From assembly GCF_002216065.1 (NCBI RefSeq), contig NZ_CP022282.1:2542001-2606000 (forward strand): a DNA stretch of 64,000 bases, read 5' to 3'. This stretch comes from Chryseobacterium sp. T16E-39. GTDB lineage: Bacteria; Bacteroidota; Bacteroidia; Flavobacteriales; Weeksellaceae. Position 1 is the first letter of the stretch. Each line of letters opens with the position of its first letter. The translations under genes and the position numbers were made by a program. Shown here one piece after another: positions 1-64,000 of the stretch. Under the pieces are notes generated by a model that did not search any database, was not told the origin of the DNA, and saw nothing but the letters and a program-made list of their open reading frames with translations.

Positions 1-67
1 CAATGTGATCATTGACAAAAAGGAAGAGTTTAACCAAATCATCTTAGATTATGTTAGAAAAAATTAA
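1..67 (+). CDS. C-terminal end of an upstream gene, probably lpxK (tetraacyldisaccharide 4'-kinase)
   Basis: Reading from base 2, an open frame runs off the left edge and ends at TAA 65-67, giving about 21 residues that finish in DYVRKN. Its last 17 bases overlap the start of punA, which indicates translational coupling. In many Flavobacteriia lpxK lies directly upstream of punA and LpxK proteins end in a similar I-L-x-Y-V segment, so lpxK is the best guess. Too little of the protein is visible to prove it. Confidence 0.5.
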   Translation, partial: NVIIDKKEEFNQIILDYVRKN

Positions 68-866
68 AGAAACTGCCAGCTTCATTAAAAACATCATTCA
101 GGACACTCCGGATTTTGCTATCGTATTAGGATCCGGACTGGGAAAACTACAGGATGAAGTACAGCCGATTCACGTTTTAGAATATAAAGATATTCCCAAC
201 TTTCCACAAACAACCGTCGTAGGGCACGGCGGTCAGTTAATCTACGGAACTCTTGAGGGCAAAAAAATATTGATGATGAGTGGCCGCTTTCATTATTACG
301 AAGGTTATTCTATGGAAACGGTTGTATTTCCAATCAGGGTTTTTCATGTACTAGGTATTAAAAACCTTCTGCTTTCAAATGCTTCAGGTGGAGTAAATTC
401 AAATTATCAAGTGGCGGATATAGTTATTCTAAAAGACCATATCAACATGATGCCTGAACATCCACTTCGTGGAAGGAATATTGAAGAATTAGGACCTAGA
501 TTCGTGGATATGAGTGAGCCATACCATAAAAAAATGATTGCCATTGCCGAAAAGGCTGCCACAGAAAATAATATTAAAATCCATCAGGGAATTTATTTAG
601 GCCTGCAGGGTCCGACCTTTGAAACACCAGCAGAATATGGAATGATAAAAGCTATGGGTGCAGACATGGTTGGGATGAGTACCATTCCTGAAGTTATTGT
701 CGCTAAACATATGGATATGGACGTCTTTTGCATCTCTGTCATTACGGATCTTGGGGGACCGGATATTTCTTTTGCTGTTTCTCATGAGGAAGTTCTCAAT
801 GCTGCCAACAAAGCAATGCCTAATGTCATTACTGTAGTAAAAGGTCTGGTTAAAAACTACCCGTAA
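51..866 (+). CDS. punA: Purine-nucleoside phosphorylase I (inosine/guanosine type)
   Basis: Cytosolic enzyme of purine salvage that splits purine nucleosides with phosphate into base and (deoxy)ribose-1-phosphate. The 271 residues match the trimeric PNP family in length. Visible motifs are GSGLG (27-31, phosphate loop), GHGG (58-61), RFHYYEGY (79-86, phosphate/ribose site) and SNASGG (109-114). Near residue 235 the ITDLGG segment has Asp where the mammalian enzyme has the base-recognising Asn of ITNK; that reading is my own alignment by eye. The ATG lies inside the end of the preceding frame (17-bp overlap), consistent with an lpxK-punA operon. No gene follows for about 90 bases. Confidence 0.95.
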   Translation: MLEKIKETASFIKNIIQDTPDFAIVLGSGLGKLQDEVQPIHVLEYKDIPNFPQTTVVGHGGQLIYGTLEGKKILMMSGRFHYYEGYSMETVVFPIRVFHVLGIKNLLLSNASGGVNSNYQVADIVILKDHINMMPEHPLRGRNIEELGPRFVDMSEPYHKKMIAIAEKAATENNIKIHQGIYLGLQGPTFETPAEYGMIKAMGADMVGMSTIPEVIVAKHMDMDVFCISVITDLGGPDISFAVSHEEVLNAANKAMPNVITVVKGLVKNYP

Positions 867-899
867 TTATTCTATCGAATTTTTCAATATTTCAAATTT

Positions 900-933
900 T
901 TGCTTATTAATACAAAAGCAATTCATAACTTCG
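900..933 (+). promoter_or_regulatory. Candidate promoter for the thioredoxin-like gene
   Basis: TTG at 900-902, then 23 bases, then TAACTTCG at 926-933, a one-base variant of the Bacteroidota -7 box TAnnTTTG. It lies about 25 bases upstream of the 958 start. Spacing is at the long end of the known range. Confidence 0.35.
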
Positions 934-957
934 TTCTATTGTTTAGATTTAAATAAA

Positions 958-1485
958 ATGAAATTGATAATGAAAAAGCTATTATTATTTTTTATGTTAG
1001 GAAGCTTTGGAATATTTTATTCTCAAGAGGTTCCAAAAGTACTTAAAACCAGTTTTTCTAAAGAAGCCTTACAACAAAAGCTTGAAAATGAAGATGGTAA
1101 AAGTGTTACCATTCAGGAAATCCTTAATCAGAATAAAGGTAAAGTTGTTGTTATTGATTTCTGGGCCGGATGGTGCAGAGACTGTTTGAAGGCTCTTCCA
1201 AAAGCTCAGGAACTTGAAAAAAACAACCCCAATATAAACTTTGTATTTCTTTCGCTGGAAAGATCAAAAGAAGGCTTTGATAAAAGCCTGGAAAGGTTTG
1301 ACATGAAAGATAAAGAGAATTATTGGTTTGCATCGGGATGGAAAAATGACTTCAATAATTATATTGACCTGAACTGGATTCCAAGATATATGGTCATTGA
1401 TCAGAAATCTGCCATTGCAAAATACTATGCGATCTCTCCGGAAGATCCAGAAATTCAATCTACCATCAATAAGCTTTTGCAATAG
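958..1485 (+). CDS. TlpA/thioredoxin-like redox protein, exported
   Basis: Predicted periplasmic thiol-disulfide protein of the TlpA/ResA type. Residues 1-23 form a signal peptide ending near YSQ-EV. A thioredoxin fold follows, with FWAGWCRDC: the redox pair is C73-R-D-C76, and WIPRYMVID (about residues 140-148) supplies the cis-Pro region. The length of 175 aa is normal for the family. A second ATG at 970 (MKKLLLFF) would give a more typical signal peptide, so the true start may be four codons downstream. It sits between punA and a GNAT gene with no obvious partner, so its substrate is unknown. Confidence 0.88.
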   Translation: MKLIMKKLLLFFMLGSFGIFYSQEVPKVLKTSFSKEALQQKLENEDGKSVTIQEILNQNKGKVVVIDFWAGWCRDCLKALPKAQELEKNNPNINFVFLSLERSKEGFDKSLERFDMKDKENYWFASGWKNDFNNYIDLNWIPRYMVIDQKSAIAKYYAISPEDPEIQSTINKLLQ

Positions 1486-1495
1486 GAAAACGAAT

Positions 1496-1951
1496 ATGAC
1501 CATAAGAGAAGCAACCAAAGAAGATTTAAAGGTACTTTTAGAATTTGAACAAGGCGTTGTTCTGGCAGAAAGACCCTATAATAAAACTTTAATCGAGGGT
1601 GAAATCCATTATTATGATTTACCTTCTTTAATGAATTCAGAAGACGCCTTATTGATTGTTGCTGAAAAGAATAATGAAATTGTTGCATCCGGATATGCAC
1701 TGATTAAGCAGGCCGAAAAAAATTATACAGATTTTAAAAAATATGCCTACCTAGGCTTTATGTTTGTAAAAACTGAATACAGAGGACAGGGAATCAATCG
1801 ATCTATTACAGAAAAATTGATTGAGTGGTCAAAAGAAAAGGGAATGTCCGAAATAAGACTTGATGTGTATGATCAAAATGAATCAGCAGTAAAAGCATAT
1901 GAAAAAGTAGGTTTTGAACCTTTGATTCTTACGATGAGATTAAAAAAATGA
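1496..1951 (+). CDS. GNAT family N-acetyltransferase
   Basis: 151-residue single-domain GNAT. MTIREATKEDL is the usual beta1 start. The region around GFMFVKTEYRGQGINRSI carries the acetyl-CoA pyrophosphate loop (R/Q-x-x-G-x-G/I), and the C-terminal EIRLDVYDQNESAVKAYEKV pattern and KVGFEP are typical of the fold. The open frame extends upstream to 1397 but that part overlaps the thioredoxin gene; the ATG at 1496, preceded by AGGAAAA and 10 bases after the previous stop, is preferred. The acceptor substrate cannot be told from sequence. Confidence 0.88.
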   Translation: MTIREATKEDLKVLLEFEQGVVLAERPYNKTLIEGEIHYYDLPSLMNSEDALLIVAEKNNEIVASGYALIKQAEKNYTDFKKYAYLGFMFVKTEYRGQGINRSITEKLIEWSKEKGMSEIRLDVYDQNESAVKAYEKVGFEPLILTMRLKK

Positions 1952-1978
1952 TTACAACCTATTCAAAAATAGAAATAA

Positions 1979-3097
1979 ATGAATCCATATCTTTGTGATA
2001 TGGATTTTTCTTTTCCCATCCGCAAAATTATTCATGTTGATATGGATGCATTCTATGCTTCTGTAGAGCAGCATGATAATCCTGCATTAAGGGGAAAACC
2101 ACTGGCTGTTGGAGGCGAACATCGCGGAGTTGTTTCTGCAGCAAGCTATGAAGCAAGAAAATTCGGGGTCCGTTCGGCAATGCCCAGCAAAACAGCTAAA
2201 GAAAAATGCCCGCACTTAATCTTCGTTCCCCCTCGTTTTGCCCGATATAAAGAAATTTCAAGAAAAATCCGGGAGATTTTCTATGAGTATACCGATTTGG
2301 TAGAACCTCTTTCTTTAGATGAGGCATATCTGGATGTTACAGAAAATAAAAAAGACATAGAATCCGCCAATGATATCGCAAGGGAAATACGCAGAAAAAT
2401 ATTTGAACAAACAGGTCTTACTGCTTCAGCAGGGATCTCGGTTAATAAATTCCTGGCAAAAGTAGCTTCTGACATCAATAAACCAAATGGTCAGAAAACA
2501 ATTCATCCTGATAAGATTGAAGCTTTTATGGAGGAATTACCGGTCGAAAAGTTTTATGGAGTTGGAAAAGTGACCGCTAATAAAATGTTTACTTTAGGTA
2601 TTTTTAAAGGGAAAGATCTAAAGAAAAAAACACTTCAGGAGATGGTCAGCCTTTTCGGAAAATCCGGAAGTTATTATTATCATGTTGTCCGGGGTATTCA
2701 CAATTCGGAAGTTAAACCTCATCGTATTCAAAAAAGTGTGGCAGTAGAAAGGACTTTTTTTGAAGACCTTTATGATGAGCAACAGATCAACGAAAAATTG
2801 GAAAGCTTAAGTGCGGAACTTCACCAGAGACTTCAAAAAAACAGTATTCTTGGAAGGTCATTGACTCTAAAAATCAAGTACAAAGATTTTTCTCTTTTTA
2901 CAAGAAGTATGACTAAAGAGGATTATTATATTTCTGATGAAGAATATTTTAAAACTGCAAAAAAACTATGGGAGCTGAGACCTTATGATAAGCCGGTTCG
3001 TTTGCTGGGGCTATCCCTTTCTCATCTTAATACCGAAGAAAAAAAGCAGGTATCAGTTCAACTAAAAATACCGTTTCAGGAATTTGGCGCTCAATAG
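1979..3097 (+). CDS. dinB: DNA polymerase IV (Y-family, translesion)
   Basis: Error-prone Y-family polymerase that copies past DNA lesions. The catalytic carboxylates are visible as D21 and D23 in HVDMDAFYASVEQ and D114-E115 in SLDEAYLDV; ASAGISVNKFLAKVASD is the palm/thumb junction. The C-terminal little-finger region follows, giving 372 aa, normal for bacterial DinB. ATG 1979 is used, but an in-frame ATG at 2000 (MDFSFPIRKI) would give 365 aa and fits family N-termini at least as well. No LexA box was recognised upstream. Confidence 0.95.
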   Translation: MNPYLCDMDFSFPIRKIIHVDMDAFYASVEQHDNPALRGKPLAVGGEHRGVVSAASYEARKFGVRSAMPSKTAKEKCPHLIFVPPRFARYKEISRKIREIFYEYTDLVEPLSLDEAYLDVTENKKDIESANDIAREIRRKIFEQTGLTASAGISVNKFLAKVASDINKPNGQKTIHPDKIEAFMEELPVEKFYGVGKVTANKMFTLGIFKGKDLKKKTLQEMVSLFGKSGSYYYHVVRGIHNSEVKPHRIQKSVAVERTFFEDLYDEQQINEKLESLSAELHQRLQKNSILGRSLTLKIKYKDFSLFTRSMTKEDYYISDEEYFKTAKKLWELRPYDKPVRLLGLSLSHLNTEEKKQVSVQLKIPFQEFGAQ

Positions 3098-3140
3098 TTA
3101 GAAATTTTCAGTACATTGTAGTTACCAAACCCTACACGCT

Positions 3141-4613
3141 ATGAACCCAACCATGATTCAGTTTTTTCACTGGTATTCAGATGGAAACCAAACGCTCTGG
3201 AATGAGGCTCAAAAACAATCTTCATATTTAGCAGAAATCGGAATAACTTCGGTATGGTTTCCTCCTGCTTATAAAGGAACAAGTGGTGGCTACTCAACAG
3301 GATATGATGCTTATGATCTTTTCGATCTGGGAGAATTTGACCAGAAAGGCAGCATTCCCACCAAATACGGTACAAAAAATGAGTACATCCAGGCAATTCA
3401 AGCTTTAAAAAAGCAAAATATCCAGGTGATTGTAGATGTTGTTCTGGGGCATAAAGCTGGCGGAGATGAATTAGAGACCCTAAAAGCTGTGAAGGTAGAT
3501 GAAAACAACAGAGAGAAAGTGATTTCTGATGTCATGGAGATACAATCCTATACGAAGTTTACATTTCCCGGAAGAAACAAAAAATATTCTGATTTTGAAT
3601 GGAACGCTACCTGTTTCAGCGGTGTAGACTATGCAGAAGGAATGGATTCGCATATTTTTAAGATACAGTCCGAATATGGAAATGATTGGGAAGAAATGAT
3701 CGATGATGAAAAAGGAAATTATGATTATCTCATGTACAATGACATTGAACATCGTAATCCTTTTGTTCGGGAAGAACTCAACGAATGGGCAAAATGGTAT
3801 TTTGATCAAACGGATTTCGATGGAGTAAGGCTGGACGCCCTAAAACACATTTCCTTTGATTTTTATAAAGAATGGCTCACCCTGATCCGCTCGAATTCCG
3901 GCAAGAATATTTTTGCAGTGGGAGAATACTGGGCTCCCGGATATCTGAATTTACTTCAGAAATACATTGAAGTTACAGAAGGATGCATGAGCCTGTTTGA
4001 CAGCTCTCTTCAAAATAACTTCCATACAGCCTCCCGAGAAGGCGACTCGTATGATCTGAGAAGGATATTTGATGAAACGTTAACCCAAGCTGATCCATTA
4101 CATTCCGTGAGCCTTGTAGACAATCATGATACTCAACCTTTGCAGGATCTTGAAGCCCCGGTGGAAGAATGGTTCAAACCTATTGCTTATGCTTTGATCT
4201 TATTAAGAGAGGACGGCTATCCTTGCGTATTTTATCCGGATTTATTCGGAGCTCATTACGTAGATAAGGACAGGGAAGGAAATGACCAGGAAATATTCCT
4301 GAATAAGGTAGATGGGATCGAAGCGCTGTTAAAAGCCCGCAAAGAACATGCGTATGGACCTCAGAAAGATTATTTTGAAGATGCCAACTGTCTTGGCTGG
4401 ATCCGTGAGGGAGATGATGAACATACAGGCTGTGCGATCGTACTAAGTAACAAAGAAGCTTACAATAAGCCCATGGAAGTGGGAGAAAAATATATAGGCC
4501 AGAGCTTTTATGATCTCCTTGGTAGATTTGAGGAAAAAGTAATTATTGATGAAAAAGGATGGGGAAACTTCCCGGTCCCGGCAGGAAATGTAAGTGTCTG
4601 GATTCCTGAATAA
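3141..4613 (+). CDS. Alpha-amylase, GH13 (cytoplasmic AmyA/AmyS type)
   Basis: Hydrolyses internal alpha-1,4 bonds of starch or glycogen. No signal peptide is present (starts MNPTMIQFFHWYSDG), so it should act in the cytoplasm. GH13 conserved regions are visible: DVVLGHKAGG (98-107, region I), DGVRLDALKH (227-236, nucleophile D232), GEYW (261-264, acid/base E262) and VDNHDTQ (326-332, D330 transition-state stabiliser). The 490-aa length and the insert-rich B domain match subfamily GH13_5. The gene stands alone, ends 26 bases before a strong bidirectional terminator and is convergent to the peptide cluster. Confidence 0.94.
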   Translation: MNPTMIQFFHWYSDGNQTLWNEAQKQSSYLAEIGITSVWFPPAYKGTSGGYSTGYDAYDLFDLGEFDQKGSIPTKYGTKNEYIQAIQALKKQNIQVIVDVVLGHKAGGDELETLKAVKVDENNREKVISDVMEIQSYTKFTFPGRNKKYSDFEWNATCFSGVDYAEGMDSHIFKIQSEYGNDWEEMIDDEKGNYDYLMYNDIEHRNPFVREELNEWAKWYFDQTDFDGVRLDALKHISFDFYKEWLTLIRSNSGKNIFAVGEYWAPGYLNLLQKYIEVTEGCMSLFDSSLQNNFHTASREGDSYDLRRIFDETLTQADPLHSVSLVDNHDTQPLQDLEAPVEEWFKPIAYALILLREDGYPCVFYPDLFGAHYVDKDREGNDQEIFLNKVDGIEALLKARKEHAYGPQKDYFEDANCLGWIREGDDEHTGCAIVLSNKEAYNKPMEVGEKYIGQSFYDLLGRFEEKVIIDEKGWGNFPVPAGNVSVWIPE

Positions 4614-4638
4614 ATATAAACATTGATATCAAAAAGCA

Positions 4639-4670
4639 AATAGGGTCGGAAAAATAATTCCGACCCTATT
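4639..4670. terminator. Bidirectional terminator between amylase and peptide cluster
   Basis: Perfect 13-bp inverted repeat AATAGGGTCGGAA (4639-4651) / TTCCGACCCTATT (4658-4670) with a 6-base loop and T/A-rich flanks. It lies between two convergent transcription units, so it can serve both. Confidence 0.85.
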
Positions 4671-4700
4671 TTATAATATTAATAAGATAGCTTACGGGTA

Positions 4701-4874
4701 CTAGCAATAGATGTATCTGCAATTCCAAATATCAGTAGCCCACTCGCAACATTGGTTATCTTCATTGGAAGTACAGCACACTTTTCCGCGGGTAATGTTT
4801 CCTGCCTTCAGGCTCTTTAGTTCTAATCGATCCAGCTTTCGGCTGCGACTCAAAAGTAAATTAGTTTTTTTCAT
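4701..4874 (-). CDS. Small Cys-rich leader-type peptide (57 aa), third of a cluster
   Basis: Not recognised as a named family. The frame runs from ATG 4874 to TAG 4701 and encodes 57 residues. Residues 13-25 (KLDRLELKSLKAG) match the leader of the two peptide genes upstream ((Q/E)LSR-x2-L-(K/R)-x-(L/V)-LAG). The core holds six cysteines, at 33, 34, 42, 43, 52 and 57, as CC-x7-CC-x8-C-x4-C, ending on Cys. This is the layout of Bacteroidota double-glycine-type bacteriocin or RiPP precursors, with cleavage expected near A24-G25. It is the last gene of a three-gene - strand unit and is followed by the 4639-4670 terminator. Function is inferred only. Confidence 0.75.
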   Translation of the reverse strand: MKKTNLLLSRSRKLDRLELKSLKAGNITRGKVCCTSNEDNQCCEWATDIWNCRYIYC

Positions 4875-4899
4875 TTTAAAATATTTTAGTAATAAAGTT

Positions 4900-5178
4900 T
4901 TAATCGCTGAAACAATAATTCGGACATTGGTCTGCTGTTACATAAGAGTAGGTTCCGCAGTAGCAGGTATGTGTTGGACCTGTTGTGCCTCCACCAGTAC
5001 CTCCACCAGTGGAAGGATTATAAGGAACACATCGTCCATTTTCACAAATCTCACTTGGCCCACAGCCCCCCTCTCCCGGGCCGCCTTCAAAACAATAAGC
5101 AGGTTCTCCAGGAGATCCTGCAAGCAGACTTTTAAGCGTATCCCTGCTTAATTCATTCCATTTAAATTTTGCATTCAT
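4900..5178 (-). CDS. Leader-type Cys/Gly-rich peptide (92 aa), bacteriocin-like
   Basis: Probable secreted peptide precursor. The leader (ELSRDTLKSLLAG, 9-21) ends at A20-G21. It is followed by a four-cysteine module at C29, C39, C45 and C50 (C-x9-C-x5-C-x4-C), a flexible Gly/Thr linker (57-68) and a second module with C72, C74, C85 and C89. The first module has exactly the same cysteine spacing as the neighbouring 84-aa peptide. No signal peptide or membrane segment is seen, so export would need a peptidase-containing ABC transporter; none is encoded in this window. An in-frame ATG four bases closer (5174) is out of frame and was ignored. Confidence 0.8.
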   Translation of the reverse strand: MNAKFKWNELSRDTLKSLLAGSPGEPAYCFEGGPGEGGCGPSEICENGRCVPYNPSTGGGTGGGTTGPTHTCYCGTYSYVTADQCPNYCFSD

Positions 5179-5241
5179 AATTATTTAGTTTTTTAGTAAT
5201 AAAAAATGGTCATTTTCCTGAAATCAGCTGATTCTCTGATC

Positions 5242-5496
5242 CTATGTCGTTTGCTCAGGATCCGGTCCACCTATCCCTCCTCCTGTACTACCACCAGTGC
5301 CACCACCACCTGGATTTCCTCCACCTGTTCCACCACCACTACTTCCGGAAAGCTCACATCCATATGGACCACATACTAATGGATAAAGACATTGTTCTCC
5401 TCTGGCAGAAATGTTGGTACACCCTTCATCACCTCCTGCCAATACTTTTCTTAGAGCTTCTCTGCTCAATTGTTTTTGGGAAATTTTAATTTTCAT
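5242..5496 (-). CDS. Leader-type Cys/Gly-rich peptide (84 aa), bacteriocin-like
   Basis: First gene of the three-peptide unit. The leader QLSREALRKVLAGG (9-22) has a true double glycine. The core has four cysteines at 26, 36, 42 and 47 (C-x9-C-x5-C-x4-C), identical in spacing to the 92-aa peptide. A long Gly/Ser/Thr/Pro tail (50-80) ends in DPEQTT with no second cysteine module. Leaders of this LSR-x-x-L-x-x-x-x-GG kind are known in flavobacterial bacteriocin-like and RiPP precursors. What it does, and whether the cysteines form disulfides or are enzymatically modified, is unknown. Confidence 0.8.
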   Translation of the reverse strand: MKIKISQKQLSREALRKVLAGGDEGCTNISARGEQCLYPLVCGPYGCELSGSSGGGTGGGNPGGGGTGGSTGGGIGGPDPEQTT

Positions 5497-5524
5497 ATTG
5501 ATTACATTTTATAAATTTAACACT

Positions 5525-5532
5525 CAAATATA
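5525..5532 (-). promoter_or_regulatory. -7 box of the peptide cluster
   Basis: TATATTTG on the - strand (TAnnTTTG consensus), about 30 bases upstream of the 84-aa peptide start. No TTG at the usual 19-20 bp spacing is seen, so this may be a regulated promoter. Confidence 0.5.
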
Positions 5533-5714
5533 ATAAAATATTCAACATATCATTGAATAAAACTCACCAATTAATGATTTTTAAATACGAAAAATGCATT
5601 CTAAGAACTAAGAATAAACATATTTTCTGCCTGTACTCCCCAATAAGGATAACTCATTAATTACAAACAGATTATCTGTAAAGTAATTATTTCAATTTGT
5701 CGTAAAGGATAAAA

Positions 5715-7049
5715 TTAAATTTTCCGGAGTTTCAGAATTTCCGGGTTCTCAGATTCATCGGTTATTTTTCCTGTCCGGGCAAATTCCGCCCAAACAGCAC
5801 GTAATTTAATTCCATTTTCGTGAATGTACTCCCATGGAATATCTTTTAATAATCCCGCTGATTTCCATGCTTCCTCATTACCAAATAATAGAGGCAGATC
5901 AATACTGTGAGCAGCTCCTATTTCATTTCCGGCCAATTTTGAATAGATCCTGAATAAATAAACATTCCCACCTGCTCCCGCATAACTGTCAGCAAAAACT
6001 TCTGCAGGTTTTCCATAGATCTTTTCTGTAGTTAACTGTACTGTTTTATTAATAATTTTCTGACCAAATCCTTTACCAAAGTAAGTATTGAGCGCTTCAG
6101 AAGTTTTAAGATAAAATGCTGTTTCATCATTATTTAGCCCAATCAGTACGTCATAATCTCCGGCATTCGAGATCCATTGATCTTCTGCCTCATCTTCTTT
6201 ACATAAAGGAGGAAATCCATACTGAATCCCAAATGGCATTACTGCATTTAAACCGTACCTGATCACAGAAGGAAGATGTTTCTTATATTCATCGATCATC
6301 TTCAAAGCATCCGTTTCTTTTTTTAAAAAATCTGTTTTTTTAAGAAATTCAGCTGACATTTTTTGTCTGCCGTGTCTAAGTCCTAATGGTGCACTTTGAA
6401 TAATTACCCGTTGAAACAAGCCTTTAACACCCTCAGAGATCATCAGATGAGCAATGGCATCTCCACCGGAAGATTGTCCCAAAAGTGTAATATTATCAGG
6501 ATTTCCACCAAAACTTTCAATATTCGTTTTGATCCATTTTAATGCTTCAATGATATCAAACAAACCAAGATTGGCAGGTCTTTCCATATCTCCCCCCAAA
6601 AAGCCAAATAATCCTAACCGGTAAGAAACTGAAACGACTATAATCCCCTGCTCCTTCACCCAGTCGGTAGCATCTGAAGTCGCCACATCTCCACATCCTA
6701 TTTCATGAGAACCGCCATGAATCCAAACAATTACAGGAAGGTCAGTTTGATCATTTTCGGGACGGATGACAGAAAGAAATTGAGTTGATTCGTTCACTTC
6801 AAAATCTTCAAGGTCTATAGGCCCAATCAGCTTTTCAATTAATGGACTGATATTTTGTGGGCAAACCGGAGTTTTATCTGGAAAAACAATTTCAGAAGCT
6901 GATGGCGGCACAGGAATCGGCATTTGAAATCTTTCTGAATGGGCATAACGAATACTTTTAGCCTTGATAACACCATTTTCTTTGAGTGCTATGATCTTAG
7001 CAAAAGGGGTTTGAAAAGTATGGGTACCAATATGCTGTTGTGATTTCAT
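5715..7049 (-). CDS. Type-B carboxylesterase (alpha/beta hydrolase)
   Basis: Hydrolyses carboxylic esters; the natural substrate is unknown. The type-B features are the oxyanion motif HGG (111-113), the nucleophile elbow GQSSGG (191-196, S193), the acid in NNDETAF (E309) and the histidine in GAAHSID (H381). The family usually has GESAGG at the elbow, so Q192 replaces the usual Glu. There is no signal peptide, so it is probably cytoplasmic. The protein is 444 aa, somewhat shorter than typical pnbA-like enzymes of about 490. It is transcribed alone; the AraC gene upstream is on the same strand but separated by a 99-bp palindromic repeat. Confidence 0.9.
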   Translation of the reverse strand: MKSQQHIGTHTFQTPFAKIIALKENGVIKAKSIRYAHSERFQMPIPVPPSASEIVFPDKTPVCPQNISPLIEKLIGPIDLEDFEVNESTQFLSVIRPENDQTDLPVIVWIHGGSHEIGCGDVATSDATDWVKEQGIIVVSVSYRLGLFGFLGGDMERPANLGLFDIIEALKWIKTNIESFGGNPDNITLLGQSSGGDAIAHLMISEGVKGLFQRVIIQSAPLGLRHGRQKMSAEFLKKTDFLKKETDALKMIDEYKKHLPSVIRYGLNAVMPFGIQYGFPPLCKEDEAEDQWISNAGDYDVLIGLNNDETAFYLKTSEALNTYFGKGFGQKIINKTVQLTTEKIYGKPAEVFADSYAGAGGNVYLFRIYSKLAGNEIGAAHSIDLPLLFGNEEAWKSAGLLKDIPWEYIHENGIKLRAVWAEFARTGKITDESENPEILKLRKI

Positions 7050-7138
7050 TCTGAGAAAGTTTCTTTCTCTAAAATTAATTCACTTTTCTGAAAAATCCGA
7101 ATCTATGTGAAAGAAAATACCTATTCCCGTGATTTCTT

Positions 7139-7237
7139 TAAACACAAATGGCACAAATTCTGAAGCACAAATCCCACTAATAAATGCATGGCAATACTTT
7201 GTGCTATTAGTGAAAGCATTAGTGCTATTAGTGTTTA
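7139..7237. repeat. Palindromic intergenic repeat element (about 99 bp)
   Basis: Imperfect 20-base terminal inverted repeats (7139-7158 and 7218-7237, 17 of 20 positions pair by eye) flank a core that repeats GTGCTATTAGTG twice (7201-7212 and 7223-7234). It fills most of the gap between the AraC and esterase genes. Such ACAAAT/ATTAGTG elements look like dispersed intergenic repeats of Chryseobacterium-type genomes; that is inference. Confidence 0.5.
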
Positions 7238-7244
7238 AATAAAA

Positions 7245-8147
7245 TCAGTTTAAGGTTTTATATTCACTCGGAGACACCCCAACTTTAGCTTTAAATAACC
7301 TTGTAAAATGCTGCGGATATTTAAATCCCAGATCATAAGAAATCTCGCTGATAGATTTTGCCGGATTGTAGATTTCTTCCTTAGCAACATCAATCAGTTT
7401 ATTATGAATAAATTCCTGAGCAGAAACGCCCAGTTCTTTTTTTATTAAATCACCAAAATAATTAGCGGAAAGATTTAGTTGTTCCGCAAAATAATTAACC
7501 ATTGGAAAACCAATATTCTTCGGTTTATCAGATTTTAAATAATCATTCAGAAGATTTTCAAATTTCCCGATAACTCCCTGATTGATATGATCACGGGTAA
7601 TAAACTGTCGATCATAAAAGCGCATACAGTAATTTAAAAACAACTCTACATTATTTACAATTAAAGACTTGCTGTGTTTATCAATAGACTGCTCCAATTC
7701 AAATTTTATATTTTTAAAACATTCAAGAATAATCTCTCTTTCTTTTTCAGAAAGGTGCAGTGCTTCATGAACATCATAGGAAAAAAATGAATAGTCTTTC
7801 ATATTTTTGCCCAGATTGGTTCCCTTTATTAAATCTGGATGAAATATCAGAGCATATCCTCCCGGTTGTATATAGGATCCATCATTGGTAATTCCATATA
7901 CCTGTCCCGGCGCGATGAAAACCAATGTTCCTTCCTGATAATCATAAGTATTCTTTCCATAATACATATCTCCGCACATCACATCCTTAAGGAATACGGT
8001 ATAAAAACCATAGCTCCTTTTGTATTGGGAAATAGGATCAGATTTGGAAAAATCAACGATACTTACCAAGGGGTGCAAAGTCTCATGATTCATCATTTTA
8101 TTATAATCTGAAACATTGCTAATTATTTGAATATCTTGACTTTCCAT
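7245..8147 (-). CDS. AraC family transcriptional regulator
   Basis: 300-residue regulator. The N-terminal half is a cupin-like sensor region (about residues 20-120). The C-terminal 100 residues hold the double helix-turn-helix of AraC/XylS proteins, with ISEISYDLGFKYPQHFTRLF and FKAKVGVSPSEYK as the second HTH signature. It is divergent from the cupin/alcohol dehydrogenase pair beginning at 8279, with a 131-bp shared upstream region, so it probably controls those genes. The inducer is unknown. Confidence 0.9.
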   Translation of the reverse strand: MESQDIQIISNVSDYNKMMNHETLHPLVSIVDFSKSDPISQYKRSYGFYTVFLKDVMCGDMYYGKNTYDYQEGTLVFIAPGQVYGITNDGSYIQPGGYALIFHPDLIKGTNLGKNMKDYSFFSYDVHEALHLSEKEREIILECFKNIKFELEQSIDKHSKSLIVNNVELFLNYCMRFYDRQFITRDHINQGVIGKFENLLNDYLKSDKPKNIGFPMVNYFAEQLNLSANYFGDLIKKELGVSAQEFIHNKLIDVAKEEIYNPAKSISEISYDLGFKYPQHFTRLFKAKVGVSPSEYKTLN

Positions 8148-8278
8148 AGAATACGTTTTAAATCTTATTCAAAATTACCACTTTCTACTTTAGTTTTTAT
8201 GATTCCTGTAAAATTGGTACATGTTTCTGTAATCTGTATAAGTATGGTTCAGCGAAAAGAATCGACTTTTGCATTGTT

Positions 8279-8686
8279 ATGGAAACATTCGAAAATAAAA
8301 ATATTTTCCCAAAAGGAGAGAGAGCTTCTTCCACATACTTTTCAGGAGGAACTGCCTGGGCACACATTTTAAAAGCCAATACAGATCAGCTCAATTGCCA
8401 GATTGCCAATGTAGTTTTTGAAGCAGGCTGTAGAAATAACTGGCATTCTCATGGCGGTGGCCAGATTTTAATTGTAACTTCAGGAACAGGTTATTATCAG
8501 GAGCAGGGCAAACCTATCCAAATCTTAAATCCCGGAGATGTCATTAATGTACTTCCCGGTATCGTTCACTGGCATGGTGCCGGTCCTGATGGTGAGTTCA
8601 TACATATTGCCATAAATCCCAATACCCAAAATGGCATTGTAGAATGGATGGAACCTGTAACAAATGAAGAATATAATAATTTATAA
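8279..8686 (+). CDS. Cupin domain protein (carboxymuconolactone-decarboxylase-associated type)
   Basis: Small single-domain cupin of 135 aa. Metal-binding motif 1 is WHSHGGGQ (H56, H58 and Q62 in the usual Glu place), followed by the G-x-G turn and motif 2 LPGIVHWHGA (H97, H99). Proteins of this type are often encoded beside aldo-keto reductases, carboxymuconolactone decarboxylases or alcohol dehydrogenases and are linked to quinone or carbonyl stress. Here the zinc ADH follows after 31 bases, so the two are probably co-transcribed under the AraC regulator. The enzymatic reaction, if any, is unknown. Confidence 0.88.
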   Translation: METFENKNIFPKGERASSTYFSGGTAWAHILKANTDQLNCQIANVVFEAGCRNNWHSHGGGQILIVTSGTGYYQEQGKPIQILNPGDVINVLPGIVHWHGAGPDGEFIHIAINPNTQNGIVEWMEPVTNEEYNNL

Positions 8687-8717
8687 ACTAAAACATTAAC
8701 TTAAAATTTAAAAACAA

Positions 8718-9770
8718 ATGAACACATTTACAGTAAGAGCGTACGGAGCCGAGTCTACTACGGCAGACCTGAAAGAAATGAATATAGAAAGAAGAGAAGT
8801 AACCCCCAATGATGTAGAAATCGAAATTCTATATTGTGGAGTTTGTCATTCAGATCTTCACACTGCCAGAAATGACTGGGGAGGAACTATCTACCCAGCT
8901 GTTCCGGGACATGAAATTGTAGGAAGAATAACCAAGGTTGGTAGCGAAGTTTCAAAATTCAAAGTTGGAGACTTAGCAGGGGTTGGATGTATCGTAGATT
9001 CATGTGGAACTTGTGAAAGTTGTAAACATGATCTTGAGCAATATTGTCTCAACGGTTTTACAGGAACTTACAACGGAAAAGATAAACATTTGGGCGGTCA
9101 CACTTTTGGTGGGTATTCTCAAAAAGTGGTGGTGGATTCCAATCATGTTTTAAAAGTGCCTGAGAATTTAGATTTAGCAGCTGTTGCTCCACTTCTTTGT
9201 GCAGGAATCACAACATGGTCTCCATTGAAACATTGGAATGTAGGACCTAACTCAAAAGTTGCTGTTGTAGGATTAGGAGGATTAGGACATATGGCTATTA
9301 AATTAGCAAAAGGACTAGGAGCTGAAGTAACGTTGTTCTCAAGAACACCGGGTAAAACTGAAGATGCTAAACAACTAGGAGCTGACCATGTCGTAATTTC
9401 TACGGAACAAGCAGAAATGGATTCTGTAAAAGGAAAGTTTGATGTGATCATCGATACAGTTCCTTACGTACATGATGTTAATCCTTATGTTACTACTTTA
9501 AATATCAGTGGAACATTAGTCGTTGTCGGTTATTTGGGAGGCCTGGAGCCAATCCTAAATACAGTTCCAATGATCATGGGAAGAAAATCAGTAGCAGGTT
9601 CTGTAATCGGTGGAATTGCTGAAACTCAGGAAATGCTTGATTTCTGTGGTGAGCACAATATTGTTTCTGAGATCGAAACAATCAAAATGAACGAAATCAA
9701 TGAAGCTTATGAAAGAATGTTGAAAAGCGATGTTAAATATCGTTTTGTGATTGACATGCAATCTTTGTAA
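8718..9770 (+). CDS. Zinc-dependent alcohol dehydrogenase (YahK/cinnamyl-ADH-like)
   Basis: NAD(P)-dependent oxidoreductase of the zinc MDR family, 350 aa. Catalytic zinc ligands are C43 in CGVCHSD and H65 in PGHE. The structural zinc loop is CGTCESCKHDLEQYC (near 95-109). The Rossmann glycine motif is GLGGLGHMAIK (about 184-194). The overall pattern resembles E. coli YahK aldehyde reductases that act on broad aldehydes. It is second in the cupin-ADH unit and is followed by a strong terminator at 9792-9822. Cofactor preference (NADPH expected) is inferred. Confidence 0.92.
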   Translation: MNTFTVRAYGAESTTADLKEMNIERREVTPNDVEIEILYCGVCHSDLHTARNDWGGTIYPAVPGHEIVGRITKVGSEVSKFKVGDLAGVGCIVDSCGTCESCKHDLEQYCLNGFTGTYNGKDKHLGGHTFGGYSQKVVVDSNHVLKVPENLDLAAVAPLLCAGITTWSPLKHWNVGPNSKVAVVGLGGLGHMAIKLAKGLGAEVTLFSRTPGKTEDAKQLGADHVVISTEQAEMDSVKGKFDVIIDTVPYVHDVNPYVTTLNISGTLVVVGYLGGLEPILNTVPMIMGRKSVAGSVIGGIAETQEMLDFCGEHNIVSEIETIKMNEINEAYERMLKSDVKYRFVIDMQSL

Positions 9771-9791
9771 TTCCTCAGATATTTTTTTAAT

Positions 9792-9822
9792 AGAAAGACC
9801 CTTCATTTTGAAGGGTCTTTCT
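9792..9822 (+). terminator. Rho-independent terminator after ADH
   Basis: Perfect 13-bp stem AGAAAGACCCTTC/GAAGGGTCTTTCT with a 5-base loop, beginning 22 bases after the ADH stop. It could also end transcription from the HxlR gene arriving on the other strand. Confidence 0.85.
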
Positions 9823-9862
9823 TATTTATGAGTTAGCTTTTAGCTAAAATATAGACTATCAT

Positions 9863-10243
9863 TTACGCGTTGACCGGTTTCCAGTTGTGTTCTCCTTTCA
9901 TATCCTGAAAAGCCCAGTCTGCCATTGCGTCAATTACAGGAGCCAATTTATTCCCAGCCTCACTTAATTCATAAGTTACATGAGGTGGAACAACAGGTTT
10001 TGCAGTTCTTATAATCAAACCATCCGCTTCCAGTTGCTTTAAATGCTGAATCAGCATTTTTTCCGTCACCTCAGGAATCGCTCTTTTTAACTCACTGTAT
10101 CGTTTTCCTCCTGTTGATAGTTGAAATAAAATAATAGGTTTCCAGAAACCACCAATTTTTTCCATAACATACATTACCGGACATTGATCCAATATATTCC
10201 GTCTGTTTTCCTGAATCGTAGAACTTTCTTTAATAACTGTCAT
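9863..10243 (-). CDS. HxlR family winged-helix regulator
   Basis: 126-residue MarR-related HxlR-type repressor. It has CPVMYVMEKIGGFWKPIILF (20 residues from about 20), where HxlR proteins carry C-P-x-x-x-x-x-x-x-x-x-G-x-W-x, including the redox-sensitive N-terminal Cys. The wing follows in SELKRAIPEVTEKMLIQHL and VTYELSEAG. It is divergent from an NmrA-like reductase with overlapping promoters and a palindromic operator. Family members such as YodB and HypR sense electrophiles or diamide through that Cys, which would suit a quinone/NADPH reductase target; that link is inferred. Confidence 0.92.
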   Translation of the reverse strand: MTVIKESSTIQENRRNILDQCPVMYVMEKIGGFWKPIILFQLSTGGKRYSELKRAIPEVTEKMLIQHLKQLEADGLIIRTAKPVVPPHVTYELSEAGNKLAPVIDAMADWAFQDMKGEHNWKPVNA

Positions 10244-10258
10244 GATACATACTTTAGG

Positions 10259-10297
10259 GTAAGTACTTGTATAAAAGTAAGTACAAATATAACTTTG
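10259..10297. promoter_or_regulatory. Divergent promoters and probable HxlR operator
   Basis: GTACTT (10263-10268)-N10-AAGTAC (10279-10284) is an inverted repeat, and GTAAGTAC also occurs twice directly (10259-10266, 10277-10284). A + strand -7 box TAACTTTG (10290-10297) for the NmrA gene and a - strand -7 box TATATTTG (10291-10284) for hxlR overlap each other and abut the repeat, so one bound dimer could block both. Confidence 0.6.
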
Positions 10298-10408
10298 TTC
10301 TCAGAAATAAAAAAATATTCACCTATAAAAATTATCTGATCAATAATAAAGACCAATAAGTATTCAGCGATTGCATATGAACATTAAAAAACAATAAAAA
10401 TTTTACAT

Positions 10409-11293
10409 ATGAAAATTATAATCACAGGCTCATTAGGAAATGTAGCAAAGCCATTGGCTCAACAATTAATTGCAGAAGGACATGATATCACGGTCATCAG
10501 CAGTAACGAATCTAAAAAAAATGAAATCGAATCGTTAGGGGCAAAAGCAGCTATCGGTTCCATTACCGATCTGAACTTTTTAATTAAAACATTTGAAGGA
10601 GCAGATGCTGTATTTGCAATGACACCTCCTAATATGGGTGCCACTCATATAGTTGAAGAAACTATAAATACAGGAAAGAACTATGCTGAAGCAATCAAAC
10701 AAACACATGTAAAACGTGTTGTTATGTTAAGTAGCGTAGGAGCAGCTTCGCCGGTGGAAACCGGTCCTATTAAAGGTCTTCATCATATTGAAAATCTTTA
10801 CAGAGGGTTAGAAAATACATCTGCTACATTCATTCGTGCAGGATATTTTTATAATAATTTCTTCAATGATATTCCTATGGTTCAAAACGCAGGAATTATT
10901 GGAGGAAATTATCCTGAGAATGGGAATATCCCGGTAGTTCACCCTAGTGATATTGCAAAAATAGCAGCGGAAGAATTGGTGAAAGTCTCTGGAGATAAAA
11001 ATATAAGATATGCCGTAGGGGATCTTCGTAGTCCAGCAGATTTTGCTTCTGTTTTGGGTTCAGCCATTGGAAAGCCAGAATTACCTTGGGTAGAATTTAG
11101 CGATGAAGAATATTTGAATGGAGCCCTTCAGGGAGGTCTTCCTCAGGAAATGGCGGAATTATATACCGAAATGGGGAAAGGAATGAGAACAGGTATCGTA
11201 CAGGCGGATTTTATTGAGCATGGTTCTCCTGTTACAGGAAATATCAAATTGGAAGAATTCGCTAAGGAATTTGCTTCTAAATTTAATTCTTAA
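10409..11293 (+). CDS. NmrA-like NAD(P)-binding reductase (QorB/atypical SDR)
   Basis: 294-residue Rossmann-fold protein. The dinucleotide motif is TGSLGNVAKPL (6-16, a variant of G-x-x-G-x-x-G). The adjoining ADAVFAMTPPN segment and VKRVVMLSSVGA are typical of NmrA/SDR-a proteins such as QorB, an NADPH:quinone reductase. No catalytic Y-x-x-x-K is obvious, as in other NmrA members, so it may be a redox sensor or a quinone reductase. It is divergent from the HxlR regulator at a shared operator and is followed by a 21-bp terminator. Confidence 0.88.
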   Translation: MKIIITGSLGNVAKPLAQQLIAEGHDITVISSNESKKNEIESLGAKAAIGSITDLNFLIKTFEGADAVFAMTPPNMGATHIVEETINTGKNYAEAIKQTHVKRVVMLSSVGAASPVETGPIKGLHHIENLYRGLENTSATFIRAGYFYNNFFNDIPMVQNAGIIGGNYPENGNIPVVHPSDIAKIAAEELVKVSGDKNIRYAVGDLRSPADFASVLGSAIGKPELPWVEFSDEEYLNGALQGGLPQEMAELYTEMGKGMRTGIVQADFIEHGSPVTGNIKLEEFAKEFASKFNS

Positions 11294-11320
11294 ATTAATT
11301 TCTTTTTGTCACTTGAAATT

Positions 11321-11365
11321 AATAAATAGTTTCGGCGGACCTTTGGTCCGCCGAAACTATTTATT
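11321..11365. terminator. Bidirectional terminator, 21-bp perfect stem
   Basis: AATAAATAGTTTCGGCGGACC (11321-11341) is perfectly complementary to 11345-11365, leaving a 3-base loop. It lies between convergent genes and is the strongest hairpin in the window. Confidence 0.88.
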
Positions 11366-11380
11366 GATAGAGATTAAAGT

Positions 11381-12661
11381 CTATTTATCTTTCAAAGTTC
11401 CTTTTAAAACTTTCAATTTCCCATCAATAGGCTGATCAATTTTCAATCCTAAGATATCTGCAACTAAAGGATAAACATTCACATTCGTAAATTCATCTAC
11501 TACTACATTATTTTTAAATTGTGGACCCCATGCAAAAAATGTTGCCTTCATTTCAGGAGCCAATCTTGGATTATATCCGTGTTTTCCAACAGATGTTTTC
11601 TTTCCTTTTTCTAAAAATATTTTTGGAGCTTTTGGAATCAAAAGAATCTGTCCGATTCTGTGATACTGATCATCTTTAGCTCCAAAATGCATATATTTAG
11701 GAAGTCTTTTATCTAAATAAACATCATAATCTGCTGTTTTATTAGCTTTAAGCTCATTATAAACAGCTTTAGTTTCTTCAGGATTCTTGACCACAACTCT
11801 CAACAGTGTCTGCGAATTATAGAAATCAAATCTATCTTTATTAAAAAGCATTGCAGGAATTTCTATAGGCGCTCCCCCATCCACTTTTATCATCCCGTGA
11901 TCGGATACAAAAACAAAGTTGACATTCTTTAATCCTAATTGATTTACTTTCTGAACCAATTCACCAATTGCATCGTCTATTAAATGAACAGCATTTCCGG
12001 TTTCTTTAGCATCGGGTCCAAAATGATGTCCACTTCCATCCACTTCCGGAAAGTATAGGGTAATAAAATGAGGTCTTTTATCCATTGGTAATTTTAACCA
12101 ATTCACCACTCTATCTACTTTTTCAGAAGGCGTGAATTGATCATGATAAGGATAATAATAAGTGGGTCTTTTTCCTCCGGCATCACTTGCTGAACCTACC
12201 CACATCATCGTAGCAGAAATCATTCCTTGTTTTTCAGCTAACCCCCAAATTGGAGTTCCACCATACCAGCTTCCGTCTTCAGCATTTTTTTTATCACTCA
12301 TTGCATAAAATTCCTTTCTCTTATAATCATAGAAAAAGTTATCAATCAAGCCATGATGCGCAGGATAAAGTCCGGTAATCAGACTCCAGTGGTTAGGAAA
12401 TGTAATGCTGGGATAACTTGGAATCATCGCTTTTGCCTGAACTCCATCATTAGATAATTTCAAAAGGTTTTCAGCATTGTATTTTTTGGCATAATCATAT
12501 CTGAAACCGTCTGTAGAAATCATAATAACATAGGGTTTTGTTTGAGCATCCACACTGTTATATCGATTAGGCACTACAACTTGTGTCGTATCAACAGGTG
12601 CTTTCTGCGCCCATCCCATTACCGAAATAAACAGGAGTAAAATTTGTATTCCTCGCTTCAT
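11381..12661 (-). CDS. Ectonucleotide pyrophosphatase/phosphodiesterase (alkaline phosphatase superfamily)
   Basis: Exported phosphodiesterase of the NPP type. From ATG 12661 (MKRGIQILLL) it is 426 aa with a signal peptide ending near GWAQ-K; the open frame reaches a TTG at 12679 but that start breaks the signal peptide pattern. Metal and catalytic residues visible are D51 in STDGFR, the nucleophile T87 in SITFPNHWSLITG, the HxH-like GSGHHFGPD (near 210) and SDHGM (near 255). Bacterial relatives (for example the Xanthomonas NPP) cleave nucleotide phosphodiester or pyrophosphate bonds. The gene stands alone. Confidence 0.9.
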   Translation of the reverse strand: MKRGIQILLLFISVMGWAQKAPVDTTQVVVPNRYNSVDAQTKPYVIMISTDGFRYDYAKKYNAENLLKLSNDGVQAKAMIPSYPSITFPNHWSLITGLYPAHHGLIDNFFYDYKRKEFYAMSDKKNAEDGSWYGGTPIWGLAEKQGMISATMMWVGSASDAGGKRPTYYYPYHDQFTPSEKVDRVVNWLKLPMDKRPHFITLYFPEVDGSGHHFGPDAKETGNAVHLIDDAIGELVQKVNQLGLKNVNFVFVSDHGMIKVDGGAPIEIPAMLFNKDRFDFYNSQTLLRVVVKNPEETKAVYNELKANKTADYDVYLDKRLPKYMHFGAKDDQYHRIGQILLIPKAPKIFLEKGKKTSVGKHGYNPRLAPEMKATFFAWGPQFKNNVVVDEFTNVNVYPLVADILGLKIDQPIDGKLKVLKGTLKDK

Positions 12662-12844
12662 TGTAAAAATTTTTGGCAAAGTTACATTCTATGTTTTTAT
12701 CAGAAAAGCTTAATGGATTAAAAGTATATTAAAGAATTAGAATTATACGTCACATTTTGTCGTACTGAGGCGGTATCTTTATGAAAATGAAAAAGATGGA
12801 ATTAAATATCCTTAATAAATCTTTTAGGCGTGAGGTAAAAAGAT

Positions 12845-12852
12845 TACTTTTG
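12845..12852 (+). promoter_or_regulatory. -7 box of the Rhs unit
   Basis: TACTTTTG fits TAnnTTTG and ends 40 bases before the 12893 ATG. No -33 TTG at standard spacing is seen. Confidence 0.45.
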
Positions 12853-12892
12853 CGACAATTAAAAATAACATGTATTTAACTCAATATAAGGC

Positions 12893-14518
12893 ATGAAAAA
12901 ACTTTACTTCAGTGTACTTTCGATGTGCATTTTTACAGGACTGTCAGCCCAGGAAATGGTTTGGCAAAAAGATATTAAATCTTCTACACAGAATTTTCTA
13001 AGCCAGGTTACGACGACCATTGATCAGCAGTATTTGATTACGGGAAGTACTATACAAGCTGCAAGCCAGAAGAAAGAAACAGGAAGTAATACCCAACAAA
13101 ATAACGGCTATGATTTTCATTTGGTGAAATTGAATCAACAAGGAGATCAGGTTTGGGAAAAGTACTTCGCAGGAAATAACCACGACTATTTATCAGCAAC
13201 GGTGACCACTCAGGATGGTGGATTTTTGATTTCAGGAACTTCTTTCTCTGGAAAATCTTTAGACAAGAAAGATGATTCTAAAGGAGGATCAGATATATGG
13301 CTCATCAGGATCAATGAATTTGGAGATGAACTGTGGCAAAAAACATTAGGAACTTCTGCTGACGAAGAAGCTAAAGCCGTAATTCAAACTACAGATTTAG
13401 GATTTTTTGTAGCCGGATCTTTCGGCTCTGCGCAGGATTCCAAAATGAAAGGATATGGTTCAAAAGATGTTTTGATCGTCAAATTGGATAAAAACGGAAA
13501 AGAAATTTCACAATTGGTTTTAGGAGGAAGGGGATTAGACGAGGTTGAAAAAATGATTCCAACGAAGGACGGGGGAGCATTATTAGGAATTTATTCGAGA
13601 AGTTCCGAGTTTCGGGTTTCGGGTTCCGAAGGTCAAAGCTCAACTCCAGAAACTTCGAACCGCGTATCTCGCTATTCAAAAACCACTAATAATGAAGGTG
13701 AAGGCGACTACTGGATCGTAAAACTTAATAAGGATGGGAAAGTAGAATGGGAAAAGAATTTTGGGGGTAAAGGTGATGATCACTTGAGAACACTGGCTTT
13801 GACATCAACTGGCTATATTGTTGGAGGAGAATCCAGATCAGATAAATCAGGAAATAAAACCGTTGGAATTGAAGAAGGAACTGATTTGTGGCTAATCTCC
13901 TTGAATGAAAGAGGTGATGAACAATGGCAAAAATCCTACAATTTCAAAAACAGAGATGTTTTGATGGGAATGAGTGTTATTGCTTCTAGTGACGATAAAA
14001 CTTCTAAAGGAATATTATTAGGAGGATACACTCAAGCTGAAGGAAGGATAGAAACCGATGATGAAACTTTTTGGATGTTGTACCTGAATCAGGATGGTAA
14101 CGAACAGTGGAGAAAACATGTGAGTGGAGACTCGAGACGAAGAGAAGAGAGACTTTCTGATATTAAATTAAACAGAGATGGTTCAATCATTTTAGCGGGA
14201 ACAAGTGCAGAGGAACTAGGAAAGGAAAACTGGAAGATTATAAAACTAGGTGATAAACAATTGGATCAGTTGATCGAGAAACATGATATCAAGATCTATC
14301 CGAACCCGGTATCAGATTATGCCTATGTCGAAATAGGGTTTGACTTTAAAGACGCTGATATTATTTTGTATGATATGGGTGGCAGGCAGCTTCAAAATAT
14401 AAAAACCAAGAATAAGGTTACCAAGATCAATACCCAACCTCTGATCCAGGGAGCTTATCTCGTAGTAATCAAAACAGATACGAATAAAACGGCCAATGCT
14501 AAACTCATTAAGAAATAA
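12893..14518 (+). CDS. Secreted repeat protein with T9SS type A sorting domain
   Basis: 541 aa. Signal peptide 1-20 (ends LSAQ). The middle is made of repeated blades of the kind (S/G)D-x-W-(L/I)-(I/V)-(R/K)-(L/I)-(N/D)-x2-G-x3-W-x-K, at roughly 75, 135, 190, 270, 325 and 390, suggesting a beta-propeller-like fold. The C-terminus (from IYPNPVSDYAYV, about residue 463) is a T9SS type A sorting domain ending in KLIKK, so the protein should cross the outer membrane and be cell-surface attached. It starts a tight unit with the two Rhs-like genes (6 bases to the next). A repeat-derived insertion lies at residues 236-265. Function unknown. Confidence 0.85.
   Translation: MKKLYFSVLSMCIFTGLSAQEMVWQKDIKSSTQNFLSQVTTTIDQQYLITGSTIQAASQKKETGSNTQQNNGYDFHLVKLNQQGDQVWEKYFAGNNHDYLSATVTTQDGGFLISGTSFSGKSLDKKDDSKGGSDIWLIRINEFGDELWQKTLGTSADEEAKAVIQTTDLGFFVAGSFGSAQDSKMKGYGSKDVLIVKLDKNGKEISQLVLGGRGLDEVEKMIPTKDGGALLGIYSRSSEFRVSGSEGQSSTPETSNRVSRYSKTTNNEGEGDYWIVKLNKDGKVEWEKNFGGKGDDHLRTLALTSTGYIVGGESRSDKSGNKTVGIEEGTDLWLISLNERGDEQWQKSYNFKNRDVLMGMSVIASSDDKTSKGILLGGYTQAEGRIETDDETFWMLYLNQDGNEQWRKHVSGDSRRREERLSDIKLNRDGSIILAGTSAEELGKENWKIIKLGDKQLDQLIEKHDIKIYPNPVSDYAYVEIGFDFKDADIILYDMGGRQLQNIKTKNKVTKINTQPLIQGAYLVVIKTDTNKTANAKLIKK
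13599..13680 (+). repeat. Dispersed GTTTCGGG-type repeat inserted in frame in a coding region
   Basis: The stretch contains TTTCGGG twice in tandem, then TTCCGAAG, then ACTTCGAACCG; its composition differs from the flanking gene. It encodes a polar Ser/Arg-rich linker (about residues 236-262) between two propeller-like blades. The opposite strand reads as NPKPETRN, a phrase I associate with flavobacterial dispersed repeats. Confidence 0.5.
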
Positions 14519-14524
14519 ATTAAA

Positions 14525-17500
14525 ATGAAAATAATAACTAATACAATTTTTATTGTAACAGCTTTACTGTGCAATAATCTTTTCTCACAATTCACCCAAG
14601 GATCAGTTGGTTATAATGCAATGGCCAATATTAAAAGTCCACAAGTCTCGGAGTTTATTAAATATGGCAATATCCCCATAAATTCATACATTGGAGAAGC
14701 CCAGGTGGAAATACCTCTGTATAGTATTAATACCCGAAACAAACCTGTAAGTATTTCGTTAGGTTATAATTCATCAGGTTTCTTGCCTAATAAAAGACCT
14801 GATATGGTTGGTTTAGATTGGCATTTAAATGTGGGGGGTATTATTTCAAGAACAGTGAATACAGCGCCAGACGATCAGATTGGAGCTAGTGCAACAAATG
14901 GAGGGATAAAAGGTCAAACTCAAAATGGTTTTATTGTTGGATTAACTAGAAAAAAACAGTGTTTGCCTTTATATTTGGATAACGATATTTTTACCTTTCA
15001 GCCTAATGTAGGGATGTTTAAAGTAGATTTAGATTTTTACTTAAAAGGCTGTAATAATGAGGAGGATTATGAAGGAAATCCTGACATCTTTAATTTCAAT
15101 TTTGATGGGAAAAGAGGAAAATTCTTTATGACTAACAATGGTGAATTTAAGGTGGTTTCAGAATCTGCAAAAAAGCTAAAAATTGATATTTCACAAATGT
15201 CATTTCAGCCATATACTAATCTATGCAAACCTTTAGCATCAGAAATAAAAATAACAGATGACGAAGGAAATGAATACTATTTTGGAGGACAATCTAAAAA
15301 TTTAGAATATAATATTTCTTTAAATGCTAATAATACCAATAGTGATTCATCGCCCCTTGGGGTTCCCATTATTACCTCTTGGTTTCTAGCCAAAGCTGTA
15401 TACAAAAATGGGGAAATAATTAATTATAATTACAGAGATGACTCAAATCTTACAACAGGTTTCTGTTTTAATACATCATCAGAATGGCATGGGGGCCAGA
15501 CAAGTCCAGTGATGGTTAACAAAAGGAATTTTATACTTTACAATGAAAGTAATCTTCAAGATTTTAAATGTACAACAGCTCCAGGGGTTGGAAATATATA
15601 TGATGATTGTTTAACTACTCAATCCTCAACAAAAGTTTATTCGTTAACAAAAAAGACAATTTTAGATAATATTCAAGGAGAAAATTTTAAACTTGTATTG
15701 AATTATTCTCAGCAGCCCTATAAATTTTTCAATCGGGATTTTGGCTCCTTTTTTAGTGGCACAAAGGATTTGCAGTTAGATGCCATTATACTTTATGATA
15801 ATAAATCACAGGAAATCAATCGTTTTTCATTTAATTATTTACTAAAGGGAGGAACGACGAGTGTAGGATCATCTCCAAGGTTATTTTTAGATAAATTAAC
15901 TGAAAAAAATAAAAATCCTTATATTTTTGATTATAATTTAGATAGCAATACGGTGCTCCCTTCTCCTGTTACAAAACAATTGGACCATTGGGGATATTAT
16001 AATGGAAAAGTAGGTAATGAGCCGTCCCTTGTATATTTGTTTCCTGCCACTACACAGACTCCCCAAGGCGATGAAATTATTACTTCTGACATTAGAAATC
16101 CAGATTCCAACTTTTCAATGATAGGCTCGCTAAAAAAAATTACTTATCCTACCAAAGGATCTACAAATTTTGAATATGAAGCTAATCAATACACTTCACG
16201 AATAGAAAGATTGAGTGTTAATAACTTTATGCCAAAGGTTGTAAATACAGCAGGAATTGCAGGTGGATTAAGAGTTAAAAGAATATATGACACAGATGAA
16301 GCAAATGTAATTTCAAATGATAGAAACATTACTTACGAGAATAGCATTCTTCAAATATGGCCAAGGTATGTTATGGTTTTAGAAAATGGCTTTCAGAGAT
16401 ATGGTTATTTCAGATCAGTTAGTATCAATTCTGCATTATTCGAAAATGGATTAATCAATTATTCTAAAGTAACTGAAAACTTTGTGAATAATGGTAAGAT
16501 AATTACCGAGTTTACAAACTATGTATCAAATCCAGACATTAATGATATCAATGTAAAAGTAAATGATAGTCATCCATTATCTGTTAGTAATAATAATGAA
16601 TTGATGAAGAATTACATTGGACTCTTTTACAATGATACAAGCATTGAAAGAGGAAAATTGAAATCGAAAACTGTTTTTGATAATTCAAATAATATAAAAA
16701 AGGTGGAAGAATTTAGTTATAATCTAAATCCAAGCAGATACTCCAATTTCACCTCTGTTTTGCATACTTCAGGGATTTGTATAGAAGCTAATAAATTGTA
16801 TTTCTATCAAAATGATTTAAGTAAAAAAGAAACTACGGAATATGTAAATGGAACACCGTTAAAAACCCAAACAAATTATTTTTACGAAAATGATCTTCAT
16901 CAGAATTTAACAAGGGAAAACACTATATTTCCTGATAACTCTAAAACGGAAAGTACATATTCTTACGCCCATGAAAAAGGATATCAGCTGATGATCAATA
17001 ATAATATGATTAGCATTCCAATAGAAAAGCAGACCCAAGAGACAACTAATGGAGTAACAAAAACCTTATCAAGAGTAGAGACACTTTATCCTGTTTCATT
17101 ACCAACACCTGAGACTGGAAATCTGATTCTCCCCCTTTCTGTTAAATCTTACAATTTAGATAATAGCCCATCAATAGAGGTTACTTATAATCTATATAAC
17201 TCTAACGGACAGATTCAGCAATACACAACAAAAGAGGGAGTTCCTGTTACTGTTATCTGGGGATATGCAAGCTCTCAACCGATTGCAAAAATAGAAGGTG
17301 CAAATTTTTCAGATATTACCCCATCCTTAATAACCAGTATCGTGAATGCATCTAATGATGATAATATTCCTCCAACGGGTATTACTCCTGATCAGGCTGA
17401 ACAAACTCTAATCACAGCTTTAGATACTTTTAGAAAAGATTCTACTTTGAATGGATATCAGATCACAACCTATACGTATGATCCTTTGATTGGGGTTACC

Positions 17501-17629
17501 AGCATCACCCCACCTTCAGGGATCCGGGAGGTTTATATCTATGATACAGCCAACAGGCTCAAAGAAATCAGACAGGACTCCAAAACAGGTAATCTGGTTA
17601 AAGAATTTAAATACAATTATAAAAACTAA
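14525..17629 (+). CDS. Large exported Rhs/SpvB-like protein without Rhs core
   Basis: 1034 aa with a signal peptide (ends LFSQ, about residue 22). The N-terminal part, with PINSYIGEAQVEIPLYSI then ISLGYNSSGF and GLDWHLNVGGIISRTVN, is the SpvB/TcdB-like start seen in Bacteroidota Rhs proteins. The C-terminal 60 residues are YD-type repeats (TYTYDPLIGVTSITPPSG, then YIYDTANRLKEIRQDS). The protein stops there, with no Rhs-associated core and no toxin domain. It is followed after 6 bases by the DUF6443/Rhs-core protein. The two could have arisen from one longer Rhs shell or could act together at the surface; neither is shown by sequence. Confidence 0.82.
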   Translation: MKIITNTIFIVTALLCNNLFSQFTQGSVGYNAMANIKSPQVSEFIKYGNIPINSYIGEAQVEIPLYSINTRNKPVSISLGYNSSGFLPNKRPDMVGLDWHLNVGGIISRTVNTAPDDQIGASATNGGIKGQTQNGFIVGLTRKKQCLPLYLDNDIFTFQPNVGMFKVDLDFYLKGCNNEEDYEGNPDIFNFNFDGKRGKFFMTNNGEFKVVSESAKKLKIDISQMSFQPYTNLCKPLASEIKITDDEGNEYYFGGQSKNLEYNISLNANNTNSDSSPLGVPIITSWFLAKAVYKNGEIINYNYRDDSNLTTGFCFNTSSEWHGGQTSPVMVNKRNFILYNESNLQDFKCTTAPGVGNIYDDCLTTQSSTKVYSLTKKTILDNIQGENFKLVLNYSQQPYKFFNRDFGSFFSGTKDLQLDAIILYDNKSQEINRFSFNYLLKGGTTSVGSSPRLFLDKLTEKNKNPYIFDYNLDSNTVLPSPVTKQLDHWGYYNGKVGNEPSLVYLFPATTQTPQGDEIITSDIRNPDSNFSMIGSLKKITYPTKGSTNFEYEANQYTSRIERLSVNNFMPKVVNTAGIAGGLRVKRIYDTDEANVISNDRNITYENSILQIWPRYVMVLENGFQRYGYFRSVSINSALFENGLINYSKVTENFVNNGKIITEFTNYVSNPDINDINVKVNDSHPLSVSNNNELMKNYIGLFYNDTSIERGKLKSKTVFDNSNNIKKVEEFSYNLNPSRYSNFTSVLHTSGICIEANKLYFYQNDLSKKETTEYVNGTPLKTQTNYFYENDLHQNLTRENTIFPDNSKTESTYSYAHEKGYQLMINNNMISIPIEKQTQETTNGVTKTLSRVETLYPVSLPTPETGNLILPLSVKSYNLDNSPSIEVTYNLYNSNGQIQQYTTKEGVPVTVIWGYASSQPIAKIEGANFSDITPSLITSIVNASNDDNIPPTGITPDQAEQTLITALDTFRKDSTLNGYQITTYTYDPLIGVTSITPPSGIREVYIYDTANRLKEIRQDSKTGNLVKEFKYNYKN

Positions 17630-17635
17630 CACTTG

Positions 17636-20600
17636 ATGAAAAAGATAAAACAAATCATATCCATTGCCGGCGTTCTTACGGCAAGTTTGATTCATGCACA
17701 GCTTTCTACAACAGAAAATTATGTGTACACAAAAACTTACCTCGATTACAATACCAGCAATGTAGCGACTAAAACTGCAGAAACCGTCCAATATTTTGAT
17801 GGATTAGGAAGGCCTAAGCAGGTGGTCAATATAAAAGCCTCTCCAACCGGGAAAGATGTGGTTAACCATATTGAATATGATGGTTTCGGAAGACAGGTGA
17901 AAGATTATTTACCCGTCCCACAGTCTAATACATTAAATGGAGCTATTGTTCCAACACCACTTGCTAATGCTAGTCAACCAACCATTTATGGACAGGAAAA
18001 GATCTATGCTGAAAAGACATTAGAGAATTCTCCTCTGGATAGATTACTAGAACAAAAACAAGTTGGGACAGCATGGAATGATAAACCTGTAAAGTTTGAG
18101 TATGGTACAAATACAGCAACAGAAGTTAAAAAATATGTAACAGTAACTACTCTGACAGGTGATATTACAACATCAACGATGAGCGCAACAACTGCTAATT
18201 ATGGGGCCAACCAGCTTTATAAAAATACAGTTACTGATGAAGATGGCAATAAAACGATCGAATTCAAGAACGGAAAAGGGCAGGTTGTCCTGGTAAGAAA
18301 AGTTGTTAGTACTACCGTAAATGCTGATACCTATTATGTGTATAACGAGTACAATCAGTTGGCTTTTGTCATTCCTCCTAACGCATCTGTAGTTGCTAAT
18401 GTGAACACTGTCCTGAATGATCTTTGCTATATCTACAGATATGACAGCAGAAATAGATTGGTGGAAAAAAAGCTTCCTGGTAAAGGAGTGGAGTATATGG
18501 TATATGACAAAGCTGATAAGCTTATTATGACACAGGATGCCGAACTGCGTAAGACCGGTAAATGGCTCCTTACGAAATATGATCATTTTGGACGGGTTAT
18601 TTATACTGGAATTATACCCGGTGTAGACAGGCCAAGTCTCCAAAGTCTATTCAATAATTATGTCATTACCGAATCCAGAAATGCTCAGGGATTTACAAGA
18701 AATGGAATGCAGATCTATTATACCAATGATTGGTGTAATGAGATAGAAACTGTTTTATCTGTAAATTATTACGACACCTATCCTTCATACAGTTTTAATC
18801 CTGCTTTTCCAGCTAATGTTTTTGCTCAAACTGTTTTAACGGATAATGCAACTGGTAGTAATATAAGTACCAAGGGACTTCCAGTAATGAGTTTGGTTAA
18901 AAATATAGAAGATGATAACTGGACAAAGAATTATACTTATTATGATACCAAGGGAAGAGCAGTTTCAAGCCATTCTATTAATCATTTAGGAGGCTTTACT
19001 AGATCCAGCTCAGATCTTGACTTTTCGGGAACGGTTAAGCAAACTTTAGTAAGGCATAAAAGGTTAGCTGCAGATACAGAAAGATCAGTAAGAGATGTTT
19101 TCACTTATGATAGTCAAAACAGGCTTCTGACTCATACCCATCAAGTGGACACTGGAGTTATTGAGTATTTAGCACAAAACAAATACAACGAGCTTTCACA
19201 GTTAGAATCTAAAAAAGTAGGGGGAAGTGTAGCAGCTCCATTACAACAGATCGATTATAAGTACAATATCAGAGGCTGGATGACTCAGATCAATGATCCT
19301 GCTACTTTAGGAAGTGATTTGTTTGGATATGCTATCAAATATAATGCTCCTATTGATCCAGCAGGTCAAGCTAGTTTTAATGGAAATATAACAGAAATAG
19401 ACTGGAGTACCAAAAGTGATAATACTTTAAGAAGATATGATTATTATTATGATACTTTAAATAGATTTAATTATGCTCAATATAATAAACCTAATTCAAC
19501 TGTCGTAACAACAGGATCGTATAATGAGGGGCTTGCTTATGACTTGAATGGAAATATAAAAGGTATGTCAAGAACTGGCCAACAGGACACTAATATCCCA
19601 ATCGTTATTGATAATTTGCAGTATACTTATTCTGGAAATAGACTACTTTCAATCAAAGACCTTTCACAAAATCTGTCAGGGTATCCTTATACAGCAACTC
19701 CAAATGAAATAGGTTATGATAATAATGGAAATATGACAAGTCATAAGGACAAAGGAATAAATGAAATAAAATACAACTTTTTAAACCTTCCTAATAAGTA
19801 TAGTTATTCTTATGGATCCTACTCCTATAAATATAGAGCCGATGGTGTAAAAATTGAGAAAGAATCATATTATATTATTCCAAACTCAACCTATAAAGTT
19901 TTTTATCTGGATGGATTTCAATACTCTGACTATTTTGAACAAACCTTTGGTTTAGACTTCGTTCCTACATCGGAGGGATATTTCAATTTTAGAAATAATA
20001 AGTATATTTACAATTATACAGATCACTTAGGAAATGTAAGATTAAGCTATCAGAAAGGGACATCCGGAATAGAGGTCATTGAGGAAAATAATTATTATCC
20101 ATTTGGGTTAAAACACGAAGGATATAATAATCTTCCTGGGAGTTCAGTTTATCAATACAAATACAATGGTAAAGAGTTGCAGGAAAATGGGATGTATGAT
20201 TATGGAGCAAGGATGTATATGCCAGATTTAGGAAGATGGGGAGTGATTGATCCATTGGCAGAGAAATCGACAAGGTTTTCACCATATGCATACGCGGTAA
20301 ATAATCCTATAAGATTTATTGATCCAGATGGACGAGAAAATAAAGATTGGATAAAAACAATAAATCCCAAAACTAATCAAACAACTGTTACTTATGACCC
20401 TAATGTAAAAACGGTAGCTCAAGCAAAAGATGCAGGATATAAAAATGTGGATAGTGTGGGGGCAACAGGAGAAATTAAAAATGGTAATGGTGATGTTACG
20501 AATACTTTGAATGCAAATGGAAGTATAACAAATATGTCTGACAATACTACAACTTATGGATCTTCAAATATTGGCGGTGTTCAAGTAAATGGAGCAGATA

Positions 20601-21040
20601 ATACAGGTTCTTTTTGGAATTTTAGTGCAAATTTTGCGTTTGGGGGAGGAGCTGGTTTTTCTTTTGGACAGGTTACAGATAGTAATAAGGAAACAGATTG
20701 GTTCTTTTCTCTTAATGGAAATTTAGGATTAAGTGCAAGTGCTGGACTTGAAAAGGGTGTAATTACACCTACAGATCCTGGACGTAAGTTTGTCAATAGT
20801 GATTTTGGAGGAGAAGGTCGTTCAATTTCTGGTGGACCTCTTTCATCAACTGCTGGTGGAAGTTTCACTCGTTCTTACGATGATTACGAAAATACTGATC
20901 AATTTAATGCTGCAAACTTTGGTAGAAATACTCGAACTGTTAAAAATGGTTATTCTACTATAAGCACAAGTGTTGGCCCTAGTGTTGGAGCTTCACCCAT
21001 AATGTGGACAGCATCTAAAACTTGGGTACGTGGAAAATAA
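17636..21040 (+). CDS. DUF6443 / Rhs repeat-associated core protein (polymorphic-toxin-like)
   Basis: 1134 aa from ATG 17636 (a TTG one codon earlier is open but less likely). A signal peptide (ends IHAQ) is followed by a DUF6443 domain (QYFDGLGRPKQVVNIKASPT region), then YD repeats, then the Rhs core near residue 860-898 (DLGRWGVIDPLAEKS, PYAYAVNNP, DPDGRE). After the core comes a variable C-terminal region of about 235 residues, rich in Gly, Ser, Asn and Thr. Its pattern (FAFGGGAGFSFGQ, SLNGNLGLSASAGLEKG) resembles beta-strand repeats rather than a known nuclease or deaminase. No toxin motif is recognised. Its last 11 bases overlap the next gene, which would be the place for an immunity gene. 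Confidence 0.87.
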   Translation: MKKIKQIISIAGVLTASLIHAQLSTTENYVYTKTYLDYNTSNVATKTAETVQYFDGLGRPKQVVNIKASPTGKDVVNHIEYDGFGRQVKDYLPVPQSNTLNGAIVPTPLANASQPTIYGQEKIYAEKTLENSPLDRLLEQKQVGTAWNDKPVKFEYGTNTATEVKKYVTVTTLTGDITTSTMSATTANYGANQLYKNTVTDEDGNKTIEFKNGKGQVVLVRKVVSTTVNADTYYVYNEYNQLAFVIPPNASVVANVNTVLNDLCYIYRYDSRNRLVEKKLPGKGVEYMVYDKADKLIMTQDAELRKTGKWLLTKYDHFGRVIYTGIIPGVDRPSLQSLFNNYVITESRNAQGFTRNGMQIYYTNDWCNEIETVLSVNYYDTYPSYSFNPAFPANVFAQTVLTDNATGSNISTKGLPVMSLVKNIEDDNWTKNYTYYDTKGRAVSSHSINHLGGFTRSSSDLDFSGTVKQTLVRHKRLAADTERSVRDVFTYDSQNRLLTHTHQVDTGVIEYLAQNKYNELSQLESKKVGGSVAAPLQQIDYKYNIRGWMTQINDPATLGSDLFGYAIKYNAPIDPAGQASFNGNITEIDWSTKSDNTLRRYDYYYDTLNRFNYAQYNKPNSTVVTTGSYNEGLAYDLNGNIKGMSRTGQQDTNIPIVIDNLQYTYSGNRLLSIKDLSQNLSGYPYTATPNEIGYDNNGNMTSHKDKGINEIKYNFLNLPNKYSYSYGSYSYKYRADGVKIEKESYYIIPNSTYKVFYLDGFQYSDYFEQTFGLDFVPTSEGYFNFRNNKYIYNYTDHLGNVRLSYQKGTSGIEVIEENNYYPFGLKHEGYNNLPGSSVYQYKYNGKELQENGMYDYGARMYMPDLGRWGVIDPLAEKSTRFSPYAYAVNNPIRFIDPDGRENKDWIKTINPKTNQTTVTYDPNVKTVAQAKDAGYKNVDSVGATGEIKNGNGDVTNTLNANGSITNMSDNTTTYGSSNIGGVQVNGADNTGSFWNFSANFAFGGGAGFSFGQVTDSNKETDWFFSLNGNLGLSASAGLEKGVITPTDPGRKFVNSDFGGEGRSISGGPLSSTAGGSFTRSYDDYENTDQFNAANFGRNTRTVKNGYSTISTSVGPSVGASPIMWTASKTWVRGK

Positions 21041-21404
21041 TTCTAATATAAAAGTTGATAAATCCAGTAAAAAAACTATTATCATATTTATAGTTTTTTT
21101 TGGATGTATTTTATTATTTACAATAATATATCTAGTTATGAATTCAAACTCTAAGAGGACGCAAAAATTGTTATCTATTGAAAGATACACAAAAGTAATT
21201 GATATTTATAACAATAGAAATGAACATAATTTTCTGTATGCTAAGTTTTCCAATGGTTTTCAGAAAATTTTAGAATACCCATATGAAGTAGGAGATTCTA
21301 TATCAAAGAAAAAAGGAGATTCGATAGAGTATATTTTTAGAAAAGGTAAAATAATAGAGAATAATCTTCTTGAAGAATCTCGAAAAAATGGTCTTTTAAA
21401 ATAA
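21030..21404 (+). CDS. Small single-span membrane protein, candidate partner/immunity of the Rhs protein
   Basis: 124 aa starting with GTG at 21030, overlapping the Rhs gene by 11 bases. One strongly hydrophobic helix (about 15-38: TIIIFIVFFGCILLFTIIYL) is followed by a polar domain with FLYAKFSNGFQKILEYPYEVGDS. The only internal ATG lies after the helix, so the GTG is preferred. Its position right behind a variable Rhs C-terminus and the translational overlap suggest an immunity or anchoring role; no homology is recognised. A terminator starts at its stop codon. Confidence 0.7.
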   Translation: MENNSNIKVDKSSKKTIIIFIVFFGCILLFTIIYLVMNSNSKRTQKLLSIERYTKVIDIYNNRNEHNFLYAKFSNGFQKILEYPYEVGDSISKKKGDSIEYIFRKGKIIENNLLEESRKNGLLK

Positions 21405-21437
21405 AAAAAACAGCTGCTTGACGCAGCTGTTTTTTTT
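21403..21437. terminator. Bidirectional terminator
   Basis: A8-CAGCTGC / GCAGCTG-T8 stem with loop TTGAC; the stop codon of the - strand lipoprotein gene (21436-21438) overlaps its right arm. It serves both convergent genes. Confidence 0.88.
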
Positions 21438-21864
21438 ATTTGGTTAAATTCACATCATAACCCACAATTTTAATAGAATCATCATCTTTTTCTAGAGTAA
21501 TTTTTTCCCGTGTATTTTGTATATTTCTTTTGACTTTATATGATAATACATACTGAGACTTCGGATTTGTGCCAACAGAAACAAAAGTTTCCCATATCGT
21601 TAATTTAGTATTTGAAATTTTATCACCACATTCGGCATTAATGTCATCAATCATCTGATTTAGTTGCTTTTTATTAGTTGTCTCAAAAAATTTACTACCA
21701 ATTAGTTTAAAAGCTTCTTGTCTATCATCATTTTTGATAAGATAGTAAAATCTTTCAGTAATTTTTTCTGCATCCTGTTTATCTTCCTCTCTGTTATGAT
21801 ATGTTTTATTAAAATTGCAACTCACAAAAAAAAATGCAATTAAAAGTAGAATATATTTATTCAT
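21436..21864 (-). CDS. Small lipoprotein of unknown function
   Basis: 142 aa. The N-terminus MNKYILLLIAFFFVSC is a lipoprotein signal with lipobox F-V-S-C16. The mature part begins with EEDKQDAEKITERFYYLIKN and has the helical start plus beta-sheet layout of small NTF2-like/DUF4019-type lipoproteins (a stretch on changes in residue use, then a loop with WETFVSVGTNP). No catalytic motif is visible. It is convergent with the Rhs unit and probably transcribed alone. Confidence 0.7.
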   Translation of the reverse strand: MNKYILLLIAFFFVSCNFNKTYHNREEDKQDAEKITERFYYLIKNDDRQEAFKLIGSKFFETTNKKQLNQMIDDINAECGDKISNTKLTIWETFVSVGTNPKSQYVLSYKVKRNIQNTREKITLEKDDDSIKIVGYDVNLTK

Positions 21865-22020
21865 GTGTTAATTTTAAATAGGCATCTAAATTACTAAATT
21901 TATTCAAATCTGTATGTTAGCTGTTTCGCTTATGCACATATAAATAATCTAAAAAATGCAATCTGTTAATTTACTATAAGGATAAATATCAACAAGAATA
22001 TTAAAAACAACAATTTTCTT

Positions 22021-22028
22021 TATATTTG
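22021..22028 (+). promoter_or_regulatory. -7 box for the XRE regulator
   Basis: TATATTTG fits the Bacteroidota -7 consensus and ends 25 bases before the ATG at 22054. Confidence 0.5.
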
Positions 22029-22053
22029 TACAAAGCACATATACACAACCACT

Positions 22054-22419
22054 ATGGAAAAGCTAAGAAGTTTAAGAAAGCAAAGAGGATATACTCAGGA
22101 GTACATGTCAAAAATCCTATCAACGGATGTTTCCAATTATTGCAGAAAGGAAAGTGGTGATGTGAGAATATTTGACGATGAATGGGAAAAGCTTGCAAAA
22201 GCTCTAGAGGTTCCGGTAGAAGAAATAAAAGAAGAAAGACCTTCAAGTATCATCCAGAATAATGACAATCTTACTTTCAATGATAGCTCTGCTAACTATA
22301 ACTATTATTGTAGTATTCCCAATCATATTTTAGATCATCTGAATGACTATATTAACTTACTTAAAGAACAAAATGAATCTCAGAAACAAGATCTGAAAAA
22401 ATTCAACACTGGAAAGTAA
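22054..22419 (+). CDS. XRE family helix-turn-helix protein
   Basis: 121 aa. The N-terminal HTH_3 domain covers residues 1-65: LRSLRKQRGYTQEYMSKIL, then a recognition helix in STDVSNYCRKESG, and the usual WEKLAKALEVPVEEI end. The remainder (66-121) is polar with a helical tail (HILDHLNDYINLLKEQNES) that may dimerise. Single-domain regulators of this size are common in Chryseobacterium and mostly uncharacterised. It is flanked by genes on the opposite strand, so no target can be named. Confidence 0.88.
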   Translation: MEKLRSLRKQRGYTQEYMSKILSTDVSNYCRKESGDVRIFDDEWEKLAKALEVPVEEIKEERPSSIIQNNDNLTFNDSSANYNYYCSIPNHILDHLNDYINLLKEQNESQKQDLKKFNTGK

Positions 22420-22447
22420 TCACAGATTATTTTAAATAAAAATTTAG

Positions 22448-22476
22448 AGAATGCTGTTCCTTTGGAGCAGTATTCT
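22448..22476. terminator. Terminator between XRE and GNAT genes
   Basis: AGAATGCTGTTCC/GGAGCAGTATTCT, 13 bp with two G-U pairs and a 3-base loop, followed by TTAT; it lies between convergent genes. Confidence 0.7.
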
Positions 22477-22479
22477 TTA

Positions 22480-23334
22480 TTATAATTCAGTATTAATATT
22501 TTTCACCATCTCAAACTGAGAAATCCAGTTTTCAAGTCCCACTGCTTCAAGAAACTGAGATGTGCATTCCGAAGCACCATCCGCATTATTGATAACGATC
22601 ATCTTTCCTTCACTCATCTCTCCTATTGTTTTAAAAATATTGGAACCAATACCTTTTCGCTTACTCTTTTTCTCAACAGCAACCTGATATACTTTTCCTA
22701 TCGAAGGATTAAAAATAGAATATCCCACCAGTTCGTTCTCTTTATAGGCACCTAGAATTACACAATCTTCTTTCATTTGTTCCAATACCATAACCGAACT
22801 CTGCCACGATGGCTCAATATCCCAGAAAGACTTGAATAACTCCCATTGAAAGTTATCCATCTTCTGTATCTGAATCTCAGAAGCCTTTTCTATATCCTTA
22901 ATATTTCCTTTGAAACAAAGCAATTTGCGAACAATTTTGAAACCTATATTTGTATACGCTTTGATGGCAGGTTCATTTCCTTCAATAACTTCAAGTGTCA
23001 CTACATCAACTTTTCTATCCTGAAATTCCGGAAGAATAAAATCATACATCTTCCTCACCAATCCTTGACCACGATATTCAGGAATAACACCTGTCCCAGC
23101 ATTGTAAATAATCCGTTTTCCCTCTTCTACTTTTTCAGCATGCAGAATAAAACTAACAATCTGATCTCTTTGAAATACTCCTACGGAAAGGTTCATGTCT
23201 ATTTTTTCAGCATTAATTTTTGATTGGAGCTGTTCCGCGGTTAAGTGAAAAGGAACCAAATAATCTGAGAAAGAAAGATTAAATACAGATAAAAGATCTG
23301 TAATACTAAGGTTTACTAAATTTCTGAATTCCAT
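22480..23334 (-). CDS. Double-domain GNAT N-acetyltransferase
   Basis: 284 aa with two GNAT folds in tandem. The N-terminal one (about 1-145) keeps the acetyl-CoA loop GTGVIPEYRGQGLVRKMYDF and the NEPAIKAYTNIGFK motif. The C-terminal one (about 150-284) has YQVAVEKKSKRKGIGSNIF as its acetyl-CoA loop. Both loops look intact. The acceptor is unknown. The gene is alone, with the cytidine deaminase upstream in the same direction but separated by a palindromic repeat. Confidence 0.87.
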   Translation of the reverse strand: MEFRNLVNLSITDLLSVFNLSFSDYLVPFHLTAEQLQSKINAEKIDMNLSVGVFQRDQIVSFILHAEKVEEGKRIIYNAGTGVIPEYRGQGLVRKMYDFILPEFQDRKVDVVTLEVIEGNEPAIKAYTNIGFKIVRKLLCFKGNIKDIEKASEIQIQKMDNFQWELFKSFWDIEPSWQSSVMVLEQMKEDCVILGAYKENELVGYSIFNPSIGKVYQVAVEKKSKRKGIGSNIFKTIGEMSEGKMIVINNADGASECTSQFLEAVGLENWISQFEMVKNINTEL

Positions 23335-23409
23335 TGATATTATTTTGTCCGGATTAAAAGTATTGAATTTGCGTGAATAATTTGAAAATCAAAAGTACAG
23401 GTATGTAGC

Positions 23410-23482
23410 AGGTCTCGATACATTTTTCTCCTAAACTACGTTCACAGGACTACATCCTATATTTCGAAAAACACTCGATCTG
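23410..23482. repeat. Imperfect palindromic intergenic repeat
   Basis: GTCTCGATACATTTTTC at the left and GAAAAACACTCGATCTGAC at the right pair imperfectly around a core with ACTACGTTCACAGGACTACAT. It lies in the 177-bp gap between the GNAT and cytidine deaminase genes. It looks like a dispersed flavobacterial repeat; copy number could not be tested. Confidence 0.4.
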
Positions 23483-23511
23483 ACGACAGCCATTCTTTAA
23501 TACTACTCATA

Positions 23512-23907
23512 CTACCAATCTCTTCCCAAGTCTTCTTTCCAGTCGAAGGGTAATAATTCTCTTAAAGTAGTAAATACACCATTTTTAACCTCAACGACAG
23601 CATCAAGATTTTCTTTGGAAAGCTGACTCATCAGTTCACGGCAACGACCACAAGGAGGAACTGCGTTTCCATCACTTCCAACAGCAACTACAGCTTTAAT
23701 GCGATTTTCTCCATTTTTCAGCATTTCTGCTACAGCACTGTGCTCAGCACAAAAACCCATGGAACAAGCTGTATCGATACTAATTCCTGTATATATATTA
23801 CCCGATATTGTTTCAATAGCCGCACCAACACCTCCATATTCTATAAAATCATTGAGTTGATTAACCTTCGCTACTTGATAAGCTCTATTTTTTAAGTCAT
23901 GTTTCAT
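23512..23907 (-). CDS. Cytidine deaminase family protein (CDA/blasticidin-S-deaminase-like)
   Basis: 131 aa, a single CDA fold. The zinc site is C53-A-E55 (FCAEHSAV) plus P-P-C86-G-R-C89-REL, with E55 as the proton shuttle. Length and the PPCGRCREL form match homotetrameric cytidine deaminases and the closely related blasticidin-S deaminases; which nucleoside is used cannot be decided. Salvage of cytidine/deoxycytidine to uridine forms is the likely role. It stands alone. Confidence 0.9.
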   Translation of the reverse strand: MKHDLKNRAYQVAKVNQLNDFIEYGGVGAAIETISGNIYTGISIDTACSMGFCAEHSAVAEMLKNGENRIKAVVAVGSDGNAVPPCGRCRELMSQLSKENLDAVVEVKNGVFTTLRELLPFDWKEDLGRDW

Positions 23908-23973
23908 CGCTTTCTTATTTAAAATAAAAATACCTCTATTTCTAGAGGTATCACAAATAATATTATTTTTAAA

Positions 23974-24729
23974 TTATTCCTTGATCAATTTTTCAAAAGA
24001 TAGAGTTCCGTCTTTCAATGTAATTTCAAAATAGTAAGTTCCGGATTTTAAATCAGAAACGCTTATATTTTCACCATTAAGCTTTACAGTTCTCACTTTT
24101 CTACCCGTTGTTTCGTAGATGCCGATAGATTTTATTCTATCTGCATTTTTGAAGTTTACGGTTTCTTTTGCCGGATTAGGATAAAGAACAACCTTATTAT
24201 TTTGAGCAAGAACCTCACTAGTCGCTAAAGTTCCTGTCATATTTAATGTTGCATAACCTCTGTTTCCTCCACCATGATAACTTAAGTTCAAGGTGTTATT
24301 TCCTTTAGCATAAAAAATATCAATAGTCCCTGCGGCATTAGGAATTGCTGTATCTCCTGCCCCCCCTGAAAGAGATCGGGTTGCAACAACCGTTCTTATC
24401 CCGCCTGAAGTTGTGTTACTTGTTACTGTCCAATCTTGTGAAGCATCTGCAGAGGGTGTAAAACCCACACCATTAAAAGTATAATCCCTACTGGCAGAAG
24501 AATTATAAATAAATCCGTCTGCTCCGCTTGCCATTCCACTATTCCCAAAGCCAATTCCCAGAAAAGCATTATCGCTCCCGGTAAGGGTCATTGTCACTAA
24601 ACTTGGTGTAGTATCCAACTTTACTGTCATTCCAGTTGACGAGGTCGTCAGATTTACAACACCTGAGCTAAACTGCGCTCCGAGAGAAGTTGCCAGAGCT
24701 ACTGTTAATACTAGTAAAACTTTTTTCAT
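23974..24729 (-). CDS. Secreted DOMON-like protein with T9SS sorting domain
   Basis: 251 aa. Signal peptide 1-18 (LGAQ-F). Residues 20-165 show a DOMON-like pattern: LGIGFGNSGMASGADGFIYN, RDYTFNGVGF, then a SQDWTV..GGIRTVVATRSL strand series and NLSYHGGG. A T9SS type A sorting domain starts at VVLYPNPAKETVNFKN (about 180) and ends KLIKE. DOMON domains bind heme or sugars and often work with cytochromes. Last gene of a five-gene operon that also encodes a cytochrome c, so a surface redox role is likely; the ligand is not established. Confidence 0.82.
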   Translation of the reverse strand: MKKVLLVLTVALATSLGAQFSSGVVNLTTSSTGMTVKLDTTPSLVTMTLTGSDNAFLGIGFGNSGMASGADGFIYNSSASRDYTFNGVGFTPSADASQDWTVTSNTTSGGIRTVVATRSLSGGAGDTAIPNAAGTIDIFYAKGNNTLNLSYHGGGNRGYATLNMTGTLATSEVLAQNNKVVLYPNPAKETVNFKNADRIKSIGIYETTGRKVRTVKLNGENISVSDLKSGTYYFEITLKDGTLSFEKLIKE

Positions 24730-24732
24730 ATG

Positions 24733-25260
24733 TTAATTTTTTAAAAGGTTAATGATGTCTTTATTGTTTGTTTTAAGTGCATATTCAAATGGGGTCATTC
24801 CCATTGAATCTTTGATTTGCTTATCAGCTTTATGCTTTAATAATAATTCTATTAGTTCTTTGTTTCCGAATTTTACAGCCCAAAATAGAGGTGTTGATCC
24901 TGTTGAATCCTGAATATTAGGATCTGCATTTTTATTTAATAAAAGCGTAACTAATTCTTTGTTATATTTTACGGAAAGACCAGCCAAAGCTGTTCCTTCC
25001 TGACTTTTATAATTTACATCTTTTACATTATCGATCAGGAATTTTGCCACGTCTATATTCCCTCTATAGCATGCTAAAATAAGAGGTGTAAAACCACTTT
25101 CATTGGTTTGGTTAATAATATCAGAATTCTGTTTCATCTGATCCTTCACCTCAGCTACTGTCCCACTTCTGGCAATATCAAAAATTGACTTTGCCTTTTC
25201 CTGAGCTGACATCAATGAAAAACTCAGGAAAACACCTAACATAATAATTAGCTTTTTCAT
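24733..25260 (-). CDS. Periplasmic ankyrin repeat protein
   Basis: 175 aa. Signal peptide 1-19 (MSAQ-E). Four ankyrin repeats fill the rest: NESGFTPLILACYRGNIDVA, then SQEGTALAGLSVKYNKELV, then DSTGSTPLFWAVKFGNKEL, then DSMGMTPFEYALKTNNKDI. It resembles AnkB-type periplasmic ankyrin proteins, which protect or assist heme enzymes such as catalase in some bacteria. Its start overlaps the end of the YceI gene by 4 bases (ATGA type), so the two are translationally coupled. Partner protein unknown. Confidence 0.88.
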   Translation of the reverse strand: MKKLIIMLGVFLSFSLMSAQEKAKSIFDIARSGTVAEVKDQMKQNSDIINQTNESGFTPLILACYRGNIDVAKFLIDNVKDVNYKSQEGTALAGLSVKYNKELVTLLLNKNADPNIQDSTGSTPLFWAVKFGNKELIELLLKHKADKQIKDSMGMTPFEYALKTNNKDIINLLKN

Positions 25261-25802
25261 TGTTTTACGAGGATATAATTATATTCGACATTAATATTTT
25301 CAGCTATTTTCTTAGTAACCATTTTAGGAATGGTTACGTTAAAATCTGCAGGTCTTGCCACAAAACTCCCCTGCATGTATATTTTCCCATCTTTTGAAGA
25401 AATACTTGCGGTGGAAGAAACAGGTTTATTCACCCCGTGAAAATTCAATGTTCCCTGTATTGTATATTTTTGTGGGGTCGCAGAAAGTTTAGCTTTATCA
25501 AAATTTGAAATTTTCCCTGTAAAAGTTGTTTTTGGATACTTTCCTGTTTCTGCGTAGCTCTCATTAAAATGCTCTTCCATCAGTTTTACTTTAAAATGAA
25601 AGTTTTTCACTACTGATATAGAGGCCATATCACCTGTATCTGTGTTGATCACTACAACGTTATTATCGTCCTGCGCATAGACATCTTCAAATAAAGGAAC
25701 AGATGCTTCAAATGTTACTTTACCTGTTTTTGAGCTATATTTTTGAGCTAAAACAAAGTTGCCGGACAGCAACACAACCATTAATATTACTACTTTTTTC
25801 AT
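25257..25802 (-). CDS. YceI family periplasmic lipocalin-like protein
   Basis: 181 aa with signal peptide (FVLAQ-K, about residue 20). The YceI fold is recognisable from YSSKTGKVTFEASVPLFEDV, FNESYAETGKYPKTTFTGKI and YTIQGTLNFHGVNKPV. YceI proteins bind long isoprenoid/quinone-type lipids in the periplasm, and in many bacteria are encoded next to cytochrome b561. Here it sits between a cytochrome c lipoprotein (12 bases upstream) and an ankyrin protein. No b561 gene is in the operon. A lipid or quinone carrier role is inferred. Confidence 0.9.
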   Translation of the reverse strand: MKKVVILMVVLLSGNFVLAQKYSSKTGKVTFEASVPLFEDVYAQDDNNVVVINTDTGDMASISVVKNFHFKVKLMEEHFNESYAETGKYPKTTFTGKISNFDKAKLSATPQKYTIQGTLNFHGVNKPVSSTASISSKDGKIYMQGSFVARPADFNVTIPKMVTKKIAENINVEYNYILVKQ

Positions 25803-25813
25803 TTTTTCCTATT

Positions 25814-26161
25814 TTAATTTTCGTTAAGCCCATCAGCTTTCCATTTAATAAAAATATTGATCTGAGAAGTTGAAAGAGATCCACCTTGTGGCATTTTCCC
25901 AGGATCTCCGTTCGGTCTCTGTATCCGATCCAGAATATTATCAATATTAGCTTTTACGAGATTGTAACTGGTAAACTGAATCGGTCCCGGGCCATTTGCA
26001 GAATGGCAACTGATACAATTGGCGTCTATAATTGGTTTTATATCTGCATTATATTTTACTTGCTGGGTAATTGGCGTCTGATCAGAGATCTCTTCATAGG
26101 TTCTGCTTTCACAAGAAATAAGTAAAGCCACCGATGCGATTATGTATACTAACTTCTTCAT
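25814..26161 (-). CDS. c-type cytochrome lipoprotein
   Basis: 115 aa from ATG 26161; the open frame extends farther upstream into the DUF5777 gene but the lipoprotein signal fixes this start. The lipobox is L-I-S-C17. The heme-binding motif is CISCH (C49, C52, H53) and a likely axial Met is M90 in GKMPQGG. The spacing and PIIDANCISCHSANG style match small single-heme cytochromes anchored to the envelope. It begins 1 base after the preceding stop (26163), so the two are coupled. Electron partners are probably the neighbouring DOMON or YceI proteins; that is inference. Confidence 0.88.
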   Translation of the reverse strand: MKKLVYIIASVALLISCESRTYEEISDQTPITQQVKYNADIKPIIDANCISCHSANGPGPIQFTSYNLVKANIDNILDRIQRPNGDPGKMPQGGSLSTSQINIFIKWKADGLNEN

Positions 26162-26162
26162 C

Positions 26163-27005
26163 TTAAAAAACTCTATAAAGGTTAAACCCAAAGTAAATAT
26201 GCCCTTTTCCCCAATTTCCAACAGCATTAGAAAGATAACCGATATCTGAGTTGAGTTGAGAATTACTGAATACAAGCTGGAAAACATGACCTCCGGTTTC
26301 TATATCCATTCCTACTGATAAAGGATTTTTGTAAAAACTATGATTATCAAAGTTCACAAAATATTCAGCATTCACAGAAATTCTCTTTGATATCTTATAT
26401 CTTCCTCCAAGTCCGGCTAAAAATTGATTTTTATCTTCAATATTCGGATCATATAGGTTTTTATGAATATAAGAAGGGGTTAACTGCAACGATAAATGAT
26501 CATCAAACCTTCTGGAAATCAGTGCCTGCGTCAGATAGGAAAGCCGGTCACTAAAATGAAGATTTGGATAATTATCCTTGTCCAGATCCGTGTTGAGAGC
26601 AAGCACATTATAGCCTACAATATCAACAGGAGAGCTGTCATTTTGTTTAAGCAGCCTATACTTAGCACCTGCTTCAAATGTTTTCTGATTGGTTTCCCTT
26701 GAAAGATTTAAAGATAACCAATCGGTTACTCCATAGATGGCACCTAACTTTGTAGAAGCATCATCCAGCCCAAAGAAATTTTTAAATCCGGTACTGATAT
26801 CACCAAAACGGTGTGCTACTACAATATACCACTCTTTTTTAGCGGCTAGTTTTGTAGATTGACCTGTGACAATCTGTAAAGCCTTAAAGGCAGGTTGAGA
26901 ATTTTCAGTGTTTGTTTTAATGGTGTCGATATCTTTCAGCAAATCTTCCTGTGAATAGGCAAGAGTCGAGGCTAACATCGACAAAAATAAGAGAGTTTTT
27001 GTCAT
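26163..27005 (-). CDS. DUF5777 family outer-membrane beta-barrel protein
   Basis: 280 aa. Signal peptide 1-18 (LAYSQ-E). The body has the alternating pattern of a beta-barrel with aromatic strand ends, including AHRFGDISTGFKNFFGLDDAS, YGVTDWLSLNLSRE and a C-terminal strand GFNLYRVF ending in Phe. HRFG and FFGLD-x-AS are diagnostic of DUF5777, which often accompanies YceI and cytochrome c genes in Bacteroidota. First gene of the five-gene operon; a Crp-like site and a -7 box lie just upstream. Function of the family is not known. Confidence 0.87.
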   Translation of the reverse strand: MTKTLLFLSMLASTLAYSQEDLLKDIDTIKTNTENSQPAFKALQIVTGQSTKLAAKKEWYIVVAHRFGDISTGFKNFFGLDDASTKLGAIYGVTDWLSLNLSRETNQKTFEAGAKYRLLKQNDSSPVDIVGYNVLALNTDLDKDNYPNLHFSDRLSYLTQALISRRFDDHLSLQLTPSYIHKNLYDPNIEDKNQFLAGLGGRYKISKRISVNAEYFVNFDNHSFYKNPLSVGMDIETGGHVFQLVFSNSQLNSDIGYLSNAVGNWGKGHIYFGFNLYRVF

Positions 27006-27032
27006 ACAAATTTTAATAAATAATTAGTATGG

Positions 27033-27077
27033 CAAACTTATAGAGTTATGATTTTAAAAGTGCGTGATAAAAGTCAC
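27033..27077 (-). promoter_or_regulatory. Promoter with Crp/Fnr-like operator for the DUF5777 operon
   Basis: TAAGTTTG (27040-27033 on the - strand) is a TAnnTTTG -7 box. Centred 34 bases farther upstream is GTGA-TAAAAG-TCAC (27064-27077), a perfect GTGA-N6-TCAC dyad as bound by CRP-family proteins. There is no -33 TTG. If the -7 box is at its usual place, the dyad sits near -41, the class II activator position. The regulator gene at 27136 is adjacent. Confidence 0.6.
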
Positions 27078-27135
27078 CTAACAAATTGTATTTATCAATC
27101 ACTCTATTAAAAATAACTATTAAAAACAATTTCTA

Positions 27136-27786
27136 TTAGACTTGACTAACACTTTCATTAATAGCTACTCTTATTCCTTCTTTACTCTGAAAGATCTCTC
27201 CTTCATTTTCAATTTTTTTAAGAACCCTGCTTACAACCTCTCTGGAGGTTCCCAGATTACTGGCAATCTCTCTATGCGTTAATTTTATAGGATGATTTCC
27301 TGTTAAAGTAATTTGCTGTTTGATATAGCTCAATACTCTTTTGTCCAATCTATGGAAAACAGCCTCATTAACCATATTCATTACGTCAATAAATCTTTTA
27401 TCATATTCCTGATAAAAAAGTCGGCTAATTCCGGGAAAGCGAATCAGCCAGTCATGCATTACGGAGACAGGAATTAATAGCACTTCCGAATCTTCTTCAG
27501 TAATTGCATAGATTCTACTGATATAATTGCTGAAAATTGAGGAAAAGGTCATTACACAACTCTCATTAGATCTTACATAATAGTAGATCAGCTCCCGGCC
27601 GTCATTCAGGCAATACACCTTTACAGATCCTGTTATCATGAAAGGGATAAACTTAATTTTTTCCCCCTCGCTGATCAGTTCTGTTTTTGCCTTGATCTTA
27701 TCTGTAATGCCATATTGATGAATTTCATTTATAAAATCCTTCCCCAAAAAACCAAATTTATTATTAATAAATTGATGATCTATCAT
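27136..27786 (-). CDS. Crp/Fnr family transcriptional regulator
   Basis: 216 aa. The N-terminal cyclic-nucleotide-binding-type jelly roll (about 25-140) includes KFIPFMITGSVKVYCLNDGREL. The C-terminal HTH_Crp (150-205) has KLTHREIASNLGTSREVVSRVLKKIENEGEI with the R-E/S-R-E-x-V-x-R recognition helix of the family. No N-terminal Cys cluster is present, so it is not a 4Fe-4S FNR; the effector is unknown. It lies upstream of, and in the same direction as, the envelope operon with a 130-base gap that holds a Crp-type dyad. A -7 box (TATATTTG, 27816-27809) precedes it. Confidence 0.9.
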   Translation of the reverse strand: MIDHQFINNKFGFLGKDFINEIHQYGITDKIKAKTELISEGEKIKFIPFMITGSVKVYCLNDGRELIYYYVRSNESCVMTFSSIFSNYISRIYAITEEDSEVLLIPVSVMHDWLIRFPGISRLFYQEYDKRFIDVMNMVNEAVFHRLDKRVLSYIKQQITLTGNHPIKLTHREIASNLGTSREVVSRVLKKIENEGEIFQSKEGIRVAINESVSQV

Positions 27787-28020
27787 ATATTATATCAAAT
27801 TATGAAAGCAAATATATAAAATGAATTTTTGAATAAATGTTAAATTTTCAATAGACATAATAAAATTATGAATAATTTACTTTATTTAAATTCATAATAA
27901 ATAAAAATTTCTTAATTGATTTAAATTGAATGAAACACATGATTTATTTTGTTTATTCATAATAAAGCAATGCCTGTTATTGAAATGCCCGTTATTGACT
28001 ATTCATATGATGCAAAAAAA

Positions 28021-28044
28021 AATGCCTCAATAAATTGAGGCATT
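28021..28044 (-). terminator. Terminator of the DUF3467-rpo unit
   Basis: AATGCCTCAA/TTGAGGCATT with a TAAA loop; on the - strand it is followed by a run of eight T. It lies 23 bases after the DUF3467 stop. The gap from here to the Crp/Fnr gene (27817-28020) is very AT-rich and shows only a short direct repeat TGCCxGTTATTGA (27971-28000). Confidence 0.85.
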
Positions 28045-28066
28045 CTTATGTATTTTAAGAAAAATC

Positions 28067-28375
28067 TTATGCTTGTACATTGTTACCACCTAATACGAAA
28101 GGCTCAACTTCTTTGATCTCTCCAAATTGTTGCTCGTAGTTAGCGATGTTTTGTTGAAGAGCAGATAATACTCTTTTAGCATGAAGAGGAGCAAGAATAA
28201 TTCTTGATCTTACTTTAGCCTGTTGAACACCTGGCATTAATTGGATGAAATCCACAACAAATTCCGATGGAGAGTGGTTCACTAGTGCTAAGTTAGCATA
28301 GATACCAGCAGCTACCATTTCATTTAATTCAATGTTGATGTTTCCGTCCTGTGGATTTTGATTTTGATTGTCCAT
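28067..28375 (-). CDS. DUF3467 domain-containing protein
   Basis: 102 aa, small and soluble. The DUF3467 pattern is clear: YANLALVNHSPSEFVVDFIQLMPG then AKVRSRIILAPLHAKRVLSAL and a final helical part. The family is widespread in Bacteroidota and is often placed after rpoC, as here (96 bases downstream). Its molecular role is unknown; the fixed position suggests a link to transcription or translation, which is an inference. It is followed by the terminator at 28021-28044. Confidence 0.9.
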   Translation of the reverse strand: MDNQNQNPQDGNINIELNEMVAAGIYANLALVNHSPSEFVVDFIQLMPGVQQAKVRSRIILAPLHAKRVLSALQQNIANYEQQFGEIKEVEPFVLGGNNVQA

Positions 28376-28471
28376 GTTTTCTTTAAATATTTTTTGTTTT
28401 AAATTTTTAAATTATAGACTACGAATATAAATCATTTATAACTTATAATCCATAATCTATAATTAAAAATA

Positions 28472-31400
28472 TTAGTTAATATCTTCGAATTCTTTTTTAG
28501 AACCTACGATTACATTCTGATATTCCTTAAGACCTGTACCTGCAGGGATTCTGTGTCCTACAATTACATTCTCTTTCAGACCGCTTAGGAAATCAATTTT
28601 CCCAGCAACTGCTGCTTCGTTTAGAACCTTAGTCGTTTCCTGGAACGATGCTGCAGACATGAATGATTTAGTTTGTAGAGCCGCTCTTGTGATCCCTTGC
28701 AATACAGGTGTTGCTGTAGCAGGAAGTGCTTCTCTAACTTCAACTAAGTTTTGATCTTCACGCTTCAATTTAGAGTTTTCATCTCTTAATTCTCTTGCTG
28801 TAATCATCTGACCTGGTTTGAATTCTTTAGAATCACCAGCATCAACAACTACCTTAAGACCAAATACTCTGTTGTTTTCTTCTAAGAAATCGTATTTATG
28901 CTCTAAAGCTCCTTCTAGGAATTGAGTATCACCTCCATCAACGATAGATACTTTGGTCATCATCTGTCTTACGATAATTTCAAAATGCTTATCATCAATT
29001 TTTACCCCTTGCAGACGGTAAACTTCCTGAATTTCATTTACAAGATATTCCTGAACCGCAGTTGGACCTTTGATTCTTAAGATATCATCTGGAGTAATAG
29101 AACCATCAGAAAGTGGAGAACCAGCTCTTACGAAGTCATTCTCCTGAACAAGGATCTGGTTAGAAAGTTTTACTAAGTAAATTTTTCTTTCTCCAGTCTT
29201 AGCTTCTACAATAAGTTCACGGTTACCTCTCTTAATTTTTCCGTAAGAAACTACCCCATCAATTTCTGTAACTACAGCTGGGTTTGATGGATTTCTTGCT
29301 TCGAATAATTCGGTTACTCTTGGAAGACCTCCGGTGATATCCCCTGCTTTTGCAGATTTTCTTGGGATTTTGATTAAGACTTTACCAGCCTTAATTTTCT
29401 CACCATCATTAACCATTAAGTGGGCTCCTACCGGTAAGTTATAAGCTCTTTGCTCAACACCTTTGGAATCTACCACCTTCAAGGTAGGTACGGCTTTCTT
29501 ATTTCTAGATTCAGAGATTACTTTCTCTTCAAATCCTGTCTGTTCGTCAATTTCCAGTTGGAATGAAATACCTTGGATAATATCCTCGTATTCTACTTTA
29601 CCAGAAGTTTCTGCAATGATAACCGCGTTATACGGATCCCACTTACAGATAACATCACCTTTCTTCACTTTATCACCTGGTTTTACAGCTAATACTGAAC
29701 CGTAAGGTACGTTAGCAACCATCAATGGTGTTCTTGTTTCGTTATCAGCAACTAATCTAAATTCAGTAGAACGGGATACTACCACTTCAGCAGTATTTCC
29801 GTTTTCATCTTCAGAAGTAATTGTTCTTACTTCATCCATTTCAACGATACCATCTCTTCTAGCAATAATTGAAGGATTTTCAGATACGTTACCTGCAGTA
29901 CCCCCTTGGTGGAAGGTTCTCAATGTTAACTGAGTTCCTGGTTCACCAATTGACTGAGCACCAATTACACCTACTGCTTCACCCATATGGATTACTTTAC
30001 CAGTAGCAAGGTTTCTACCATAACATTTAGCACAGATACCTTTCTTAGCTTCACAAGTTAATGGAGAACGAACTTCAACAGCTTCTAATCCTGTTTCTTC
30101 AATTTTCTTAGCTAACTGCTCGTTGATGATCTGATCTGCTTCAGCGATTAATTCGTCTGTTTCTGGATCATAGATGTTATGAAGAGAAACTCTACCTAAA
30201 ATTCTTTCAGATATTTTCTCAACGATCTCATCATTTTTCTTCAAGGCAGTAACTTCTGTACCTCTTAAAGTACCACAGTCTACTTCCGTAACGATAACAT
30301 CTTGTGCAACGTCTACCAATCTTCTTGTTAAGTAACCAGCATCGGCTGTCTTAAGAGCGGTATCCGCAAGACCCTTACGTGCACCGTGGGTAGAGATAAA
30401 GTACTCAAGGATTGAAAGACCTTCCTTAAAGTTTGCAAGGATCGGGTTTTCGATGATCTCCGCACCAGTAGAACCTGCTTTTTGCGGTTTTGCCATCAAA
30501 CCTCTCATCCCTGATAACTGACGGATCTGTTCTTTAGAACCCCTCGCACCAGAATCAAGCATCATGTATACAGAGTTGAATCCACCTTGATCGGTCTTCA
30601 TTCTGCTCATGATCATTTCAGTTAATCCAGCGTTCGTGTTTGTCCAAACGTCAATTACCTGGTTATAACGTTCTGTGTCTGTAATAAGACCCATGTTATA
30701 GTTAGCTCTAATCTCATCTACAGTACCGATTGCCTGAGCAACCATTTGTTTCTTCTCAACAGGAACTACAATATCTCCAAGTGAGAATGAAAGACCTCCT
30801 TTAAATGCATTTGAATACCCTAAGTCTTTCATTGCATCAAGGAATTTAACCGTTGTAGGGAAATCTGTATCAGCAAGGATTTTACCAATAACGTTTCTCA
30901 ATGATTTCTTAGTTAAAAGTTCATTGATATATCCTACTTGTTTAGGTACAATTTGGTTGAATAAAATTCTACCAACAGATGTTTCAATTAATCTTGTTAC
31001 TAATTCTCCATCTTCTTTGACAGGTAATCTACATCTTACCTTAGCATTTAAAGAAACTTTTCCTTCAGCATAAGCAATTTCTGCTTCCTCAGGAGAATAG
31101 AATGCCAACCCTTCCCCTTTTACTTTCATATCTTCTGTAGAACTCAATTCTTTGGTCATGAAATAAAGACCAAGAACCATGTCCTGAGAAGGTACTGTAA
31201 TTGGAGAACCGTTAGCAGGGTTCAAGATATTTTGAGAACCTAACATCAATAACTGAGCTTCAAGGATCGCTTCAGGACCTAATGGTAAATGTACCGCCAT
31301 CTGGTCACCATCGAAATCGGCATTGAAGGCCGTTGTTACTAACGGGTGTAGTTGAATTGCTTTACCTTCGATCATCTTAGGTTGGAAAGCCTGGATACCT

Positions 31401-32737
31401 AGTCTGTGAAGAGTAGGTGCTCTGTTCAATAGAACAGGGTGACCTTTCATCACATTTTCTAAGATATCATAAACTACAGGTTCTTTTCTATCAATAATTC
31501 TTTTTGCAGATTTTACTGTTTTTACAATTCCTCTTTCAATTAGTTTTCTAATGATAAATGGTTTGTAAAGTTCCGCAGCCATATCTTTAGGAATACCACA
31601 TTCGTGAAGCTGTAAGTTTGGACCTACAACAATTACAGAACGCGCAGAGTAATCTACCCTTTTCCCTAATAAGTTCTGACGGAAACGACCTTGCTTACCT
31701 TTCAATGAATCAGAAAGTGATTTCAATGGTCTGTTTGATTCAGATTTTACTGCTGAAGATTTTCTTGTATTATCGAATAATGAATCTACTGATTCCTGAA
31801 GCATACGCTTCTCGTTTCTTAAGATTACTTCAGGAGCTTTAATCTCCAATAATCTCTTCAAACGGTTGTTTCTGATAATAACTCTTCTGTAAAGGTCATT
31901 TAAGTCAGAAGTAGCGAAACGTCCTCCATCCAATGGAACCAATGGTCTTAATTCTGGTGGAATTACAGGAAGTACACGCATAATCATCCACTCCGGTCTG
32001 TTGATCATTCTTGTATTAGCACCTCTTAATGCTTCTACAACGTTCAATCTTTTCAGAGCTTCAGTTCTTCTTTGCTTAGAACCTTCATTATGAGCTTTGT
32101 GTCTCAAATCAAAAGATAATGCATCAAGATCGATTCTTTTTAATAATTCCTCAACAGCTTCAGCACCCATTTTAGCGATGAATTTGTTTGGATCAGAATC
32201 ATCAAGATATTGATTTTCAACAGGAAGAGTTTCCATGATATCAAGATATTCTTCTTCTGTTAAGAATTCCATTTTATCGAAATCAGAACCATCCAGTTTC
32301 TTAGCAATACCTTGTTGGATCACAACATATCTTTCGTAATAGATAATCATATCCAATTTCTTGGAAGGAATACCTAAAAGGTAACCAATTTTGTTTGGTA
32401 AAGAACGGAAATACCAGATGTGAGCAATAGGAACAACCAAACCAATATGTCCGATTCTTTCTCTTCTTACTTTCTTCTCTGTAACTTCAACCCCACAACG
32501 GTCACAAACAATCCCTTTATAACGAATTCTCTTGTACTTACCACAAGCACATTCGTAATCTTTAATAGGACCAAATATTTTTTCACAGAACAAACCATCT
32601 CTTTCAGGCTTATGCGTTCTGTAGTTAATAGTTTCCGGTTTTAAAACCTCACCTCTTGAATCCTGAAGAATGGATTCGGGAGAAGCTAAACCGATGGTTA
32701 TTTTATTAAATCTACTTGACTTATTTTTATTTGACAT
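28472..32737 (-). CDS. rpoC: DNA-directed RNA polymerase subunit beta'
   Basis: 1421 aa from ATG 32737 ([10 protein letters not shown]); the frame is open 20 codons farther but those residues are not family-like. The N-terminal zinc site is [20 protein letters not shown], the catalytic magnesium loop is [12 protein letters not shown], and the second zinc site is [13 protein letters not shown]. The trigger loop/bridge helix region appears as [19 protein letters not shown]. This is the usual size for Bacteroidota. It is normally directly behind rpoB; here a 1.55-kb membrane protein gene separates them. Confidence 0.98.
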
Positions 32738-32863
32738 AAAAAATGTTTTATTCTCTATTTCTAAATCTTTTATTGTAATATTTTTTCTTAGTTTCAAATG
32801 GAAAATTATTTATCCAAATTTGAATACTTAACAAGCATACTCAAAAGATCAAACCTTACTTGT

Positions 32864-34414
32864 TTATTGTTCTTTTTTTAGTTTCAATAGCATCACGTTA
32901 TCGTAATCTGGCTGCCAGACTTTAAGAGGGTTAGAAAAAGTTTTAACAAGATTAAAATCTTCTAAATTTATTTTACTAACGTTTCTCTTTAGAAAGCTGC
33001 TTCTCATTGCGTAAGAAACACGATCATTTTCATTAACAGCTTCAATTCCTATAAATTTTATAGGTCCTTTTTTCTGAAATCCTGATGGCAATACAACATA
33101 TCTGATGTTATGATCTTCAAGATATCTTTCAAAAGGCATTGATGCAATCTGCGTAAAAAACCCTTTATCTGCTACCAGCCCATCTGCCGGGATGATCTGT
33201 AAATCTGAATAAAATGCTAATTTACCTGGCATATCATAGGTAAAAACCCTAGAATCTGCCGGAAGATTTTTTTTCAGATCTTCTGCAATCACCTGCACTT
33301 TATCTTTTCTGACTTCTTTTATTTCTTCATTGCCTCCTCCTGCATTCGAGCCTAAACTCACATTCGTCTTAGCTTTTATATAAGAAACTGAACTCAAAAA
33401 AATAGTACAGCCAATCAGCAAAAACATTACACTCATCTTTCCCTGCCTAATACTGAATTTCTGTAAAAATAAATTAACAGCATCGTACAGCATAAAAGCA
33501 ACGGCCAGCATCTGCATTACAAAATACCATTGTCCTATCTGTGACTGAAAGTATAAGTTATATAATAACTGTACTATCGCCCCAGCTACGAAGTATAATT
33601 TTAATTTTTTAAAATCAACCTTCGTAAGGAAAAGCAGTCCTACATACATTAAATTCGAAACCAGAAAAATAATCCCCCATCGGTTTCCAAAAATAGAACC
33701 TTCAGCATTTGGAAAACTTGATTTTATTCTCCCGCTTATAGGAACTACATTCCCGAATTCAAATTTATTGTACAATAAATATCCGCCTCCCAAGACAATA
33801 CATATTGCTCCTGCTTTTAACAAATCACCTAACTTGGGTCTTGTATCTCCGAATAAACAATACAATCCTAAAAAAAACAGGATAAAGGCATTGTCTAATC
33901 TCGAGAGAAACACCATACTGGCTGCAAGTCCCAAAAGCCATCCATTTCCAGCTCTGCCTTTTATAAGTAAATTGAGCAGTAATGCAATGCAACATAAATT
34001 AAGGTGTGCCTCTGTTAAATATAAAGTACCAAGCGAGAAAAAAACCAACCCCAAAAAACCGACTCCTGCTATTTTCCCAATTCCTCCATCTTTAAACAAA
34101 GGCTGCAGACATTTTATACTTAAAAAGAACAATACAATCTGTATCAACCACAGTACATAAATCATTTCCTGTTTAGGAAGTGTTATCATGAAATCTGCAA
34201 TGATACACACCAACATCCACAAGGGATGAAAACCATTTGTAGTGTAAATGTCATTGAATTTAAAGCCTAAACCATTTACGAAATTATGCGCTATCTGGGG
34301 ATAAAAGAATCCGTCATCAGCAGGAAATTTCGCTGGGCTCAACAAGAAAAACAAAGCTGGAATAGCAAAAAGCCAATATCCATATTTTTCTATTCTGCCT
34401 AAATTCTGAAACAT
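32864..34414 (-). CDS. Multi-spanning membrane protein, GT-C glycosyltransferase-like, inserted between rpoB and rpoC
   Basis: 516 aa. One N-terminal helix (13-27) is followed by an outside loop with PADDGFFYPQIAHNFVNG; the acidic pair D33-D34 is where GT-C (ArnT/PMT-type) enzymes carry their catalytic Asp. The NGFHPLW motif (60-66) is characteristic of related uncharacterised families. About eight to ten more helices follow to about residue 345, then a soluble C-terminal domain with ADSRVFTYDMPGKLAFYS. It is probably a lipid-linked sugar transferase. It is co-directional with rpoB (51-base gap) and rpoC (126-base gap), so it is likely read by the rpoB transcript. Confidence 0.78.
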   Translation of the reverse strand: MFQNLGRIEKYGYWLFAIPALFFLLSPAKFPADDGFFYPQIAHNFVNGLGFKFNDIYTTNGFHPLWMLVCIIADFMITLPKQEMIYVLWLIQIVLFFLSIKCLQPLFKDGGIGKIAGVGFLGLVFFSLGTLYLTEAHLNLCCIALLLNLLIKGRAGNGWLLGLAASMVFLSRLDNAFILFFLGLYCLFGDTRPKLGDLLKAGAICIVLGGGYLLYNKFEFGNVVPISGRIKSSFPNAEGSIFGNRWGIIFLVSNLMYVGLLFLTKVDFKKLKLYFVAGAIVQLLYNLYFQSQIGQWYFVMQMLAVAFMLYDAVNLFLQKFSIRQGKMSVMFLLIGCTIFLSSVSYIKAKTNVSLGSNAGGGNEEIKEVRKDKVQVIAEDLKKNLPADSRVFTYDMPGKLAFYSDLQIIPADGLVADKGFFTQIASMPFERYLEDHNIRYVVLPSGFQKKGPIKFIGIEAVNENDRVSYAMRSSFLKRNVSKINLEDFNLVKTFSNPLKVWQPDYDNVMLLKLKKEQ

Positions 34415-34465
34415 TCTACCTTCAATGATTTATAAATAAAGCTTGTTCTAATTAAAAGATTTAAT

Positions 34466-37400
34466 TTATTCTTCCAATCTTACGTCTAATCCAAGACCTT
34501 GTAACTCGTGAAGTAATACATTGAATGATTCCGGAATACCTGGTTCAGGCATAGATTCACCTTTTGCAATAGCTTCATAAGTTTTTGCTCTACCAATCAC
34601 GTCATCTGACTTCACAGTCAAGATTTCTCTAAGGATATTTGATGCTCCAAATGCTTCAAGAGCCCAAACCTCCATCTCTCCGAATCTCTGACCTCCGAAT
34701 TGAGCTTTACCTCCTAACGGCTGCTGAGTAATCAATGAGTAAGGACCAATAGAACGTGCGTGCATTTTATCATCAACCATATGTCCTAATTTCAACATAT
34801 AAATTACCCCTACTGTTGCAGGCTGAGTAAATCTTTCCCCAGTACCACCATCATAAAGGTGAGTGTTACCAAATTTAGGAAGACTTGCTTTCTCAGTATA
34901 CTCAGTAATTTGATCAAGAGTTGCTCCATCGAAGATTGGTGTCGCGAACGTCATTCCTAATTTCTGACCAGCCCATCCAAGAACTGTTTCATAAATCTGT
35001 CCGATGTTCATACGGGAAGGTACCCCTAGTGGATTCAATACGATATCTACCGGTGTTCCATCTTCTAAGAATGGCATATCTTCTTCACGAACGATTCTCG
35101 AAACGATACCTTTGTTACCGTGACGTCCTGCCATCTTATCCCCTACATTCAGTTTACGTTTTTTAGCGATATACACTTTAGCTAACTTCATGATTCCTGC
35201 AGGAAGTTCATCTCCGATAGAAATTGCGAATTTCTCACGGTTTTTAACCCCTTGGATATCATTGAACTTGATCTTATAATTATGAATTAATTGTTTGATC
35301 AATTCATTTTTATCGTTATCAACAGTCCAATCTGCACCGCTAACGTTTACATAATCTTCAACTGAAGTCAATAATTTATGAGTGAACTTCACACCTTTAC
35401 CGATGATTTCTTCATCAAGGTCGTTGGTAACCCCTTGAGAAGTTTTCCCGCTTACAAGTGTATTTAATTTTTCAATTAAAGTATTTCTCAACTCATCAAA
35501 CTTAGCCTTGTAAGTGTTTTCAATTTCTTCAAGTTTAAGTTTCTCTTCAGTTCTCTTCTTTTTATCTTTAATATTTCTAGAGAACAATTTCTTGTTGATC
35601 ACAACACCTCTTAATGAAGAATCTGCTTTTAATGAAGCATCTTTTACATCACCAGCTTTGTCACCAAAAATCGCTCTAAGAAGTTTCTCTTCAGGAGTTG
35701 GGTCAGATTCCCCTTTAGGTGTGATCTTACCGATCATAATATCACCAGGCTTCACTTCAGCACCAATTCTGATCATTCCGTTTTCATCAAGATCTTTAGT
35801 AGCTTCTTCTGAAACGTTAGGAATATCTGCTGTCAATTCTTCCATACCTAATTTGGTATCACGAACTTCAAGAGAATACTCATCTACGTGGATAGAAGTA
35901 AACCAGTCTTCACGAACAACTTTTTCATTGATTACGATCGCATCCTCAAAGTTATATCCTTTCCAAGGCATGAACGCAACCACTAAGTTTCTACCAAGAG
36001 CTAATTCTCCATTTTCAGTAGCATAACCATCACAAAGTACCTGTCCTTTTTCCACTGTTTCACCAATTCTTACGTTTGGTCTTAGTGTAATCGTTGTACT
36101 CTGGTTGGTTTTTCTAAACTTAGTAAGATTATATGTTTTTGTAGCAGATTCGAAAGATACAAGATCCTCGTCATCGCTTCTTTCATATTTAATAGTGATC
36201 TTATCAGCATCTACATACTCTACAGTACCAGTACCTTCAGCATTGATCAAAATTCTAGAATCTCTTGCAACTTGTTGCTCAAGCCCAGTACCAACGATTG
36301 GAGCCTGTGGCTTCAATAGAGGAACGGCCTGACGCATCATGTTGGATCCCATCAATGCACGGTTCGCATCATCATGCTCCAAGAATGGAATTAATGAAGC
36401 TGAAATACCAGAAATCTGGTTTGGTGCAACATCGATAAGGTTTACCTGAGATGGTTCAACTACCGGATAATCTCCGTCTAGTCTTGCAATGATTCTGTCG
36501 GTAACGAATTCACCATTATCATTCAACTCAACGTTTGCCTGAGCAATTACCTTGTCTTCTTCATCTTCTGCATTAAGATAAATAGGAGCAGCGCTAAGAT
36601 CAATCTTACTATCTTCTACTTTTCTATATGGAGTTTCAATGAAACCAAGGTTGTTAATTTTCGCATAAATACCTAAAGAAGAAATCAAACCAATGTTTGG
36701 TCCTTCAGGAGTTTCAATCGGACAAATTCTTCCGTAGTGAGTATGGTGAACGTCACGAACCTCGAAACCTGCTCTTTCTCTTGATAAACCACCAGGCCCT
36801 AGTGCAGATAATCTTCTCTTGTGAGTGATCTCTGATAATGGGTTGGTTTGGTCCATAAACTGAGAAAGCTGGTTGGTACCAAAGAATGAGTTAATAACAG
36901 ATGTTAAAGTCTTAGCATTAACAAGATCAAGTGGAGTAAAGATTTCGTTATCTCTAACGTTCATTCTTTCTTTGATCGTTCTTGCAATTCTTGAAAGACC
37001 TACACCGAACTGTCCTGCTAATTGCTCACCAACAGTTTTAATTCTTCTGTTTGATAAGTGGTCAATATCATCAACCTCCGCCTTAGAGTTTACCAATTCG
37101 ATCAAGTGTCTTACGATCGCAATGATATCTTCTTTTGTAAGTACTTCAGTTGTTGTAGGAATATTAAGACCTAACTTTTTGTTCAATCTGTAACGTCCTA
37201 CTTCTCCTAATGAGTATCTCTGCTCAGAGAAGAATAATTTCTCAATAATTCCTCTTGCTGTTTCCTCATCTGGTGGATCTGCATTTCTTAACTGACGGTA
37301 AATATATTCTACTGCTTCTTTTTCAGAGTTAGTAGGGTCTTTTTGTAATGTATTCTGGATGATAGAGAATTCATTGCTGTTTTCTTTGTGAATCAAGATA

Positions 37401-38287
37401 GATTTCACACCAGCATCAAGAATAAGATCTAAATGTTCTTTTTCAAGAATAGTTTCTCTGTCTAAGATAATTTCATTTCTTTCGATAGAAACAACCTCAC
37501 CAGTATCTTCATCTACGAAATCCTCGAACCAAGTGTTCAATACTCTCGCAGCTAATGTTCTTCCTTCTACTTTCTTAAGTGCAGCTTTAGACACTTTTAC
37601 TTCTTCAGCAAGGTCAAAGATCTGAAGAATATCTTTATCAGACTCAAATCCGATAGCTCTAAGTAAAGTAGTTAATGGTAACTTTTTCTTACGGTCAATG
37701 TACGCATACATAACGCTATTGATATCCGTAGTAAATTCCATCCAAGATCCTTTAAAAGGAATAATTCTTGAATAGTACAATTTAGTCCCGTTGGCGTGGT
37801 AAGTCTGTCCGAAGAATACACCAGGTGAACGGTGCAACTGCGTAACGATAACTCTCTCAGCACCATTGATGATGAAAGAACCACTAGGAGTCATATAAGG
37901 AACTGGTCCTAAATAAACATCCTGGACTACTGTTTGGAAATCCTCATGTTCAGGATCTGTACAATACAACTTAAGTCTTGCTTTAAGAGGAACTGAATAC
38001 GTCAAACCTCTTTCCACACACTCGTCGATTGAATAACGTGGAGAATCTACCAGATAATCTAAGAATTCCAATACGAATTGGTTTCTTGAATCTGTAATTG
38101 GGAAATTTTCCTGGAAAGTCTTGTGCAGACCTTCTTTTTTCCTGTCTTCAGGAAGGGTATCAAGCTGGAAAAACTCTTTAAAAGACTCTAATTGGATATC
38201 CAAGAAGTCTGGAGTTATAATTTTTCCTTTTGCTGATGAGAAATTAATTCTCTGATTCCCCCTAATTGATGCTGTTGTTTTACTCAT
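34466..38287 (-). CDS. rpoB: DNA-directed RNA polymerase subunit beta
   Basis: 1273 aa. The rifampicin region is intact: [20 protein letters not shown], then [20 protein letters not shown]. Also seen are the [12 protein letters not shown] motif and the C-terminal [17 protein letters not shown]. No known rifampicin-resistance substitution is apparent from the usual D516/H526/S531 equivalents (D, H, S are all present in the expected order). Own promoter at 38611-38641 and a leader of about 320 bases. It is separated from rplL by a terminator. Confidence 0.98.
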
Positions 38288-38367
38288 AAAACTTTTAAGA
38301 AGGGTTAAAAAATATTTTGATTAACAAAAAATATCAGGAATAGATGAAAGAAAACGAAGAAAAGATA

Positions 38368-38603
38368 AAAGACTTCAAAATGTTTGGCGCTATTTAGAAT
38401 AGTCTTTACTCTTTTTTCTTTATTCTTAGAGTCTGATCCCTAACTGCAACACTGGTATATCTTTTCACAGCGTAATGCAAAATATTTTTAATACTTTTGA
38501 GGCAGAAATACCGCAATATCTATAAACATAAAATCCCTTTCATTTCAATGAAAGAGTTGATTTATAATATTTTACAGATTTACATACAATTTTTAGCGCC
38601 AAA
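38368..38603 (-). promoter_or_regulatory. Structured leader of rpoB mRNA
   Basis: This gap of 557 bases between rplL and rpoB has no gene. Within the predicted transcript, TTTGGCGCTA at its very 5' end (38603-38594) is perfectly complementary to TAGCGCCAAA about 210 bases downstream (38392-38383), which itself sits in the loop of a 7-bp hairpin (38407-38401 with 38374-38368). A separate small hairpin CTTTCATT/AATGAAAG lies at 38537-38554. No known riboswitch was recognised. Confidence 0.45.
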
Positions 38604-38610
38604 AGAGGAG

Positions 38611-38641
38611 CAAAGATACAAAAAGTTATCCACATTCACAA
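38611..38641 (-). promoter_or_regulatory. rpoB promoter
   Basis: On the - strand TTG (38641-38639), 20 bases, then TATCTTTG (38618-38611), an exact match to the Bacteroidota TTG-N19/20-TAnnTTTG form. It predicts a 5' leader of about 320 bases before the rpoB ATG. Confidence 0.65.
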
Positions 38642-38797
38642 GATTTATTACTTAATGTATTAACGTAAAATGTATTAATGATTTCACTAATGTAAATAAA
38701 CCCTAGTATAAGCAATTCTCGCACATCTATAAAAACGCATGATCAACGATAAAAACTAATTCTGAGCAACCGCTTCTTTAAATTTAGCATACAAAAA

Positions 38798-38825
38798 AAG
38801 CCCGGACAATTTCTTGTCCGGGCTT
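38798..38825 (-). terminator. Terminator after rplL
   Basis: AAGCCCGGACAA/TTGTCCGGGCTT, 12 bp with a TTTC loop; read on the - strand it is followed by seven T. It lies 19 bases past the rplL stop and separates rplKAJL from rpoB, though it may be leaky. Confidence 0.88.
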
Positions 38826-38844
38826 ATTATTTTAGGTAATTGAA

Positions 38845-39210
38845 TTATTTCAATTCTACTTCAGCACCAGCTTCTTCAAGTTGCTTCTTAAGAGCTTCAG
38901 CTTCGTCTTTAGAGATACCTTGCTTAATAGCAGCAGGAGCTCCGTCTACGATATCTTTAGCTTCTTTAAGACCAGCACCAGTTAAATCTTTTACTAATTT
39001 AACGATAGCTAATTTAGATGCACCTGCAGACTTAAGAATTACATCGAATTCTGATTTTTCTTCAGCAGCTTCTCCACCACCTGCAGCAACTACTACCGCA
39101 GCAGCAGCTGGCTCAATTCCGTACTCATCCTTAAGGATAGTAGCTAATTCATTTACGTCTTTTACTGTTAAGTTTACTAGCGTTTCAGCTAAATTTTTTA
39201 AATCTGACAT
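38845..39210 (-). CDS. rplL: 50S ribosomal protein L7/L12
   Basis: 121 aa, stalk protein that recruits GTPase factors to the ribosome. The N-terminal dimer domain ([19 protein letters not shown]) is followed by the Ala/Gly/Glu hinge (about 35-52) and the C-terminal domain with [21 protein letters not shown] and [17 protein letters not shown]. Full-length and normal. Last gene of rplKAJL. Confidence 0.98.
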
Positions 39211-39257
39211 TGTTGTAATGTTTTTTGTTGATTATTTTATTTATTTTTTGAGTCTAA

Positions 39258-39854
39258 TTATTCAGCACTTGGAGTTTCTTCAGTGCTTTCTGCTGCAGGA
39301 GCTTCTGGAGCCGCTTCAGCAGGAGTTTCTTCCACAACAGGAGCAGCAGCTTCTTCAGCTTTAGCTTCTACTGTTTCAGGTTTGTTTTGAAGAGCAGAAA
39401 CAACTCTTTGAATTGGAGACTGAAGTAATCCGATGATTTCACCGATCATTTCTTCTCTAGACTTGATGTTAGCAAGTGTATCTAGATTATTGTCACCAAC
39501 ATAGAATGTATCCTGAAGGTAAGCAGATTTTAAAGCCGGCTTCTCTTCTTTCTTTCTGAATCCTTGGATTAATTTCGCTGGAGCGTTAGCTGTATCAGCA
39601 ACCATTAATGCAGAGTTTCCTTTGAAAGTTGGGAACATTTCAGAGTAATCTACTCCGTCAATTTGCTCCATTGCTTTCTGTAAAAGTGTATTTTTCACCA
39701 CTTTCACTTTGATATTTTGTTTGAAAGCCTGTCTTCTGAAATCTGAAGACTTAGCAGCGTTCAATCCTTGTAAATCTGCTACGTATACTACTTTTGCATC
39801 CTGAAGCAAATCTTTGATCTCTTGTATTGCTACAACTTTTTGGTCTTTTGTCAT
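39258..39854 (-). CDS. rplJ: 50S ribosomal protein L10 with acidic C-terminal extension
   Basis: 198 aa, base of the L7/L12 stalk. The first 160 residues are the normal L10 domain (VVYVADLQGLNAAKSSDFRR, then FKGNSALMVAD). The last 35-40 residues are a Glu/Ala/Pro-rich tail (TVEAKAEEAAAPVVEETPAE onward) beyond the usual L10 end, as is common in Flavobacteriia. It starts 17 bases after rplA, so there is no room for the L10-leader regulatory RNA found in other phyla. Confidence 0.97.
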   Translation of the reverse strand: MTKDQKVVAIQEIKDLLQDAKVVYVADLQGLNAAKSSDFRRQAFKQNIKVKVVKNTLLQKAMEQIDGVDYSEMFPTFKGNSALMVADTANAPAKLIQGFRKKEEKPALKSAYLQDTFYVGDNNLDTLANIKSREEMIGEIIGLLQSPIQRVVSALQNKPETVEAKAEEAAAPVVEETPAEAAPEAPAAESTEETPSAE

Positions 39855-39871
39855 TGTCTTAAGGATTTATA

Positions 39872-40564
39872 TTAGTTTACAGATTTAGTATCAATTGCAA
39901 TACCCGGGCTCATAGTAGAAGACAAGTAAATGCTTTTTACATATGTACCTTTAGCAGCAGTCGGTTTCATTTTGATCAATGTCTGGATCAACTCCTGAGC
40001 ATTTTCTTTGATTTTATCAGCATCAAAAGATACTTTACCGATACCTGCATGGATAATACCATATTTATCTACTTTGAAATCAATCTTACCTGATTTCACT
40101 TCAGTTACTGCTTTACCAATTTCCATTGTTACAGTTCCTGATTTAGGGTTTGGCATTAAACCTCTTGGTCCTAATACTCTACCTAAAGGTCCTAATTTAC
40201 CCATAACAGCTGGCATAGTAACGATAACGTCAACATCAGTCCAACCATCTTTGATTTTTTGTAAATATTCGTCAAGACCTACATAATCAGCACCAGCTTC
40301 TTTAGCTTCAGCCTCTTTATCCGGAGTTACAAGAGCTAATACTTTAACATCTTTACCAGTTCCATGAGGAAGAGATACAACACCTCTTACCATTTGGTTT
40401 GCTTTTCTTGGATCTACACCCAATCTAACAGCGATATCTACAGAAGCATCAAACTTTGCAGTGTTTACTTCTTTAACAAGAGCTGAACCTTCATCAAGAT
40501 TATAAGCTCTTCCTTTTTCTACTTTGCTTAAAGCTTCCTTTTGCTTTTTTGTTAATTTTGCCAT
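39872..40564 (-). CDS. rplA: 50S ribosomal protein L1
   Basis: 230 aa. It has the L1 signatures [34 protein letters not shown] and the ribosomal L1 pattern [21 protein letters not shown]1 forms the mobile L1 stalk at the E site and in many bacteria represses its own operon. It follows rplK by 11 bases. Confidence 0.98.
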
Positions 40565-40575
40565 TTCTCTAAGTT

Positions 40576-41019
40576 TTAAGCGTTAGTTGGTTTTGCTCCT
40601 GTTACTCTCAATCCCATAGATCTAGCAGTACCTGCAACCATAGAAAGTGCAGAGTCCAATGTAAAGCAGTTAAGGTCTACCATTTTATCTTCTGCGATTT
40701 TCTTTACCTGATCCCAAGATACAGAACCTACTTTGTTTCTGTTTGGTTCTCCGGAACCTCCTTTAATTTTAGCAGCATCCATTAACTGAATTGCAGCTGG
40801 AGGAGTTTTAATTACGAATTCAAAAGATTTGTCTTCGTATACAGTAATTACTACTGGCAAAACTTGCCCAGGCTTATCCTGAGTTCTTCCGTTAAATTGT
40901 TTACAAAACTCCATGATGTTTACACCGGCAGAACCTAATGCAGGACCTACTGGTGGAGACGGGTTTGCAGCCCCTCCCTTCACCTGAAGCTTTACCATTT
41001 TAAAGACTTTTTTAGCCAT
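40576..41019 (-). CDS. rplK: 50S ribosomal protein L11
   Basis: 147 aa. [23 protein letters not shown] and [10 protein letters not shown] at the N-terminus bind the thiostrepton/GTPase region of 23S rRNA; the C-terminal domain has [16 protein letters not shown] and [11 protein letters not shown]. Full-length. In most bacteria nusG lies directly upstream; here 5 kb intervene and rplK has its own promoter. Confidence 0.98.
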
Positions 41020-41116
41020 TTCTTCTTTTTTTAATTTGAATAATTAATGAGTTTGGAAGCATTTATTATTCAGCAGGTTACCGCACTCACATATAGTAAA
41101 CCTACTTTTCGGACTG

Positions 41117-41146
41117 CAAAATTATAAAATATTTTTGAAATAGCAA
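41117..41146 (-). promoter_or_regulatory. rplKAJL promoter
   Basis: TTG (41146-41144), 19 bases, TAATTTTG (41124-41117) on the - strand. It lies 98 bases upstream of the rplK ATG and just downstream of the inserted VCBS gene, so rplKAJL can be transcribed independently of nusG. Confidence 0.6.
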
Positions 41147-41196
41147 ATGGAATTGATTGATTTTTAGCATATTTATTTTTAAAATAATCTCAACCT

Positions 41197-43539
41197 TTAA
41201 TTTAAGGTCATAAGATTTTCAGTATTTACATCACAATTCGACTTGTTTAAGAGGCTCTGTTTTACTTTAAGCATTACACCTTCTCCCGGCTTTAGTTCGG
41301 GAATAGTAATTGTTGTAATATTTGTAACATGATTGAGCGTCCTGTTTATAGTGACAAAACCATTATTAGGAGATATATAAGTATCTACTCTTGGCGAAAT
41401 TGACGAACTCAGGTAAGCACCCTCCAGATTGATTTTTGTAGAAGTAGCTGTTGTAGAAACATCTTTATTCATAATCCAGATATAATAATCCGTAGAACTA
41501 ACATCTGCTTTCTGATATAAAGCCAAAAGTATATTGTTATTGCTAACATCTCTAATTACGCCCGTACTATTTAGATCTACTAATTCTGAACTATCAAATG
41601 GACGTCCCTGATTCATATATGTATCACTTTTATGCAAAGCAGTAATGTAATCTGCAGTTAAAACCACTGGACCTACTACCTCCTTAATATATTTATTAAC
41701 CTTTTGAATGGATGCGTAATTAGCAGCATTTTCTTCAAAACCATTTATATATGACCAATATAATAATCCTTTTGCACCATAAGCTATTGCACTTGAAGTG
41801 AGAAATCGTAATTTCGGCTCATAAGGTTCGGGTGCATAATCTTTATTAGATTGAATCACAAACCAAAACGGTCGGTTATATCCTAATTTTTCTTTGAAAA
41901 CTCTCATATTATAAAAATAATCTGTCCGAAAAGGCATATTATTTTCAAATGGATAATGATCATAGGATACAAAGCTTGTACTATTTTCATTGATATACTT
42001 GTCTAAGTAGCTTTCATAACTGGCATCATCAGCAAAAGGACCGTATCTCGGAAATAAATTATAAAAAGTAGGCTGCTGTGTATAGTTGGTATTAAAAAAA
42101 TTGGTCCATTTTTTAACATTATTCAAATCCCCTATTTGGGGTTCATCACCAAGAAATATTCCCATTATAGCTTGATCTAATCCGGTCGGCAAATGATTCT
42201 TAAATGCATCAAGAAATTCCTGTTTATATCCTGTTAAGGGATCAGGATCTAGTTTTTTCGCTATATCATTTCCTGATAATAATACTTTAAGTGAGCTTTT
42301 TTTAGCAAGATCCAGATATGTATATATTCTGGCATAATTCTCTGGAGAAAACATCATCTCCGGATCTATGATGAAGTCTATATTGGCATTTTTGATTTTT
42401 TGAAACTTTACAAGATCATTATTATAATAAGGAGCTGACGGACCAATTAAGTAGGTATAATTGCTATTAGGCCAATTCCATTGCCCTAAATAAGCATGTT
42501 CATCCCACCCTGAGTAGTTAATCTGACCTCCGGTAACCTCCGCATAATCGACTAACCATGTCCCATTTTCATTCATTTTAAGACTTAAATCGGCATACTT
42601 GTCTCCATTATAATCTGCCGGAAGTGGTTGGGTCTTGATATCTCCATATCCCCCAAGTTCTCTATCCCAAGTCCCAAAATGACCTGCAGCATCAGCATAA
42701 TCAATCTTCCATATCCCTTGATCTTGGACAGCTATATCTGCCTTACCATCTCCATTATAGTCAGCCGGCGCCGGGATAGAAGTCTCCCCGCCGTAAATCG
42801 CTGCGGGTGTCAATGCATAATCCCAACCATTAAAACCTATATTTTTTTGATAATAATCGATGAACCAATGCCCATCATCAGTCTTTACCGCTATATCAAC
42901 AGCTCCATCTCCATTATAATCTGCCGGTACTGGATGAGCTTCAATTCCACCATACTGAGTAAGAACATCATCCCAACCATTAAAACCACCATTTTTAGCA
43001 TAATAATCTATAAGCCAACGACCGTCATCTGTTTTTGCTGCTATATCAGTATATCCATCACCATCATAATCTGCCGGTACTGGATGAAAATGTTCATCAC
43101 CATAATTAAATGGTAATGTTACATCCCAGCTTCCAAGACCATTAATAGCATAATAGTCTATAAGCCATACTCCGGAATTGGTCTTTACTGCAAGGTCTAT
43201 ATGCCCATCGTGATCATAATCTCCTGGTACAGGAATAGCTTCCAAACCTCCATATTGAGAAAATAATGGAGGATAGTTCCCGCCAAATTCCCAACCGTGA
43301 AAACCATTAAAAGCATAATCAATTAACCAATATCCTCCAGATGTTTTTACACTTATATCTGTTTTCCCATCACCATCATAATCTGCGGGAGCAGCAACAA
43401 AGTTGGCTGCGATATCTGGGGAAGACCATATACCAATAAGAAAATTGTTCTGAGACTGAGCAGGAATATATATAAAACCACTTATAAATGACAAAATTAA
43501 TAGACAAGACTTTACATATAAGGCATACTTATTTTTCAT
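41197..43539 (-). CDS. Secreted VCBS/FG-GAP repeat protein with glycoside-hydrolase-like domain
   Basis: 780 aa. Signal peptide about 1-29 (ends IPAQSQ). Six repeats of about 52 residues start near 51, 105, 155, 205, 258 and 307, each with a calcium-loop-like D-(Y)-(D/N)-G-D-G-x-x-D-I followed by a W-x-I-D-Y and G-W-D, forming a FG-GAP/VCBS-type beta-propeller. From about 360 a TIM-barrel-like domain follows (IDFIIDPEMMF, then GIFLGDEPQIG with E466 as a candidate catalytic acid, FVSYDHYPFENN, FWFVIQSNKD and GLLYWSYING), and a beta-sandwich end with LKPGEGVMLKV. No T9SS sorting domain is seen. Probably acts on a polysaccharide outside the cell; the substrate is unknown. Confidence 0.8.
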   Translation of the reverse strand: MKNKYALYVKSCLLILSFISGFIYIPAQSQNNFLIGIWSSPDIAANFVAAPADYDGDGKTDISVKTSGGYWLIDYAFNGFHGWEFGGNYPPLFSQYGGLEAIPVPGDYDHDGHIDLAVKTNSGVWLIDYYAINGLGSWDVTLPFNYGDEHFHPVPADYDGDGYTDIAAKTDDGRWLIDYYAKNGGFNGWDDVLTQYGGIEAHPVPADYNGDGAVDIAVKTDDGHWFIDYYQKNIGFNGWDYALTPAAIYGGETSIPAPADYNGDGKADIAVQDQGIWKIDYADAAGHFGTWDRELGGYGDIKTQPLPADYNGDKYADLSLKMNENGTWLVDYAEVTGGQINYSGWDEHAYLGQWNWPNSNYTYLIGPSAPYYNNDLVKFQKIKNANIDFIIDPEMMFSPENYARIYTYLDLAKKSSLKVLLSGNDIAKKLDPDPLTGYKQEFLDAFKNHLPTGLDQAIMGIFLGDEPQIGDLNNVKKWTNFFNTNYTQQPTFYNLFPRYGPFADDASYESYLDKYINENSTSFVSYDHYPFENNMPFRTDYFYNMRVFKEKLGYNRPFWFVIQSNKDYAPEPYEPKLRFLTSSAIAYGAKGLLYWSYINGFEENAANYASIQKVNKYIKEVVGPVVLTADYITALHKSDTYMNQGRPFDSSELVDLNSTGVIRDVSNNNILLALYQKADVSSTDYYIWIMNKDVSTTATSTKINLEGAYLSSSISPRVDTYISPNNGFVTINRTLNHVTNITTITIPELKPGEGVMLKVKQSLLNKSNCDVNTENLMTLN

Positions 43540-43630
43540 ATTATTAATTTTTTTGTTAATTAAATATAATAAGATTTAAATATCATTAATTAATAATTTT
43601 AAGTAATATCTATCAAATAGTATATAAAGA

Positions 43631-43660
43631 AAAAAGTCATACCCAATGATATGACTTTTT
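43631..43660 (-). terminator. Terminator of the VGINTTTP gene cluster
   Basis: AAAAAGTCATA (43631-43641)/TATGACTTTTT (43650-43660), 11-bp stem with an 8-base loop; A-rich on the left so it gives a U-run for the - strand. It lies 20 bases after the stop at 43681 and isolates the three small genes from the VCBS gene. Confidence 0.8.
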
Positions 43661-43680
43661 ATTATTTTTATTTTCTTTAC

Positions 43681-44349
43681 TTAAAAACCAGAAGGTTTAC
43701 TTATTGTCTTTGTGGATCCATCAGTTCCCCCAAGATCCGAATTCACATCAGAAATATTCTGTTTGGTAATTAATCTCTTATAAGCCATCAAATAAAACTC
43801 AACTGTAAAGTTATTATAGCTCCTGGATGGATTACTTGAAGTAAAAGCAATTAATTTACTATCCGTAAATCCTGCTTTTAAATGCCATGTACCATTACTT
43901 TTAAAGGCAATCACATTTGGTGAACCCTGAGCATTATCATTTACACCATTATCTTTATAATCAAGAGCTACACTGGTGCTACCATCATTCAACTTAAATG
44001 AGTAGTTATGAACGGTCACCAAAAAATTATTCGCATCTATTTTAGTATCATAATCTGTTATCCCCGCACCAGGTACACCGGTAAGCGTGAGTTTTATGTA
44101 ATTAAACAATCCGCTTGTTTCAAGATTAGGATCATAAATCTGCAGAGAATTTTGAGAAGTAGCCAAAAAGTGCCCTCCTGTCATGGTTGGCTCACCTGGA
44201 TTTCTCATATATAATGAATTTGTGTATGAATCTCCATTAACATCCAATGTCTCTGTAGGTGTTGTCGTTTTAATACCAACATTACCCGTTTGTGCATTTG
44301 ATAGCACACTCATGCATGCCATGATCACTATAAATATTTTTCTTTTCAT
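43681..44349 (-). CDS. Exported VGINTTTP-type protein (third of three paralogs)
   Basis: 222 aa from ATG 44349 (MKRKIFIVIMACM); the longer open frame overlaps the neighbour. Signal peptide ends at SNAQ. The first mature residues, TGNVGIKTTTPTETLDVNGD, are the V-G-I-x-T-x-T-P-x-x-T-L-D-V-x-G motif also found in phage tail-fibre-like and surface proteins. The remainder is predicted beta-rich with DYDTKIDANNFLVTVHNYSF in common with its two neighbours (DTKI/x-KYVV/DKFLVVI). Ends in SKPSGF, with no T9SS sorting domain. Function unknown. Confidence 0.78.
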   Translation of the reverse strand: MKRKIFIVIMACMSVLSNAQTGNVGIKTTTPTETLDVNGDSYTNSLYMRNPGEPTMTGGHFLATSQNSLQIYDPNLETSGLFNYIKLTLTGVPGAGITDYDTKIDANNFLVTVHNYSFKLNDGSTSVALDYKDNGVNDNAQGSPNVIAFKSNGTWHLKAGFTDSKLIAFTSSNPSRSYNNFTVEFYLMAYKRLITKQNISDVNSDLGGTDGSTKTISKPSGF

Positions 44350-44357
44350 AATTTTTA

Positions 44358-45005
44358 TTATTGAAGTCCTTGAGGTGTATTTGTTGAAACTCCTGAATAT
44401 CCAGGTGAAGCTGAAGCAGAAACAGAACCTGTGAACGTTCCCCAATCTTTAATTAAAGATCTTTCATAAACATTTAAGGTAATCGACCATGTTCCGTTCT
44501 TAGATGAAACTGTACCCGCTCCTTTAAAGGCCAGGTTAATACCATGAAATGTATTACTTCCACTTACCACCTTGGTTATTTCTGTTGAATAAGCCCCATA
44601 AGATTTGGGTGAAGTAGATGTATTTGCAGCAGACACTGCATCTGTAAAAACAGCACCGGTTATAGCTACAACATACTTATTAACGTCAAGACCCGTGTTC
44701 AGGTTAACGACTTCATCTTGTTTTACATTTTTTAAAATAACGTTATATGAATTGACAGGTGCGACATTCCTAAGGGCAATATCTAACATCTTCACTTTAC
44801 CAACGGGGGTTGTATCTTTAGATCTTGTAAGAAGAAAATAACTCCCAGTGGCGGGTGAGTTGGTTGTATCGATAATATATGATTCTACCAATGTCCCTCC
44901 AACGACATCCAATGTTCCTTGTGGTGTAGTGGTATTGATGCCAACTTGCGCTTTAATACCTACGAAGGTATAAGCCATAAAAAATAATATGGTAATTTTT
45001 TTCAT
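44358..45005 (-). CDS. Exported VGINTTTP-type protein (second of three paralogs)
   Basis: 215 aa from ATG 45005 (MKKITILFFMAYTF). Signal peptide ends at IKAQ. The mature protein begins VGINTTTPQGTLDVVGG. The shared core recurs as LNTGLDVNKYVVAITGAVFTD and, toward the C-terminus, NGTWSITLNVYERSLIKDWG, which matches the NGTW-x5-F-x3-L-x-V-(Y/F)-(E/D)-R-S pattern of its upstream paralog. It starts 13 bases after the preceding gene's stop and ends 8 bases before the next, so the three genes form an operon. Confidence 0.78.
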   Translation of the reverse strand: MKKITILFFMAYTFVGIKAQVGINTTTPQGTLDVVGGTLVESYIIDTTNSPATGSYFLLTRSKDTTPVGKVKMLDIALRNVAPVNSYNVILKNVKQDEVVNLNTGLDVNKYVVAITGAVFTDAVSAANTSTSPKSYGAYSTEITKVVSGSNTFHGINLAFKGAGTVSSKNGTWSITLNVYERSLIKDWGTFTGSVSASASPGYSGVSTNTPQGLQ

Positions 45006-45018
45006 TATGTAATGTTTT

Positions 45019-45651
45019 TTATTGAAGTAATGGTGTTGCCGCTGCACCTGTAGTTGAAGTTCCCAAGGCCTGTGATTTGTTAATCTCTTTCGCATAAGAT
45101 CTGTCAAACACTAATAAATTAAGTGTCCAAACCCCCGCAGGAAGCGTTGAGGCAGGAGCAAATCCCTGATAATCGGCTTTAACCTTCCAGGTGCCATTGT
45201 TATAATAAGCGTAGATCTGAGGTACAGGTGTTATCCAGTCCGGGCTATTGGTTCTTACTGGTTGAGTAAATCCAAATGAAGAAATAACGACAAGAAACTT
45301 GTCCGAATTTATTTTGGTATCATATTGATTAACCCAGTCTTTATCACTGGCGTCACATGTGATCTTGTACTGAATAAGATTAATCGGAGCAGGAGAATTG
45401 GGTACAAAAGAATCATTATACGCCGTAATTTTATTCTCAGGGGCAGGAGATTTAATAATAAATGTATAATTCTCGTCAGCCCCTAACTTTTCTATCGGAT
45501 CCTTAAAAAACATTCCTGATGTTTTCATTGTTCCATTTACGGATAGTTCTTTTTCAGGCGTTTTAGTATTGATCCCTACTTTACCAGTAACCTGAGCATT
45601 CATCAGTGCAACAGTACTTGTAAAAAGTACCATCGAAATAATTTTTGTCAT
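45019..45651 (-). CDS. Exported VGINTTTP-type protein (first of three paralogs)
   Basis: 210 aa. Signal peptide 1-19 (MNAQ-V). The mature start TGKVGINTKTPEKELSVNG carries the V-G-I-N-T motif. The shared DTKINSDKFLVVISSFGFTQP and NGTWKVKADYQGF segments link it to its two paralogs. It contains one visible Cys (in ITCDASDK) and no sorting domain. The three genes are probably products of tandem duplication; a possible role as surface fibre subunits is speculation. Confidence 0.78.
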   Translation of the reverse strand: MTKIISMVLFTSTVALMNAQVTGKVGINTKTPEKELSVNGTMKTSGMFFKDPIEKLGADENYTFIIKSPAPENKITAYNDSFVPNSPAPINLIQYKITCDASDKDWVNQYDTKINSDKFLVVISSFGFTQPVRTNSPDWITPVPQIYAYYNNGTWKVKADYQGFAPASTLPAGVWTLNLLVFDRSYAKEINKSQALGTSTTGAAATPLLQ

Positions 45652-45944
45652 TGCAATAGTGTTTAAATTCTGTGTTTTAAAATAGCATCATAAGAATCCC
45701 AAAGCATGTATCTTAATCTCAGTATAAGATTAAAAATCAGAATATTAGAACTCATTTATGTTTTTCGGAAATATACTTTACAAGAAGCATGCCACATATA
45801 TAATAATTTTTAATCTAAACATTTAGTTTTAATTAAATAACTATTGACAAGACCTCTCTATCGCGCATAAAATAAATAACAAACTTATTTTAACTTAAAA
45901 TAACCTTATTTTTAATCAATAAAGATGAATCTCACTAAAACAAA
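45652..45944. other. Gene-free gap between nusG terminator and VGINTTTP operon
   Basis: About 290 AT-rich bases. A - strand TAAGTTTG (45887-45880) fits the -7 consensus but lies 230 bases from the 45651 start and has no -33 partner, so it is only a weak promoter candidate. No ORF, tRNA or known RNA was seen. Confidence 0.5.
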
Positions 45945-45973
45945 AAAGCCACTCTAGTATCTAGAGTGGCTTT
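45945..45973 (-). terminator. nusG terminator
   Basis: AAAGCCACTCTAG/CTAGAGTGGCTTT, 13 bp with a TAT loop; preceded by A6 on the + strand, giving a U-run on the - strand. It begins 18 bases after the nusG stop and ends the tuf-secE-nusG unit. Confidence 0.88.
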
Positions 45974-45991
45974 ATATTATTGAAAGTATAA

Positions 45992-46534
45992 TTATACTTT
46001 TTCTACCTGCATAAAACTAAGTTCCATTGGAGTCTTTCTACCGAAGATTAAAACAGAAACTTCAATTTTCTTTTTATCTTCAAGAATCTTTTCAATCGTT
46101 CCATTGAATCCATTAAAAGGACCATCAATCACTTTAACGTTTTCACCAACTACATATGGAATTTCAAGATCAGTAGCAAATTCTGATAACTCATCCATTC
46201 TTCCAAGCATTCTGTTAACCTCTGATTTTCTCATTGGTACAGGATCTCCCCCTTTTGTTAAACTCAAGAAAGATATTACTCCCGGAATGTTTTTGATAAC
46301 GTGAGGAATCTCTCCCATCAAATCAGCTTCAACCATTAAGTACCCAGGATAGTATGGTCTTTCTTTAGGAACCTTTTTACCATTCCTAAGCTGAATAACC
46401 TTTTCCATAGGAATAACCACTTGAGTAACGTACTGCTCAAAGCCTAAACGCTTGATTTCTGTCTCAATATAGTTTTTCACTTTATTTTCCTGTCCGCTGA
46501 TTGCTTTCAGCACATACCATTTCAATTCGCTCAT
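45992..46534 (-). CDS. nusG: Transcription termination/antitermination protein NusG
   Basis: 180 aa. The NGN domain is MSELKWYVLKAISGQENKVK at the start, with PYYPGYLMVEADL and IPGVISFL; the KOW domain is NVKVIDGPFNGFNGTIEKI near 130-150. It couples RNA polymerase to Rho or the ribosome. It follows secE by 17 bases, as in other bacteria. The usual downstream neighbour rplK is 5 kb away. Confidence 0.98.
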   Translation of the reverse strand: MSELKWYVLKAISGQENKVKNYIETEIKRLGFEQYVTQVVIPMEKVIQLRNGKKVPKERPYYPGYLMVEADLMGEIPHVIKNIPGVISFLSLTKGGDPVPMRKSEVNRMLGRMDELSEFATDLEIPYVVGENVKVIDGPFNGFNGTIEKILEDKKKIEVSVLIFGRKTPMELSFMQVEKV

Positions 46535-46551
46535 TGTGGGAAAATACTTTT

Positions 46552-46758
46552 TTAGTTGAACACGTTAATTAGCATTCCAATTATGTTGCTTATTGCTTTT
46601 GAAAACAATTCGTCAACTCCAAAGGTAAATAATGCCAGAATAACTGTTGCAATAGTTACTACAATTGTAGACGACTGCAGATCAGCCCATTTTGGCCATT
46701 CAACTTTATGTCTGAATTCGTTATAAGAACCTTTTAAAAAATCGATTAATGAACTCAT
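46552..46758 (-). CDS. secE: Preprotein translocase subunit SecE
   Basis: 68 aa from ATG 46758 (MSSLIDFLKGSYNEF); the longer frame upstream runs through the tRNA-Trp gene and is rejected. The amphipathic helix with KVEWPKWADLQSST is the SecE signature and a single membrane helix follows (about 33-55). It clamps SecY in the inner membrane. It lies 12 bases after tRNA-Trp. Confidence 0.96.
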   Translation of the reverse strand: MSSLIDFLKGSYNEFRHKVEWPKWADLQSSTIVVTIATVILALFTFGVDELFSKAISNIIGMLINVFN

Positions 46759-46770
46759 AATTATTATTTG

Positions 46771-46841
46771 CACGGGCACAAGGATTCGAACCCTGATCAA
46801 CGGTTTTGGAGACCGGTATCCTACCATTGGACGATGCCCGT
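46771..46841 (-). tRNA. trpT: tRNA-Trp (anticodon CCA)
   Basis: 71 nt. Acceptor ACGGGCA/TGCCCGT, discriminator G, anticodon loop CTCCAAA with anticodon CCA, T-loop TTCGAAT. The 3' CCA is not encoded. It lies between tuf and secE, the conserved place for this tRNA. Confidence 0.97.
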
Positions 46842-46846
46842 AGATA

Positions 46847-46880
46847 AAAGCTTCCGTAAGAAGTTCCTTACGGAAGCTTT
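46847..46880. terminator. Hairpin between tuf and tRNA-Trp
   Basis: AAAGCTTCCGTAAG/CTTACGGAAGCTTT, 14-bp stem with a 6-base loop. On the - strand only four U follow, so it may be a partial terminator or a processing hairpin that separates tuf mRNA from trpT-secE-nusG. Confidence 0.65.
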
Positions 46881-46899
46881 ATTTATTTTTTATCGATGA

Positions 46900-48111
46900 T
46901 TAGTCAATAATTTCAGTAACCTGACCAGAACCTACTGTTCTACCTCCTTCTCTGATCGCAAATCTAAGACCTACGTTAAGAGCGATTGGTTGTAGTAATT
47001 CTACAGTGATCTCTAAGTTATCACCAGGCATTACCATTTCTACACCTTCTGGTAAGAAGATTTCACCTGTAACGTCAGTAGTTCTTACGTAGAACTGAGG
47101 ACGGTATTTGTTGTGGAATGGAGTGTGACGTCCACCTTCTTCTTTAGAAAGGATATAAACAGAAGCTTTGAATTTTTTGTGTGGCTTCACAGAGTCTTTC
47201 TTAGCGATAACCATACCTCTCTTGATGTCAGTTTTTTCAATACCTCTCAACAATAGACCTACGTTATCTCCAGCTTCACCTCTATCAAGGATCTTTCTGA
47301 ACATCTCAACTCCTGTAATAGTAGAAGTTAATTTCTCATCACCCATACCAACGATATCAACTGGATCACCAGTATTGATAACACCAGCTTCAATTCTACC
47401 AGTTGCTACAGTACCTCTACCTGTAATAGAGAATACATCTTCAATAGGCATCAAGAATGGCTTATCCATATCTCTTGTTGGTTGCTCGATCCAATTATCA
47501 ACAGCATCCATTAATTCTTCTACACTTTTGAACCATTTATCTTCTGTGTTAACAGGAGATGAAGTAGCAGCAGTAAGTGCACCTAATGCAGAACCTTGAA
47601 TTACTGGAGAGTTATCACCGTCAAATTCATAAGTAGATAATAAGTCTCTAAGTTCCATTTCAACAAGCTCTAATAATTCAGCATCGTCTACCATGTCAAC
47701 TTTGTTCATGAAAACAACAATTCTAGGTACGTTTACCTGACGGCAAAGTAAGATATGTTCTCTTGTTTGAGGCATTGGTCCATCAGTTGCAGCACATACT
47801 ACGATTGCTCCATCCATTTGAGCAGCACCAGTTACCATGTTCTTAACATAGTCGGCGTGACCTGGACAGTCAACGTGAGCATAGTGTCTATTTTCAGTTT
47901 CGTACTCGATGTGAGCAGTATTGATAGTGATCCCTCTTTCTTTTTCTTCTGGAGCAGAGTCAATCGCAGAGAAGTCTTTTTTCTCAGCAAGACCTTTGCT
48001 AGCTAATACAGCAGAAATAGCAGCTGTAAGAGTAGTTTTACCATGGTCAACGTGACCAATAGTACCAATGTTCAAGTGTGGTTTGTTACGATTAAACGTT
48101 TCCTTTGCCAT
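46900..48111 (-). CDS. tuf: Translation elongation factor Tu
   Basis: 403 aa. The GTP-binding elements are GHVDHGKT (19-26), [18 protein letters not shown] and the SAL loop. Domains 2 and 3 follow, ending in [12 protein letters not shown]-Tu brings aminoacyl-tRNA to the ribosome. The only tuf copy in this window; upstream, the tRNA cluster that normally adjoins it is 10 kb away, so it needs its own promoter. Confidence 0.98.
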
Positions 48112-48154
48112 GATTTAAATTATTTATTTATTGTTTATTCAAATTTTCGGTGTG

Positions 48155-48162
48155 CAAATATA
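48155..48162 (-). promoter_or_regulatory. Candidate -7 box for tuf
   Basis: TATATTTG on the - strand, 44 bases upstream of the tuf ATG. No TTG at 19-20 bases is present; another TAnnTTTG (48265-48258) lies farther upstream. Confidence 0.45.
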
Positions 48163-48546
48163 ATGAATTTTTAAATACTAAAATCTTTTTTCTCAAAAAT
48201 TTTAATATTCAAATCCAAAGAATTACAAACCATAATATACTTTGATGTATTGAAGTGCAAATTTACACAAATTTCTCGGTTGAAAAAATCCTTAAAACCG
48301 TTTTCTTCAAAATTTCAACTATCTGATTAATTCTGAATATTATAGCGTTTTAAAAATAATTAATTTTAAGAAAAACAGGCCTGAAATGGATACTGAATCC
48401 TCTAATAAAGTTGTAAAAAGAATCAATTACATGACATTTTTTTAGTAATACCCTGATCAATTCGTTGGTTGTACAAAATTTTAAAAACAATTATGTACGG
48501 GCTTTAATCTTACATTTTTACGATGCTCCTAAGCAAACCGCTTCTA
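48163..48546. other. Gene-free region upstream of tuf
   Basis: About 380 bases, strongly AT-rich, holding the tuf promoter region and the end of the next - strand gene unit. A 19-codon + strand frame (48387-48446) is present but has no support as a gene. No terminator hairpin for the HTTM-like gene was recognised. Confidence 0.5.
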
Positions 48547-49632
48547 TCAGACATCTTTTCTAAGGGACCGTACCAAAAGATAAGTTCCGAAAAGAAAGGC
48601 TCCGCCGAGAATAATTAATGGGGAAGCATAAAAAAAACCAAACAGATCGAAGAATTTACTAAAAATAAAATTTACTGCATTACAATCAAAGAAGATAACC
48701 AGCAAAAGATATATTATAACAAATACAATCCCCCACCCTTTATGCTTGGGCTGAAATATGCTTTGTAAAAAAATTTTAATCTCTACTTTAAAACCCGGAG
48801 GCAGTAATTGTGAAGGAATAAACAGAGCATAGAAGCCAATAGCATAAGTAAATGCAATATTAAACATTAAAAGTACATTTAAATGGAAGAACAGAGTTAT
48901 CCATATCATCAGCCTAAAAAACCGCGGCTTTAAAAATGCCAAAATAAAAATAGACTCAAAAAGTACCGTACTATAGTCCAAAAATTCCCAGAAAAACTGA
49001 GAATTAATTTTATCAAACACATCTGACATGAGGTCGTGCCACCCTACTCCATATCTGTATTGGTAAAAAAATACCTGAGTACTTTGCATATCCGTATTAA
49101 GCCATCCTCCTAAAATTTTAGCAAGACCAGCTGTGAAAATTCCAAATCCCAGAAACATGCTTAACAAAAACATTGGCCATGATTTAGATAATACATCCGT
49201 CTCCTTTTGGGGTTCTGGAAAAAAACTAAATGTAGTGTTCCAGGGTGAAAAGGCCATCACAATAATAGGTAAAGAATAGACAAAAGTATGATCTATTTTC
49301 CCAAAAGAAAAAGCATAGTTGCTTGTTACAAGATAGATCACCACATATGATATGGCAAATATTCTTGGTTTAAAACCTATTAAAATAAGCAAAAGACATA
49401 GATACATACTGTAATAACAACCTGTAAAGAACCATGCCGGAGGAACAAAATCTGTGAACGATAAAATACTAATCGGCGGCTGCATTGCACTATTAGGAAT
49501 ATGAGAGACCCAATTGGCATTAGAAATCCCCATCCATAATAAAAATAAGGAAAAAAATATCCTATAGAAAGCCAGAAACTCATAGCTAGGATCATAGCTT
49601 GTAAAAAGCAGTTTTTTTATTTTTTCAATCAT
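48547..49632 (-). CDS. HTTM-like multi-spanning membrane protein
   Basis: 361 aa with about eight membrane helices. The N-terminal LAFYRIFFSLFLLWMG and the NYAFSFGKIDHTFVYSLPII segment are of the HTTM (horizontally transferred transmembrane) class, related to vitamin-K-dependent gamma-carboxylases, where a Lys-x-Asp-His is conserved. In the same direction, a 186-aa anchored protein precedes it by 9 bases, so the two form a pair. The reaction, if any, is unknown. Confidence 0.7.
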   Translation of the reverse strand: MIEKIKKLLFTSYDPSYEFLAFYRIFFSLFLLWMGISNANWVSHIPNSAMQPPISILSFTDFVPPAWFFTGCYYSMYLCLLLILIGFKPRIFAISYVVIYLVTSNYAFSFGKIDHTFVYSLPIIVMAFSPWNTTFSFFPEPQKETDVLSKSWPMFLLSMFLGFGIFTAGLAKILGGWLNTDMQSTQVFFYQYRYGVGWHDLMSDVFDKINSQFFWEFLDYSTVLFESIFILAFLKPRFFRLMIWITLFFHLNVLLMFNIAFTYAIGFYALFIPSQLLPPGFKVEIKIFLQSIFQPKHKGWGIVFVIIYLLLVIFFDCNAVNFIFSKFFDLFGFFYASPLIILGGAFLFGTYLLVRSLRKDV

Positions 49633-49641
49633 TGTGTTTGC

Positions 49642-50202
49642 TTAGAACTTGAAGTTAATCAGTGTGTCTTTTGTTACCCGATCGGTTAATTGTTTCGTTG
49701 TAATATCAAAATCTGTATTTTCATTGGTAACCAGAATCTGAATTACTTCTTTATCAGGGAAGTTTTCTTTTAATTTTTTCACAACAAAAGCTTTACTCTC
49801 TTCCAAATTGACTTTTTTGATATTTCTATTAAGAATCGATTTTTTAAGAAGGTATAGATTTTTTTTGTAAGAAGGTAAAGCGTTGATCCGTTGATCAAGA
49901 ACCGGATATTCTTTGGGAAAAAGTAAATTTTTGATTAGGGTAATCTGGATGGTCCTTGGAATTTTTTCGCCTAAATAATCATTTTTAGCTACGATGGTAT
50001 CTGTTCCGTCTTTAAAATAAACCTGAGTCGTGGTTTTGGTAAAGGAAATGTACTTTTCTTCCTTTATAGGCAGGGAAGCAAATCCAGGGAAATTAAATGA
50101 GGGATAGGTTTCTTCTAAACTTATTTTAAAAAATAATTGCACAGGTAAGAGTATACAAAAAAAAGCAAATAACAGAAGTACCTTATTTTTATAGTTTTTC
50201 AT
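49642..50202 (-). CDS. Membrane-anchored protein, partner of the HTTM-like protein
   Basis: 186 aa from ATG 50202 (a TTG one codon upstream is also open). One N-terminal helix (about 8-24, LLLFAFFCILLPVQLFF) is followed by a soluble domain on the outer side of the membrane with FPGFASLPIKEEKYISFTK and, at the end, a helical and beta part (ILVTNENTDFDITTKQLT). HTTM genes in Bacteroidota are frequently paired with a short anchored protein of this kind. I do not recognise a named family. A -7 box TATATTTG is at 50259-50252. Confidence 0.65.
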   Translation of the reverse strand: MKNYKNKVLLLFAFFCILLPVQLFFKISLEETYPSFNFPGFASLPIKEEKYISFTKTTTQVYFKDGTDTIVAKNDYLGEKIPRTIQITLIKNLLFPKEYPVLDQRINALPSYKKNLYLLKKSILNRNIKKVNLEESKAFVVKKLKENFPDKEVIQILVTNENTDFDITTKQLTDRVTKDTLINFKF

Positions 50203-50393
50203 CAAGGGCGTAGTGTTTATAAATGAGGGATGGGTGTGTTTATTCTGGTTGCAAATATAATTTATTTTTCAAATCCATTGAATTAAATTGAATACGGCTT
50301 TAATTTAGAAGTAATATTACTCTTTTATTAATTGAAACCCAGAAAACATATGTTTTCCAGGCTTCGATTAATATAATAAGTGAATGAATATAA

Positions 50394-53300
50394 TTAGATA
50401 GGAACTGATTTTTTAGTTCTGTTAAAAATCCAGAAAATAATTGGGAAAATAAGCAATGTGAGTACGGTAGCGGTTATTAACCCTCCGATAATAACAATTG
50501 CTAATGGCTTTTGAGACTCAGAACCAATACCCGTAGACAAAGCCGCAGGCAGCAGCCCTATGGAAGCCATTAAGGCTGTCATGATCACAGGTCTTGTCCG
50601 TGATTTCACTCCGGTTAATATAGCATTGTCCAATTGTAATCCATTTTTAATGTTCTGATGAAATTCAGTAATAAGAATCACTCCATTCTGGATACAAATT
50701 CCTAAAAGCGCGATCATCCCCACTCCTGCCGATATTCCAAAATTCATCCTTGTAACATGCAGGGCAATAATCCCACCAATTAGAGCAAAAGGAACATTCG
50801 CCAGAACCAGAAGAGAATCTTTTATATTTCCAAAAAGGATAAACAATAAAAAGAAAATCATAAGAATACTTACAGGAACTACTTGTGCCAACCGGTGTGA
50901 TGCCCGTTGCTGATTTTCAAACTGACCGGTCCATCCAATAGAGTATCCATCTGGAAGATCTATTTTCGAGACTTTTTTTTGTGCATCGGCAATTGTACTT
51001 CCCAGGTCACGGTCACGGATAGAAAACTTCACTCCGATGTACCGTTTAATATCATCCCTGTAAATAAAAGCCGCTCCATTGTCTTTTACAATATTACTGA
51101 TCTCCTTTAAGGGTATTTTCGCACCGTCCTGTGTAGGAACCATCAACGCTGCAATATCATTTTCATCTTTTCTATACTCCTGGGAGTAACGAAGTCTTAT
51201 TGGGAATTTACGCTCACCATCAAACATTTCCGAAGCTGTTTTACCACCAAAAGCCATTTCAAGAACTGCCTGGGCATCAGCTGGCATTACACCATAGGCT
51301 GCCATTTTATCCCGATCCAATACAACGCTTACTTCTGGCTGACCAATATTTTTAATAATTCCAGGATCTTTAACCCCATCTACATTTTTTATTTCTTTTA
51401 AAACCTGTTCTGCCAATCTGTCTAAAGTCTGAAGGTTATCTCCGTAAATTTTAATTCCATTTTCAGCTTTAAAGCCCGCTACAGCTTCTGCCACGTTGTC
51501 AGAAATAGGCTGAGAGTAGTTAAATGTAATTCCCTGATAGTTTCTTAGCTTACTGTCGATCTCCTTGATCAATTCATCATAAGAAATCTTTCTTTTCCAG
51601 TCTTCGCGGGGTTTTAAATTGACTGCAAATTGCACAAATCCAAAGCCATTAGGATCTGTTCCATCATTACTTCGTCCGGTCTGCGCCAGAACATCTGTAA
51701 CCTCAGAGAAGCTCATAATATCTTTCTTTAAAAGATCCGCAGTTTTTAAAGATTCTTTCAAAGATGAACTCATAGGCATTTCAGCAGTGATCCATAACGA
51801 CCCTTCATTAAGTTGTGGTAAAAACTCTGTGCCTAGAAATTTTCCGGAAAATAATGTCGCCACTAAAAAAGAAATGGCAACGATTAAACTCATTTTTTTA
51901 TGTTTAAAAGTATAGTTGAATCCTTTCAAGACAATCCTATCCCAGAAATTAACGAATGGATTATTCTTTTCTTTTACATTTTTATTTAAAAGAATATGAG
52001 AAAGAACAGGAACTAATGTCAGTGTAAATATCAATGCTCCTGTCAAAGCAAAACCTAAAGTAAATGCTAAGGGCGAAAACATCTTACCTTCAACTTTCTG
52101 GAATGAGAAAATAGGGATCAAAGAGGTGATGATAATTAGTTTTGAAAAGAAAATTGCCTTTCCCAAACCTGTTCCTGTTTGTTTTATCCACCCTCCTTTC
52201 GCCAGTTTATTGAATTTCTCCATTCCATATTTATGGGCCTTGTGATCGAGCATCACAAAGATCCCCTCCACCATGACGACGGCTCCGTCTATGATAATTC
52301 CAAAATCGACAGCTCCCAATGAAAGAAGATTAGCACTCATCCCTGATAATTTCAGACATAGAAATGCAAATAATAAAGATAATGGGATAATGATAGAAAC
52401 GATTAATGTTGTACGCCAATCTGCCATGAAGATCAACACCATTACCGTCACAAGCACTATTCCTTCAAGAAGGTTATGCATTACAGTTTCTGTAGTGAAG
52501 TCCATCAGATTGTCCCGGTCGTAGAAAGTGACCATTTTCACATCTTTTGGAAGTACCTTTTCGTTAAGTTCTTTAATTTTAGCTTTTACACCCACCAAAA
52601 CTTCACGGGGGTTTTCCCCTTTTCTCATGACTACAATCCCCTCTACGGTATCTTCATGATTATTTAATCCTGCCTGTCCTACTCTAGGCATTGAACTTTC
52701 GTGAACGTCAGCCACATTTTTGACCAAAACGGGATTTCCACTATCATTTTCAATCGTTATATTTCCAATATCCCCAATGGATTTTACCAGACCAATTCCC
52801 CGTACGACATACGCTTGCCCATTTTTCTCAATAACATCTCCTCCTACATTTAAATTACTTTTAGTCACTGCATCATACACCTGAAGTGGTGTCAGATTAT
52901 ATTTATCCAAAGCTCTAGGATCGATACTAAGTTCGAAAACTTTGTCCTGTCCCCCAAACACATTAATATCCGCAACACCAGGCACTCCTCTCAACGCTCT
53001 GTCGACGACCCAGTTTTGTAAGGTTAATAATTCGCGGGAATCTTTTGTCTTACTTTCTAAAGTGTATCTGAAAATTTCCCCGGTTGGTCCGTAGGGTGGT
53101 TGTACTTCTGGATCCACCTCATCAGGAAGGCTTACAGTTCTTAATTGGTTATTGACCTGATTTCTGGCAAAAGTATCGTCCACCCCATCATCAAACAGAA
53201 TTTTCACAATCGAAAGCCCAAACATCGTGGTACTTCTTACACTTGTTTTTTTCTGAACCGGACTCATTGCTAATTCTATGGGCGTTGTCACGAAACGTTC

Positions 53301-53492
53301 AACTTCTTCGGCACTTCGTCCATTCCACTGGGTAATGATTACAATCTGGGTATTGGTAACGTCAGGAAAAGCCTCAATAGGCATATTCTTAAAACTGATA
53401 AAACCTGAAATTGCCAAAATTGCGACCCAAATAAAGGTAAACGCTTTATTTTTGAGTGAAAATGCAATTATATTTTTAATGAATTTATTCAT
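50394..53492 (-). CDS. Heavy-metal efflux RND transporter (CusA/CzcA type)
   Basis: 1032 aa inner-membrane proton-driven pump. The HME-type proton relay AVDFGIIIDGAVVMVE (about residue 393-408: D, D and E in CzcA D402/D408/E415 positions) is intact. TM1 is followed by the large periplasmic loop with the porter domains; MSPVQKKTSVRSTTMFGLS is the usual CzcA segment. This class moves Co/Zn/Cd/Ni or Cu/Ag; a Cus-type methionine triad was not identified, so the metal is not assigned. Third gene of the tripartite efflux operon after TolC and adaptor, 48 bases after the adaptor stop. Confidence 0.93.
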   Translation of the reverse strand: MNKFIKNIIAFSLKNKAFTFIWVAILAISGFISFKNMPIEAFPDVTNTQIVIITQWNGRSAEEVERFVTTPIELAMSPVQKKTSVRSTTMFGLSIVKILFDDGVDDTFARNQVNNQLRTVSLPDEVDPEVQPPYGPTGEIFRYTLESKTKDSRELLTLQNWVVDRALRGVPGVADINVFGGQDKVFELSIDPRALDKYNLTPLQVYDAVTKSNLNVGGDVIEKNGQAYVVRGIGLVKSIGDIGNITIENDSGNPVLVKNVADVHESSMPRVGQAGLNNHEDTVEGIVVMRKGENPREVLVGVKAKIKELNEKVLPKDVKMVTFYDRDNLMDFTTETVMHNLLEGIVLVTVMVLIFMADWRTTLIVSIIIPLSLLFAFLCLKLSGMSANLLSLGAVDFGIIIDGAVVMVEGIFVMLDHKAHKYGMEKFNKLAKGGWIKQTGTGLGKAIFFSKLIIITSLIPIFSFQKVEGKMFSPLAFTLGFALTGALIFTLTLVPVLSHILLNKNVKEKNNPFVNFWDRIVLKGFNYTFKHKKMSLIVAISFLVATLFSGKFLGTEFLPQLNEGSLWITAEMPMSSSLKESLKTADLLKKDIMSFSEVTDVLAQTGRSNDGTDPNGFGFVQFAVNLKPREDWKRKISYDELIKEIDSKLRNYQGITFNYSQPISDNVAEAVAGFKAENGIKIYGDNLQTLDRLAEQVLKEIKNVDGVKDPGIIKNIGQPEVSVVLDRDKMAAYGVMPADAQAVLEMAFGGKTASEMFDGERKFPIRLRYSQEYRKDENDIAALMVPTQDGAKIPLKEISNIVKDNGAAFIYRDDIKRYIGVKFSIRDRDLGSTIADAQKKVSKIDLPDGYSIGWTGQFENQQRASHRLAQVVPVSILMIFFLLFILFGNIKDSLLVLANVPFALIGGIIALHVTRMNFGISAGVGMIALLGICIQNGVILITEFHQNIKNGLQLDNAILTGVKSRTRPVIMTALMASIGLLPAALSTGIGSESQKPLAIVIIGGLITATVLTLLIFPIIFWIFNRTKKSVPI

Positions 53493-53540
53493 AATAGTTT
53501 AAGTTGGTGAGCTGAAAAGTCCTTAAAAAAAGACTTTGGA

Positions 53541-54623
53541 TTAGTTGTTTAGGGAACGATAAATCAACAATTGATTCTCTGTGATGATTTGCTCCCCCTC
53601 AGCTAGCCCTTCAGAGATATAGGCTGTATCTCCAACCTGTTTTAAAACCTTAACCTCTTTAACTTTCAAGTTTGTTCTGGATTTAAAAATCACTACAAAA
53701 CTTCTGTTATCATCAAAGATCACTGCTTTGGAAGGAACTGTTAATGCCATATTATTTTCTGAAGTTGAAACTTTAATGGTCGCTTTACTATCCGGGATCA
53801 ATAGTCCATTTGCATTATCTAAAACAACTCTTGCCTGCATCGCATTGGTTTGAGGATCGATAATTTTGAATATTTTATCAATCTTTCCGTAAAATATTTT
53901 ATCCGGATAAGAAAGTGTTGAGACTTCAGCTTTCATACCAAGGCTTATTTTATCAATATCCGATTCATTTACATTCATGATCGCCCACACATTAGTCGTG
54001 TTTGCCACATCAAAAATATTATCGCTTCTATCTGTCCTCAGCTGCATGTCCTTATTGATATTCTTTTGAACAATATAACCACTGATAGGCGCTAAAACAT
54101 TATAAATATTCCCTTTCTTTACATTATAAACCGTACTTATTGCACTTGCTCTCTGCAATTGATCCTGTGCCTTTTGCAATTGGCTTTTAGCCTCCAGTAC
54201 ATCTCTTTCGGTATTAAGCTTCCCTTCATACATTTCTTTTGCAACACGAACGTTATTTTGAGCAACAACCAAATCGGTCTTTGCATCGCTTACATCTTTT
54301 TGTACTTCTGCAAGCTCTGTACTTCTTATGGTGGCCATGACCTGACCTTTTGTAACGTGATCTCCCAATTCCACATTTACACTCAACACGTTACCTCCCA
54401 CTAATGGATACACATCAATATAGCTGTTTTGATCTGCAGAGATCTTTCCATAAAAATTATAGTTATCTACAATATATTTTTTTTCAACTTTTGCCAGAGA
54501 AATCGATTTAAGCATAGTATTACTCAATTCAAACCCTTTAGGAGTTGCTGTTTTCTGTACTTCTTTCTTAGAACAAGACAGTGATGCAACGGCTACAAAT
54601 AATGCAATTATATATTTTTTCAT
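53541..54623 (-). CDS. Efflux RND periplasmic adaptor (membrane fusion protein)
   Basis: 360 aa lipoprotein: signal MKKYIIALFVAVASLSC with lipobox L-S-C17. The lipoyl/hairpin part has VYPLVGGNVLSVNVELGDHV and the alpha-helical hairpin AKSQLQKAQDQLQRAS (about 145-160); the beta-barrel and membrane-proximal domains follow (VNESDIDKISLGMKAEV). It bridges the RND pump to TolC. It starts 4 bases after the TolC stop, so the two are co-translated. No His-rich metal chaperone extension is seen. Confidence 0.92.
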   Translation of the reverse strand: MKKYIIALFVAVASLSCSKKEVQKTATPKGFELSNTMLKSISLAKVEKKYIVDNYNFYGKISADQNSYIDVYPLVGGNVLSVNVELGDHVTKGQVMATIRSTELAEVQKDVSDAKTDLVVAQNNVRVAKEMYEGKLNTERDVLEAKSQLQKAQDQLQRASAISTVYNVKKGNIYNVLAPISGYIVQKNINKDMQLRTDRSDNIFDVANTTNVWAIMNVNESDIDKISLGMKAEVSTLSYPDKIFYGKIDKIFKIIDPQTNAMQARVVLDNANGLLIPDSKATIKVSTSENNMALTVPSKAVIFDDNRSFVVIFKSRTNLKVKEVKVLKQVGDTAYISEGLAEGEQIITENQLLIYRSLNN

Positions 54624-54627
54624 TTTT

Positions 54628-55869
54628 TTAATAGAAGATTTTAGTTTGTACTAATTGATTAAGCTGTTCAGCCGATTGAATGATGTCATTTTTCATATCG
54701 TAGATCTGAAGGGCTGTCTGCCTGTAGCTTTCCATAAAGTCTGTAAATTCAATAAGACTCACATTTCCGCTTCTGAAATTTTTTAGCATTCCATTGTATA
54801 CCAGATCCAGATTATTTAGGTCTGTGGCTTTTATTTCTGCTAATTGATCGTATTGACTTTTCCAGGTTCTGTAAGAAGACTGTACTTTAGTTTCCAGGTC
54901 GAGCTTTTGGTAATCAGCATTTTTTTGATTCTGCTGGATGGCATAGTTTGCTTTCTCAACATTTCCCTGATTGCTCTTCCATAGAGGTAATGGAATTCCC
55001 ACCATTAAATTAACTTCATTTTTGAAGGTTCCACCATTCTGGTCCCATCCTGCTCCTACATTAAGATCAGGAACATTTAATGATTTCTGCCATTGTGCAA
55101 AAAGCTTACTGTTATCAATCAATTTTATGTTATATTGATAATCTGCATTATTTTCCAATGCTTTTTTCTTTAGCTCTTCTTCATCTCCGAACGGTTGAGT
55201 AGCTAAAATTTCTTTAGCTTCAGAATCGGATAGTTCTGGCTCTATATCTTCGGTAATTCCCGTTAAAACTTTTAAATTTTGCTCAACTGCGAGAATGTTT
55301 TTATTGATCTCAACTTTGTCGTTATTCAGCTGGATCACGATACTCTGTAGTCTTACTTCATCTTTAAGAGATACATTTCCCTTTGCAGACTGTACTTTGT
55401 AAGCACTCAGAAGTTCTTTCATATATCCCAATTGCTTATTGGTATTCTCGAGTTTTAATTTTTGAAAGTAGAGATTGTAGTATGTTGTGTGAAGTTGTGT
55501 TTTAAGATCAACCAGAAGTTGAGAAAATTGAAGTTGAGCCAGCTCTTTATTTGATTTTGCAAATGCAATCTCATTTTTCTTCTTCCCACCCATATAAATG
55601 AGTTGAGTCACCTGTGCTCCTTTAGCATGCCCCACATCAAACACTTTTCTCCCTTCAGGATTATATGCATTGATCTGCCCGCTTAACTGTGGAAGTTCCC
55701 AGATCTTAGCCTGTATAATATCAGCATCTGCCATATTGATATTATACTGCTGGGCGAGCAGCTGAAGGTTATTCGTCTGGAAAGCTTTTTCACAATCCAG
55801 AAGAGACATTTGCTGTTGTGCTGTCATGAATGAGGAAATGACAACGAACAGTCCTGCAATTTTGTTCAT
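54628..55869 (-). CDS. TolC family outer-membrane efflux protein
   Basis: 413 aa. Signal peptide about 1-17 (FMTAQ). Two related halves with long coiled-coil helices are visible (LLAQQYNINMADADIIQAKI, and ENNADYQYNIKLIDNSKLFAQ), with the aromatic beta-strand segments PQLSGQINAY and PDLNVGAGWDQNGG. It makes the outer-membrane duct of the tripartite pump. First of the three efflux genes, 71 bases downstream of the histidine kinase. Confidence 0.92.
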   Translation of the reverse strand: MNKIAGLFVVISSFMTAQQQMSLLDCEKAFQTNNLQLLAQQYNINMADADIIQAKIWELPQLSGQINAYNPEGRKVFDVGHAKGAQVTQLIYMGGKKKNEIAFAKSNKELAQLQFSQLLVDLKTQLHTTYYNLYFQKLKLENTNKQLGYMKELLSAYKVQSAKGNVSLKDEVRLQSIVIQLNNDKVEINKNILAVEQNLKVLTGITEDIEPELSDSEAKEILATQPFGDEEELKKKALENNADYQYNIKLIDNSKLFAQWQKSLNVPDLNVGAGWDQNGGTFKNEVNLMVGIPLPLWKSNQGNVEKANYAIQQNQKNADYQKLDLETKVQSSYRTWKSQYDQLAEIKATDLNNLDLVYNGMLKNFRSGNVSLIEFTDFMESYRQTALQIYDMKNDIIQSAEQLNQLVQTKIFY

Positions 55870-55940
55870 TCTTTCAATTTTATGAAAACAAAAGTGCTAA
55901 GACACGATTAAAACGAACTTAAATGAGGCTTAAAAAAAAA

Positions 55941-57308
55941 TTAAATTTTAGAAAAAACAACACTAAACTTATTCACATTTTCTGATGGCGAGGAGTAAAT
56001 AATACCAGCTCCATGATATTCTAAAATTCTCTTGACAATACGAAGCCCTAATCCGGAACCCGAAATATTCTGAGAGTTATTCCCTCTCATGAAAGCCTCA
56101 AATAGTTTCGACTGTTCATTCTCAGAAATCGTATTCCCATGAGAAATAACATCCACCATCAGTTTTGAAGCAGTTTCTGTAATAAGAACATCTACTTCAA
56201 TATTATCTGAATATACCGCTGCATTTTTGAACAGATTAATAAATACAATGTCTAGCAATGATTGTATTCCTTTTATAGTTAATAATGCTTGCTCTGAAGT
56301 TTCTTCAGAAATTAAAAAATCCATTTTCAGCTCCGGATAACTTTTTTCTACGGTTTCGAAGGAACTGAATATAACTTCATCAATCCTTACCTCTTCGTAC
56401 AGACTCTGAATATTCTCTTTGTCAAATTTGGTTAGAAGTAATAAGGAATTGGTCAGATCAGATAGCTGATAAACATCTTTCTGAATCTGTTTTAATGAAG
56501 ATAGTGTCTCAGGAGAATGTGATTCAAATTTAATCAGGTTCTCCAGCTGGAACGCCATTCTTGTAATCGGTGTTCGTATTTCATGCGAGGCGCTCGCCGT
56601 GAAATCTTTTTGCGATTGAAAAACATCGTTCAATCGTACAATCATGGTATTAAATGATTGTGCTAATATACTAATTTCATCTTGTGATTGTTGTACGGGA
56701 ATTTGTGTGGTCAGTTTATGTGCAGTAACTTCAGAAATCTCTTTATTAAGTTCTTCCAATGGGCGAAGAAACTGCCCCATAAAATAATAGCTAAAAAGCC
56801 CAATAAGAAGTGTGCTCATTACATAGGCTGTAACAAGCAAATATTTCAGGTATGATAATTTTGACTTTCCATTACTGTCGAAGGCACTGGTAAGAATATA
56901 ATAGTTTTCTCCCTTTATATTTTTAAGTGCAGCATATATTTCGGGAACTGTTTTTTCGGTATATATTGTCTTTCTCTGATCTAATTCTTTTAGCAAAGCA
57001 GCATCCCAGGTAACATTACGATCTTTTATGGTGCTATAGATCAATTCCTTTTCAGCATTAAAAATCAATATTTTCTCATTGAGAAGGATATTATCCGAAT
57101 TTTCATTAAAAAAAATGGGAGCTTCTTCCTCAAAGTCCTTAGATTCGGAAATAAAATGAGACGTAAACTCCAGCCTTTGTCGAAATCTCTCTTTAAACTC
57201 ATCCCTTCTAAAATCATTAAAAGACATGTAGATAATGACCATCACAATACCAAAAAGTAATGAGAAGGCAATACTTAAGTTTAAAGCGATCTTCCTTTTT
57301 AATGACAT
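55941..57308 (-). CDS. Sensor histidine kinase (HAMP, HisKA, HATPase)
   Basis: 455 aa. TM1 (about 9-28), a periplasmic sensor domain (29-155), TM2 (156-177), HAMP (about 178-235) with PLEELNKEISEV, then HisKA with SASHEIRTPITR (phospho-acceptor H242) and HATPase with NLFKNAAVYSDN (N box) and GSGLGLRIVKRILEYHG (G box). Layout matches CusS/CzcS-type kinases. It is immediately downstream of its response regulator (no gap) and upstream of the efflux genes, so it probably senses periplasmic metal. Confidence 0.93.
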   Translation of the reverse strand: MSLKRKIALNLSIAFSLLFGIVMVIIYMSFNDFRRDEFKERFRQRLEFTSHFISESKDFEEEAPIFFNENSDNILLNEKILIFNAEKELIYSTIKDRNVTWDAALLKELDQRKTIYTEKTVPEIYAALKNIKGENYYILTSAFDSNGKSKLSYLKYLLVTAYVMSTLLIGLFSYYFMGQFLRPLEELNKEISEVTAHKLTTQIPVQQSQDEISILAQSFNTMIVRLNDVFQSQKDFTASASHEIRTPITRMAFQLENLIKFESHSPETLSSLKQIQKDVYQLSDLTNSLLLLTKFDKENIQSLYEEVRIDEVIFSSFETVEKSYPELKMDFLISEETSEQALLTIKGIQSLLDIVFINLFKNAAVYSDNIEVDVLITETASKLMVDVISHGNTISENEQSKLFEAFMRGNNSQNISGSGLGLRIVKRILEYHGAGIIYSSPSENVNKFSVVFSKI

Positions 57309-57989
57309 CTATAACGGGCTTAAGTAATATCCAAAACCCGATCGGGTATGGATCAGTTTAACTTTAAAATCTTTATCAATTTTCTTTCTCAGGAAATTGA
57401 TATATACTTCTACTGTATTGGTATTGGTGTTAAAGTTATGTTCCCATACATGCTCTGTGATCTGCTGTTTAGAAACCGTTCTTCCCTGGGCATCGGCCAG
57501 ATACGCCAATAATTGAAACTCCTTTAATGTAAGTGTAATTTCATTTCCCGCCCGGAATACTTTCTGTTCGGTTTTATTAATAATCAAATCATCAATCCTT
57601 ACAATTTCCTGATCGGAGGTATCTACAGGCATTTTTCTTCGCAATAAAGAATTTACCCGTAACAATAGCTCTTCAAACTGGAAAGGTTTCACGAGATAGT
57701 CATCAGCAAGCCTTGTAAAGGCATCTTTTTTATCAGAAAGATCTCCATAAGCGGAAATGATGATGATCGGTGTATTTTTATCAAAAGAACGAATCGTTTG
57801 ACAGACATCCAATCCATTAATCTTGGGAACATTGATATCAAGTAAATATAAATCGTAAGAATTATTTTTTATCTGACGAAGGAAGGTTTCACCATCATAA
57901 ATTTTATCACATGCGAAATGGTTTGATTCTAAAAACTTACAAAGTTCCGCAGAGAGAATAAGGTCGTCTTCCAATAAAAGTATATTCAT
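57309..57989 (-). CDS. Response regulator, OmpR/PhoB (CusR-like) family
   Basis: 226 aa from ATG 57989 (a TTG one codon upstream is also open). Receiver domain: E7-D8-D9 acidic pocket, D51 in LYLLDINVP as the phospho-acceptor, and VKPFQFEEL with the conserved Lys. The C-terminal winged helix (about 130-226) has GNEITLTLKEFQLLAYLADA, TVSKQQITEHVWEHNF and the NTNTVEVYINFLRKKID signature. First gene of the TCS-efflux operon; upstream lies the end of the tRNA cluster. Confidence 0.94.
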   Translation of the reverse strand: MNILLLEDDLILSAELCKFLESNHFACDKIYDGETFLRQIKNNSYDLYLLDINVPKINGLDVCQTIRSFDKNTPIIIISAYGDLSDKKDAFTRLADDYLVKPFQFEELLLRVNSLLRRKMPVDTSDQEIVRIDDLIINKTEQKVFRAGNEITLTLKEFQLLAYLADAQGRTVSKQQITEHVWEHNFNTNTNTVEVYINFLRKKIDKDFKVKLIHTRSGFGYYLSPL

Positions 57990-58120
57990 CAAAAATTATT
58001 TATACGAATTTAACGAATTTTTTTTTGACTTTTAATTAAAATCATGTAGAGTTTATCCAAATGAAAAGGAGGCACCGCGGATATGTTTAAGATACAAATG
58101 TGAATTATCTGAGCAAAAAA

Positions 58121-58141
58121 AATCCCGAAAAGATCGGGATT
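58121..58141 (-). terminator. Terminator of the tRNA operon
   Basis: AATCCCGA/TCGGGATT with a 5-base loop; the + strand has A8 on its left, giving a U-run on the - strand. It starts 6 bases after the last tRNA and shows that the tRNA operon no longer reads into tuf. Confidence 0.85.
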
Positions 58142-58146
58142 AAAGC

Positions 58147-58221
58147 TGGAGCCAACTACGGGACTTGAACCCGTGACCTCTTCCTTACCAAGGAAGCACT
58201 CTACCGCTGAGCTAAGTCGGC
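58147..58221 (-). tRNA. thrT: tRNA-Thr (anticodon GGU)
   Basis: 75 nt including an encoded CCA. Acceptor GCCGACT/AGTTGGC (one G-U pair), anticodon loop TTGGTAA with anticodon GGT, T-loop TTCAAGT. Last gene of the tRNA operon and the only one here with CCA in the DNA. In E. coli and many Bacteroidota this tRNA directly precedes tuf. Confidence 0.97.
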
Positions 58222-58263
58222 ATTAAGCAAAAAAATCACACTTTAATAGCATGATTTTCTTTG

Positions 58264-58336
58264 AGCGGAAGACGGGGGTCGAACCCGCGACATTCAGCTT
58301 GGAAGGCTGACGCTCTACCAACTGAGCTACTTCCGC
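58264..58336 (-). tRNA. glyT: tRNA-Gly (anticodon UCC), copy 2
   Basis: 73 nt. Acceptor GCGGAAG/CTTCCGC, discriminator T, anticodon loop CTTCCAA with anticodon TCC, T-loop TTCGACC. CCA not encoded. Identical to the copy at 58686-58758. Confidence 0.97.
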
Positions 58337-58423
58337 AATTTTGTTTCCAAAACTATTGGTAAACGCTGTGCAAATCTATAAAAAAGCTTTTAAACTTGCA
58401 AGTTTTATTTTCAATATAAACAG

Positions 58424-58504
58424 TGGGAAGAGCAGGATTCGAACCTGCGAAGCCGAAGCAACTGAGTTACAGTCAGTCCCATTTAGCCACTCTGGAATCT
58501 TCCC
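58424..58504 (-). tRNA. tyrU: tRNA-Tyr (anticodon GUA), copy 2
   Basis: 81 nt with a long class II variable arm. Acceptor GGGAAGA/TCTTCCC, discriminator A, anticodon loop CTGTAAC with anticodon GTA. CCA not encoded. Identical to the copy at 58846-58926. Confidence 0.97.
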
Positions 58505-58521
58505 TAGTTTATATTAAATTG

Positions 58522-58595
58522 AGCCTCCAGAGGGATTCGAACCCACGACCCCGAGATTACAAATCACGTGCTCTGGCCAACTGAGCTATGGAGGC
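58522..58595 (-). tRNA. thrU: tRNA-Thr (anticodon UGU), copy 2
   Basis: 74 nt. Acceptor GCCTCCA/TGGAGGC, discriminator T, anticodon loop TTTGTAA with anticodon TGT; the anticodon stem has one T-T mismatch. CCA not encoded. Identical to the copy at 58943-59016. Confidence 0.97.
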
Positions 58596-58685
58596 AATTT
58601 AAACTGTCTGAGGCTATCCGAAGGCAATCTATCGTAAGCTGTATCAGGTTTAAAAAAAATCACGCCTTGTGGTGTGATTTTATTG

Positions 58686-58758
58686 AGCGGAAGACGGGGG
58701 TCGAACCCGCGACATTCAGCTTGGAAGGCTGACGCTCTACCAACTGAGCTACTTCCGC
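58686..58758 (-). tRNA. glyT: tRNA-Gly (anticodon UCC), copy 1
   Basis: 73 nt, same sequence as 58264-58336: acceptor GCGGAAG/CTTCCGC, anticodon TCC. Third tRNA of the first unit. Confidence 0.97.
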
Positions 58759-58845
58759 AATTTTGTTTCCAAAACTATTGGTAAACGCTGTGCAAATCTA
58801 TAAAAAAGCTTTTAAACTTGCAAGTTTTATTTTCAATATAAACAG

Positions 58846-58926
58846 TGGGAAGAGCAGGATTCGAACCTGCGAAGCCGAAGCAACTGAGTTACAGTCAGTC
58901 CCATTTAGCCACTCTGGAATCTTCCC
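58846..58926 (-). tRNA. tyrU: tRNA-Tyr (anticodon GUA), copy 1
   Basis: 81 nt, same sequence as 58424-58504, with a long variable arm and anticodon GTA. Second tRNA of the first unit. Confidence 0.97.
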
Positions 58927-58942
58927 TAGTTTATATTAAATG

Positions 58943-59016
58943 AGCCTCCAGAGGGATTCGAACCCACGACCCCGAGATTACAAATCACGTGCTCTGGCCA
59001 ACTGAGCTATGGAGGC
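58943..59016 (-). tRNA. thrU: tRNA-Thr (anticodon UGU), copy 1
   Basis: 74 nt, same sequence as 58522-58595, anticodon TGT. First tRNA of the operon, about 48 bases downstream of the -7 box. Confidence 0.97.
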
Positions 59017-59063
59017 ATTTATTAAAAAGAATTCAAAAGATCACTGTTCCCTTTTTGCGAGTG

Positions 59064-59094
59064 CAAATATAGAACGGATTTTTTGAATTCTCAA
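59064..59094 (-). promoter_or_regulatory. tRNA operon promoter
   Basis: TTG (59094-59092), 20 bases, TATATTTG (59071-59064) on the - strand: an exact TTG-N20-TAnnTTTG promoter just upstream of seven tRNA genes. Confidence 0.7.
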
Positions 59095-59124
59095 ATTTTT
59101 AGGCGATTATTTTAAACTTTTTTT

Positions 59125-59415
59125 CTAAGCCGTTTCTTTTTTCTTGATTAGTAGCTTCTTAGCAGTATCAACACATAGATCCAAACTCTCTTCAAAACTT
59201 ACAGCGGTCTTTTTTACTACGATATCGTCACCCGGAACCGCCAAAATAAGTTCAGCAGTTTTATTTAATCTGTCCGAGTTATTTTCAACTTTCAAGAAGA
59301 TTTTGCATTCATGAATTTTGTCATAAAACGTTTCTAATTTGCTTACTTTTTTTTCGATGTGCGATTCCAATGGTTCGTGTGGAGTTAAACCAATTGATTG
59401 TACTGTGATCTTCAT
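59125..59415 (-). CDS. hpf: Ribosome hibernation-promoting factor (HPF/RaiA family, short form)
   Basis: 96 aa, the short single-domain type. MKITVQSIGLTPHEPLESHI and KLETFYDKIHECKIFLKVE are the typical sigma-54-modulation/S30AE start, followed by basic residues at the end (KKLLIKKKETA) that contact the 30S subunit. It silences ribosomes in stationary phase. Its ATG overlaps the xerC stop by 4 bases (rpsU-xerC-hpf operon). Confidence 0.93.
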   Translation of the reverse strand: MKITVQSIGLTPHEPLESHIEKKVSKLETFYDKIHECKIFLKVENNSDRLNKTAELILAVPGDDIVVKKTAVSFEESLDLCVDTAKKLLIKKKETA

Positions 59416-60317
59416 AATTCTTCTTTTTTAGACGCTCGAGGATGAGCCTGATTAAACACTTTTTTCAATTGTTCAATATTAGCATTTGTATATACCTGCG
59501 TACTCGCAAGACTGGAATGCCCTAATATTTTTTTTACTTTTGAGATCTCTGCCCCATTATCCAAAACGTGTGTAGCAAAGCTATGCCTTAGAATATGAGG
59601 ACTTCTTTTTTGCTTCGAAGTTATAAGACTAAGGTACTTATTTACCACTACATAAACAAATTTTTCCGTGAGTTTTTTGCCCTTCTTATTGACGAAAAAA
59701 TAAGATATATGCTCTTCATTAGGTTTCCTGAATTCTAAATAACTTCTTAATAAAATGGTTAAATCATCAGATATAGGAACATACCTTTCTTTGTTTCCTT
59801 TACCTATAATCTTCAACTCATTTCCATCTAAGTTTACATTCTCAAATATCAAGCCACAAAGCTCTGCCTTACGAATACCAGTCTGATATAAAACCTCTAT
59901 AATGCAATGATCTAAAACGTCGCGCTCCTGTTCAAAAAATGCATTATCAAGCACTTGCATTTCTTCCTGGGAAATGGGGATCTGTTTTTCGGCATAAAAT
60001 TTAAGGGAGGAAATAGTTTCGGTAGGAGAAACTTTAATTTCACCAATTTTTAAAAGATAAAGATAAAAACTACGGAGTGAAGAAAGTTTCCTATTAATAC
60101 TTCTTTTGGAAATATTATTTTCACTTAAGTCAACAATAAAGTTTCGAATAACTTTTTTATCTGCTTTGGAAATATCTTCAGAAGATTCTGTTTTGAGAAA
60201 AAAATAAGAAAAATCCTCAAGATCTTTTTTATAACTTGTAATCGTATGAGGTGAATACCTCTTTTCGAACGCTAAATATTCTAAAAATTTATCCAACATC
60301 ACATCTGGAGTGAACAT
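59412..60317 (-). CDS. xerC: Tyrosine recombinase XerC-like
   Basis: 301 aa from ATG 60317 (MFTPDVMLDK); the open frame reaches a TTG at 60335, but AGGAG lies 10 bases before the ATG. The N-terminal SAM-like core-binding domain (8-95) is followed by the catalytic domain with R149 (TGIRKAELC), K173 (GKGNKERY), H241 and R244 (HILRHSFATH), H267 (LGHSSL) and nucleophile Y276 (QVYTN). All six are intact. It resolves chromosome dimers at dif. Its place between rpsU and hpf is the flavobacterial norm, so this is the housekeeping recombinase, not an integrase. Confidence 0.94.
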   Translation of the reverse strand: MFTPDVMLDKFLEYLAFEKRYSPHTITSYKKDLEDFSYFFLKTESSEDISKADKKVIRNFIVDLSENNISKRSINRKLSSLRSFYLYLLKIGEIKVSPTETISSLKFYAEKQIPISQEEMQVLDNAFFEQERDVLDHCIIEVLYQTGIRKAELCGLIFENVNLDGNELKIIGKGNKERYVPISDDLTILLRSYLEFRKPNEEHISYFFVNKKGKKLTEKFVYVVVNKYLSLITSKQKRSPHILRHSFATHVLDNGAEISKVKKILGHSSLASTQVYTNANIEQLKKVFNQAHPRASKKEEL

Positions 60318-60383
60318 AAAAAATTCACTCCTCAAATATAAGTATTTAAGAAGTGAATGTAGTATTTGTTTAAGAAAAATTTC

Positions 60384-60581
60384 TTAAGCCTGCTCTTCCT
60401 TGCTAAGTGCTCTTTGCTTGTAAGCAGCTTTCAACTTAGACTGTCTCAAAGTTACTGAAGGCTTGATAAACGCTTGTCTAGATCTTAATTGACGAACTGT
60501 ACCTGTTTTATCAAATTTTCTTTTATATTTTTTTAAAGCTCTATCGATGGATTCACCATCTTTTACTGGTATTATTAACAT
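60384..60581 (-). CDS. rpsU: 30S ribosomal protein S21
   Basis: 65 aa, basic. MLIIPVKDGESIDRALKKYKR and RQAFIKPSVTLRQSKLKAAYK are typical of Bacteroidota bS21. In this phylum bS21 contributes to hiding the anti-Shine-Dalgarno of 16S rRNA. First gene of rpsU-xerC-hpf. Confidence 0.96.
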   Translation of the reverse strand: MLIIPVKDGESIDRALKKYKRKFDKTGTVRQLRSRQAFIKPSVTLRQSKLKAAYKQRALSKEEQA

Positions 60582-60604
60582 ATATTACATCTCATTTTGG
60601 ATTG

Positions 60605-60635
60605 CAAAAGTAAATATTTTTTTCTTAATACACAA
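60605..60635 (-). promoter_or_regulatory. rpsU-xerC-hpf promoter
   Basis: TTG (60635-60633), 20 bases, TACTTTTG (60612-60605) on the - strand, with the -7 box 24 bases before the rpsU ATG. Confidence 0.7.
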
Positions 60636-60691
60636 AAGATATTTCTTTTTAATTTAAAATAACATCTCTTTTCCATTACATACATTATTCA

Positions 60692-60699
60692 TAACTTTG
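60692..60699 (+). promoter_or_regulatory. -7 box of the 60742 gene
   Basis: TAACTTTG fits TAnnTTTG and ends 42 bases upstream of the ATG. No standard -33 TTG is seen. Confidence 0.45.
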
Positions 60700-60741
60700 T
60701 GATATACGATTCTGAAAACATAATTTTAAACAACAAAACAC

Positions 60742-61497
60742 ATGAAAAATTATCTTTACACGAGAGCTATATCTTTAGCCCTCGTTCTATCTTCTCCTGC
60801 AGTCATTCTTGGACAAGTAGGCATTAATACAACAACCCCAAATAACGATGCCGTATTGGATATAAATTCGTCAAACAAAGGACTTTTGCCTCCTCGGGTT
60901 GCGTTAACCGCTACCTCACTGCCCGCACCACTTACCGCTCATGTCGAAGGAATGGTAGTTTACAACACCACATCAGTAAATGGTTTATCCCCAGGATTGT
61001 ATCTGAATGATGGAACAAAGTGGGGAGAGTTAAGTACTGTTTCAGAGACAGAGGGCAGTGTATTAACCAAAATAAAATACAGAGGCCGGAATCTTGATAC
61101 TAATGGCTATAATAAACCAACGCTTAAAGTTCCTTCCATGAATATGGAATTTAGATTCGCAACAACCTCTGGATCCACTTATCTTGAAGTAAGATTATTA
61201 TCTGCACCTACTGCCAGTATTACCTATTATGCCAATGAGTTATGGTTTGGAAATACCAACAGTGGTGGAAAGCAGTCAGTTACTTTTACTACAACAAATT
61301 GGGACACCTGGTCCCGAAGCCTTTCCAATGGGGTCTGGAATAATTCATGGGGATATCAATATCAGATTTCAACAGGAACTGGGGTAATCCCCGGAAGCAA
61401 CGATTTATTAGCCGGTAACTTCTATGGCTTTAATAATTATGGTAATGGCGCAGGAATAGATAATGAGATGTATGTTCTTGCATTTGAGCAATATTAA
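60742..61497 (+). CDS. Exported VGINTTTP-type surface protein
   Basis: 251 aa. Signal peptide about 1-24 (VILGQ). The mature N-terminus VGINTTTPNNDAVLDINSSN then KGLLPPRVALTAT is a widespread Bacteroidota motif found in tail-fibre-like and adhesin-like proteins; the three genes at 43681-45651 share the V-G-I-N-T start but not the GLLPPR segment. The rest is beta-rich (YNTTSVNGLSPGLYLNDGTKW, then a Trp-rich part near SLSNGVWNNSWGYQYQ). No T9SS sorting domain is present. Function unknown; followed by a terminator. Confidence 0.75.
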   Translation: MKNYLYTRAISLALVLSSPAVILGQVGINTTTPNNDAVLDINSSNKGLLPPRVALTATSLPAPLTAHVEGMVVYNTTSVNGLSPGLYLNDGTKWGELSTVSETEGSVLTKIKYRGRNLDTNGYNKPTLKVPSMNMEFRFATTSGSTYLEVRLLSAPTASITYYANELWFGNTNSGGKQSVTFTTTNWDTWSRSLSNGVWNNSWGYQYQISTGTGVIPGSNDLLAGNFYGFNNYGNGAGIDNEMYVLAFEQY

Positions 61498-61524
61498 ATA
61501 ATATATTATTAAAAATTCAATTGA

Positions 61525-61552
61525 AAATGCCAGAAAATATGTTCTGGCATTT
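61525..61552 (+). terminator. Terminator
   Basis: AAATGCCAGAA/TTCTGGCATTT, 11 bp with a 6-base loop, 27 bases after the 60742 gene stop. Confidence 0.82.
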
Positions 61553-61626
61553 CTTATATAAAGGCTCCAACATCTATAATTATCGAAAATGGAATTTAAG
61601 ATTAACTGTATTTAAACAAAAAACAG

Positions 61627-61634
61627 TACATTTG
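61627..61634 (+). promoter_or_regulatory. -7 box of ssrA
   Basis: TACATTTG fits TAnnTTTG and ends 16 bases before the mature tmRNA 5' end, so little of the primary transcript needs to be removed. Confidence 0.55.
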
Positions 61635-61650
61635 CACTCACTTTATTCAT

Positions 61651-62050
61651 GGGGTTGACTGGTTTCGACAGCAAGATCAATGGGTAAGTAAGCATGCAGA
61701 GAACCGTAGCGCGATCTCTTTAATCCCTTGCTACAAAATTTTAACTGGCAACGAAGAGTTCGCTCTTGCAGCTTAATATCGAAGTTTAGTAGATTCAAGC
61801 GCTTTCCCGAAGATTTTAGTAAGGAAGCAAGATGTCTCACAAATGCTCTGTTTTGCGGCGTTTGATCCTGAGATATAGGAATGCAAAAATAAGGTTTTAG
61901 ATACTTTGACTAAAACTCGAAAACCTCAGAAGATAAGCTGGATGTTGGGTGTCTGCTCTCTGCCTCCAGTCGAAAACCAATAGTAGAATAAGCATGTAGA
62001 AAGTTTATGTATTGCTTGTTTGGACGAGGGTTCGAATCCCTCCAACTCCA
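61651..62050 (+). ncRNA. ssrA: Transfer-messenger RNA (tmRNA)
   Basis: About 400 nt, rescues stalled ribosomes and tags the nascent protein. The tRNA-like ends pair as GGGGTTG (61651-61657) with CAACTCC (62043-62049), with discriminator A at 62050; GACTGGTTTCGAC at the 5' side and GGGTTCGAATCCC at the 3' side form the tRNA-like domain. The tag reading frame begins with GGC 61747 and encodes GNEEFALAA before TAA 61774-61776; the alanine on tmRNA comes first. The 3' CCA is only partly encoded (ACA). The later part holds pseudoknot-forming segments (for example around 61990-62030). Confidence 0.97.
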
Positions 62051-62051
62051 C

Positions 62052-62086
62052 AAAAGCCCTGTAAAAAAATATTTTACAGGGCTTTT
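62052..62086 (+). terminator. ssrA terminator
   Basis: AAAAGCCCTGTAAAA/TTTTACAGGGCTTTT, 15 bp with a 5-base loop, directly after the tmRNA. The remaining gap to 62320 holds nothing that I recognise. Confidence 0.9.
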
Positions 62087-62320
62087 TATTTCAAGACACA
62101 AATATTAAAGTAGTATTGCTACTTATTGTAAGTTTACCGTTTGGGTAAATCCTCTGTTGTCAACATCAATTTACTTTTTCAGCTATAGTTATAAAGAAGA
62201 ACCTAAGAAACTTCACATATTTAAGTTAGTCTATTTTTGAATGGCAAAATATGATCAGTATTCAGATGAAAGACCATTTTCGATACCTTGATGTAAAAAA
62301 CAGATAATTTGTATGTCATT

Positions 62321-64000
62321 TTAAAACAACGACTTTGAATCCGACACGCCAAGATCAATATAACTGCCTGTAGACCATTGAATATCGAGAGGAACACCAG
62401 CGTCTTTCACTGTTTCTTTACTCACATCTTTACCAGTGCCATAATTGATCTGTGCAAAAGGGTTTTTATCAATATTAAGCATCAAAAGTAACCTACTTCC
62501 TTTTTGAAGCTGTCTGCTGAAAACTCTCGACCTATAAAATGGAATAGTTTCTAATTCTCCTGCCACCAGCAATTTCCGTTTGCTCATATCCTGTGCATAA
62601 CTTGCTCTTCCCAGAAAATAGGAAAGCTGAAAATATTCTCCCGAAGGAGTAATTTCGTATAAGCTAAGGCCTATATCCATATCTTTTTTATTGATTATTG
62701 CCTTAAGCTCTCCCTTCAATGCACCAGAAACCGAAACTGACTGGTTAAATGGTTTAGTAACAAAGAAAAGTCCATTAATGGTATCAAGCTCTTTTTTAAT
62801 GATAGGGTCTGGATAGTAATCGTTATAAAATGAAGTCCTATCTGCAAGGTTAACCCTTTGATGCATAAAAACCTCTTTAACTGGCTTTTTCTCAGAAAGC
62901 AACTTTTTACCAGAAACACTATCTAAATAAAAGCGGATATGTTGGTCTTCCATTTTTTCCAATGAAGAAACATGCTTCCATTTATTTGCGCCCATTACCT
63001 GAAAATTGATCTTATCTTCTAATAAGGCAGGCTTCTTTCCTCCCTTAAGGATATAATCAAACCACTGAAAGGTAATTTCACGGGTATTGATCAACGCACC
63101 CGAATCTACCTGATACCCCCTCAATTCTGCCACTCCCCCTTTTTGTGCTCCAAAATGATCGTAAGGGCCTATAATCAAATAATGTTGGGCAGAGGGATTG
63201 TATTTGTAATGCTCCCTGAGGTATTCGAGTGCAGAAACCTGCCCATCATCATAATAACCCGTGATACTGAGTACAGGAATATTAATATGCTTAAAATCCT
63301 CTTTATAAGGTACCATCGACTGCCAGTAAGCATCATAATCGGGATGGGAGAGCCATTTCTGAAACCAGGGGTTGGGAGTGCCATCAATACTATCTACCTT
63401 GTTGTAAGCCAAGCCACTTTCCCACCAGTTGTTCCGCATCCTACGCCACCGGGCACTATCGTTGTTCACGGAATCATCCGTATATTTATTATTGGTGATG
63501 TAGAATGCCCATTGATAGTTAGCCAATATAAACACATTATTTTCCATCGGCACTCCTAGTCCTGGAATTGCAGCTACGTAGGGTACAATTGTTTTAAGCG
63601 CCGGATGCAGGTATTTGGTTGCAGCCCATTGTGCAAAACCAGAATAGCTTCCGCCGTACATCCCCACCCTTCCGTCACTCCAAGATTGGTCTGCAATCCA
63701 ATCAATAACTGCATTCACATCCTGTGTTTCATGTTCGTAAGGTTCAATTGGCCCCGGACTCAGGCGTTTACCTCTCGTATCGGCCACAATGCCTATGTAG
63801 CCATGATCGGCAGCATATTTCGCTTCCATCAGGCTCCTGTTTTTATTGGAATAAATAAAATAGAAAAGAGCAGCAGGCAGCTTTTCTTTTACGCCTTTTT
63901 TCCTGACCACCACAGCAGATAAGGTGATGCCATATTTGGTTTTAATCATGACACTATCGTTAATGATGTAATGATCGTTATCTGGCAAAGAGAATTTTTG
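62321..64000 (-). CDS. CocE/NonD family hydrolase (N-terminus beyond the window)
   Basis: At least 559 residues; the frame is still open at base 64000 (reads QKFSLPDND), and the TTG at 63988 is not a convincing start. An alpha/beta-hydrolase with X-Pro dipeptidyl-peptidase (S15) features: the nucleophile elbow GMYGGSYSGFAQWA (Ser of G-x-S-Y-x-G), the GPYDHFG histidine segment and a C-terminal jelly-roll domain (about the last 200 residues, with SRVFSRQLQKGSRLLLMLN). Members cleave acyl esters or amides such as cocaine or glutaryl-7-ACA; exported forms are common. The substrate here is unknown. Confidence 0.88.
   Translation of the reverse strand, partial: QKFSLPDNDHYIINDSVMIKTKYGITLSAVVVRKKGVKEKLPAALFYFIYSNKNRSLMEAKYAADHGYIGIVADTRGKRLSPGPIEPYEHETQDVNAVIDWIADQSWSDGRVGMYGGSYSGFAQWAATKYLHPALKTIVPYVAAIPGLGVPMENNVFILANYQWAFYITNNKYTDDSVNNDSARWRRMRNNWWESGLAYNKVDSIDGTPNPWFQKWLSHPDYDAYWQSMVPYKEDFKHINIPVLSITGYYDDGQVSALEYLREHYKYNPSAQHYLIIGPYDHFGAQKGGVAELRGYQVDSGALINTREITFQWFDYILKGGKKPALLEDKINFQVMGANKWKHVSSLEKMEDQHIRFYLDSVSGKKLLSEKKPVKEVFMHQRVNLADRTSFYNDYYPDPIIKKELDTINGLFFVTKPFNQSVSVSGALKGELKAIINKKDMDIGLSLYEITPSGEYFQLSYFLGRASYAQDMSKRKLLVAGELETIPFYRSRVFSRQLQKGSRLLLMLNIDKNPFAQINYGTGKDVSKETVKDAGVPLDIQWSTGSYIDLGVSDSKSLF

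Follow-up and report, generated by a model that had tools for sequence, protein, structure and literature searches.

The question raised by this locus is which enzymes could mature and export the products of three neighbouring small genes of Chryseobacterium sp. T16E-39, each encoding a cysteine-rich peptide behind a leader, and what the peptides might do once outside. The window, i.e., the whole stretch of DNA that was analyzed, is 64,000 nucleotides in length (contig NZ_CP022282.1, positions 2,542,001 to 2,606,000). The trio lies between a carboxylesterase gene and an alpha-amylase gene, both unrelated to it, with the following features in the window:

4671–4638, minus strand: 14-pair stem-loop with a T-rich tail, terminator-like, after pep3, where the amylase and peptide genes converge
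4701–4874, minus strand: pep3, 57-aa precursor, leader ending ...KLDRLELKSLKAG, 6 Cys in the pattern CC-CC-C-C
4900–5178, minus strand: pep2, 92-aa precursor, leader ending ...ELSRDTLKSLLAG, 8 Cys in two blocks with a Gly-rich linker between them
5242–5496, minus strand: pep1, 84-aa precursor, leader ending ...QLSREALRKVLAGG, 4 Cys followed by a Gly/Thr-rich tail
5532–5525, minus strand: TATATTTG box, Bacteroidota -7-like, 36 bases before the pep1 start

The three genes and their relatives

A sequence-only reading of this DNA had described three small minus-strand genes with a common leader and had placed them among double-glycine-type precursors. The coordinates of the genes were confirmed, and the leader pattern given in that reading was found in 3 of the 532 window ORFs of at least 25 aa, which were exactly pep1, pep2, and pep3. 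In the window, a looser pattern likewise matched nothing but the trio, and it matched none of 106,400 shuffled ORFs. By sequence, all three leaders end in AG before a small mature peptide, and the class proposed appears to be right.

The pooled dN/dS was 0.15 for pep1 (3 sequences) and 0.10 for pep2 (4 sequences); for pep3, dS was saturated in five of six pairs, and the sixth pair gave a dN/dS of 0.09. These codon comparisons indicate that the trio is under purifying selection, and the three look like functional genes. It is exceedingly improbable that the ORFs are artefacts or what is left of decayed genes. Such a reading could appeal to the comparison of the window peptides with Pfam and NCBIfam, which gave no NCBIfam match and a single sub-threshold Pfam hit, but it is opposed by conservation at the codon level, by synteny, and by the occurrence of relatives in many species; it was rejected on the dN/dS values and is largely refuted at the sequence level. 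AlphaFold gave poor predictions, with a mean pLDDT of 55.5 for pep2 (28 sequences) and 50.3 for pep3 (24 sequences), and PDB sequence searches with the pep2 and pep3 alignments yielded weak hits only (best E 0.18 and 0.59, respectively). No match at E<=1e-5 was observed for pep2 in plasmid records or for pep3 in phage records.

The TATATTTG box, which we take to be a -7-like promoter motif of Bacteroidota, was kept in 4/4 aligned species, in one of which no pep1 was found. One terminator-like site was found in the region, against 1.0 expected from shuffles, and it is by position only that the stem-loop is called terminator-like. Upstream of the 48 leader peptide genes listed for this genome (see below), the -7-like box occurred in 7, against a shuffle mean of 5.4; as it was no commoner than in shuffles, no sign of a shared regulon was seen across the leader genes.

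Homologs of the three peptides, for which a search of Chryseobacterium genomes had been proposed from the sequence alone, were indeed found in a sample of 148 genomes of the genus, T16E-39 included, at a threshold of E<=0.01. Matches to pep1 occurred in 16/148 genomes, strong ones besides the T16E-39 genome itself being limited to G139 and G120, and the weaker ones mostly had the leader and a Gly-rich part in common. The corresponding counts, again with T16E-39 included, were 63/148 for pep2 and 89/148 for pep3, many of the latter being weak. The gene order of the trio was the same in G139 and G120; G112 yielded the 57- and 92-aa genes only.

When named genomes were searched with the pep3 alignment, 37 loci were obtained, each from Chryseobacterium, and in every one of them the pep3 relative was near full length (46 to 57 of 57 residues) and lay beside the amylase gene, with the esterase gene on the other side in 35. 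Across these loci the mature part was nearly unchanged. Neither pep1 nor pep2 accompanied pep3 in 34/37 loci, of which 32 were flanked by both amylase and esterase; pep2 was present at the site in 3/37 and pep1 in 2/37, namely, L180 (same contig as G139) and L179 (sp. ISL-6). The pep2 gene in the four other-species loci shown with one (L090, L094, L106, and L108) occupied a different genomic place. Since pep3 stands alone at the site in most loci and pep2 and pep1 are rare there, pep3 seems to be the original occupant, and the trio seems to have come together later within one clade; judged from these comparisons, the three-gene unit is a local arrangement. Near the pep2 gene of L094, L106, and L108, a second leader-like peptide gene was seen on the opposite strand.

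Kinship with the leader_Chryseo family

The leader layout, the genus, and the cysteine-rich mature parts of the trio are the same as those of NCBIfam NF047798 (leader_Chryseo), which NCBI names “bacteriocin-like protein” and which has a cut-off of 23.5 bits, but the leaders of the trio are divergent (AG, not the usual GG) and fall below the model. In the T16E-39 genome, NF047798 had 60 matches at E<=10, of which 31 were over the cut-off and none was a member of the trio; pep1, pep2, and pep3 scanned alone gave no match at E<=1. To our knowledge, the leader_Chryseo peptides of Chryseobacterium and its relatives have received no characterization.

Relatives of the trio were compared with the same model. 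Those of pep2 carry leaders such as MKNLKKLSREDKKSIVAG, and one of them (L040, 49% identical) passed the cut-off with 29.8 bits; L059 fell below it at 20.3 bits, and L033 had no match. Among the pep3 relatives, L085 and L064 scored 19.7 and 15.8 bits, both below the cut-off, and L061 had no match, and the distant pep1 relative L018 scored 17.2 bits, also below. With a profile built from 45 leaders of the T16E-39 genome, pep1 and pep3 ranked first and second of the 532 ORFs (E 0.15 and 0.17), and 2 and 6 of 1000 shuffles, respectively, scored as well, so that the ranking is not significant; pep2 came at E 18, no better than shuffles. As a sequence test, the profile does not have the strength to establish that the trio belongs to the family. 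The three look like divergent or outlying members of a genome-wide leader_Chryseo repertoire, or like peptides bordering on it. The sequence case for membership is good for pep2, by descent through its relatives, and membership is likely for pep3; that of pep1 is suggested by its leader pattern and position.

The list of leader peptides of the T16E-39 genome, drawn from the regions around most NF047798 matches, comprises 48 peptides, the trio included and 4 false hits dropped. Their mature parts and Cys patterns are very different, and the number of Cys after the leader is even in 47/48 (4 in 15 peptides, 6 in 28, and 8 in 4), the single odd one having 5. About fifty such precursors appear to be scattered round the chromosome. 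The sequence-only reading had called the set a possible orphan: this holds insofar as the flanking genes are unrelated, and fails on the many leader peptides and an exporter locus 1.32 Mb away. As an isolated orphan set, the trio was rejected on the 31 NF047798 matches over the cut-off in the same genome. One leader_Chryseo peptide on the plus strand (L129:15224-15493, corresponding to G000:C1 995223-995492) has a long, Gly-rich, hydrophobic mature part and is weakly microcin E492-like (13.1 bits, cut-off 50).

A distant exporter and VKOR-DsbA locus

The window yielded neither a C39 nor a VKOR gene, and all four C39 peptidase domains of the genome lie outside it, in agreement with the earlier statement that no transporter is encoded near the trio, whose flanks are amylase and carboxylesterase. 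The genome-wide look for a peptidase-containing ABC transporter, also proposed there, gave these four C39 genes, one of them with HlyD, a leader peptide, and a VKOR-DsbA fusion. The loci relevant here are as follows (contig G000:C1):

3870519–3871820: HlyD adaptor, adjoining the exporter
3871891–3872094: leader peptide gene between exporter and HlyD (NF047798, 16.5 bits, below cut-off)
3872144–3874336: C39 peptidase-ABC exporter, 1.32 Mb from the trio
3874684–3876189: VKOR-DsbA fusion, 501 aa, with VKOR and DsbA-like thioredoxin domains
1410000–1429999 (L112): pinensin-type lanthipeptide locus with LanB, LanC, and a C39 exporter
2928000–2947999 (L113): radical-SAM/SPASM gene with a C39 exporter

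Nearly the whole exporter, from residue 2 to 724, can be aligned with bacteriocin ABC transporters of solved structure, 4ry2 among them. In the VKOR protein, six Cys (two in the loop and two CxxC) were kept in 50/50 rows of the alignment, some rows being the same gene twice. The N-terminal domain of this protein bears a weak likeness to C39 (hhalign E 0.0007, probability 26%), apparently without the catalytic part. The corresponding part of the proteins of G240, G195, and G262 scored over the Pfam C39 cut-off with no fewer than the first 25 positions of the profile missing; that of G234 was just below the cut-off.

The three remaining C39 genes have other settings. One belongs to the LanB/LanC locus, which has a pinensin-type precursor leader at 44.2 bits, one to the radical-SAM/SPASM locus, which adjoins a 96-aa candidate precursor unmatched in Pfam and NCBIfam, and the last has as its neighbour a protein whose likeness to JmjC stays under the Pfam cut-off. 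The trio might be substrates of such a distant radical-SAM or other RiPP maturase, in which case the Cys would enter enzymatic cross-links and not plain disulfides. The presence of both loci in the same genome is in keeping with this, as are the scores of the pep3 relatives L085 (24.7 bits, just under the cut-off of 25) and L061 (16.6 bits) against TIGR04149 (GG_sam_targ_CFB), a model for GG leaders of radical-SAM substrates in Bacteroidota. However, both loci have likely precursors of their own, Cys numbers are even in nearly all leader peptides of the genome, and the leaders track the VKOR protein across genomes (see below), so that we regard this alternative as unlikely. The peptides of the window, pep3 included, had no match to TIGR04149, and the genes flanking the trio are not radical-SAM. 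Against the NCBIfam lanthipeptide leader models the trio had no match at E<=1, and L085 reached 10.4 bits with a cut-off of 22. The supposition that the set uses enzymes encoded elsewhere seems right as regards the reliance itself, a radical-SAM or GRASP maturase being less likely than C39/HlyD export with VKOR-DsbA.

Within the family, 178 genomes were examined for an association of leaders with the VKOR protein. Leaders matching NF047798 were found in 54 of them and the VKOR protein in 58. The leader counts are lower bounds, as scoring covered a part of the candidates, and the VKOR matches counted include fragments (G164 and G253) and matches of 26–29% identity (G195, G197, and G240). Both were present in 52 genomes, leaders only in 2, VKOR only in 6, and neither in 118 (Fisher p 1.6e-35); outside the genus, the corresponding numbers were 13, 2, 6, and 116 (p 4.9e-12), and both p-values are optimistic because the genomes share ancestry. 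The two genomes with leaders only, G160 and G290, had one weak leader match each. Within the genus, leaders and VKOR occurred together in 39/41 genomes, and the other two, G141 and G060, had neither, each keeping a C39 exporter. Among the C39-positive genomes, leaders were found in 51/56 with the VKOR protein and in 2/38 without it; outside the genus, these numbers were 12/17 and 2/36. The leaders follow the VKOR protein more closely than C39 exporters in general. Mere presence of a C39 exporter as the explanation of the leader distribution was rejected, the 2/38 genomes above having one weak hit each.

Eleven leader-bearing genomes had exactly one C39 match, and in eight of them it was at or near the VKOR gene (G289, G008, G103, G055, G254, G258, G197, and, by the exporter ORF, G157). 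G289 combines its one C39 match with 27 leader matches. In the other three genomes, both genes were at contig ends (G291), the two were 12 kb apart with VKOR in pieces (G274), or there was no VKOR match (G160). In G150, G253, and G274, the VKOR matches were in several pieces and leader matches remained; G150 also had an intact 29%-identical VKOR match, and G253 had no C39 match. This fragmentation would fit a decaying system, or else incomplete draft assemblies.

We examined 20 VKOR loci, chosen by hand and including that of T16E-39, and called leader-like genes by a regular expression in the stretch shown. A leader-like gene was present in 16/20, that of L232 being doubtful, and in none of L219, L220, L226, and L227; three further VKOR loci, L235 (G340), L237 (G008), and L238 (G103), also had one. 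Identity of the exporter to that of T16E-39 was 86–94% in 15 of the 17 other loci in which an exporter was seen, with 78% in L220 and 75% in L232.

In an order-level sample of 296 genomes, the leader-positive genomes outside the family numbered 4, and all four had a VKOR relative. Conversely, 20/24 VKOR-positive genomes outside the family had no leader match, which implies that VKOR relatives have some other task as well or act on other leaders. The leader, VKOR (47%), exporter (64%), and HlyD (42%) genes are neighbours in G340, a genome from outside the family, and this locus (L235, G340:C4:134000-150000) holds in addition a second VKOR protein, 29% identical. Its composition suggests transfer as a unit.

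Possible export, folding, and role of the peptides

We consider it probable, from the genes and their distribution, that the trio are substrates of the distant C39 exporter and the VKOR-DsbA oxidase, one machine for many dispersed precursors in a microcin-like system. The three peptides would then be precursors of secreted, disulfide-bonded peptides. What the sequences themselves display is the common leader, conserved Cys, purifying selection, and kinship with the leader family of the genus, clearest for pep2 by way of its relatives. We infer that the C39 domain of the exporter binds the leader and cuts it after AG or GG, and the peptide would leave through the exporter, the HlyD adaptor, and an outer-membrane channel. 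The membrane-bound VKOR-DsbA fusion would make the disulfides, and its N-terminal domain, C39-like and apparently devoid of the catalytic part, may hold the same leader. A single machine would thus serve some fifty precursors scattered round the chromosome. Against sharing of one machine stand the trio leaders, unmatched by NF047798 at E<=1, the three other C39 exporters of the genome, and the VKOR genes without leaders in 6 family genomes and in 20/24 outside the family.

The closest likenesses are to systems with double-glycine-type leaders, which together with C39/HlyD export are a hallmark of bacteriocins and their inducers. Class II microcins of the microcin V type are generally known to have such a leader, a C39 ABC exporter with HlyD, and Cys suited to disulfides, features also of the system proposed for the trio. 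The T16E-39 genome has both exporter and HlyD; no exporter gene lies beside the trio, and the present system would differ from those microcins in its precursors without an adjoining exporter gene, in one exporter apparently serving dozens of scattered precursors, and in having a VKOR-DsbA fusion next to its exporter. In the prochlorosins of marine cyanobacteria, too, the precursors are numerous, dispersed, and alike in their leader, and they depend on one distant enzyme; there it is a lanthionine synthetase, whereas here it would be an exporter with a disulfide oxidase. Bacteroidetocins of Bacteroidales are likewise Bacteroidota peptides with a double-glycine leader, Cys, and C39 export, a likeness of general description. 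The peptide kind is already named by NCBI, and the interesting part is apparently the shared VKOR/C39 machine for dozens of dispersed precursors.

The weakest step of the proposal concerns the target. Once outside the cell, the mature peptides would most likely be directed at other microbes, as class II microcins are. They could also be exported and oxidized as proposed and yet not be antimicrobial, being conserved effectors, signals, or envelope components for which the exporter is a general small-peptide route, and we rate the chances of this at somewhat below even. In its favour are the dN/dS of 0.10–0.15, the persistence of pep3 at a single site, its mature part hardly changed, across 37 named loci, the metabolic nature of the two flanking genes scanned, and the widely differing Cys patterns of the peptides of the genome. 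On the other hand, the bacteriocin hallmark mentioned above, the NCBI name of the family, and the weak likeness of one Gly-rich peptide of the genome to microcin E492 (13.1 bits against 50) speak for an antimicrobial role. Strong conservation and many paralogues fit poorly with a plain weapon. More tentatively, and with the odds against it, the VKOR-DsbA protein might read the leader through a peptidase-dead C39 domain and, with the exporter, secrete about fifty disulfide-rich mini-proteins, most of which would be conserved, functional effectors or signals rather than weapons paired with immunity proteins.

Under the shared-machine proposal, the leader_Chryseo family gains a concrete, testable route of secretion and folding, and the knock-out of just one gene, either VKOR or exporter, should be enough to shut off dozens of peptides together. 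A leader-guided disulfide oxidase, if true, would be useful for making disulfide-rich peptides.

In the VKOR loci L228, L218, and L216, many leader genes are followed by a protein of ~275 aa, and the six of these that were scanned were Porph_ging (GLPGLI-type); four other leader genes in L216 had no such neighbour. Judged by eye, only one of the 11 GLPGLI (Porph_ging) proteins of the T16E-39 genome has a leader from the list no more than about 1 kb away. The ~275-aa Porph_ging proteins might be partners or immunity proteins of the leader peptides.
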